Shown: piece by piece, positions 1 through 64,000 of the stretch | Layout: each line of letters begins with the position of its first letter | Numbering within the stretch: position 1 is the first letter of the stretch | Source: Ecdyonurus torrentis | Lineage: Eukaryota > Arthropoda > Insecta > Ephemeroptera > Heptageniidae | Direction of reading: 5' to 3' | NCBI GenBank assembly: GCA_949318235.1 | Contig: OX439134.1 | Location: 26,667,793 to 26,731,792, forward strand | Length of the DNA: 64,000 nt | Translations under genes and position numbers: made by a program | The notes under the pieces: generated by a model | What the model saw: only the letters and a program-made list of their open reading frames with translations | Databases searched by the model: none | What the model was told of the DNA's origin: nothing

Positions 1-463
1 TTCTGTAGATATTTGTATACAGTTTGCGCTCTAAGGCAATGGTATATATTAGAAGAAAAAAATTGGTTCATAAAGTTAAATCAAAGGAATGCAAGTAGTT
101 AAACAATTAAAGCACGTAATATGTAAAAAAAAAAAAAATTAAAAAATTAAAAATATATAATTGTATATATGAATATAGGGTCCTTTATTTATTTTGATAA
201 AATTTTGATATAAAGAAGCAGTGATATTGACACATAGCATTACTGAAAGCTCTAGGCCGCAAATTAGAGAAAGGATAGGGTTATTCTAAATATATATTAC
301 CAATACTACCTTTAAAAACACAGTTACACTGCAGGCACATGTTTTGGGCTTCCCGCTTTCAATATATTGCATTCAATTATAATTATTATTGATGTATACA
401 GTGCGTGTATGCATAGAAAAAATCATTATTAATGATATCATTTATATGGTAATTTTTCTAAAG
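1..463. other. Intronic or upstream sequence before the first zinc-finger exon
   Basis: AT-rich sequence with short A/T runs and no supported coding exon. It ends in a pyrimidine-containing acceptor (TTTTTCTAAAG) directly before the zinc-finger exon, so it is most simply the last intron of that gene. An open frame runs back in phase to an ATG at 389, so a start there cannot be excluded. Confidence 0.5.
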
Positions 464-2242
464 GAAGACGATTCAGGATCATCGGTGGCAAGTTTTGTGG
501 ATCGTATGGATCAAGATTTTCAACCTGAATTTATCGAAAGTGAGATGGAATCAGACATTTCTGAAATTGAAGAGGTAGAACAGATAAAACGTAAAAAGCA
601 AAGGAAACCAAAGTCAAAGAAATCAAGTTCAAAGTCAAAAAATGAAGAATTGGTCTCAAATAAAATTGAAAGTTGTAATATTTGTGATGCAAGTTTTAGA
701 TCGAAATATCTATTAAATATGCACAAGCAAAATATTCACGATAAAGAAACTTGTGAACTTTGTAATGCAGATTTTATGAGTAAAAAAGAATTAGAAAATC
801 ATCATGAAACTTCCCATTGTCATTGTTGTAAAATGTGCTGTGAAGTTTTTACTGATACTAATGATTTAGAAACTCATTTAAAAACAGTACACCCAGATAG
901 CCTGCCTAAATTTATATCTGGAAAATATACAATTACTGAAAACGTGCAGTGTTCTTTGTGTACTGCTGTTTCAAAAGATAATCGTTATGCTAAACGTCAT
1001 TATTTTTTACATCATCAAAAATATGCTTGTGAAATATGTTTTGAATTATTCCCTAATTCAGAAGTTCAAACAGAACATACACGACAAATTCATGGAATAA
1101 CATGTCGATTTTGTACTATAGTGTTCTACTGCAATAATAATCTAAAAATACATGTAAATAATGCACATGAAGGTGCAAGATATCCATTAAAAGTTAAAAA
1201 ATCACCTTCACAATTATATGAGTGTAAAATATGTAATAAAGGACTATTATCTAAAACCAATGTTAAAAGACATAATTATTGGTGTCATAAAATATTTACT
1301 TGTGATTTCTGTTTACATGAATGTAAATCATTTAAAGAATTAGATAAACATTTTATTGATGAACATGGAAAAAAATGTTATTATTGTAATAAAGTATTTG
1401 ATAATATTGATACTTTAAATTTACATATAGATTATGTACATGCTGATTATAATCCATATTGTTGTGAAAATTGTGGTGTGTTCTTTAAAAATAGAAACTT
1501 GCTTAAATCTCATAGAATTACTCACATAGAAGACGTTGAAATACTTCATTGTAATGATTGTGGTCAAGGTTTCAGTACCGAAAAACTTTTAGCATTTCAT
1601 CGTAAATATCGTCACTCGGAGAGAAAACAAATATGCGGAATCTGTAATAAGAAATTCTTAACAGGTTATGACTTACGAAAACATATCAAAACTCATGAAA
1701 GAAAAGAAATGAATATAAAACAATTTCCATGTACTTTATGTGATAAATCATTAAGTGCAGTACGAAGTTTACAACATCATATGAGAGTTCAACATAATAA
1801 AATGGCATTTGTTAAACGTCATTTGTGTGAAATTTGTCAAGAAAATTTTACTACAAAGACTAATCTCAAAAAACATATAAAATCAATCCATAATTCATTA
1901 ACATATTATAAATGTTTAGTATGTAAACAAGATTATTCTTCAGAAGAAAATGTTATATCGCATCTATCATTCCATAAACCAATAGAAATACAACGTTTAA
2001 AAACTCCTTATATAAAATTTGAAGCTATGAATTGTGAATTTTGTAAGCATTATTTCTCTTGTAAAATGACATTAACTAAACATATTGTAAACAGACATTT
2101 ATTGACTAAATTTAAGTTAAAAAAGCCTCCAAAAGTTGCAAAATTGCAGCAGATTTTCCAATTATGTAAAATGAAACAGTTCATTAAGCATCCTATGCTT
2201 CCTAAACAAACATTGTATTCTGAATCTAAACCTGTGTTGTAA
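464..2242 (+). CDS. Last coding exon of a C2H2 zinc-finger protein (16 fingers), 5' end outside the window
   Basis: Probable nuclear DNA-binding protein. After an acidic segment (EDDSGSS onward) and a lysine/serine-rich basic stretch that could act as a nuclear localisation signal, I count 16 C2H2 fingers of the form C-x2-C-x12-H-x3/4-H, from CNICDASF to CEFCKHYF. Linkers are mostly not the TGEKP type. The tail is basic and ends KPVL before TAA. I place the exon start at 464 because CTAAAG|GAAGAC looks like a splice acceptor and the downstream gene at 56804-61589 has the same layout (a finger exon opening with an acidic D/E segment). Alternative starts are ATG 389 or ATG 506. A ZAD domain upstream is plausible by analogy but cannot be seen. 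A TTAA-flanked palindromic element begins 36 bp after the stop, so it lies in the 3' UTR or just beyond. The family and nuclear role are sure; the specific target is unknown. Confidence 0.85.
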   Translation, partial: EDDSGSSVASFVDRMDQDFQPEFIESEMESDISEIEEVEQIKRKKQRKPKSKKSSSKSKNEELVSNKIESCNICDASFRSKYLLNMHKQNIHDKETCELCNADFMSKKELENHHETSHCHCCKMCCEVFTDTNDLETHLKTVHPDSLPKFISGKYTITENVQCSLCTAVSKDNRYAKRHYFLHHQKYACEICFELFPNSEVQTEHTRQIHGITCRFCTIVFYCNNNLKIHVNNAHEGARYPLKVKKSPSQLYECKICNKGLLSKTNVKRHNYWCHKIFTCDFCLHECKSFKELDKHFIDEHGKKCYYCNKVFDNIDTLNLHIDYVHADYNPYCCENCGVFFKNRNLLKSHRITHIEDVEILHCNDCGQGFSTEKLLAFHRKYRHSERKQICGICNKKFLTGYDLRKHIKTHERKEMNIKQFPCTLCDKSLSAVRSLQHHMRVQHNKMAFVKRHLCEICQENFTTKTNLKKHIKSIHNSLTYYKCLVCKQDYSSEENVISHLSFHKPIEIQRLKTPYIKFEAMNCEFCKHYFSCKMTLTKHIVNRHLLTKFKLKKPPKVAKLQQIFQLCKMKQFIKHPMLPKQTLYSESKPVL

Positions 2243-2277
2243 TTTTTTATATTATTTATTTTCGTGTGCTGCATTAA

Positions 2278-2585
2278 AGGCATAGAACATCTTGAACAAA
2301 AAAGTTGCGTAATATCCTAACAAACCTGAAAATCAACGTTGATTTGGCCAGAGTCATTGATTTCTAATTTATTTTACCTTCACAAAATGCCGCTGCCGGT
2401 CACTGACGTCACGGCTCGCCTAGTCCACGCGCGCGTAAACCGGGCAAGCTGTGACGTCAGTGACCGGCAGCGGCATTTTGTGAATGGAAAATAAATTAGA
2501 AATCAATGACTTCGGCCAAATCAAAGTTGATTTTCAGGTTTGTTAGGATATTACGCAACTTTTTTGTTCAAGTTGTTCTACGCCT
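2278..2585. mobile_element. TTAA-flanked palindromic MITE, family P, copy 1
   Basis: Almost entirely an inverted repeat. The left end AGGCATAGAACATCTTG mirrors the right end CAAGTTGTTCTACGCCT, with TTAA on both sides (2274-2277 and 2586-2589). The centre holds GC-rich arms with TGACGTCA and a CGCGCGTAAACC core. No ORF. The TTAA target suggests mobilisation by a piggyBac-like transposase, which is inferred. Three further copies are at 10419, 15824 and 58585. It sits in the 3' region of the zinc-finger gene. Confidence 0.88.
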
Positions 2586-2589
2586 TTAA

Positions 2590-3560
2590 GTATCTACTGT
2601 ATGTAAATATGTAATGTATATATTTATAAGGACAAAAATAAATAATATGTAATAATTATGCCAATTATGTAATAGTGAAAATAAAAATTTCAGAGATGTA
2701 ATTTAAAACTCGTGACTATAATCTGTTTTTTAATTACCTATAATTGAAAAGATTTTGAAATTTATTACTCAGAAAAGAACACCATAGACAGCTATAATGT
2801 ATATTCGATCATACCTACTAGGAACTGTAAGTTCTAAATTAAAAATTACCTTCAATGATTTTGCTTGTTAGTAAAACTATTGTATGGGTAAGCTTAACCG
2901 AAGACCATGGTAGCTGACCGACTAGTGGGACTATAATATTATCTATCCTGCAGTGTATGCAACTTTTTGAACATTGCCGTCATCCAGGTTGCAGACGTGA
3001 GACTTTGCAGGCGGCTATGGGAGTCTTTATAATAATATAATGTGCTAAAAGCTAAAATCTTATTTTTTTTTTCAAGTGCTTTTTTATTAAAGAAAGTTAA
3101 TTATTTTATTTAATATTTTATTTTATAAGTGTTTATAAATAGAAAAGTCACAAATACTATAATATAATTTTATTCAAAACTTAAAGTGTATTGCATCACA
3201 ATTATCATTTATTTTTCCATATGGATGTCACATAAAAGTCATTATATATCCCTAACTTTAAATTACGTTAATGTTTTTGTTTTTTTAAATCTTTAGTTGC
3301 TTTTTATTACAAATCTTTGAAAAAGTCACTTTATCACACAAAATAAAAAGTGTTTCACTTTAAAAATGTCATTTCACCAATTTATATTTTTACGTCAATT
3401 TGTGGCTTCTTGTTCCTTGATGCTTCGGCTCTGGAAAAGAACATTAGCATAGTTACTTTAAAGCGTAATATTATAATTATTATAATGCTAGGTAAAACAC
3501 AGCTAAAAATAAATATTTTCAAAAATGGCTAAGTATTTTTAAACTGCTAGAGGTACGTGC
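2590..3560. other. Intergenic, AT-rich, no supported gene
   Basis: Space between the convergent zinc-finger gene (+) and transporter gene (-). Apart from the AATAAA hexamer I see no coding exon or structured repeat. Confidence 0.5.
2637..2642 (+). promoter_or_regulatory. Possible polyadenylation signal AATAAA of the first zinc-finger gene
   Basis: AATAAA lies about 395 bp after the stop codon and just beyond the palindromic element. If it is used, the element is part of the mature 3' UTR. In such AT-rich DNA the hexamer is common, so support is modest. Confidence 0.35.
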
Positions 3561-6500
3561 TTACCTGCCAAAATTCTCTCCGTCCTCCAAAGTTTCAGGC
3601 AATTCTCGATTCAAAGTCTCGGGCAGAAAAGATGCCAGTAAGCCTGCGAGTAACGCTAAGGTGCCCAATAATAGGAATGGTAATTGTTGCCAGTAAGAGG
3701 ACTGGAAAAAAAATTATAGTATAATTTTTGCTTTTCATTAAAAAAAAAAGCTATACTGTTTGTACTTTGAACATTGTATAAAAATTCTAAATAAAATAGC
3801 AGGAACTAAATAGGTATAGGTACTATATTTATATAATTTAAAACATATATATTAATGATAAAAAAAAAAAAAAAATGCTCACTACAGTATATAACTTTTT
3901 CCCCTGTTCGCACGGAAAAAATAAATATGTAATAATTTTGCTAGCTCAATATCAGCATTATTTGTTCAATCGATTAGAGCATAATCTATATGCTATACTG
4001 CATAGTAACTATGTTACATAGCATAATTAGTATGTTTTACAGCATAATTATATTGTTCTAACTTACCATCATTTATGCTATAACGACAGTGATGTAAATA
4101 ACGTAATCCTTGTTTATAACTTTTTTTTTACGGTTAAATTCTATGAGATGAGTAATGAATTTTTTTTAAAATACTTTTTAAAAAGCTTTTGTAGGTATAG
4201 TAAAAAAAAAAAAAACTGCAGCTAAAGACACAGTTACGTATTATAATCTTACCAGCAAGATGATAAATGAGGCGACCATTGCTCCAATGGCTGCAAGGGT
4301 AGAGCAAGCTCCCATACCTGTGTTTCTGACACACGTGGGGAAAATTTCTCCAGACAAAATGTAAGCAGTGTTGTAAGAGGCCGTCGCTGTTAACTTTCCT
4401 AGCATCGCGAGTGTAGTCAGCAGCCAAGGCATGTCTAATTGAGGATAAAATTATTTCTAATTAAAATTTTATGGCTCGATTGATTTTTCATAAGATTTGC
4501 TAAAATTATATATAAAAAAGTGAATCATACACCTGGAACTAAATGGTATATTAATTTCAATAAATAAAAATATGAGATGAACATTTTATAAAAGAAAATT
4601 GATCTGATAAAGAAAGTTCGTGGCCTTATTTGTTATATTTATAATATTAATTTGAATAAAGGAAAGTTAAATCCAAAGGTATGTTTTCAAATATGTTTTT
4701 TCATTATTTTTATTTGTTTTGTTATTGTGAAGAAAAAAATCAGTCAATAAAAAACATGATATTTTAGAATATATAATTTTTTAATTTTTATCTCTTATAT
4801 CTTTTTTATGCGATAATTGGTTAATTAAAAGATTTGATAGAAACATACTTAGATTGGAAAATGGGAGCTTTCCTTGTCCCAATTTTTCTTTATCTAAATG
4901 TTTTTCTGTCAAATCTTTTATTCAAATTAATATTACAAAAAAGAATTAAAACCATGATCTGTCTTTTCAAATCATTTTACTTTTCTCGAAATAATCCAAC
5001 TCAGCTATATATAATTATAAAATAAAAGTGAGATAGAAAAGAAACATTTCCGACTTTTGATCCCCACCTTCTTTGATCGATATGTGTTACTCACCCTCGG
5101 GTACTAGGGTGGTTAGTAGAAGTGCGACCCCAGCAACAACTAGTGCTCCACTCTGCATAGGTACGCGACCCCGCATGTTGACTACGACCAGCGTGAGCAA
5201 GTGTGCGGGGATTTCAACCAAACCTGAGATCGCAAAGTTGACGTAATTGTTACCGCCAAGATCTCCAGTGTTCCACGATAATCCGAAATAAGAGACGCCG
5301 TTCACAAACCTTTAGTACATACATATGAATGATAAACGCAATATAATATGTCGTGTCATATACTATGCATTAACTTTAATTGTATATTTTAATTATTATT
5401 GCATGTATGTCTCGCGTACACCAAGGTAAAAATAAATCAACTCAGTTATTAATATGATAATATCTAATTTGGTTCTAAAACTTACCAGACAATAAGCATG
5501 GTGAGAGCATTACGTCTCAACATGGGGTACTTGAGGACATGCATTAACGTTGGAGTATGTTTTTGTGATTTTCTGTCCATGTTTAGTTTATCAGAGACAC
5601 TCGCTAGCACCTTATCTATTGTACCTCTAGATACCTACAGAAAATAGAAATATAATTACAAAAAGTTTAATATATTTATAATTATGCGTATTAAAAAGCT
5701 ACAAATGAGGAAAATTAACCACTGCATTGTTTTCAGTTATAAGAGACGTACATTTATTTGATGTGATTGATAATTATGTGTTAGTTTCTTACCCCGTGTT
5801 TGTTCTCGATTGCTGCTTTTTCTAAGATATCCGCAGCCTCCATTACTTTGCCTTTACCTACTAGCCAGCGAGGAGACTCGGGAATCAACCTGTACGTAAT
5901 ATATCATCATCAACAAAATAACTTTTGGCTGTAAAATAATTAAATTATTAGAAATCAAACATATAATACGTAAAAAATAGAAATTGTTTATAATATTGCA
6001 AATTTTATATTAAATAAAAGTCAATTTAATTAGGCACATTTACTAATTCATGCATTTATTAAATAGTAATCGGCCTTCAAGAAAATATCACAAACTAATT
6101 AAACTGCAAATGATAACATAATTGATATAATTACCTAAGTATATAAGATAATTTAAATTTAGAAAAATAGTGTATTTGTTATTATAATAAAATGAGTGAA
6201 TTTTAAAATGCATACCACCAGTAAACTAGAAAGAGCAGTCCAGGTACTGAGATTGCAAACTGCAAATTCCTCCATTCAGTGACTAAATAAGCAATCAATG
6301 CAATCAACAGGTAGCCGAAACTGAAGAACACTTGCAACATAATACTCGCGTACTGTCGCTTTGTAGGACCAACCATTTCCATCCCTAAACATATAATTTT
6401 ATTGCTATAGTTTAATTATGAACAAAATTGGAAAAAAAATATATAAATTCAAAAATTAGTTATAAAATTTTATTTGGATAAAACAGTATAAAAAAAAAGG

Positions 6501-7168
6501 AATAAAAAAGGAATAAAAACAAAAATAATAATTTTTAGGTTTAAATTGTCAAACTTTCTTATTTCTGGTACAACTTTTGAATGAGCGTGGAATTAAAAAT
6601 AAGTGATCATGAAGTCATATCGCGATTTTTAAAAATTAATGAAATACTTCATGAACTCAAAATTTTAGAAAAACACACATCAATCAATTCAGGACAATGT
6701 CCTTATGCAATAAAAATCAACACTATTTGTGTGTTTTTTTAACTTACTCGTTGCCCAGAAAATATAATGTTATAGGAGTAACAATAAATATAATAAAAAA
6801 TTGCCAGTTGTTTGAATCACTCACCAATGACATATGCCACGACATACACGCCAGGTACGGCGGCGCCTATAGCGAAGCGAGCGAGAACAAAACTCCAGTA
6901 ATTAGGCGCAAGGCTGGCTAGAATACCAACACTTACTTGGAGAACAAGTGCGAAGAAAAACACGGGACGTCGACCAAATCTAAATGATAATTAAATATTG
7001 TTATTTATTTTCAAAGTATAGAATAGAATCACAAGTCCAAATTCAATGACATAATGATTTTTCCCTTTATGAAATATATAGTTTTCTTTCCAATATTCTT
7101 ACTAATTGCTTTAAACTATATAATACACAATACAAAAGAAAAATTACTATCATTAAAAACGTTACAAG

Positions 7169-7220
<52 letters not shown>

Positions 7221-9717
7221 TAATGGACAACATGTAATTTTGCTTCATATATAGAAAATATAATTTTCATACATGCACATACAGTACAATGTGTTTTAAA
7301 GTATAAGAGCAGAATTCTTACCGATCTGAGAGATTGCCAAATATGGTTGCCCCAGTCAGTCCTCCGACCACAAGGAGGGTGTTGGCGAACGCACGTGCCC
7401 AATCCCAATCACACACCAACTGGAACTGGAGAAATATGAGATTAATTTGTGTTATTTGTCTATTTATTAATGTAATTGTTTGGTTATTTATTTTAAAAAA
7501 AAATACTATTTTATGCTAAACAATAAGCCACACTTTAATGCATACTTCAATAATAAGGACCACCAGGAAAAAATATATAGGGGTTAATTTTATTTTATAT
7601 TCAAAAAGAGAGCATTATTTTGAAACAATTGATAAGCGAACTTCTAATATTTTGGTTCATTAAATATTTTTAATTATATTTGAAAATCGAAAAATAACGT
7701 CACTGTCGGTAAATTATGCATGTGGACATAGGAATAAGTTATACCGATCGTGCGATTCCATTTCACGACTTTCAAACATTAATTAAAAATACTTAATGAA
7801 CTCAAAAATTAGAAGTTGGCATATCTATCGATTCAAGACAATTTCCTCTTTTTAGAATATGCAATAAAATTACACCACGTTTTTTTTTTTTTTTTTTTTT
7901 TTTTAGTCTTTCCTCTGAGTTTCAGATTGAATGAAGCGATTGTCTTGGGATTAACACCGCGTTCTAGACAATTATATTATATTTTACTTTACTATGGGTT
8001 TATGTACCTCGTACACGGCGCTGCTTTTGTATTGTGAAGTATCAAAGACCCATGCTTTGCAAGGCACAATGTCCGAAGCAGGAACTCCAGATTGGAAATA
8101 TGCCTCGCTAAAATTGGCATCCAGTCTTTGACATTGTGACCATGTGCCAGAGGCACCAAGTGGCAACGACATATTCAGCACACTCTCTGACAGTAAAAAC
8201 TGTGGAGGACTGAAGTCTTCGTATGGCATCAGGCATCGATGATCTGCGTAAGGACCTGGTTAAACAATTTAAATATTAATTTCATTTCTCTACTTTGACA
8301 ATCATTATTTATAGCTAAAAAAAAAAAAAAAAATAGATACGATGATGTTAACATGCATATTTGCATCATTGCAAGTAAATTTTTGTATTAAAATAAATTC
8401 AAACTCACAAAAAGTTATTAATATACGTAAGACATAAAAGTATATTTATTAGTTGTATAATATGATGAAAAAGGGTACTTAAAGAGACCACAATATACAT
8501 ACCATTACCTAAACAAGTTGAGAGGTTATTTCAACCGGAAGCAATCCCCTTTTCTCAAATTCTAATCAAGTTATAGGAATAAAATTTAATATGTATTAAT
8601 TTCAATATTATATTGATCACCTGTAACATATTTTGGTGGTTATCTGGGGAAAATTGTTTGAGAAAAAAGGGTTCATCCGGTTGTGTAAAAATCTCTGATC
8701 TTTGGTCAGGGTATATGTACCTAAAAATACCCATGCTAGCTTGTGCATGGCGCAGACCATTCCAGGCAGACATAATAGAAAGAAAATTCGTCTTTGGTAC
8801 CGGCCAAATTCTCCAATATGTGTCAATACATCGTCAAATAATCCACTCTGAAATTTAAATTTAAATTATTACGCACTCAATTTTATACACATATATTTCA
8901 AAGTAATATGTGTTATTCCTTGTACATAATCAAAGCTTAATGACAAAGACTAAAAAAATTTCTAAAAAGGGGATAATTTTATTTCATATTCTAAAAGAGG
9001 ACATTGTCCTGAATCGATAATATACGAATTTTTATTTTTTATTTTTAGTTTCTTAAAAAAAAAAAATTATTTTAATTAATTTTTGAAAGTCGCCAAATGA
9101 CGTCACAGGTACAGGTGACGTCATTGGCAACTTTTTCCTGTGCCCACATGCTTAAGTTGCCGCTCGTGACGTCATTTTTTGATTTTCAATTAAACATAAG
9201 TACTTATATAATGAACTAAAAAATTAAAAATTCGTGTATCTATCGATTCAGAACTATATGTCCTCTTTTAGAATAATAAAATTAGCAACTATTTTTTTTG
9301 TTGTCTATACCTACCAATCTCTTTTACTCATCTATTTCAAAGTAAGATGTAACTGAGTAAGTATATAATCATAGCTGAATTACATGATAAATGAATGCAT
9401 TATTTAGATTTTTTGTTAAACGGACTTTGAATTGATATAAGGTCAACAAATTTTTTTTTTAATATATTTCATTCACTCATTTGTTTCTGTTATACAAATT
9501 TATTAGTAGTTTTTATTCCTTTTAGTTTATTATTTCTTTAATGAGCTGTAACAAGGGTGCGGTCATTGAGATTGGATAAGTATTATATTGAGTTAAAAAA
9601 TCAAAATTTTTGAAACTGAAAATAGTAAAATAGTAAATAAATAAATAATTGAAAGAAATTTTTTAAACTTACCGAAACAGGATCACTATTTTGTTGTTGC
9701 TTATTTTCTTCTTCCAT
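3561..9717 (-). CDS. Organic cation transporter-like MFS protein (SLC22/OCT family), gene A, 543 aa in 11 exons
   Basis: Probable plasma-membrane carrier for organic cations, carnitine-like or other small organic solutes; the substrate cannot be read from the sequence. Coding exons in order: 9673-9717, 8721-8847, 8008-8255, 7322-7425, 6825-6979, 6216-6384, 5793-5889, 5486-5634, 5095-5309, 4253-4434, 3561-3701. All use GT/AG junctions and the phases join without a break. Exon 1 encodes MEEENKQQQNSDPVS. Exon 2 carries the first membrane helix after IGEFGRYQRR. Exon 3 is the large cysteine-containing extracellular loop with N-glycosylation sequons (NMS, NFS). Exons 4-5 join to the MFS loop motif GNLSDRFGRRP, exon 7 has the family motif PESPRWL, and exon 10 has EIFPTCVRN. 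The end is LPETLEDGENFGR then TAA; that stop overlaps a good donor (AG|GTAAGC), so an extra 3' exon is possible. About twelve helices and the length fit the family. Genes B and C are paralogues in the same orientation. Confidence 0.92.
6545..6725. repeat. Degenerate half-copy of MITE family Q in gene A intron 5
   Basis: Contains the recognisable half-element order: decayed GTCATATCGCGATTTT, then AATACTTCATGAACTCAAAA, then a TCAATTCAGGACAATGTCC end and a tail ATGCAATAAAAAT. It matches the right halves of the family copies at 8969-9290 and 42997-43292. Confidence 0.5.
7169..7219. repeat. Homopolymer tract (T)n of about 50 bp
   Basis: Uninterrupted thymine run in gene A intron 4. Open frames across it give only poly-Phe or poly-Lys and are not genes. 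Run length is likely unreliable in the assembly. Confidence 0.9.
7580..7879. mobile_element. Palindromic MITE family Q, copy in gene A intron 3
   Basis: Inverted-repeat element of about 300 bp. The left part runs GGGGTTAATTTTAT to an inner AACGTCAC. The right part has ATTAAAAATACTTAATGAAC and the TATCTATCGATTCAAGACAA end. Other copies are at 8969, 16811, 38876 (half) and 42997, with a decayed half at 6545. All the copies I found are in transporter introns. Confidence 0.7.
8969..9290. mobile_element. Palindromic MITE family Q, copy in gene A intron 1
   Basis: Left end GGGGATAATTTTATTTCA followed by GGACATTGTCCTGAATCGAT. The right half mirrors it with ATCTATCGATTCAGAACTA and GTCCTCTTTTAGAATAATAAAAT. 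The inner arms carry TGACGTCA in three places. No ORF. Confidence 0.8.
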
Positions 9718-12216
9718 TGTTCTTATTAATTAAAACAGCAGTATTATAATTATCACAACTAATTAACATTAAATAACTTTCTTTCTCTAGGAACATATAT
9801 AAAGCACTATTATTATCTATTAGGTATATGAAGCATCTTACGTATATATGAAAGTGAATTAATTGAATTTATTAACAATCACGAAGTTAAATATATATTG
9901 TGATCAAAAATCTGATAACAGTTTTTTCGCTTCATCACCTTATTTACCATTTGTATTAACTTTTATTTACTATTAGATCGTAAAGAAATATTAATTTGCA
10001 ATATTTTTATTTATTTGCTAATATAATTTATTATAGTGTTGATGTAAATATGTTTATATCACCTTATTTTTATAATTGTTCATTAATTAAGTGTGCAATC
10101 AAAATATGTTTATTTTTATGATGTAAGTGATATGCTGATTGTATATCTGGAAATTTCAAGTTTCGTATGGTATTAATATGCTTATTTGTATAGTGCTTAT
10201 TATTGTTTAATTTGGGAATCTTAATTTATTCTATTTTAATGTTTGCAAACTTTTTTTTTTTTTTTTTTTTTTTTTCTACCTGAAATGGATTTTGTGTTAA
10301 TAAATTTTCATGAAAGAAATTATTATACAAAATTAAATGTATAAAAATATTTAAAGAATTCATTGAAAGCGCAAATTTTATCTAATTAAAATTATGCGAT
10401 GCTAATTTTTTTAATTAAAGGCGTAGAACACCTTGAACAAAGAAGTTGCGTAATATCCTAACAAACCTGAAAATCAACGTTGATTTGGCCAAAGTCATTG
10501 ATTTCTAATTTATTTTTCATTCACAAAATGCCGCTGGCGGTCACTGTCATCACAGCTTGCGTGGTCCACGCGCGCGTAAACCGGGCGAGCTAGCTGTGAC
10601 TTAAGTGACCGCCAGTGTCATTTTGTGAATGGAAAATAAATTAGAAATCAATGAATCCGGCCAAATCAACGTTGATTTTCAGGTAGTTTGTTATGATATT
10701 ATGCAACTTTTTTGTTCAAGGTGTTCTATACACATTTAATAAAATATACAATACAACAATACGCACCATTAAATTCAAGTTCAAATTTTAAAAGTGTTAA
10801 TTTTTCTAATATTTTCATTCCGTATACTCACAACACATATTAATATATACGAATCACTAAAATAATAAATCACAACTCAAAAGTTATAAATACGATCATG
10901 ATAAGTTTCTTTTCCAAGCAGGACTTATGGCTCATACGATATTGATAAGATATTTTTGCACATCTAACATAACACCAACGTATTTCATCATAGGTCACTT
11001 AAGAGGTCATATTATTTTTTTATTAATAACTATGTATTTCAATCCGGATCATAACCCCGCGAGGTCAACAAAAAACATGTGATTTTATCATTGTGTCTAA
11101 ATCAATAGTGTCAGCGTAATGTTTATTTATTTATTGTGAAATTAATATTAAGATTCTAGCATAAGTTATAAAATTTACACTAATATAATTTATAGAAAAC
11201 TACCTCTTTTTATTATTATTATTTTCAATGCAAAAATGGTTATAGCTATCGATATAGTTCAAATAAGTTTTATTTATTTATAATTTTGACCGCAAAATGA
11301 CTCTCTGACTTGCCTATACTCTTACTTTAAAGTCTTTAAATTCTTCAGTTTTTTGTATTAGATTTTATTAATTTACAATTCGAAGCATATTGATGAACTA
11401 CTAAATTATGGAATGGAAAAAAACAAACTTGAAACTTATATTTTTAGTAAATACTCTCTCTCTCTCTCTCTCTTCTTTTCTTTTCTTTTTTTAAGATAAT
11501 ACATCAACTAGTCTTTAATAAATTATACGTACGTACGTATGCATTTCAAGGATGCATTCAAATTTTATTTCCCTAGGAATTCGAAACTCATTATTTCTCT
11601 ATTTTTGTTGTGATTTCATCTCCACCCTTTACCCCCATTAAAATATAAAACAATAAAGGTATACAATTTGTCAACATCATTTTAATTCTCTGCAACTCGC
11701 GTTCCAGAATAGGTATAAACTTTTATAATATTGAGAAGAAAAAATACAAATTGCAAAATTTTATATTTAAAGCTTTACATCAGGAACTGCTTTTTTAACA
11801 TCAGATTTGGATCTGAAACAAGTAATTTTAGATAAATTTATATTTTAGCAATATGGCATAAATTTATATTGTAGTACAGTAAAGGCTAGAATAATAATAA
11901 GAACATAATATTATAGACTAAAAAAAAAAAAATAAATAAATAAATAAATAAATAAATAAAACACTAACTATTTTACTCTTGTTCGTTTCATAGCTAAAAA
12001 CTATAGTTTTTTTTAATTTGAACAAGTTTATAATGACAAAAAAAATCCTATATAAAAAAAATAATAAAAAAACCTTAACAACGGCAATGAAAATTATTTT
12101 CATTCATTATTATTATTATTATTATTATTTATTTTTTTTTTTACTTCTTTTTTTTGCAAAGCAAGCTACCGTATATTTGTTTATTTTCCCGCTCCCCAGT
12201 GTCACTTTGGTGCATC
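9718..12216. other. Intergenic between transporter genes A and B
   Basis: AT-rich sequence that should contain the promoter of gene A (reading left) and the 3' flank of gene B. It holds one TTAA-flanked MITE (10419-10735), a T run near 10252-10275, a short (CT)n near 11455-11473 and an (AAAT)n block near 11931-11960. No coding exon is supported. Confidence 0.6.
10419..10735. mobile_element. TTAA-flanked palindromic MITE, family P, copy 2
   Basis: TTAA at 10415-10418 and 10736-10739. The left end AGGCGTAGAACACCTTGAAC mirrors the right end GTTCAAGGTGTTCTA; the last bases of the right end are diverged. Same core order as copy 1, including the CACGCGCGCGTAAACC centre. It lies 0.7 kb upstream of gene A. 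Confidence 0.85.
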
Positions 12217-14303
12217 TCACCTGCAGAATTTTTCTCCATCCTCTATGGTGTCCGGCAGATCCTGATGCAAAGTTTCAGGTAGCATAAGAGTTAGAAGTCC
12301 TGATATCAGGGTCATACATCCTAGCAAGAAGAATGGAAATTGAAGCCACAATGATGTCTGAAAATTAATAAAATCAGTAATTCATGTCTTAAATTAAATT
12401 TATAAACATAAAGCGAACTTAGTCATCGCATGGACAAAAATAAAAAATACGTATGTAATAATTATATTATACTGTAGCTCATTTTTATCAACGTTTGTTT
12501 ATAAAAACATAATTTATGCTATAATGTATTAACAACTATACAAAAATGTTGTGCAGCATAATTATTTAGCAATTTAGCAACATTTATGCTATAATGATAT
12601 AAATGCAGCATAAATTACGTAGTTTCTTCTATAACTGTGCGTACATTTATTTATTTAGATTTACCTTTTTTTTTCTTTTTTTTTTTACTGAAATAAAAGC
12701 ATTTTATAACTTAACATTTATTAAAATTACGCAGGTAAATTATGCAGATAAATAATCAAAATTGTTGCCCTATATGTGTTTCGTTTTTATTGCCAATGTA
12801 TGCTTCAATGGTTGTTTTATCTATAGTGCGCTTTGCATTTTGTGCAGGACACTAAAAATTATCATTGATCAATTTTTTTTTATTGAACTGAATTTGAATA
12901 AGGTGTCCAAATCCAAATAAAGAAAAACCTCACAGAACTGTAGTCAGTAAATTGAAACTTAAAAAATCAAAGGTGTTTATATTTTACAGGATTTCATTCT
13001 ATCTTCTCAATGTTTGAATTACTCCTAAAACAAAACTCCATTGCCTTAATCTTAATACATAAGCATAACAGCGAGAACAAAAAAATTAAATATTACCAAT
13101 AATATAACGAAAGGAGCGATCATGGCACCGACGCCAGCCATGGTGGCAGCCGCTCCGATCACCGCAGTTCTCACACACGTTGGGAATATTTCTGCAGATA
13201 TAATGTACGCGCATCCACATGAGGCAGTCACAGCCATCTTACCCAACATTGCGAGGGTCAGTTGAAGCCAGGGTACACCTGGATTAATGAAAAAAAGTTT
13301 CAATTTTAATAGTATATGATATATATCTTCCAGTTTATATAAAAATACAGAAATCATAGTGCAAGTGCATATATATAGATGGAATGTTTTACTGATTACC
13401 ATAAACTCAACCCAATTCAATTCAAAATAGGCTTTATTGCAAAAAACACATTACAACCCTGCAGAATTTAGAAGTTATGCAACCTAAGTCACTTAGGTTG
13501 CATAACTTCTACCTAAGTCACACATGTCACATGTGTTCAAACAATTTCCTGCCTATCATGTCTGGAAAAATAATAATAATAAGTTCTTATAAGCTGTATA
13601 ATATTATGTTATCATATAGTTCAGATATCAATCATGTAGCTTAGAGTTCCAGATTATTATTATTAAAAAAAGGTTAATATAAACTGAAAGTATAGCTATA
13701 TATGTTTATAAAACGAAGCAAAAGTTTGCGCCTACAGCACGCGGTGTTCCCAGGCGGTCACCCATCCAAGTACTGACCACGCTCGACATTGCTTAACTTC
13801 GGTGATCGGACGAGAACCGGTGTTTTCAATGTGATATGGCCGTAGACAATTCTATGTACCATTGATTCTGCTTCTTATTCGTCACTTGCTTCTCACGCGA
13901 TCAATACAAATGACGTCACACGCAAAAGTCAATATTTATCGTGACGTCACATAGCTGTGTGAACTGCGAGTTGTTTATCAGATAAATTTACTGAGCCTTG
14001 CTTAGCTAGATTGTCTACGGCCATATCACATTGAAAACACCGGTTCTCGTCCGATCACCGAAGTTAAGCAATGTCGAGCGTGGTCAGTACTTGGATGGGT
14101 GACCGCCTGGGAACACCACGTGCTGTAGACGCCACTTTTTATTTATTTCTTTTCATTTTATTTTTAACTATATGATTTATTGGTATTATATTTTGTGTTA
14201 TTGTTTTCCTTCAAATTTTATTCCAAACGGGACATAGACATTATTTTTATTATTTTTTAATACTTGAAGATCAGGAAGATTAGCCCAGCATCAATTGGTC
14301 AAC

Positions 14304-14338
<35 letters not shown>

Positions 14339-16353
14339 ACTTTGTGCTACAAGTGAAGAGAGTAGCAATGAACATGCTGCTATGAGGATAGAGGTACTCA
14401 ACACGGGCTGACGTCCCCAACTATTGACACCAAGCATGACGCACACGTAAGCCGGTAACTCTGTTGCGCCGGAGATGACAAAGTTGGCGTAAGGGTCACC
14501 ACCAAGACTGCTCATGTTCCAAGTGATACCGAAATATGACAAATTGTTAACGAACCTATAATTTAGAAACATGAACAATTAACAATATAAAACATAAAAT
14601 AATACTCTTAATTAATGTTATTATTATGACATAGCTTATGAAGCATTTAGAAAATATATTAATTTAAATATATTTTTGAAAGTTGGTATATTTATTCATT
14701 AACAAGTAAATGAGATAATAAAATGAAAATTATTATTTTAAACACGTTTTGACTGGACACTATGCACAATGAATTGTGTAACGATTTCGTTTAATGATTT
14801 AAGAAAACAGCAAAAACATATTTTTCAGAACCTCGCAGAAACAATTACTTGCCTTAAATATTCTATAGAATTCTATTGAATTTATACTCTTACATTTATA
14901 TCTTGTATTTTGCATGTATTTTTTATTTCTAAGTTTGATGTATATAGCATAAAAACAATATTTTTATTTCAATTAAATTTTTAATTCATCCTCAGCATAA
15001 GAGATTTTGTTATTTAGTTTAGGAAGCAAAATGTATGACATAAATAAATCTTCTGAGCGTATAAATTGCTAAAATTTTAACAATTATTTTCAAGGCAAAT
15101 AAAACATAATATATCATTCATTACGTCTATAAAAGGTTTTCTAAACAAAGATTTAAAAAAAACTCGCACAGGACAAAAATTTAGGAATTGTGTGTCAGAC
15201 TTGTCGGCGTAAGAACAAATAAGTCTAAAACATAATAATAATGATTTTGACTACAATAGTTTTCAATTAATTTTAATTATCATTATATTGTTTATAATAT
15301 AATTCATAATCATAGACTAACCAATCAATAGTTAATCGTATGACTTTAAGTTATTATAATTAATTATGTGAAGGCCATAATTGAAAGAACATCAATTAAT
15401 CAATCTCCCTATTTTATATTTACTCACCAGACAAAAAGTACGATGAACATGTTTCTTCTTAGATAAGGGTATTTAAATATTTGCAGCAGTGAGCGAGACT
15501 CGCCGTGTTTTTCTCTAATAATGTCATCAGCCACTGCGTTTACAGTTTTGTCCACCATTTCAGAGCTAAGCTGTAATAAATTGGGATAAAAAAAAATATT
15601 TTTTTTCTTTTTATCTTGAGCAATAAATGCCACTTTATAAATAATTCCTACCCCAGATTTATTTTCCCTCGCTATTTTCTGAAGTATTATTGAAGCCTCC
15701 GCAATTCGCTCTTCACCAATCAACCACCGTGGAGACTCGGGGATTGCCCTGCAGTTAAATGTCAATATTAAGGATTATTTAAATATTTACATAGTAATGA
15801 AACGTCAAGTTTAATAGTATTAAAGGCGTAGAACACCTTGAACAAAAAGGTTTTGTAATATCTTAACAAACCTGAAAATCAAATTTGATTTGGCCGGAGT
15901 CATTGATTTCTAATTTATTTTTCCATTCACAAAATGCCGCTGCCGGTCACTGACGTCACAGCTCGCCCGGTTTACTTGCGCGTGTACCAGGCGAGCTGTG
16001 ACGTCAGTGACCGCCAGTGTCATTTTGTGAATGGAAAATAAATTAGAAATCAATGAATCCGGCCAAATCAACGTTGATTTTCAGGTTTGTTAGGATATAT
16101 TACAAAACTTTTTTGTTCAAGGTGTTCTACGCCTTTAAATAGCTCACCACCAGTACAGGAAGAGGATAATACCAGGGAGTGATAGTGCAAGTTGAAGATG
16201 ACGCCAGTCTGTAATGAGGTAGGCGAATACCGCAGTCAGCATGTATCCAAAACTAAAGAAAATTTGCAACATCACACCTGCGTACTGGCGCTTTGAGGCT
16301 CCGACCATCTCTATACCTGAAAAGTAAATTAAAATTCATTAAATTAATCAGCC

Positions 16354-16398
<45 letters not shown>

Positions 16399-17942
16399 AA
16401 GATAAATTTGATATTACACATTATTATTTTGCTGCTCAGAATATGATTGTAAAAATGCTATAAAATAAATAGTATATATTTTAAATTATACGAGTGCAGA
16501 GCAGTGAGCCAGATGCAAAGCAGACGGTCGACATTTGATCTAAGATTCATTTTACTTCTAGAAAGTAAGAAAAATTAAACTTTAACTGAAATTTTCAATA
16601 GCTTGCATTTGAATCTGATAACTAATCAATATAATTAAAAATATGAAGTTAAGTTAAAAAAATAAAACAGATTATAAGAGAAATACAGTGTGGAAAAGAA
16701 AACACAACCCATGCTAACTTAAAAATAGATAAAAAAAAGTTTCATCATTCTGATTTTCCCATTTGATATTTGCACTGAATAACAATGAGCAAAGAGAAAG
16801 ACTAAAAAAAGTGTAGGGAGTAATATTATATAGCATACAGTATTCTGAAAGAGAACAGAACACCGTCCTGAATCGATAGATAGTTGAATTTTTAGTTTTT
16901 TAGTTCATTATATTCATTAAGTGATTTTAATTAATTTTTGAAAGTCACGAAATGACGTCAAGGTCAATAACATTTTCCTGTACCCACATGCATAAGTTAC
17001 TGGCTGTGATTTCATGAACTAAAAAAATTAGAAATTCACATATATATCGATTCAGGACGACGTCCTCTTTAACAATATAAAATAATAATACCCCCTTAAA
17101 AAAATGGTCTTCCTTATTATTAACTTACCAAGCACATAACCCACGACAAAAACTCCTGGAACTGTGGCACCAATGATACATCGAAACACAATAAATGATA
17201 CAAAACTTGGAGCCAAACTAGCCAAAATTCCAGCAGAAACTTGGAGAACGAGAGCAGTAAATACTGTAGGCTTGCGACCAAATCTATATCAAAATGTGAA
17301 CAATTTGATGTACGGTCATTTTACTTAAAAATGAATTTCTATAGGCATATTATGGGAATAACATGTTTAAATTGAGTTTTGCGTCAACTGAAATCTCCAT
17401 CTGATTGCATTGAATAGCCATAAGGCCCATATAAGCCAATAGAAATTCATTTTTAAGTGAAGTGACTGTACAGGCATTGTTATATACAATTTTACAACAA
17501 AACGGATTTGCATTTCCATGTATTTACTCAATTTACTGTATATATGGAGCAATACGTTTGATATATTGAGGGATCCTCACGAGACATATATACTTTCAGG
17601 TGACATAGAGGTTCACAATTTAGGCCCTAACGTAACAGTGGTCCTACGTTCAGAGATCGTGAGAGCGACTCTGTTAATTATAGTCTACGTATCAAGACAT
17701 TGTATTGACATAATACAACACAGAGAGTAAATATATACTTATGTCTGATTACATTTATAATGTCTCTACAGGTATTATTATTATTTTAACTTTATTAAAT
17801 AATAAGCAAAATTAATGAAAATAAACCATCGCGGTTAGGTTGATGATATAAAAGAAAAGGATAGCGGAAACCAGCATGACCCTTTTTCATATAAATATAG
17901 CAAAGAGAGTCCCATAGTTTGAGCAAAATCTTTCTAACACAT

Positions 17943-18014
<72 letters not shown>

Positions 18015-18609
18015 ACTAACAAATAATATTGGATAGCTTTTAGCACTAAACTCTAACAGAAATCTATCCACAATGTATAGTTTTTTTTTTTTTTTTTTTT
18101 TTTTTATCTGTGGTAAAAAGAATTTTATTGAAATATGGGACTCTCTTCATTATGATAATTATGGTAAGGCCCTTACTTTTTTTCTTTTAATATATATTAG
18201 TGTATAAATTAAGTATTTATATTAGTGTAAATATATAAGTAATATGTTTTATAATATTGTAGTTTTATTAATTTTTTTTACCATGGTTTCATTGTATGGT
18301 CGGTTACCTGTCTGATGCATTGCCAAATATAGAAGAACCAAAAAGATTTCCTAACATGAGAAGAGTGTCCACAAGAGACCTCTTCCATCCTGACTCACAC
18401 ACCAGGCCAAACTTTAACATAAAATTAAATAACAAAAATTAATTATAGCATTTAATAATGATAATAAAATTTAATAAAAATAATAATTATACTCCCATAT
18501 ATTATTAATATTATTATTACATAAGCGTAAAATTATTTGTTTGAAACAAAAAGTTTATAATGATATGATATAATGCTGTTATTGAAAATAAAAAGTACAA
18601 TTAAAAATG

Positions 18610-18642
<33 letters not shown>

Positions 18643-21118
18643 ACTTCAGTATATGCCACAAGCCACAGTAAAAAAATATAGTACACCATTTTGAAAAAAA
18701 AAAAGTCTATTCCCATTTTTTTATAAATATTTTATGATAAAATAAAGACTACAAGAGTAAAAGAAAAAAAATCGATGAAATATAAAATTGTTCAAAATGG
18801 ATTGTACTTATTTTTAGATTGTTAAAAAAAACTCCTTTCGGCTATTAAGTGTTGTTGAATTTTCTTCTTTCTTATTAGTTTCAATTAAGAAATTATTTAT
18901 TTTTAATAAAATTTTATACCAGTCGCATAAGGTATATAATTACAAATCACCTATGAGATAGAGATGCTACAAAAATTTATACCTCGTTGATAGCTGTGCT
19001 GGAGTAAACCCTCGTATCAAAAACAAATTCTTCACATGGAATCACATCACGTGAGGGAATTTTAGATGCAAAGTACGATTCATCACTAAAGTTAGCGTCT
19101 AATCTCTCACAACGAGACCACGCTCCGTGCACGGCACTCCAGGGTAATGACATGTTTACATTGTCAAGGTCAAAGGTCAAATTGTTAGGATGCTCGTGAG
19201 GAAGTAGGCACCTGTAATCAGCCTGACCCCCTTGGGAAAAAATATTATTACATGGGTAAAAAATAAATATTAAATCATAAAAATACACTAATATAGTATA
19301 AATTGCGTATTTATGAAAAACATATTATGTAAATGCACAAACATATAAATAAATATAAATAGAGAGACGTGGATATAGGATGATAATATATTTTATTTAC
19401 ATACTTAAAGTAATAGACCACAAGAAAATATATGCATTTATATTATAAAACACAAAATGATGAGACTTACAAAAATAACATTAATTTCTCTCAAACTCAA
19501 AGCCCAAACTTACAACCCTTGCAACGCAAATTTAAAGAAAAAATCATTAATTTAATTTTAATTTTTCCTGGCAAAATACAGGAATTTCGGGTATTTTGGC
19601 GGCCATCTTGGTTTTTATGACGTCACGGCTTTGAAAATTTTTTAGGGTATGTAAAATTATATTTCCAACATGTTTTGTCCTTAAACATTTTTTAAAAATT
19701 GATCAGGAACGCCGCAAAAAAATAATTTGTGCACAGAGGTCAAAGGTCAATTCAGGAGAACTGTACGCGTCCCAAACTTCGGCTTGGTTCTAAAAGCACT
19801 TCTATTGGTCATATCTACTATCCCTGAAAGTTTCATGCTTTTAACCCATATAGCCGCTTTTTTACACTAACTGCTTCCACTAAAAGCACCGTAGCAGTGA
19901 TTACAAAATTTCAATTTCGCACAACATTTTTACAATAATTTTTACTGTTTCTGACGCCAAAACCCGGAATTTTCACACAAATAGCATACTTGATAGTATT
20001 TTCACACTCCCTTATAACCTATATAAGGTCACATTTAAACTCTGTTAAAAATTGTTATCAGTTTTGGAGATCCTATTTTGTGTTTAATCAAGGTAAAAAG
20101 CACATTGTTTCATGTGGTCTATGGCTTTAAAAATTTTACTAATGAGCGTCCTTTTTCAGCTCACTTGCAAAAACATATATTTAATGTTACTGATATTAAA
20201 ATTTATTTTAAATAGGGGGAAAATAGTATTTAAAATAAAATATAAGTATATATCTGACCCACAAAAACCCAGCCAAGGGTATGTAGAGCGCACAGTATGC
20301 CAGGGAGACACAACAACAAATAAATTCGACATTGGAAACGTCCAAATTCTCCAATTTGAACCAGAAGATCGTCAAACGCTGTTGTCTGTAATATTAATAC
20401 AACTGATAAGTTTAAAAAAAAAATCTGCATGTATATTTGAATTTTACATAAATTTTTGGAGCTGATGTCACTTTAATATAAATATTTTATAGTATTTTTA
20501 CAAATATTTGGAAAATTTAAAAGCTAAGTCTTGTTTATCCAAATATTTTCAAGAAACAATTTCTTGCATTCAATGAAAACCATTAAAATTTATACAATCA
20601 ACTTTATATTGTATAATACGGCAAATTAATATTGTTTGGTCATTTGTCATTATGAACAGTCTTGGACGTCATCAAGTGAATTTTTATATATATTATATGT
20701 GATTGAGTGCATTTGTGATAATTATTTTCCATGGTTGCTATGCAAATTTTTCGTGCAAAAGCAGTCAGCCTTGAAAAACACATAAAAAACATATATAATA
20801 TACGATCGTTTACTTAAAGTCTGCTTGTATAAATTATAAAGAAACGAGAAATGGCATAACAATAAAAGTGAATACACACACATTTTAAATGATACGATGA
20901 TTTAAAAAGCTAAATTCTAAAAATTTCAACAAACATTTTATAATACATTTAATGAAAAGAAGAAAAATAGTTAAAATTATACTATTATCCAAAAACCATT
21001 GATAGCTGCCATAAAATTTTACGTAGAATGTGATGTAATCAAAATGACCAAATTAATTATACATTGATTATTAATTAAGTGATTTCACACAGTATAGTCA
21101 ATCACGTCTTTTCCAAGT

Positions 21119-21149
<31 letters not shown>

Positions 21150-21440
21150 CTGTGGAAGATGTTAAATAGTATTGAAATTCTACTGGAAATAATGCAAGGA
21201 AAAGTTAAAATATATAGAAACAATAAAAGCAATAAGTTTATAATTATAGAAAAAAAACACTTAAAAATAAATCATATTTCTGTTTCCACCTTCAAAAAGA
21301 AAAATATAGCTTTTTACTTTGTTAGAATTTGAAAGAGACAATAAAAAGCAGGGCAGTTAAAGCTAATATAATATAAATATGCTATACAGCAAAAAATCTA
21401 AAGACTTTTAATATACACTAATATACACTAATCAAATTAC

Positions 21441-21487
<47 letters not shown>

Positions 21488-21932
21488 GAATAGTTTTGGG
21501 AAATAAACCAAAAATGCTTCTCCGCCTCTAGCCTCTAACAAAAGGCATTGAAAACTAGTTATTTAAATTTAATTAAGTAACAATTTTTATTTAAAAGCAA
21601 TAAGAAATATCCTAAAGGGAGAAAACTGATATTATATTATAAAGGTAATCCCCAATATGTTAATTTTACTGGAAAACCGGACGCAATTTCTTATTTTCGT
21701 GTTAGAGATGTATTTTTTTGCGATTCTTCTAAAAATGTAACTAAATTTACTTACGCAGAATGTTGCAACCTTTGCTAAAAACCTTATCTATAAATAATAG
21801 CAATATTCTTGCATAATTTTATATTATTGTATTCAATTATAACTTATTTTATTATACAAGTGTGATGCAAAAATGATTATAATTTTATTTGAAAATACTT
21901 ACATTTTGTACTTTACTGCGTTTTTCTTCCAT
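12217..21932 (-). CDS. Organic cation transporter-like MFS protein, gene B, 536 aa in 11 exons
   Basis: Paralogue of gene A with the same predicted membrane transport role. Coding exons: 21903-21932, 20259-20385, 18983-19230, 18308-18411, 17129-17283, 16148-16316, 15652-15748, 15428-15570, 14341-14555, 13097-13278, 12217-12357. Lengths of exons 2-7 and 9-11 equal those of gene A exactly (127, 248, 104, 155, 169, 97, 215, 182, 141); exon 8 is 6 nt shorter. The start MEEKRSKVQN matches exon 1 of gene A in form. Diagnostic segments are IGEFGRFQCRIY, the cysteine-bearing loop ending VFDTRVYSSTAINE, GNASDRFGRKP (MFS motif), PESPRWLIG, and AEIFPTCVRTA. The protein ends IEDGEKFCR then TGA, again inside a donor-like AG|GTGAGA. 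The exon 2 donor GTCAGA is weak. Introns host a 5S-armed palindrome, a TTAA MITE 13 bp from an exon, a family Q element, and a TA-type MITE. Substrate unknown. Confidence 0.9.
13470..13510. repeat. Perfect 20-bp inverted repeat with 1-nt loop
   Basis: AGAAGTTATGCAACCTAAGT, one C, then its exact reverse complement, in gene B intron 10. A fresh hairpin-forming palindrome with no mismatch, followed by a second small palindrome (CACATGTCACATGTG). Confidence 0.9.
13730..13847 (-). rRNA. 5S ribosomal RNA gene or 5S-derived arm
   Basis: 118 nt from GTCTACGGCC to GCTGTAGGC, whose ends pair as the 5S helix I. Internal pol III control regions are recognisable (AAGTTAAGCAATGTCGAGCG; GTACTTGGATGGGTGACCGC). 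One difference from the other arms is CACCGCGTGC near the 3' end. A T-rich terminator is weak on this side, so transcription is uncertain. Confidence 0.88.
14013..14130 (+). rRNA. 5S ribosomal RNA gene or 5S-derived arm
   Basis: 118-nt 5S sequence with intact box A and box C regions, followed by a T run (ACTTTTTA) that could terminate pol III. The 3' end reads GTAGAC rather than GTAGGC, which costs helix I one pair. It reads outward, antisense to the host gene B. Confidence 0.9.
15824..16134. mobile_element. TTAA-flanked palindromic MITE, family P, copy 3
   Basis: TTAA at 15820-15823 and 16135-16138. Ends AGGCGTAGAACACCTTGAAC and GTTCAAGGTGTTCTACGCCT are exact mirror images. GC-rich inner arms contain TGACGTCA. 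The right end is only 13 bp from the 5' splice site of gene B exon 6 (16148), so it sits at the very start of that intron. Confidence 0.9.
16811..17095. mobile_element. Palindromic MITE family Q, copy in gene B intron 5
   Basis: Left half has ACCGTCCTGAATCGATAGAT, then ATTAATTTTTGAAAGTCACG and ATGACGTCA. The right half mirrors it with TATATCGATTCAGGACGACG and TCCTCTTTAACAATATAAAA. The right arm is shortened internally. Confidence 0.7.
17311..17470. mobile_element. Short TA-ended MITE, about 160 bp
   Basis: Ends TACGGTCATTTTACTTAAAA and, in reverse complement, TACAGTCACTTCACTTAAAA form inverted repeats of about 40 bp. Outer TA dinucleotides fit a TA target like that of Tc1/mariner elements. 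Located in gene B intron 4. No ORF. Confidence 0.65.
17838..18190. repeat. Interspersed repeat family R with A/T homopolymer core
   Basis: Begins ATATAAAAGAAAAGGATAGC and GGAAACCAGCATG, has AAGAGAGTCCCATAGTTTGAG, a 63-bp A run (17947-18010), a T run near 18081, and an inverted ATGGGACTCTCTTCATTATG with GGTAAGGCCCTTA. Related sequence flanks microsatellites at 24990-25180 and 60060-60210. Confidence 0.6.
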
Positions 21933-22474
21933 GTTTGTAGAAAATTTTCACAAAATAATTCTATGAGATTATTGAACCAAAGAAAAGCTGAGGAGCCTTG
22001 GAAATGAAGAGCTCCAACTTAAGTATTATATTACTTATAGAAATGCAATTTAAATTTACTGAGTTTACTTATAACTTCACAAAAGATAAGAAACATACAA
22101 GGCAATGAAGTATAAACAATAAATTTTAAGATAAAATTTCAAGTTTTGCATTTTTTTTTCGCAACTATATTTAATTTCCTTATGAAAACATATCAAGGGT
22201 TCACCTTGAAATATAAACGTTTACAGGGGTTCAAAAGAGCTGTCAAAAAAAGTTACTGCGTCAAAATAGTAAAATAAGTCCATTTATATTTTCTTGATTT
22301 CTGCGGACACCCAAAATATTTTAAGGGCTTACATTAGAGACGGAGTTTTTCTAATAAACCACACCAGTCCTTTGAAATTTTTTATTTTTTATTTCTTTCA
22401 TTTCTGAAATTAATCGTTTGGGTCAGATGAGTAGGTGTGGGTGCAGAGTACCTTATTTCGATTCAATTATTGGA

Positions 22475-22506
<32 letters not shown>

Positions 22507-22856
22507 AGGGAGGGACAAACGGAATACATTATTTTTTTCAATTAACTTTCAAAGGGTTTTTTATATTCGGGGTTAAATTTCAGGGGTTTTGGTTGTCATT
22601 CTTAATGCAATTTCTTGAACTTGGATCAGTAGAATAACTTCATTGTTGTTAATTTTGAATTGGTATGATCATATAAATATTTTAATAAAACACAGAGAGA
22701 ACGCACTTTTATATATAATAGAATAATTTGTTACTTATCTTTGTTTCACGAACTGAAATATTTTATTTGAATTAAAATTATTAAAATTAAAAAACAATAA
22801 CATAAGACCTATAAATTAATAAAGTACAAAGAATATAACGACTAAAAAAAAGTTGC

Positions 22857-22974
22857 GCCTACAGCACGTGGTGTTCCCAGGCGGTCACCCATCCAAGTAC
22901 TGACCACGCTCGACATTGCTTAACTTCGGTGATCGGACGAGAACCGGTGTTTTCAATGTGATATGGCCGTAGAC
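22857..22974 (-). rRNA. 5S ribosomal RNA gene or 5S-derived arm
   Basis: 118-nt 5S sequence with complete internal control regions. It is followed in its own direction by GCAACTTTTTTT, a good pol III terminator. It is the exact mirror of the opposite arm over nearly the whole length. Confidence 0.92.
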
Positions 22975-23139
22975 AATCAAGTAATGCAAGGCTCAGTAAA
23001 TTTATCTGATAAACAACTCGCAGTTCACACAGCTATGTGACGTCACGATAAATATTGACTTTTGGGTGTGACGTCATTTGTATTGATCGCGTGAGAAGCA
23101 AGTGACGAATATGAAGCAGAATCAATGGTACATAGAATT

Positions 23140-23257
23140 GTCTACGGCCATATCACATTGAAAACACCGGTTCTCGTCCGATCACCGAAGTTAAGCAATG
23201 TCGAGCGTGGTCAGTACTTGGATGGGTGACCGCCTGGGAACACCACGTGCTGTAGGC
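23140..23257 (+). rRNA. 5S ribosomal RNA gene or 5S-derived arm
   Basis: 118-nt 5S sequence from GTCTACGGCC to GCTGTAGGC with intact box A and box C regions and a following CAACTTTTTAA terminator. Together with its mirror arm it is the pair most likely to be functional. Confidence 0.92.
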
Positions 23258-24517
23258 GCAACTTTTTAATTCTTTCTTTGCTCTATAATTATTATAATAA
23301 TTTTTTTAAAATTTATTTAAGTTAAAATTTCGCATTGATATAATTTGCATAATGTTATTTAAATTGTGCATGCATTGATGAAGAGCTTGAAAAATAATTA
23401 ATGGCTAACTTCCAGACAATATAGCCATATAGCAATTATATGTATAACATAATATAACAATATTTGAAACGGGAGTATAATGATCAACTTTACATTGGCT
23501 TTTGTATGCGCTGCCATGGCAGAACATACGTTTGTGGGATTAAATATTTCCAAAAATTACAAAATTTCTGCTAAAATTGTAATGTTATTCATTATGTGAA
23601 AAACGCACTTAATTTAAATGGTAAAATATACCGTGTGTACATGAGAGCATGAAGCTCATATTACGCTTAGAGGTATAAACTAATCTAAAAATTAGGTCTT
23701 AGCTCCAGTTCTATATAATATTGTAGTATAATAAAATAAATATAGGGATGCTTCCTAATCCTAATGTTCAAAGTATTTTGCTATAGTGATACAGCTTTAT
23801 AATCAAGGTTTATAAGATCTCTATATAACCCTTGATTATAATAATAATAATAAAAATAGAAACATAGTGGACTTCATAAGTATAAGTAAAATACAACAAG
23901 AAACATTTTCGTTGCACTATATTAGAGTTTTTTTTCTTTTTTTTTTTTTTTTATTGCTTTAGGCTATTCTGATTATTAATGAATGGACTTCGTGTTTTCG
24001 GCAAAGAGAGAGAGAGAGAAAATAATTATATTTTGCTTTTTATCTTTGAACAAATTTGATACAGATGAACATGCGAAAGAGAGAGGGGGTGAAAAAGAAT
24101 AATTCATTGCAAATTTATTGAACTTTTTTTTTTAATTACATGTTTCATAAATATGTTTTTATCACTATCCCTTATCCTAAAAGTTTGTAATTTTTTAATA
24201 TTTTTTCTTAATCTTTTCGCATACTTTTTTTAATTATACTTTCAAAACTTATTTTAATTGTTCTCTTGAAAATGTTATGAATAGTATATTATAAAACTTA
24301 TTAATTGAAAGTAAACTCCTTAATAAATAAAGTCGTCCCAAAAACTTAAATTAAGGGAGGGGAATCATACATTTATAACCTTTTCTTTTCCATCTTCAGT
24401 TTTTCCAACTTAATAAATTATTTCTTGTATTTTTGTGGCATTTATATATGTGCTAAAAAAGTGTATTGACGCCATGCAGTTCAATAGGGTTTTTGTAAAT
24501 GGCTTAATACGTGCAAA

Positions 24518-32103
<7,586 letters not shown>

Positions 32104-32149
32104 GTTAATAAAATTTACATACACGGATAGATCCTCGCTCAATCAGCGA

Positions 32150-32175
32150 CCACAAACACACTGACTATATACACG
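32150..32175 (-). promoter_or_regulatory. Possible TATA-type promoter of the protease gene
   Basis: On the minus strand GTGTATATAGTCAGTGTG lies about 55-70 nt upstream of the start codon. It combines a TATATA box with a TCAGT-like initiator, although the spacing is not canonical. Tentative. Confidence 0.3.
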
Positions 32176-32830
32176 GCTTTGGTCAACCTGCGCTGTCAAA
32201 CAACTTATACCTCGCCAGGAAATCCCTCCACACCACAATGACGTCACAATAATAATTATCAATAATCTTCACGCTGACTTAATTGCCCGCATGTTGTTAT
32301 TATATACAAAAACACACATATAATTAACTACTTAATTTTTTTTGTAAGGTCATTGAGAAATTGCCAAACTTTAATATATTTATTTATCTCTTTATTTATT
32401 TACTTTTTATGTTTTTGTTTCTTAAAACTTTGACAAAGGTCCACTGCACTAATAATAGTTTATTTTGATTCCACATTTTTTTTTTCCATTTTAAATATTG
32501 GGTGCGATTCATAAAGGCTCTTATAAACAGGCTCACTGTAAACATTTTTGACCACAAAGTTATGTGATATACAAAACATGTATACACGAATAATTTTAAT
32601 TATAATAAAGTAAAGTTATATACGTATATATAAAGTAAATATTGTAAATTGGCATTTTAGTATATACGTAAAATTTGACTATCATTTCTCAGTGCATGGC
32701 TATATTTTTTGCAAATGTTAACTTTAGCAGATGGAATATTTTATAAACTGATTGTAGCAGAAAGACATGAAATATACAATTTGGAATTATTTTTGGGAAG
32801 TACTTTGTAGAACTATGTTGATGGCTTTAA

Positions 32831-33162
32831 GGGAGTAGGGTACCAAACTTATATCTCAAAAACTAGAACGTGTTTTGGGTCTAAATTTGGTGTCATTGTT
32901 TAGCTAAAGGTCATAACTAGCCGTGATAAAAATTTCAAGATGTTTGACCGTCCCGAAAACAAAAACAAAAAAATTATTGAAATAACATTGGGCTATTAAC
33001 CTAAAATTTCAAAAAATCATATAAAATTACTTTGCACAATGACCCCCCAAAATTTTTATATATTTGAAATTGTCTCAAGCTGAAGTATCATTGTGTAAAA
33101 TTTCAGCTTTTTTTGGACGATAAAAGTTTGAGTCTAATGGCCAACGTCGGTACCCTACTCCC
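32831..33162. mobile_element. TTAA-flanked MITE, family W
   Basis: TTAA at 32827-32830 and 33163-33166. Ends GGGAGTAGGGTACC and GGTACCCTACTCCC are exact inverted repeats of 14 bp. The interior is not palindromic and has no ORF, unlike families P and U. Confidence 0.88.
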
Positions 33163-33717
33163 TTAATTGATCTTAACTCATTCCCCTGAAACCGAAGCAC
33201 ATCCCTATATAGTTTACAAAATATAATCAAAGTTCCTAAGCTACCCATACTATGGCCCATAGTATGGTAAGAATTTAGAACTATATATATGGCTATAACT
33301 GCTATAAGATGTAAAAAATAATATCTGACTTGCGTGCAGCTTAATCACTAAAACCTTTAATTTTAATTGTATACTGTTTTGTCTTTGTATAGAGAAAGTG
33401 TACTAATATATACACGAGTATATATTCTTCTTAATGCATTAATTGATTATTATACTCTCGTTTTGTTATCTAAATTAATATTACATATATTCATATTTTT
33501 AGCTTGTTATTATATAATAAGACGCTACAGTATATACCTGGTGCATTTACATATTCTTAAATTTTTACAATTTGGCGCAGCAAATTGTGAAATAGAATTG
33601 TTTAAAATGAGAAAAATTATTTTGCTGCGAAGAATCAAAATTAAACAAAAGATTAATTTAGTAAAAGAAAGTATACAGTAATAAAAATTAATAAATAATA
33701 ATAATACAAAAAGATAC

Positions 33718-33835
33718 GCCTACAGCACATGGTGTTCCCAGGCGGTCACCCATCCAAGTACTGACCACGCTCGACATTGCTTAACTTCGGTGATCGGACG
33801 AGAACCGGTGTTTTCAATGTGATATGGCCGTAGAC
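33718..33835 (-). rRNA. 5S ribosomal RNA gene or 5S-derived arm
   Basis: 118-nt 5S sequence, internal control regions intact, with CACCATGTGC instead of CACCACGTGC near the 3' end. Downstream on its strand is CGTATCTTTTTG, a plausible terminator. Confidence 0.88.
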
Positions 33836-33998
33836 GATCTAGCTAAGCAAGGCTCAGTAAATTTATCTGATAACCAGCTCGCAGTTCACAGCTATGTGAC
33901 GTCACGATAAATATTGATTTTTGCGTGTGACGTCATTTATATTGATCGCGTGAGAAGCAAGTGACGAATATCAAGCAGAATCAATGGTATATAGAATT

Positions 33999-34116
33999 GT
34001 CTACGGCCATATCACGTTGAAAACACCGGTTCTCGTCCGATCACCGAAGTTAAGCAATGTCGAGCGTGGTCAGTACTTGGATGGGTGACCGCCTGGGAAC
34101 ACCACGTGCTGTAGGC
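33999..34116 (+). rRNA. 5S ribosomal RNA gene or 5S-derived arm
   Basis: 118-nt 5S sequence with one change (ATCACGTTGAAA rather than ATCACATTGAAA) and intact box A and box C regions. It is followed by CAACTTTTTTTT, a strong pol III terminator. Confidence 0.9.
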
Positions 34117-35689
34117 GCAACTTTTTTTTGCTGTATAATTCTAATTTATTTAATTTAATTAATTGTATCAATAATATTTCTTTAAATATCTTTATTCTGA
34201 TTTCTTAATAAATATTGGGTATAGGTTCTAGGCACAGCTACAAAATATAATAATAATAATAATATATTGTTGTTGAATTCTTAAAACGAGAGTGATGAGT
34301 GATGAGCTTTTACTTTGGTATATCTCTACTGCCGTATGGAAATTTCATGCTGCGCTCAGAAAATATTGCCATCTGAATCAGAGTAGCATAGCTTTTAGTT
34401 TAGGAGTTTAGCAGTTATAGACTATTAGGATCTATATAGCTCCAGGGGTAGAATATTTTGCACATTTTATAATTTTAGGTTCAGATGTTTTATTTAACCT
34501 AAATATATATTTTTTATCTTTCTATTTTCATTTATTCTTGTAATAATAATAATTATAAAAATAATAATAAACTTTAGTAAGGCGTTGTGACTGTTGTGAG
34601 ATCATGACGCATGACAGATTTATTGAAAAACTAAAAACCTATTTAAGTGTCAAAACTTTTCTTTTATATAAATTTTTTACGAGAAGGTCTTTGAGAGCTC
34701 TTTGTTTTAGTTGCAAAATAATATTTCTCATAATATAAGAGAATGGAAAAATGAATTAAAAAAATAATATATATTGCCAGAGAAATATAGGCGTAGCTGA
34801 TTACATGCACGTTTAACAGGTTGCATAACCTGTCAACTTTGCAGGCGCACCAACATGGTTGTAATTGCAAAGAGCAAAGAGCAACAAAAAATTGAGGAAG
34901 TAACAAAAGTATAATATTATAGTTTCAGCTACATATTTACCTGAATATTATATTTCTATTATTTTTCACTAGTGACTATTATGGTATATTTTAGTATTCA
35001 GTTACTTATTTTAAAATTACTTTTATTACATTTTGGGTTGAGATAAGTGAAAATATGCATATATATGTATACATCCGCCTCTAAACATAAATATGAGTTC
35101 TTTATTTGTATTTCCATAACATAAAACCCTTTGAATCTAAACTGATAGTTTAGGGAATTAATGAATTTTAGTTTACGACCATATTACATTGACATTTCAG
35201 GCTCTAATATTGATCACAGAATTGAAACAATGTTGATCGTGGTCCGCAGTAAATGTATGCGGGCTTTACCTCTTTTTGTAGATTCTTTGTCACTTTTATA
35301 TTGTGAAATTGTGATCCATATTGAACATGTTCATTTTCGATTTTTTATATACATTTACTGATAAACGTGATTCAGTATATGATGCAAAATATTATTGGTA
35401 ATTTTTTAGTTAAATCTCCTGCAATAATAAAAGTGGCTTAAGCGCATGCTATTGTCTCGGGACGGTTCACCAAATCCACCTCATCTCACCCATTACATTT
35501 CTATTAAATCACACGTTTGGGTTTAGCCTGTTGTGTGGTATAATTTTCTATTTCATTTTTTTTTTCTTTTTTAGATATAATTTTGACACCATATATAAAC
35601 ACCTTTAATTCAAATAAATATTATATATTTAATATTTAAATTATTGAGAGTGTGTAATTTTAAGCCTATATACTTTTACACGGGAAGTT

Positions 35690-35988
35690 ATAGGGTGTAT
35701 CCGGATGACGTCATATTTAATGCGCTTGGAGGCCATACTGGAGTAGTAAACAACATTGCTCAGCATAGGACAAACTTCATGTAAGCCAATTTTCTTTGGG
35801 AAATCGGTAATTTTTATGTTATTGTTATTTATTTCACATACTTGAGATACTAATTCAACATATCTACAGCATCAATGCTTTCAAAAATATTGCATAGTGG
35901 TTTTAAACTTTTAAAATGATTTATTTTCCTATGCCACCCATGTTATTGAGTTATCCAACATGGTATCGACTTTAACATGACCCTTATA
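35690..35988. mobile_element. MITE family T, copy 2
   Basis: TATAGGGTGTATCCGGATGA, then GACGTCATATTTAATGCGCT, ATTGCTCAGCATAGGACAAA and, at the right, GACTTTAACATGACCCTTAT. Same block order as copy 1. Confidence 0.75.
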
Positions 35989-35990
35989 GG

Positions 35991-36197
35991 TTGGCTTTCA
36001 TGTTACACCGTATTAATGTGATATAAGCAGTAAATTAATGTTGAAAAGAAATGCAGCTCGACTGGATCTTTGTTTTCCCAGACCAATGCGTAATGGTAAC
36101 CAATTAATCTGGGAATCCAGTAAGAGTCCCAGTCGAGACGAATTCCTTGTCAACATCAATTTGCTACTTATATCTAACGGTGTAACATGAAAGCTAA
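35991..36197. mobile_element. Palindromic MITE, family X
   Basis: The left arm TTGGCTTTCATGTTACACCG is mirrored by the right CGGTGTAACATGAAAGCTAA, with further matching (TAATGTTGA / TCAACATCA; CTCGACTGG / CCAGTCGAG). It abuts the preceding family T element, so one may have landed beside the other. Confidence 0.75.
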
Positions 36198-36783
36198 CAA
36201 TTAAATTACCATTTTATTAATATGAAATATGAAAAAAAAATTATACAAGCTTGACTTTATCTTCGTTAATAATTACACTGAAAGTACGTTAGAGCTAAAA
36301 TAAATTTCTTTTGGGTGATTAAATAAATTATAAATTAAGATAATGGATATATGTGGAAAATAATACGTCATCTTTTTATACTACAATAAATACACAATGA
36401 GATTTTAATGAAGTTGAAATTTATTTATATACTTTGCACAGATTCATAAAGTATTTGAATTTTTTTTCGTACTGAATAATTAAATTGTATTTTAAAAAGC
36501 TTTTTTATTTTTTATTTATAAAATTATTTATAACAATAATTATATTTATGATTGGTAAATAAGATAATATAAAATATTATTTTTAAATATAAAAATAATA
36601 GATATAATATAAAAGTGGTTAAATTATACACACATATAAAATGAATATCATTTTAGATTCATTTATAAAAGAAAACAAAGCTATACATTATAGTAGTTAA
36701 ATTAATTTTTTATGATTATAATTTTATTTTTCCTATACCATTTTAATAACATTTTGTAAAATTACATTGAGTGTATATTCTAT

Positions 36784-36787
<4 letters not shown>

Positions 36788-36874
<87 letters not shown>
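36788..36874. repeat. (AT)n microsatellite
   Basis: About 85 bp of alternating AT in intergenic DNA upstream of the 3' end of gene C. Confidence 0.95.
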
Positions 36875-36877
<3 letters not shown>

Positions 36878-37728
36878 GATGTTACATTTTTATTATACTC
36901 TCTTAATGAATTATACTTGAATTGAAAATCGTATTACTTTTTATTTTAGCAGATATAAAACATTACCTCGCCACTATAACATAATAAGAAAACAAACTGA
37001 TATTATTTAAATGCAATAGAAAGACTTGCAAATGAGAATTTAATTAAAAAATAAAATAAACAAACTCAGATCTCAGAGCCTATGACAATACTATAAAAAA
37101 GTTCTAGCAGACGACTAACCGTCGTCTTGATTTAACATGCTTTCTTACGGGAGAATGCGAAGTAGCCATAACTCGAGTGTAGAATTGTTTTTCTTAATAA
37201 TGAAGTTTTTACTGCAGCTAACACAACTTCAAAACTATTACATTTTTTTTTTTAATATTTTTGAATACGTATGAATATTTTTCTTATTTATTCTCTAAAT
37301 TTCAATCAATTTAGTTACAAGTCATTTTTCCATTTAGAATTGACTTTTAATATAGGAAACTGAAAGCTTCAAAACTCAGAGTAAGTTACAGTAAAAAATT
37401 CTTATTTCATTTGTTTGTTTATTTTTTATAATTATGATTAACAGATAGTCAAAGTAGAAATTTCTAAACGTCAAAAAGATATTTACTATACTTTTACAAT
37501 AATATATATGATTCAATTTTTTTTGTCAAAGTAAAAAATCTTTGAACTTTAACTGGTGCAATGTGTAGCAATTAACAATTTTAATGTATGAATGAGAAAA
37601 TTCCTTTAATTAAAGCTTGTAAAAAAAATAATAATAATAATAAACATTATAAAAGAATCAAGCTAACAGCTATTCCTATTCTTACACTCAATGTAATTAA
37701 GTTTTTTTAATGTTTATATACAAGATGG

Positions 37729-38039
37729 TCAGGTATACTTGGCAAATATTTCACTATCCTCGATAGATTCTGGTAGGTCATGGTTCAAAGTCTCAGGCAA
37801 TCTCAGGGCGATCAATCCCGTCACTAGTGAAGCGCAACCTAGTACCATGAATGGAAGTTGTGTCCAGTAATCAGACTGAGGAAAAAATAAGTAGAAATCA
37901 GATTTTGAATTATAATGATATAGTTAACAAATTGTAAAGGTGATACAAATTTACTCCTAAAGGCTTTCAAATATATTTTTTGCCTGAAATAAGAGACTTT
38001 TAACAGTTAAATATTGGTACAGAGAGCTATTCCTACTTC

Positions 38040-38131
<92 letters not shown>

Positions 38132-40615
38132 AAATTTCAAAGTTTTACTGTTTAAACCATATAGTTTGAAATTTTCGATTGATTTATAATCTTATTTGCA
38201 ACGATTGCATTTCCTATAATATTTAATTAAAATAAAAAGCTAACAGGCATATAAAAATGACATATAACTCAGTTATAATTTTAATTGTATCATTTTAGAC
38301 TCATATATTTGTAAGTTTTTGAGTAAATATTTCATTACATATAATTAAAATATTAATATTGAACTGGTTTATCAATATCATAAATTGAAAATGACAATAT
38401 TTTATGTGATTACAAGCAGTACGTAAAACGTCTTCGTCACACTATAGAAAAGCGAGGTAGTATAATATAACCATAGATCATATGGTATATACTTACATAC
38501 TATAATGAATGAATATACTCACGAGTAGTATAAGGAAGGGTGCCAACATGCCCCCTACACCAGCTAGAGTACACGCTGCACCAAGACCTGCGTTACGTAC
38601 GCAAGTCGGAAATATCTCTGCAGAAAAGACGTAAGAAGCACCAAATGCAGAAGTGATCGCCATCTTACCAAGCATTGCAAGTAGAGTTAGGAGCCATGGG
38701 AGATCTGCGTAGTGTAGAAATTAATTAGAAAATAATCTTGCTATATATTAGATTATAATATCAAAAACCCTTGAAAAAAGAATTATGAACGCTCTGAATA
38801 AGGAACGTATTTATAACTTTTTTAAATAATGATTAATGGTGCATGCTGCACTGAAATAGAATGCGAAATAGAATAGTTGCCGACCGTGATGTCATTACGT
38901 GACTTCCAAAAGTTAATTAAAAACATTTAATGGACTCAAAAATTAGAAATTTGCATATCTTTCGATTCATGAAGAGGTTCTCTTTTAATATGCAATAAAA
39001 TAGCCCCCTAATTTTTTTTAGTCTCCTCATTAGAAATTCTTCCATCCATATTTTGAATTTATAAGTACTATAAATATAATTTTCTTCTTTTCAGTATAAT
39101 ATTTATTTCTTCGACAAATAAATTACTTCACTCACCGTCAGGCACAATGACAGTAAGAATTAAAGCCACGCTGCCCGCTATCATGGTACCACATAACACG
39201 GGCTTGCGACCAAGCCAGCTCACCGCAAACATTGCAAAGAGGTACGCAGGAATTTCTACCGCTCCAGATATCACAAAATTTACATAGTCGTTGCCAAAGA
39301 GATTTCCCGTGTTCCATGAAAGACCATAATAAGCCAGGCTGTTCACAAACCTGCGAATTACAACAGAAAAATTACTATTGTTATTTAAAATAATTTCAAA
39401 TACAAATTTATCAAATATATGAATCAAATCTTGATTTAATTTCGTAGTAAATTACGAGTGCAAGCTTTATTATTTCATATGTCATTTACAAAAAAAAAAA
39501 TGTATAATTTCTACAATAATAATTATATAATCACAAATTTAATTATATATAATATTAAAAAATACACATTATAATATCGCAAATTGTGCTTTGTCAAATA
39601 TTAAAATAAAGTAAAATGTTTCGTATTAAAAATATAACTTTATAGTAAAACCACGAGCAAAAAATTTATTCATGTACAGTACTTAGAAACGTCTATATAG
39701 GTATGGAACTAAATCCAAATGAAAAATCTGCCGTATACGATATGCTCATAAGCCTAAAATGTAAGGCAGCTTTTTCAGCATATGAGTAATTATATGCGAT
39801 ATGTTTAAAATATATATTCAGGAATGAAATAAATCAGTAATTTGAAACTGCTAATCAAAAGTTGATAAGATTGTAACGGTTTATAGGGTGTATGCGGATG
39901 ACGTCATATTTATTGCGCTTCGAGGCCATACTGGAGTAGTGTATAACATTGCTCAGCATAGGACAAACTTCATTTAAGCCAATTTTCTTTGGGAAATCGC
40001 TTAATTTTTTGTTATTTGTTATTTTTCTCACATACTTGAGATACTAATTCCACATATTTACAGCATCAATGGTCTCAAAAATATTGCATAGTGCTTTTAA
40101 CCTGGCAAAATGATTTTTTATCCTATGCTATCCATGTTATTGAGTTACCCAACATGGCGTCGACTTTAACATGAATGCATATATAGAGCCTATATAATAG
40201 AATAGACTTTTAATAGCGAATTATGAACCTTTTTTATTATTACACAGAGAATACGTAGTTTAATTACCACACTAGAAAGATGATTGCAGCATTAGTTCTT
40301 AGACTGGGGTACTTGACAATGTCATAAAGAGACGACTGACTTTGTCGGGTCTCTTGGTCTGCACGTACGTTCTCAGCTATCTTGGATACCAGGGTTTCAA
40401 GTTCACCACCCGAGATCTATGGGAAAACAAAGAGAAACATTAATTTTTTATTTGGTTATTTTCTTTTAATCTTTATTAACCAGCATTAAAACATTATTTT
40501 TTTTTCACTAAAACGTTATGCTTTTAAATGCTTCTTACCAGCGGTGACGTAGCACCAATCAGAGGCACGTACGGTAGAAAAATTCGTGGGACCACTAATT
40601 TAACATTACGCTAAT

Positions 40616-40654
<39 letters not shown>

Positions 40655-41499
40655 GATTGTTGGACATTGATTTCGGAAAAATTTAAATGAGGGATATTAA
40701 GCATACTTTAAAGTGTTTTAAGCAACTTAAAAATGAATCGTTGGTAAGAAGCATTATTATTAATATCATAGGATAAAAGAAAATAATTATTATATCTCTT
40801 AAATTTTTGTTATGAGTCGATGTTCAATGTTACGTAAATAAATGCAAGCATATATTTTATTATTTATTGCTTTGTTTTTCTACAACGCAATATTTGTGCA
40901 TTAATTATACTGTAAATTGTACGACATGAAATACTTCACTGTTATTTTCCTGTGCTGCTTGTTGCAAAATACTCGTTGCTTCTTTGACGTAACCGCGACT
41001 TAATAACCAACGTGGTGACTCGGGAATCAACCTGGGCAAAATAATATCAGAAATATATTAATTACATCCTGCAAATAACTATTTATTGATGATTGCCTTC
41101 CTTATATATTATCTCCCCTCCCCCCCTAAAATACTTCTTTGTTCTTTGCATACAAAATATGAATATCAATGTTAATAAATTAATAGTTCAACTTTAATGT
41201 TTATGTATGAGATTCAATTTTTGAATATCATTTGCATGTTTTAATAAAAGTAAGCTGTAAAAATTATTCTTTTTAAATTGCTTCGGCACTATAGTGTTAA
41301 AAAATTCAAACTTTATTTAATTAATTTCTCTAAATCGATTATGGCATCTCTATTACAAGTTAAATTTATTAACTTTTAATATTATTAATACGAAAAAAAA
41401 CAACTGAATTGCATTGTGGTTTATCCATGCAGTACGCTTTAATCGCAAGTTGCACGAGAAAAGCTTCGTCTCCTCATTCCCTGTTGCGAGACCATATTT

Positions 41500-41586
<87 letters not shown>

Positions 41587-42929
41587 CAGCATTACAGCAA
41601 CGAGTCCGGACAATTTTAATTAATTTTCAGTTTTACAATTTTTTTAGGTACAAATATTTTTCAAGATATTTTCATCACATGTAACATTGTTATTTGTTTA
41701 CGGTAGCGTAGCGGTGACTCACTCACGTCAGTAACTCACCAGCAGTACACGACAAAGCAGAGTCCAGGCAATGTAAGTGCAAGCTGCAGATCTCTCCAGT
41801 CATGAACAAGGTAAGCAAAAGCCGCGGTCAGCATGTATCCAATACTGAAGAACATTTGCATAATCACACCTGCATATTGACGCTTTGAGGCTCCAACCAT
41901 CTCGATACCTGAACAATTAATTATAGGAAATTAATAAGTAAATATATAAACCAAAAATTATTGATCTATTTTAATATTCAATTATTTTACATCGTTGGGC
42001 TTGATCGAGGTTAGGAAAATGTTAAAAATCTTTATTTAAAAATAACACGCGTTGTTATGGGTAAACAGCACTATTTTCAAGCTGAAAATTAAATAACTTC
42101 GCGGAATGATACCAAAATATGCCTTTATTTTAAGAATAGCAAGCAAAAACGTCCAACTATAAAATTTTCAGGGGGCTAGGAGATGGCAATATCGAAGAAG
42201 ACTGAAGATGAATGAAATTTATATTTTTCTAAAAAAAGTGACATTTTTCTTGTATTTAAAAGACATGTCATTTCCTAAAACTCTGTTAATTTTAAAGTGC
42301 AACGTTTTTACTTTACGTTATGGTATCATTCTGCAAAGTTATTTAATTTTCAGCTTAAAAATGGTTCTGCTTATCCCTGTAACCTTCCAGCCCAATAATG
42401 CAAGAAATTTGAATATTAAAAGTTGTTAATTAAAATGATATGGTTACCTAAGACATAACCGACAATATAGACTCCAGGTACAGTGGCACCAAGTACCAGT
42501 CTCGCGAGAACTAAGGTGAGGTAGGTCGGGGCTAACCATGTGAGAACACCGGAGAATAGCTGCGCGACCAGCGCGAAGTAAAATACAGGTAAGCGACCGA
42601 ACCTGTAATTATTTGCTGTACATAAAAAAATATATAATACTTTGTTGTGTTTTTGTTGCAAATAGTACGTTTTAATGTAATATAATTATTAAATCTCATC
42701 AAGGGTGCTTTGATCATACCTCTCACACGTACCTGTCGGACATGTCACCAAAGATGAGTGCTCCCATGAGATCACCAAACATCATAAAAGTGTTGGCTGC
42801 AGCTTTTGCCCACCCTAAGTCACACACTAATCCAAACTGAAAATAAATTTAATCATGGATTAACTTGAATGATTTTAATAAGAAAGCAGTATGTAAATAA
42901 TATTTTATTGCAAAGGCACCTTTTTATTA

Positions 42930-42960
<31 letters not shown>

Positions 42961-45900
42961 GTTAGATTTTAAGAATGAGAAAGAATAACCTTTTTAGGGG
43001 ATAATTTTATTACATATTCTGAAAAAAAGCATTGTCCTGAATCGATAGATATGCAAATTTCTAATTTATTAGAACATTAAGTATTTTTAATAAATTTTTG
43101 AAAGCTGCAAAATGACGTTATGGTTGGTAACTTTTTCCTATATATGCATAAGTTACCGATCGTGACGTCATATTTTGCTTTACAAAAAATAATTAAAAAT
43201 ACTTTATGAACTCAAAAAATAAAATGTGCATATCTATCGATTCATTATACAATAATGCCATTTTTTTATTATATAAAATAAATTTACTACCTTACTTTTT
43301 TTTTTTTTTTTTTTTTTTGTCTTCCTCATTTCAAAACTTTATAATATACACTTTTGAAATCGTAACTTGAAAACAAATAATTTTTTTTTTTTTTATTCAG
43401 GCAAAAATTAATAATAATAAAATAAAAGTAACCGACACCAATGGATTCAATGAGTATTTTATAACTTTCCAACGTGTTCAGTATCCACCTTACAACCAAT
43501 GTTCAGTTTATTTAACGATTTTTACCTCATACACAGCACTGCTTGCGTATTGTGAGGTGTCAAATACCCATGCTTGACAAGGCACGATGTCCGAGGCAGG
43601 AACTCCAGACTGGAAATATTCCTCGCTGAAGTTAGTATCCAGTCTGTGACATTGTGACCAGCCAGAGCTGCTGCGAGGTAACGACATATTCAGTACATGT
43701 TCACCCAGGAGGAACGTCGTGTTCAGTGGGTCCTCGAATGGAAGTAAACAGCGGTGGTTCGCAGTCGGTCCTGTAGTATAATATAGGGCATATTTAATTT
43801 TATTTTTATCCTAATTTTTCAAATATTTCGATCATACGAAAAAAAATTTTAAATCAATATAATAATTTTAATGGGGTATTCATTTTAAGCGTGTAGCTTT
43901 TGCTATCAAATATGTTAGTGATATTTATAGCTATTTTTTTTTTAAGAGTGCTATTTTTATTTATTAAAGCTAACAGAAGAGAATCATTAAAAAAATTTAA
44001 TGTTAATGATATATGGAAAAAAATATATAAATATATTAACTTACCCAGGAATACCCAAGATAATTTGTGTAAGGCACATGATATTGTAGGTAGACACAGT
44101 AAAAAATAAATACGTCTTTGATAACGTCCAAATTCACCAATACAACTCAAAATGTCATCGAATACCCCTACCTGCAGATGATAAAATTAAATTATAGTAT
44201 TTATATTACATAAATTATATGTTCACTGGTGCATTCAAATTTATTAAATTAAAAAGTTAAAAAAAAAAACATTTTCATAATAAGATATCAATAGTAATAG
44301 TAATATAGGTTTTATCACAGGACAAAAAAAAATTATGTCATTCACTCGCAAAATTTAATTGTAAAAATGTCAAAACAAAATATCATTTAAAAAATAAAAG
44401 CTTTTCCTAAAATATGGGATTTTTTATAAGATATAGAATGAGGAAGGTGAATTGAAATTTTGTTGTTGAGTTTATGATATTTTTGGAACGAGCTTTAAAA
44501 AATTTTGAGGTGCTATTTTTTCTTAGGGCGATTGGAGCATGCGAAGTATTTTTAATTAATTTTTGAAAATCAACCTAAAAAGACTCTGACGTCATCATTC
44601 CACTTTTTTCTCGGCAAATACTAATCGTTCGAGGTTCAGTAACCAGTTTAATGAAATCAGCTCGTTCTCAGGATTTCAAAAAACTGGCTACTGAACCTTC
44701 TACGGTCAATACTTTCCGAAATAAATGCCCGATTGATGACGTCAGATTCTTTTTGGGACGATTTTCAAAAATTAATTAAAAATACTTCCCATGCTCTAAT
44801 CGTTTTAAGAAAAAATAGCGCCTCAAAATTTTTTAACGCTCTTTTCAAAAATGTCATAAAAAGTGGGGTTTAAAAAAAAATCACCTTCCTCATTATTCGT
44901 ACGTTAAATGACTAAAGAAAAATGCAACAAAAACATGCATGAAAATAATTTTTGCTGGTTCATTTGATGCTTTATGAAAAAGTACAAGTCTATAAATGAA
45001 CTAATAAACATAGTTAAACTTGATCTTAGATTTGTATCTATGTGCAACTTACTTTTATATTCGGTGACATTTCTACGTTTTACATATATATTTAGCTCAC
45101 ATTTAATTAAATTATTGTTTACATTGTGCACATATACTGTAGATATAAATATTTGCATATAATATAAAGAACAAATTATATTTTTCACACTCGTAGTGTC
45201 AAAACTATGTTGTAGCAACACAACTGTGTTGTTTCTGAGATATTTCAAAGTTTATTAGAACGAATGTGTATTTTAAGACGCGCTCTATAGAGTGATTCAA
45301 AAATAGAAGAGAATTATTAACATGTACAAGTTAATTAAAGTGTGGGGCCAGGCTCGGACTGGCCATAAGAGCAAGTCCGCAATTGCGGACGTGGCCCCCC
45401 CTGTTTGGAGGCCCCTAAGGCCCAAAAAGGGGCGTAACTAGGGTGTTACGCCCCCTTTGTGGCCCCTAAAGAGGGTGTTACACCCCTTTTGCGGACGAGG
45501 CCCCTTGATTGCCAGTCCGACCCTGTGTGGGGCTAAATTTTTGAAACGATATTATGTTATGTTTACATTATATACGGCTCGTATTGTGAAAATCAAGGTT
45601 TTTAAAACTTATACTATTGCTGAGAAATACGCAAACTTGTGTAAATATATGATCAAATTTCAAGTAAAGAAATGTGAAATGATATGTATGTTTTGATAAA
45701 TGTTTTACTGTTTTGTGATATAAATGTGCATAAGTATTCGAATATATAGACTAAAAAAAATATTTAATTAGTCATCATATAATTTGAGTGTTCATATATA
45801 ATGATATCATAATATTCTGGCATTTCAGAAAACATTACAATAATTATAATATGAAATAAATAAACAACGCATTATTTCCTCAATTGCAATTTCATCATAA

Positions 45901-46048
45901 TGTCATATTGTTTCATCGATATAAAAAATTGATAAAGATTAAAAGAAATGCAAATTATCATAATCGTAAAATATAGACTATACAGTTTGATATTGCAATC
46001 AAATAAATATACAGAAATGTGATGCACTGATGAGCTGATTTTATGTAA

Positions 46049-46136
<88 letters not shown>

Positions 46137-48467
46137 TATATAATAGACCGTTGGCTTTTCGTAGTAACAAAAAAAAAATTGCAATAATAAACAAACATTG
46201 ACCTATAAGCTCATATCACATATCACTATAAACTAACAACATGTATAAAACATATAATATAATAATAATAATAATAGTAATAATAATAATGAAATGACAC
46301 AAAATTGCAAAAGCAGAAATATTTGAAGGTTTTGCACAGTGGTACTTGCAATATGCATATAAAATTTAGGGGGCAACAAGCAAAAGTTCTAATTAAGGAT
46401 TTTGCTTCCATAAAAAGCCTTGGCGATAATTTCAAAAAAAATTTTCTTCCTTATCGACCACAAGTTATAAATTTTTAATCATATAGCAGTTACCATTAAC
46501 TTTCAAAAAAATCAACAAAAAAAAAGAAAAGAAAAAGAAAAAAAAAAAAAAAAAAAAAAAAAGAAGAGGAAGAAGAAGAAGAAGAAGAAAAAGGTCGAAA
46601 AAAAAAAATACATAAATATACAAAAATTGCTTTTAAAAAATGCATTTCACTTCTAAATTGAGCTCACCATGTTTCACACAACAGAATAAATATTTCTCAC
46701 AAGTGCAGAAAAAAAAAAGTCATGCAGTATAGAAATGTTTTGCAAACATAACACTGCACTGTACTGTACTCTATATTATACTAATGTGCAACTTTAGACA
46801 AAAATAAATCTAAAGTCATTTGGCGTCTAAAGCTAGAAGTATACAAACATCGAACTTGACCTTACATGTTGCAACCAATTGCATTGCAACATTGTTGTTC
46901 TTCTTTTTTTTTTTCTCTCTCTTCTTCTTTCTTTCTTTTTTGTATTTACATTACATCATGCATAATTTACTCTACATATGGCTGCGCAATAAGCTAAATT
47001 ATATAATAGTTTTTAATTGTCTGTTATGACTTTTTAATTAACTCACTTGTCAGCATCATATTATATAGCACACTAGTACACATGTTTTATATAGTATCAA
47101 AAATGTCATTACATAATAATATTTGTTAAAAGCAACTTTGTGAATTTTAATTAATTTCGTGATTTTTTTTAAATTAATTAATATTAATATAATGATAATA
47201 AATTAAATAAAGGACCTAAAAATTCTTTTAAGGTGTATGCACATGACGTCATACAGAATACGCATCGACGCCATACTGGAGCGATGAATAATATTGCTCA
47301 GTATAGATAAAACGTGGTATTTGGCTATTTTCTTTGGAAAATTAGTCAATTTTTTGGTTATTATTATTTTTCTCTCACACTTAAATATCTAATTCAACAT
47401 AATAATAAAAATAACTTCAATTTTCTCAAAGATATTGCTCAGTATTTTTTAACTGGCAAAATTTTAAATCGATTTAAGAATCAAATTAATTGAATGTTAA
47501 TTTATATATATAATAATTTTTATAATTTATTACTCTTTATTTAAGTATAAGATTACAAAAATTGTTTTCTACCTGCTATATTTGAACAATAGATGATTAA
47601 TAATTGACTTGTTTACTATTCTATACGCATCTATTTTGTTATACAAAAGCTAATGAACTTAAAACATAATTAAGCAATTTAGCATAATACTAAAATTACA
47701 GAAAAGTAACAAACATTATAATGTTAATATATAGTAAACCCTGCTGTGACACAAAAGTAATCACATTTATCGAGCGCAATGACTTTATATTTCAAGTTCA
47801 TGCATATTTTTTTTACATGTACGTATTACGTATAATCAATGCATTTACATTGACAAATGCATTCTCAAGTACTGTATAATCAAATAATCAATCAAGTACA
47901 GATTATTTATAAGATATTTCTCTGACAATGTAGATATGCATTGCAATAATTTTTTAACTATATAACATTGAATTCAATAAAAGATAATTGTATCTTAATT
48001 TATTATTATGTTTAAAAAAATAGTAAATATATAGTAAATCAATGTTTCTGTTTCATATATTACGTAATATTCCTGAATTTTTGAACAAGTCTTTGCATTT
48101 TTTTTTTCATTTATATGTGTATAAAATTAAAGGAATAAAAATGAAGATATCTCATATTGTATAAATTATAATTAAAATTTTAATAAAAAAAATTATTTCT
48201 TTTGTAAATTCAAAATAAGACAAGGAGTCAAGGATACATAATTACGTATAGCTATTATGCTATATGATATGCATTCTCTTCATTGTACTGGATATACACA
48301 CACATACACAATACACACTATAAAACGGGAATGAAAAAAAAAATACAACTAATAATGTATATTTCACAATGTATTATATTCACTAAAATTTTATATTGTT
48401 GTTTTTACTATACCTCTTGTTTAAAAACCGGCACAAATTTAACTTCATTTTCACTAATTTTTCCCAT
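37729..48467 (-). CDS. Organic cation transporter-like MFS protein, gene C, 547 aa in 11 exons
   Basis: Third paralogue, same predicted role as genes A and B. Coding exons: 48414-48467, 44045-44171, 43526-43770, 42733-42836, 42448-42602, 41740-41908, 40935-41031, 40268-40416, 39136-39350, 38523-38704, 37729-37875. Phases join throughout and the lengths of exons 2, 4-10 match gene A exactly. Exon 1 (MGKISENEVKFVPVFKQE) lies 4.2 kb upstream of exon 2; it is phase-compatible but is the least certain part. Landmarks: IGEFGRYQRRIY, the loop ending VFDTSQYASSAVYE, GDMSDRFGRLP (MFS motif with the second Arg replaced by Leu), PESPRWLLSRG, AEIFPTCVRNAG, and the C-terminus LPESIEDSEIFAKYT then TGA. Gene C is closer in exon 3 to gene A (PASDIVPC..WVFDTSQY) than to gene B. 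Introns hold six or more MITEs and long (GA)n tracts. Confidence 0.88.
38042..38127. repeat. (CT)n microsatellite
   Basis: About 85 bp of CT between gene C exons 11 and 10. Confidence 0.95.
38876..39007. repeat. MITE family Q, half-copy in gene C intron 9
   Basis: Only the right half is recognisable: GTTGCCGACCGTGATGTCAT, GTTAATTAAAAACATTTAAT, ATATCTTTCGATTCATGAAG, ATATGCAATAAAATAGCCCC. Confidence 0.6.
39882..40186. mobile_element. MITE family T, copy 3
   Basis: TATAGGGTGTATGCGGATGA, GACGTCATATTTATTGCGCT, AACATTGCTCAGCATAGGAC and GCGTCGACTTTAACATGAAT at the right. In gene C intron 8. Confidence 0.75.
40527..40755. mobile_element. MITE family V, copy 2
   Basis: Ends AATGCTTCTTACCAGCG and CGTTGGTAAGAAGCATT are inverted. 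The block GTGACGTAGCACCAATCAGA is the complement of one in copy 1 (31586-31772). A T run sits in the middle. In gene C intron 7. Confidence 0.72.
41503..41582. repeat. (GA)n microsatellite
   Basis: About 80 bp of GA in gene C intron 6. Open frames across it are poly-Arg-Glu artefacts. Confidence 0.95.
42997..43292. mobile_element. Palindromic MITE family Q, copy in gene C intron 3
   Basis: GGGGATAATTTTATTACATA, ATTGTCCTGAATCGATAGAT, an AATGACGTTATGG inner arm, then ACCGATCGTGACGTCATATT and ATATCTATCGATTCATTATA. A fairly complete inverted pair of halves. Confidence 0.75.
44437..44894. mobile_element. Palindromic element, family Y, about 458 bp
   Basis: AATGAGGAAGGTGA at the left is the complement of TCACCTTCCTCATT at the right. 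Inner arms (CTGACGTCATC and GATGACGTCAG) and the centre (GTTCAGTAACCAGTTT / AAACTGGCTACTGAAC) are also inverted. The central block resembles the tandem repeat at 58375-58584. In gene C intron 1. Confidence 0.78.
45349..45525. mobile_element. hAT-type MITE, 177 bp, with exact 8-bp target duplication
   Basis: Inverted ends CAGGCTCGGACTGGC and GCCAGTCCGACCCTG, flanked on both sides by TGTGGGGC (45341-45348 and 45526-45533). GC-rich interior with internal near-repeats (GGCCCCTAA, GGGTGTTAC) and no ORF. Eight-base duplications and CAG...CTG ends fit the hAT superfamily. In gene C intron 1. Confidence 0.9.
46051..46131. repeat. (AT)n microsatellite
   Basis: About 80 bp of AT in gene C intron 1. 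Overlapping poly-Ile-Tyr frames are artefacts. Confidence 0.95.
47229..47463. repeat. MITE family T, copy 4, right end missing
   Basis: AAGGTGTATGCACATGACGT, GCATCGACGCCATACTGGAG, AATATTGCTCAGTATAGATA and TTTTTAACTGGCAAAA are in the family order, but the terminal GACGTCGACTTTAACATG block is absent. In gene C intron 1. Confidence 0.65.
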
Positions 48468-50176
48468 GATTTATAACTTCAAATTTTAATAATAATAATT
48501 ATAAGAAAAATACTGTTGGGGTAAAGATTTTTTTACAAAAAAATTAAAAAAAGATAAAGTTCTATTGACTCGATTACAAATCACATTTTTAAATATGATG
48601 TTTCCCCATACACACGTGTGTAGTGTAGATAAACGCTGTTTGAACCAGACTGTGAGAAAGAAAAAAAAAAGGAGAGATTTTGATTAACTGTCTCTAACCC
48701 TCTTCAAACTTACAATTATTGTCATTAATATAGGTTCATCTCTTTTAGCTTTAGATTAAAATACAAGGACTATAGTTTTGAAATTTTATATATATAGGGA
48801 CTCATGGTAATTCAAGGTTACAGTTACTGATAATTTTTTTTACTGCTGTCTAGTTTTTTAATGTGGCCAAAAATTATCTAATTTTTTATTATCTTTTTTT
48901 TTTAACAGCTGCTTAATTTTAATAAATTATGTTTTTATTTTTATTACTAACATTACATCAATATCCATTTTTATTGATTTTTTAAATTTATTGGTTTTTA
49001 TTTTTACTATACAGAATTATATACCGGTGAACATTTTGCAAACCAAATAACCCCTTAAAATATCAATTTTCAAAAATTTAAAATATGACATATCTTGTGA
49101 TTGTGTACTCAAAATCTTAGCAAAATTGAATTACTTCATAATAATTTTATATCGAAGTGGGTAACATTATTATTTTTAAAGGATTCTTATATATGATAAT
49201 GGAAAGCAGCTTTATTTATATAGGATAAATATGAAGACAAATTAAAATTATCTGCATAAAAATATAAGTATAATAAATAAACTAAAAAGAAATAACAGAT
49301 AACTTAAATTAAATTTAAATAATTCAGATCTCTATAAACATTTAAAGATATTTACGTGTCTGAGATAGTTACGAATGAATATATATAATCCCAATGCTAA
49401 AATTAAAATTGACGATAAAAAGCTGCAGTGCTACATTTTGCTATTGTATATTTTATTATTGAATATCAAAAATGACTCGTGAACCTTCGATTGAGAGTTG
49501 ACTTGGTACACAAAATATTTGATAAGCTGACAAGTACTTTTAATTAAAATTTACGTAATGTCTTGGTATCTATATGGCCGTGATTTTAATTCTTAAATAT
49601 AATCCAGTATGTTACATAACCGTGTATTCATGGCTTATAAAATAATTTAATATAATTTATAATGCTGGACATGTATTGGCAATTTTTAACGATTTTATTG
49701 ATTCCTTTTCTATGATTTAATATTTATAAAACCAACATATATTACGAACAATAAACATTACAAACTATAAATATTTGAATATTTTTTTGAATTGATTTAA
49801 TTTATTAAATTATTATTTCATTTTTTATATTTTTTTAATAATTTATTTATTGCTTTGAACAAATTTTTATGAGTTTTTAAAATTCCATACATGTATCGGG
49901 CCATTGAAAATTTATATGTTTCTGGAGTTTTTTTTTCCATACTCCGCATACTCCCCTAGCAAAAGTTACCCATCCCAGAGGAAAATCCCATCGGGTTTTC
50001 AGATTTACCATCAAGCGAGTTACCATGGTGTTTTCAGCTTTACCACTTTACCCACGGATTTTACTATTTTCCAATCCAAAAGAGTTTCCCATTGACTATT
50101 GTCCATGTTTTTCTATGGACATCTCTATCTACCTACCGATCTGGTGCATGACTATGACTAATATTATATAACTCCG

Positions 50177-50244
<68 letters not shown>

Positions 50245-50854
50245 TTATATAATATAAGGTATCATGCTTCATGATAATATGATAAAGAATTATTACAGCG
50301 TATATACAGCATTATTTTAGGATGATGTTATTGTGATGTTGTGTTTTATTTTATGCTTATTTATTGTACAGTATGTTTTGTATTTTAATGTCTGACTTTT
50401 TCACGTCTATATAAGAATAAGTGTTTAAGTTTGCTATAATTGCTAATAATAAAATGCTATAATTGTATAATAAATACTTGATCGTGTACGTATACTCGTA
50501 TAGCTTTATTCGGGTGATAAGTTAAAACTTAAAAATATTTTGTGTTCGATATTTACAATAAATTTTGAATAAATTTATGATATATAATTAATAATATAAT
50601 ATAATAATAATATATATAATTATTATATTATTATAATATATATAATAACATATAGCGCCGCATATATATTTACTTAAAAATAAAATACTGTCATTTTTGT
50701 ATTTTCCTTTTACCATATATCATTATATTTGATTTTTTTTTTTTTTTTTTTTAACGAGGAAATATATACTTTTGATTACTTTTCTATTGATTTTTAATTA
50801 TTTTAAAGTAAATTTATTTTTGTAAATTAATTTAAAATAAAGAAACGTTATAAT
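48468..50854. other. Intergenic upstream of transporter gene C
   Basis: Should contain the gene C promoter. AT-rich with an (AT)n tract near 50180-50240. I see no coding exon and no clear inverted-repeat element. Confidence 0.5.
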
Positions 50855-51279
50855 TAGGGTTGCCAACTATTCAGAATGCGAAAAAAGGACATGGCCTATA
50901 CCCAACCGGGGGGTCTGGGGGGCCTAGCCCCCCAGAAGCCCGCCGCAGGCGCGATTTTTTTTATGCCACGCCCCTTTTTCTTTGAAAACACAAGCAAAAT
51001 AATCATTTTTATAAGTAATGAAAGTAAAGTTTAATATTCAATCTTGTGTATGTAACACATACTTTTTTAACATTTAGATAGAAATTTCTTTATGTTTGGT
51101 AAAAAAAAAAGTAGCGATTTTTTTTTATTGTTTTATTTTTAATGTTAAAAAAAAAAGAATAGAAATAGACTAGATCACTAGACTTAATGAATAGAATAAT
51201 TTAAAAATACATTAATTAAAATGCACACATTTTTAATTAAATTTGACACTGACAAAATTATTAATAATTATTAGGGACC

Positions 51280-51890
51280 GGATCTCCAGTTTATTGTTCA
51301 GTTTTTGAAATATGCATGCTTAGGTTACAGATGTCCACGAATCATGAATTTTTATGGCCAAAAAGGCAAAAAAGTTTGGACTGAAAAAAACTGTTTTTGA
51401 AATTTGTAAACTGCAATGGGTCAGTTATTTTAAGTTTTTGTCAGTTTGTACCAGTTTTTATCAGTTTTGGAAACTGAAAATTGACTTTTACTGTGCAAAA
51501 ACTTAAAATAACGTGTTAAAAAAAAGGAAAAAAATAATTTAGGCATATCTCAAAATTATCTGATTTCAACTGAACACGAATAAAAAAAGGTTAAAAAGAA
51601 GTTTTCAAAAATACAAGAACAGCTCTCATTGTTACTGGCAGGTAAAGTGTATCAAATAATAATTTAACCGATTTTTTTTATTATTTTTTTTTTCATAAAA
51701 AAAAAAATAATAAAAATATCTTTCTTTATTGAAAAATGTTTGTTTCTAAGTTAAAAATTACCAAAACTGAATTTCACTGTTTTTGTATAATTGAACTGAA
51801 AGTGAACTGATTTTGTTGTTTTTACAAACTGATTATGCAAAATAACTGGACTGAATTCAGTACTGAAAATGCACATTTTCAAAACTGAAA
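51280..51890. mobile_element. Nested inverted-repeat element with GGGACCGGAT ends, boundaries approximate
   Basis: Ends AGGGACCGGATCTCCAGTTT and, in reverse complement, AGGAACCGGATTTTCAGTTT. Direct AATAATTATT flanks on both sides may be the target duplication (about 10 bp), though this is AT-rich and ambiguous. The interior repeats AAACTG/CAGTTT many times, an unusual internal periodicity. Confidence 0.7.
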
Positions 51891-51930
51891 ATCCGGTTCC
51901 TAATAATTATTGATAACATATATTTACATT

Positions 51931-52081
51931 CCCAGTAAACCACAGCTTTTCACAAGTAGTTTGCAAGTACTTTTCCGATGTAAGAGTGTCACTCCCAGCT
52001 CATGTGACGTCACTGGTACTGACATTCTTCCATCGGAAAAGTACTTGCAATGTACATGTGAAAAAACTGTGGTTTACTGGG
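51931..52081. mobile_element. Nested palindromic MITE, 151 bp
   Basis: CCCAGTAAACCACAG and CTGTGGTTTACTGGG ends. Arms include GCAAGTACTTTTCCGATG and its complement CATCGGAAAAGTACTTGC. Centre contains TGTGACGTCACTGG. Open frames across it are by-products. Confidence 0.85.
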
Positions 52082-52513
52082 TAGTAGATATAGGTTTCAT
52101 AGATAATATAATTGCAAAAAATACTGTGTGCACTGCACACTGAACTTCTGTAAGTTGTATTTTTTTTTATTATCAATTAAATACTGTGCATGAAATGTAA
52201 TTTTTAACATTTTAATTATTTTTTTAATCTAAAATTTCTAATAAGGGGAGTAAAGTGTCCTTTTTTGGAAAAAAAGTAAAAAAGGACAAAAACCTCGAAA
52301 AAAGGACTGTCCTTCTGAAAAAAGGACAGTTGGTAACCCTAGTTATAATATTGCAGATATATAGCAGCGTATTACGAATTGCATGCATATATGGACGTGG
52401 GGTCACTCGGTCACTCGAGCTTCAAAAAACTTTTAATTTTTTTTTGCGCGATATTCAATGAGTTCCATTTTTTACCAAAAGAGGCGCTGTTGAACAAAAA
52501 AAAAATAAATAAA

Positions 52514-52849
52514 GGCTGCGTTCGCAAACAGCTCCGCCTGCCACGGATCTAGCTCCCGCCACCTCCCGAGTGTTTTTTTATTGCTCCCGTTAGCGCAGAT
52601 CTGCCGCAGAGCTATGCGCGCGCATCCTCTGCGGCAGTCCGAGAGGCAGCTCTGCAGCTCGGTGTTCTGAGACGGAGCTGGCGGGATCTCCATGCATAGC
52701 ATGCATAGCGGGCGCCGGAAGGTGGCGGTACCTAGCGGCGGAGGTGCCCAAGCTCGGTTGAGTGTTTTTTTAGTCGACGGATTTGAGATCCCAGAGCTGA
52801 GATCTGAGCCACCTCCCGGAGGTGGACGGATCTGTTTACGAACGCAGCC
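52514..52849. mobile_element. GC-rich MITE with GGCTGCGTTCG ends, 336 bp
   Basis: Ends GGCTGCGTTCGCAAACAG and CTGTTTACGAACGCAGCC are inverted. The interior is far more GC- and CpG-rich than its surroundings and has direct and inverted copies of CCACCTCCCG and GATCTG. The target duplication is unclear because both flanks are A-rich. Confidence 0.75.
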
Positions 52850-53049
52850 AAAAAAATTAAAATTTGGGGGGAGATTAAAAAACGATGAAACGATAATAAA
52901 TGTTTATCTGACTAAAGTTATACGTACTAATTTAGACTTACGAAATCTTAATGTTATTTATTTCTGTGTATTCCTAATCATAATACAGGTAAATATTTGT
53001 AAATAATAATCAAGAATTGTTAACGTAATCCTTATTATCAACTTTTTTT

Positions 53050-56000
53050 ACGAGACGTTAAGTATCCCGAAAAATCTTCACTACTGCGCATGCGCGATTT
53101 TGAACATTTCAGCCCGCCATCAGCTGGGAATGAGTTTTGCGATAAATATTACGATTTTCTCGAGCTGTTTTCTACTTTTTAAAGAAATTACTAGATTAAG
53201 ATGAATGTGGAACTTATTAATTATATATTATCCGATTTTCGATCTTTATATTTGTAAATTACGTTAACATTTAAACTCGCAAAGCAACTAAATCTAGAGG
53301 CGACAAAATTATGATTTTTTATTTTGCTTAGTTAATTTTCGGTAATATGCAGTGTTTTTGTTGTGATTTTGCATGATCTTTGTTCATTTTATTTAAAGCA
53401 ATACAATATAAATTATATTACATACGTAAAACGCATGATTTTCAATTTTCTCGGCTTGATACGAGCATGATATATATTATATAGCTCGTAGCTCGGCGGT
53501 GAAGTTGCACCATCCAAGGTCCAAGGTGCTTCGATTTTTTTTTTTATTTTATTTTTTTTTTTTTTGCTGTAATTTTTAAGAAAACAAAACTATCTTGCAC
53601 TGATTCCGAAAAATTTAAAATGCGGGATAGGTACAAAGCATTTCCTTATTTTAATTACGATGAAATTTTCTTCTTTTTTTTTTAGTTAGCAATTTTTTTG
53701 CATTGGACAAGAAAATCAACTATTGGAAATGAAATAAATTTACAGCTCAAATAAAATGATACCCTATATTGGCCTATATATATAAAAGAATTATCTAAAA
53801 AAAAATAAAGTGCAAATTCTTTTATATCTCTTTATTTTATTTTATTTATTATTTTTTTTTTTTATGAAAAATTAAAAGAAAAGGTAATGGAAATAAAATA
53901 GAATGATATCAAATTTCTGTTATTCACAAAACTATACAGGGAATAAGTGATTTTTTTTAAGCTCACATATATATGACAAAGAAATTATTGTTATGTAATT
54001 TTTAATGTAAATATTATGCTTATGGATTCAGGGTAATCTCATTTTTATTTATAAATTTTATATAATGTTTTTTTTTTTTAAGAAAAATATTGTACATTAC
54101 CAATGCTGGAAAATTTTTAAGGCATGCATTTATTACTATTATTATTAGGGTATGTCAAAATTTACGTCGTCAAGGCTGGTTTACGAGCTAGCAGGGGAGG
54201 AGTTATTTGTAACGGAACTACAAGTGAAATTTAAATTGTTAAAAACAGATAATTACATTAAATTTGTTAAGGATAGACTAAGTAAAACTGAAGATATCAG
54301 CCTGGCCTTCTATAATACCCCTGCATTTAATATTAATAATATTAATGGGTGGAAAGGCCCAAACTGTACAGACAGGCATGTTTTTACCTGTTATGCGGTG
54401 CATGGTTTCCACCATGTAATCTGTCAAATTAAAGAATTTCACGAGTGTAATGATAAATGTGTATGTGTATTATGTAGTGGCCTATGTACTAGGTACCACT
54501 TACTTCATTGTCCATCTCGGACCCTATCATTAAGTCAATATGCAAAAATGTAGACCTATATAAATATGTATATAAATATGTATAAGTACACCTTGGTGTT
54601 TAATAAATAAATAATAATTAGGGTGTTTGACAGAAGAAGAATCTTTTTTTAATTCCTAATTTTGTTTTACATTTTTTTTCTCTTTTAGTTGTATCCGAAT
54701 AGTTTTATTTTTTACAACTCTTTGATACGTTACGAAATAAATTTGCAGCTCAATTAAATTCCCTTAAAATAAATTCCCTATAAAACAACACAATAATTTG
54801 TAAGTTTTTCTTTTTTCTATTATTTCGGATTTTTTTTTAGATACAAATTTGAATTTGATACAAGTCTTCCTTAAAAAAAAAAGATCTTAGTGCTATTTAA
54901 TGATTATTTACAATACGTAACAATAAGTACGGACATTTTTTATTTGTGTACCAATTATAACGCTTTATGACTTCTATGATTTCATAATAATGCTATATTT
55001 TAATTGCGTTTGAACAATAAAGTAAATATAAAAAAAATAATAATAATGATTTGTGTAAAACTTGAAAGTGCTTTCACCATTTATATATATACTTTAATGC
55101 AATTGATGTAATGAATCATCAAATATTAAATTGTTTAATTTAAATGGCAAAAAATATTTTCCTATAGGCATTTATCAACATGATAAATTTATGAAAGATA
55201 TAAAATAATAATATACAGACCCCCCCTCCCTCATTTAACAATATTTACTGTGTGAACTAACTCTACAACTATAAATACCATAACTATATACTTACACTCA
55301 AACAATTAGTCTCTATATAACCATAGTCTGTTTATAAAAAAAGGAAAATATTAAAAATATTTAAGTATTATATAACCACATTTATAAAATTTCTAGCATC
55401 GGTATAATGTACTACACTTTTCTAAAATATATATATATATATATATTATATATAAAATTTATAAATAAAAATGAAATTACCCTGAATCCATAAGCATAAT
55501 ATTTACATTAAAAATTACATAACAATAATTTCTTTGTCATATGTGAGCTTAAAAAAAATCACTTATTCCCTGTATAGTTTTGTGAATAACAGAAATTTGA
55601 TATCATTCTATTTTATTTCCATTACCTTTTCTTTTAATTTTTCATAAAAAAAAATAATAATAAATAAAATAAAATAAAATAAAGAGATATAAAAGAATTT
55701 GCACTTTATTTTTTTTTAGATAATTCTTTTATATATATAGGCCAATATAGGGTATCATTTTATTTGAGCTGTAAATTTATTTCATTTCCAATAGTTGATT
55801 TTCTTGTCCAATGCAAAAAAATTGCTATAACTAAAAAAAAAAGAAGAAAATTTCATCGTAATTAAAATAAGGAAATGCTTTGTACCTATCCCGCATTTTA
55901 AATTTTTCGGAATCAGTGCAAGATAGTTTTGTTTTCTTAAAAATTACAGCAAAAAAAAAAAAAAATAAAATAAAAAAAAAAATCGAAGCACCTTGGACCT

Positions 56001-56467
56001 TGGATGGTGCAACTTCACCGCCGAGCTACGAGCTATATAATATATATCATGCTCGTATCAAGCCGAGAAAATTGAAAATCATGCGTTTTACGTATGTAAT
56101 ATAATTTATATTGTATTGCTTTAAATAAAATGAACAAAGATCATGCAAAATCACAACAAAAACACTGCATATTACCGAAAATTAACTAAGCAAAATAAAA
56201 AATCATAATTTTGTCGCCTCTAGATTTAGTTGCTTTGCGAGTTTAAATGTTAACGTAATTTACAAATATAAAGATCGAAAATCGGATAATATATAATTAA
56301 TAAGTTCCACATTCATCTTAATCTAGTAATTTCTTTAAAAAGTAGAAAACAGCTCGAGAAAATCGTAATATTTATCGCAAAACTCATTCCCAGCTGATGG
56401 CGGGCTGAAATGTTCAAAATCGCGCATGCGCAGTAGTGAAGATTTTTCGGGATACTTAACGTCTCGT
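53050..56467. mobile_element. Large foldback element, 3.4 kb, inverted arms of about 1 kb
   Basis: Left arm 53050-54066 and right arm about 55447-56467 are reverse complements with only occasional substitutions. Outer ends are ACGAGACGTTAAGTATCCCG and its complement. Both flanks carry CTTTTTTT (53042-53049 and 56468-56475), an 8-bp target duplication. Conserved arm blocks include CTTCACTACTGCGCATGCGC and GGCGACAAAATTATGA. The 1.4-kb middle contains a 133-aa ORF with its own 3' end. Long arms plus an 8-bp duplication fit P/Galileo-like, MULE-like or hAT-like foldback elements; I cannot choose among them. It ends 336 bp upstream of the first coding exon of the ZAD zinc-finger gene. Confidence 0.9.
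54152..54553 (+). CDS. Orphan 133-aa ORF inside the foldback element
   Basis: Not recognised. It starts MSKFTSSRLVYELAGEE. The second half is rich in Cys and His (CYAVHGFHHVIC, HECNDKCVCVLC, CTRYHLLHC), which could bind zinc, and it ends LSQYAKM. No membrane segment or signal peptide. It is followed by TACACCTTGGTGTTTAATAA and an AATAAATAAATAA stretch resembling the 3' UTR of the zinc-finger gene at 61806-61835. It may be the remnant of a transposon-encoded or captured host protein. There is no sign of a DDE or RNase H-like transposase. Coding status is unproven. Confidence 0.5.
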   Translation: MSKFTSSRLVYELAGEELFVTELQVKFKLLKTDNYIKFVKDRLSKTEDISLAFYNTPAFNINNINGWKGPNCTDRHVFTCYAVHGFHHVICQIKEFHECNDKCVCVLCSGLCTRYHLLHCPSRTLSLSQYAKM

Positions 56468-56803
56468 CTTTTTTTGGGGGGCCGGTACATTATACCTATT
56501 ATGATTTTATGATGCTCTACTGACTATGTACTATAACACTTGACACTTCATGCATATATAATTATATTTTTCTTTTTTGGTAAAATTTATAATATTTTTA
56601 TTTTATTCATCGATGGTATGAACGCTTACATATTTTTCTTGAAGCTTGTGAAAAGCTGACTTTCATTATAATTCATTCACACGTATGTGTTTTGTATTTT
56701 ACCGGTATTGCTCATGATTAAGTAAAGTAATCTGCTTATGGGTCCTAAATAACATCGCCGACATGTATTATGTATGTTCTAAATATTTTATTTGTATTTC
56801 AGA
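56468..56803. other. Short interval between the foldback element and the ZAD gene
   Basis: Contains a G tract and AT-rich DNA, ending in the acceptor TTTGTATTTCAG just before the first coding exon. A 5' UTR intron is therefore likely, and the true promoter may lie within or beyond the foldback element. Confidence 0.5.
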
Positions 56804-61589
<4,786 letters not shown>

Positions 61590-63442
61590 TTTTAATTAAT
61601 CAAATTATATTTCATAGGGGTATTTTTTGCATGTTTTTCATCACAAGATTTGCACAAGTGTGGTACCTTATGTAGATGCAAATTTGTGTGATGAGAAATG
61701 TGATTAATATGCTCAAGGTTGAATTTACCTGAACATATTATGTTTATGTCTAAATATATTTTGTATTATTATAAATTGTAATTTTTAAGCTGTGTATGTT
61801 ATGAAGTACACCTTGTGTGTTTAATGAATAAAATAATAGATGTCTTTTTTTTTTATGTTATTTTAGATTTAACTTGCACTTGTCAGATGACTATTAGATA
61901 AAAAAAAAAAATGATTAAAAAACAAAGTTAAAAGTTTGTGATATATGTAAGGAGGTTGTATGAACTTACGCACAAGCACCATACTTGAGCACATAAATAC
62001 ATTACTCACATAAGCATAGGAGGACAAACATTTTTTGAGGCCATTTTCATAAATACATTAATATGTGTACATATTTATTTTTCCTATGCTCGTCAATATT
62101 ATCGTCTGCTCGATTGTCAAAACGTAAGCTTAAATTAATGAGTGAGAAAGTATGTATATATACGACAAGCTGTACATTCCACATTTTTATAAATTGGAAT
62201 TATACATATAGTGATTAAATAAGTTTTTATTAAATAGTAATAATGTCCTATAAGCTAATATTAGTAATATGCTTTAGCTCCTTTTTGTGTTATAATATTT
62301 TATTATTTGATACTTTTATTTCTTAAACTTTGTGGTGTTTGTTTTTATTGTATCATGGTGTTTGGTTTTTATATTGAATAGAAGTGTTTTCTTTTACTGC
62401 ATGACAAATTGGTTTAAAATAACTATAAATTTCAGGGGCGGCTGGTGCATGTAAGCCCTGCAAGCAGTGCATGCCTATAGAAAATCGATCAAAAAGGTTT
62501 TATTCCATAATTCAATAAAGAAAGTTATTTTTCATATTTTGTATCTAATTTTTATCTATTTTCTATGTTTTTTCTAATTTGTATTCATTAAAAACAAAGC
62601 GCGCCTTCATAAAAAAAAATCACGTATGCAGCGCCCTCCTCAATAAAAATTGTGAAAGCTCCACACTACAGGAGCATACGTCGCTATAGCTCTAGCGTTG
62701 AGAAAAAAAGAGGGGGGACGGGAGGCTACAATGCTTCTGAATAGACGTCGTGAAAGCACTTCAAAAAAATGCTTGCACCTTTCTTAAAAAAATTAATAAC
62801 TCAATATCTAATTGTTGGATTGAAAAAATAGAAACATTTCCTGAATCTGTGTTATTTTGTCTATAAATGTGTGACTTTAATGTTGTCGTATGCGTAACGA
62901 CTAATTAGCAATAGCGTGATATGTTGCAGTCTATGCTAAAATATGAATAAAAAGTCGTGTAATTTATATGTAAAAAGTGTTTTAAAAATATGAAACTTTG
63001 GATATATGTGTAAATCAATAGATCACACACTTTAAATAAATTTCATTTTTTAAAAACATGAATAGTAAATTACATGAATCAATTAAATGCAATTTTTTGC
63101 TCTCAATTACCTTATTTGCTTTATATATAATATATTATACTTTTAAATAATTTCACTGGCGTGATTTGATGATGTCTTTTAAATTTTATTATTATTATTT
63201 TGTAATTTATACATAGCCAAAAATATTAAGAATATTATTTATAAACAAAAAATAAAGAGAGAGATCGAGACAAAGCGCGGTTTTTATTTTTTGAAACTTT
63301 TTACAGTAAATGAGCTCAATATGAAGGATAATCACTGTCAAAAATTCTTAAAAAAAAAAATTCTATGGCTTTAAAAACGTAAAAGTGTGTCTAGTTTTTC
63401 TCATTTAAATATACGGAATTGGTGTAGTTTGTTCAGATAATC

Positions 63443-63480
<38 letters not shown>

Positions 63481-63503
63481 TTATAAGCCCAAGCATAAAT
63501 GTT
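61590..63503. other. 3' flank of the ZAD gene and intergenic DNA
   Basis: Holds the AATAAA signal at 61827-61832, a degraded family T element (about 61956-62110, with ATTACTCACATAAGCATAGG), a hAT-like terminus CAGGGGCGGCTGG near 62436 with no recognised partner, and homopolymers near 63350 and 63450. No coding exon is supported. Confidence 0.55.
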
Positions 63504-63908
63504 ACATTAGAGGATCCTTATATAACATCCCCACGTTTGCCCGCACGCTAAACCGACAAGCTCCATTAAAAATATTATTATAAGAATAACCTGGAAAAGG
63601 TATAACGGAGAGGACTATTTATTTTTAAAATGATCTATTGTACCGAAAAAGGGAGGGGAAATATTAACAAATGTGCCTGAATTTAGCTAAAGTTATTATT
63701 TATTTTGTCAATTTTTAAATAATAAAAACCGTGTAATTAAAAATGACAGTGTTTAGTTTTTTTCGGGCATGGTGTTTGTAAACTGATTTAAAAATCAAAT
63801 ATTTTAATTTTTTTTTATATAGTTTGCTTTGGCATATAAATTAAAGCAAAACAAATATAATAAACGATAAATGGGGCCGTACATTTGCAATTATCTAATC
63901 GGCAGTTA

Positions 63909-63951
<43 letters not shown>

Positions 63952-64000
63952 TCTTTTCTTTTGAAATAAAAACTGAATAGCCCAATTGTACCGTATAGTT
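63504..64000 (+). repeat. Dispersed direct repeat S, copy 2, runs off the window
   Basis: Near-identical to 25381-25880 from GTTACATTAGAGGATCCTTA through TAATCGGCAGTTAG and a longer (CT)n. The two copies differ in small indels and in microsatellite length. The left boundary in this copy is preceded by unique sequence, which gives the real repeat edge or the point where the gap hides the match. Confidence 0.85.

Follow-up and report, generated by a model that had tools for sequence, protein, structure and literature searches.

Divergent 5S rRNA gene pairs around a shared spacer in a mayfly genome, probably functional and copied within their own chromosomes

The window, by which is meant the whole stretch of 64,000 nucleotides analysed from the mayfly Ecdyonurus torrentis, is animal DNA carrying three SLC22-like transporter genes (A, B and C) on the minus strand, the exons of which were judged by eye from their translations. 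Since single exons mostly gave no Pfam match (one reached Sugar_tr below threshold, with 19.8 bits against a cut-off of 22.3), the naming of these genes rests on a protein search, in which the best matches of the hand-joined transporter protein were organic cation transporters (Cloeon dipterum 47%, Neocloeon triangulifer 46%). A CLIP-domain serine protease lies between the second and third transporter genes (Pfam CLIP and Trypsin, with further exons by eye), and its best matches come mainly from Hymenoptera, at 30-40% identity. C2H2 zinc-finger genes are found at 383-2239 and 59262-61586, the second of which follows a weak zf-AD match (22.2 bits, cut-off 28). The window also holds a foldback-like element at 53050-56467, with 516-nt arms that are 100% complementary and nested arms at 87-99%, inside which the open reading frame 54149-54550 gave no Pfam match. 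A short palindromic repeat at 2274-2589 has gapless 158-nt arms that are 92% complementary, and relatives of it lie near 10414, 15819 and 58586.

Set among the transporter and protease genes are three units, each made of two 5S rRNA genes pointing outward from a common spacer of 165, 165 or 163 nt (Table 1). This arrangement had been predicted from the letters of the window, as had the difference in host context and the reversal of the spacer in unit 1 relative to units 2 and 3; all three points are borne out by the features identified and by comparison of the units. Unit 1 is intronic, unit 2 lies between the last recognisable protease exon and the first exon of transporter B, and unit 3 between the first protease exon and the last exon of transporter C. 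In the pre-mRNA of gene B, the 131-nt inverted repeat made up of the 5S arms of unit 1 would be included and might fold into a long hairpin of double-stranded RNA. All six arms match the 5S family RF00001 from end to end (model positions 1-120) at 112.9-116 bits, above the gathering score of 38 bits, and keep every model pair; with E about 1e-24 per gene, a chance match is excluded. The genes are thus complete, as predicted, though the Rfam match covers 119 nt and not the 118 nt originally given. A run of four to eight T, the terminator signal of RNA polymerase III (pol III), begins 5-6 nt past the gene in all six cases, and the similarity between units stops inside these runs, units 1 and 2 being 97% alike over 432 nt. 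The pairs are 9-11 kb apart with unrelated DNA in between, which is not the layout of a canonical tandem array, and the clustering of 5S sites within the window is not significant (P 0.11 for four sites, 0.24 for the three units). The fourth site is a decayed relic past unit 3, for which Rfam gave no report at E up to 5 and beside which neither a second arm nor a spacer was detected.

Table 1. Coordinates of the divergent 5S units and associated features in the window, and the five flank links of the second family on contig C1 (named by the last five digits of their C1 positions)
Feature	Position	Strand	Details
Host intron of unit 1, SLC22-like gene B	13279-14340	-	GT-AG, 1062 nt; 641 nt without unit
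Unit 1, divergent 5S pair	13720-14140	-	Spacer reversed relative to units 2 and 3
5S rRNA gene 1L, intact	13729-13847	-	RF00001 113.5 bits; 0/34 non-canonical pairs
Unit 1 spacer	13848-14012	-	165 nt, 1 private change
ATF/CRE-like TGACGTCA, unit 1	13911-13918		63 nt from gene 1L
ATF/CRE-like TGACGTCA, unit 1	13942-13949		63 nt from gene 1R
5S rRNA gene 1R, intact	14013-14131	+	RF00001 116 bits; 0/34 non-canonical pairs
Unit 2, divergent 5S pair	22844-23267	+	Both arms identical across 131 nt
5S rRNA gene 2L, intact	22856-22974	-	RF00001 114.8 bits; 0/34 non-canonical pairs
Unit 2 spacer	22975-23139	+	165 nt; query of the whole-genome spacer search
ATF/CRE-like TGACGTCA, unit 2	23038-23045		-64..-71 of gene 2L
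ATF/CRE-like TGACGTCA, unit 2	23069-23076		-64..-71 of gene 2R
5S rRNA gene 2R, intact	23140-23258	+	RF00001 114.8 bits; 0/34 non-canonical pairs
Unit 3, divergent 5S pair	33708-34129	+	
5S rRNA gene 3L, intact	33717-33835	-	RF00001 112.9 bits; 0/34 non-canonical pairs
Unit 3 spacer	33836-33998	+	163 nt, one 2-nt deletion; TGACGTCA at 33897-33904 and 33928-33935
5S rRNA gene 3R, intact	33999-34117	+	RF00001 113 bits; 0/34 non-canonical pairs
Decayed 5S relic, about 1 kb past unit 3	35171-35259	+	nhmmer E 3.3e-8
C1 flank link	42591+/47070+		88%
C1 flank link	36558-/42591+		82%
C1 flank link	27532+/62505-		78%
C1 flank link	33536+/60850-		76%
C1 flank link	25780-/42284-		72%

Searches over the whole assembly (503,193,034 bases in 117 contigs) place these units in a wider setting. 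The RF00001 search returned 47 scored matches from 6,341 first-look candidates, all 47 above the cut-off, a number that is a lower bound for the 5S total of the assembly. They fall into eight clusters, on contigs C1, C4 (two), C8, C12 (two, here C12a and C12b), C15 and C21; on C15, which carries the window, this family search found the six genes of the window only. Sixteen stretches were fetched, which together with the window contain 68 5S matches at E 0.001 or better. Sixty of the 68 start at gene base 1 or 2, and for 58 of these 60 the distance from the C15 consensus is at most 14 of 119 positions; within this set of 58, all 34 model pairs are intact in 51 genes, and 57 have four or more T within 30 nt. 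The C15 spacer has four matches in the assembly (4/4 candidates scored), which are the three units and one decayed half-unit about 160 kb away, where spacer positions 96-165 are followed by a 5S stub; all four lie on C15, in a DNA search that skips very common words and could therefore miss a spacer copy elsewhere. The units had been called dispersed, which holds locally but not genome-wide. The expected spread beyond one locus did not appear, and the finding of all copies on a single contig comes near the outcome, all copies in one array, at which the original prediction said that its mobile-element reading would fail.

A second family of divergent pairs lies on C1, where six pairs have spacers of 187, 187, 187, 187, 188 and 180 nt. 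The C1 spacer gave 13 matches (13/13 candidates), none of them outside a region of about 37 kb on C1: besides the six pairs, there are six half-units and a near-full copy with a single gene. Of the 12 paired C1 genes, one is clearly damaged (four broken pairs and no T run) and two have one broken pair each. A relation between the C15 and C1 spacers could not be shown, as 0.08-0.55 of 300 shuffles reach the observed score in six comparisons. Outside these two contigs, the nearest approach to a divergent pair in the fetched stretches is a full gene on C12 with a truncated divergent neighbour, separated by a gap of 207 nt. Palindromes with inward-facing 5S genes occur on C8 (561-nt arms, 99% complementary; L023:1383-2880), on C4 (arms of 451 and 237 nt, 99% complementary; L021:1389-6122) and at C12a (arms of 194-239 nt, 95%), so that inverted duplication appears common in this genome. 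The C12b cluster has multi-kilobase duplications (L018 and L020 are 94-96% alike over about 3.8 kb in two blocks), a mode of 5S amplification unlike that of C1 and C15. The convergent pairs of C12b were considered as a mobile element and rejected, because they share these duplications. Pattern scans of viral contigs and of genome contigs returned 0 stretches.

How the pairs came to lie apart from one another is best approached from their edges. The outer flanks of the C15 units have no significant homology (15 pairs, lowest p 0.018 uncorrected), and their edges may therefore be true insertion edges. It is conceivable, if on balance unlikely, that a 430-nt palindrome was excised or copied as a hairpin, a replication by-product or a small circle and inserted nearby at unrelated sites without a target-site duplication, the sharp edges being those of insertion. 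Besides the C15 flanks, this would fit the host intron of unit 1, which without the unit is close in length to the paralogous intron of gene A (660 nt; that of gene C has 431 nt), neither paralogous intron containing a 5S match. It would also fit the foldability of unit 2, of which a single strand has a folding energy of -195.9 kcal/mol, as compared with a mean of -53.2 for shuffled sequences, and the suggestion, in the accessible part of a study on pikes, that palindromic 5S blocks spread through excision and reintegration (PMC5437419). On C1, however, edges of like kind are overrun by decayed flank homology. The C1 units are 92-96% alike (15 unit pairs), and this similarity stops no more than about 30 nt past the genes, in most cases no more than 8 nt; past some of the edges, decayed homology of 72-88% continues, starting at or near the gene ends. 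Five such links were used out of the 14 top-scoring among 171 flank pairs. Seven of the 14 were set aside as not starting near a gene or as overlapping the same DNA, and two more went unused, 36558-/47070+, which repeats the same flank, and 62505-/62806+, which joins the two flanks of one unit (70%). Four of the five links start at the gene end and one 19-38 nt out. Their scores are 56-180, against null values of 37 (95%) and 66 (99%) for 700-nt pieces; because three of them score only 56-68, near the 99% null, support for these leans on their position. The decayed homology suggests that a sharp edge can, at least on C1, mark where conservation or conversion stops, and not an insertion. Moreover, two of the five links connect a left-type with a right-type gene, a pattern that flipping of the spacer between inverted arms would produce and one that suggests that one C1 flank can adjoin either half of the spacer. 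Further, a spread by circles or linear DNA should have carried copies to other chromosomes too, and no such copy was found; the strictly local copies do not favour a spread via extrachromosomal circles.

The spacers themselves carry an ATF/CRE-like octamer. In units 1 and 2, TGACGTCA occurs twice per spacer, each copy 63 nt from its own gene, and in unit 3 the 2-nt deletion leaves the copies 61 and 63 nt from the genes; two random placements would give the exact symmetry of units 1 and 2 with a probability of 0.0066. AT-rich stretches (8-9 of 11 bases) are present at -32..-22 in the C15 units. The C1 spacers have a single, roughly central octamer, which in the 187-nt copies is 84 nt from one gene and 95 nt from the other; it lies between -85 and -103, as compared with -64..-71 on C15, and has the form TGACGTCA twice, TGACATCA three times and TGACGTCT once. 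In all six C1 half-units the break falls at query positions 76-95, a stretch that includes the octamer (86-93). When TGACGTCA was sought with at most one mismatch within 200 nt upstream of a gene, it was found at 6/6 C15 genes and 15/19 C1 genes (12/12 paired, 3/7 unpaired), and at none of the 33 genes examined on C4, C8, C12 and C21. All 18 genes of the nine divergent pairs have it in the middle part of the spacer. As loci and not genes are the independent units, this contrast is one of two loci against five. TATA-like strings near -30, noted by eye and unscored, precede many genes at the other loci and are absent from the C1 genes. The upstream signals of paired 5S genes seem to differ from those of other 5S genes, and, as far as the sequence can tell, the CRE-like site that a bidirectional ATF/CRE pol III promoter would have between two divergent genes is present.

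The octamer is not confined to these spacers. There are 28 TGACGTCA sites in the window against 0.33 expected from dinucleotides, and TGACGTCA with its overlapping octamers is the most enriched; 6 of the 28 lie in 5S spacers and many others in short inverted repeats, with sites at, for example, 2404, 9098, 15951, 28117, 44587 and 58751. It may be a promoter motif borne by several repeat families of this genome, and with such strong enrichment throughout the window its mere presence in the spacers might have come about as a side effect of repeats. Pairing and octamer alike might also be fossils of an inverted duplication, each gene working alone from its internal promoter and the shared spacer having no role. 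We regard this as a possibility of rather low probability, for which there are nonetheless several observations: four of the six C1 half-units lack the octamer, yet three of those four retain an intact gene; the two halves of the C15 spacer are not alike past the octamer (20/63, p 0.21); and inverted 5S arrangements are found at C4, C8 and C12 as well. The unlikeness of the halves also led to the rejection of the C15 spacer as a decayed inverted duplication. What speaks against a fossil is the mid-spacer position of the octamer in two unrelated families, its absence from the 33 other genes and its exact symmetry in two C15 units. A more far-reaching proposal, and a doubtful one, is that there are two promoter classes, CRE-centred divergent pairs on two chromosomes and CRE-less single, tandem or convergent genes. 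The paired class, with its fixed 5S variants, would then constitute a separately regulated supply, dependent for instance on signals or on the germline, and regulation and local conversion would both have the palindromic pair as their unit.

A mobile palindrome with the 5S genes as terminal repeats was the other half of the original prediction; as an element spreading through the genome, MITE-like or of the foldback kind and moved by a transposase acting in trans, it is largely refuted and now very improbable. The units do have the inverted arms of TIR, MITE and foldback elements (131 nt, 96-100% complementary), and they come in several copies, in both orientations and, in the window, with unrelated flanks. 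However, no target-site duplication was found beyond the cross-flank control in any of nine units: a unit's own flanks match over a mean of 5.2 nt and cross-flank pairs over 5.3 nt, leaving no sign of a duplication of fixed size. Nor are the copies spread over many chromosomes, since the search, which skips very common words, placed every C15 and every C1 spacer match on its own contig. Just three full C15 copies and six full C1 pairs were found in 503 Mb, one contig per family, the two families share no spacer, and the arms are constrained as 5S genes. In 5S-derived SINEs (SINE3), one 5S head is joined to a body and a tail, and duplications flank the element. An element of this type was rejected as well, given two inverted heads, no common body past the T runs and no duplication.

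The constraint on the genes is apparent from a comparison of the three units, in which the genes have 4 changes in 714 nt and the spacers 14 in 493 nt (13 substitutions and one 2-nt indel; Fisher p 0.0025, or 0.015 when four clustered changes in spacer 2 are counted once). Three of the four gene changes fall in model pairs with pairing kept and one is unpaired; as this pairing test on private changes is weak, the argument for constraint rests on the contrast between gene and spacer and on covariation at positions 18 and 60, where the C15 consensus has A18-U60 and the other six family consensuses have G18-C60. This is a compensatory pair change, which speaks for function. That the units are dead 5S pseudogene repeats is scarcely credible, for although there are decayed relics (the C15 half-unit and 35171-35259), the 34 model pairs and a terminator are preserved in all six window genes, and genes change less than spacers. 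Across the loci, the mean difference between two 5S sequences is 1.46 nt when they come from one locus (304 pairs) and 6.75 nt when they come from different loci (1,349 pairs). One identical sequence is common to 11 genes on C4, C8, C12a and C21, and C1, C12b and C15 share no 5S sequence with another locus. Two arms of the same unit resemble each other no more closely than do arms taken from different units (a mean of 2.67 changes per 123 nt in both), so that no conversion between arms is visible.

Overall, the reading that we consider likely is that of functional 5S pairs that share an upstream region and have been copied and homogenised within each chromosome. The first half of the original prediction, a divergent 5S gene unit that is dispersed and has intact pol III signals, is supported by the six intact genes and their T runs. 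Under the proposed mechanism, pol III would transcribe each gene outward from its internal promoter, the ATF/CRE-like octamer in the spacer would assist transcription of the gene pair, and transcription would end at the T run a few nucleotides past the gene. Copying of the pair, in either orientation, would be confined to its own part of the chromosome. Gene conversion and selection would hold genes and spacer alike as the outer flanks decay, and the edges would in this way come to resemble insertion edges. Recombination between the two inverted 5S arms could flip the spacer, which is our proposed explanation for the reversed spacer of unit 1.

Several known systems share parts of this design. 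Inverted 5S sequences were reportedly described in tilapia by Martins and colleagues in 2002, and, going by the title of that work, inverted 5S sequences are the feature that the tilapia case has in common with C15 and C1. In pikes (Esox), 5S genes likewise lie inverted, 8% of the genes being in inverted blocks according to the accessible text (PMC5437419); the pike blocks consist of tandem genes, whereas the mayfly units have single-gene arms, a private spacer and two families each on one contig. The 5S genes of Chariesterus armatus (Bardella and Cabral-de-Mello, 2018, as summarised in the review PMC11354594) are scattered over the whole karyotype with pseudogenised arrays. This is another insect with 5S outside compact clusters, but its spread is karyotype-wide and the summary describes no divergent pair unit, whereas the mayfly families are local. 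Tribolium, by contrast, is described as having 307 5S genes in tandem arrays and only four dispersed copies, with termination and TATA regions marked in the 5S spacer (PMC11202950), as against the small mixed clusters in the mayfly stretches examined. Cassandra elements of plants are presented as non-autonomous retrotransposons with 5S-related sequence in their long terminal repeats (PMC10853983); the mayfly units also have 5S-related sequence in the terminal regions of a repeat, but as complete genes in inverted arms, with spread seen at one locus per family. On the side of regulation, 7SL, vault RNA, EBER and 4.5SH are listed as pol III genes with upstream ATF/CRE and TATA-like boxes, the ATF/CRE effect having been measured for 7SL and 4.5SH (PMC7279448). 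These have a TGACGTCA-type site upstream of a pol III gene, as do the mayfly pairs; their promoters are of type 2 with the site near -50, whereas the putative mayfly site belongs to 5S genes and is common to two of them. A minimal divergent 5S unit with an ATF/CRE site is not described in the accessible text of the open papers listed on CRE-driven 5S, on 5S genes in mayflies or dispersed in other insects, and on divergent, inverted or head-to-head 5S. Within this literature, a spread of inverted 5S blocks has been proposed (pikes), and ATF/CRE sites are known upstream of other pol III genes.

The usual description of 5S genes is of tandem arrays in which concerted evolution maintains uniformity. 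Here, small dispersed pairs are uniform within a chromosome, with no array in the stretches examined, and a single animal thus lets the homogenisation of dispersed rRNA genes be studied. The type-specific positions (18 and 60 for C15, nine fixed positions for C1) should let RNA sequencing separate the 5S classes. Finally, two families of pairs with the same octamer in unrelated spacers raise the question of whether 5S dosage in this mayfly may be wired to ATF/CREB signalling.
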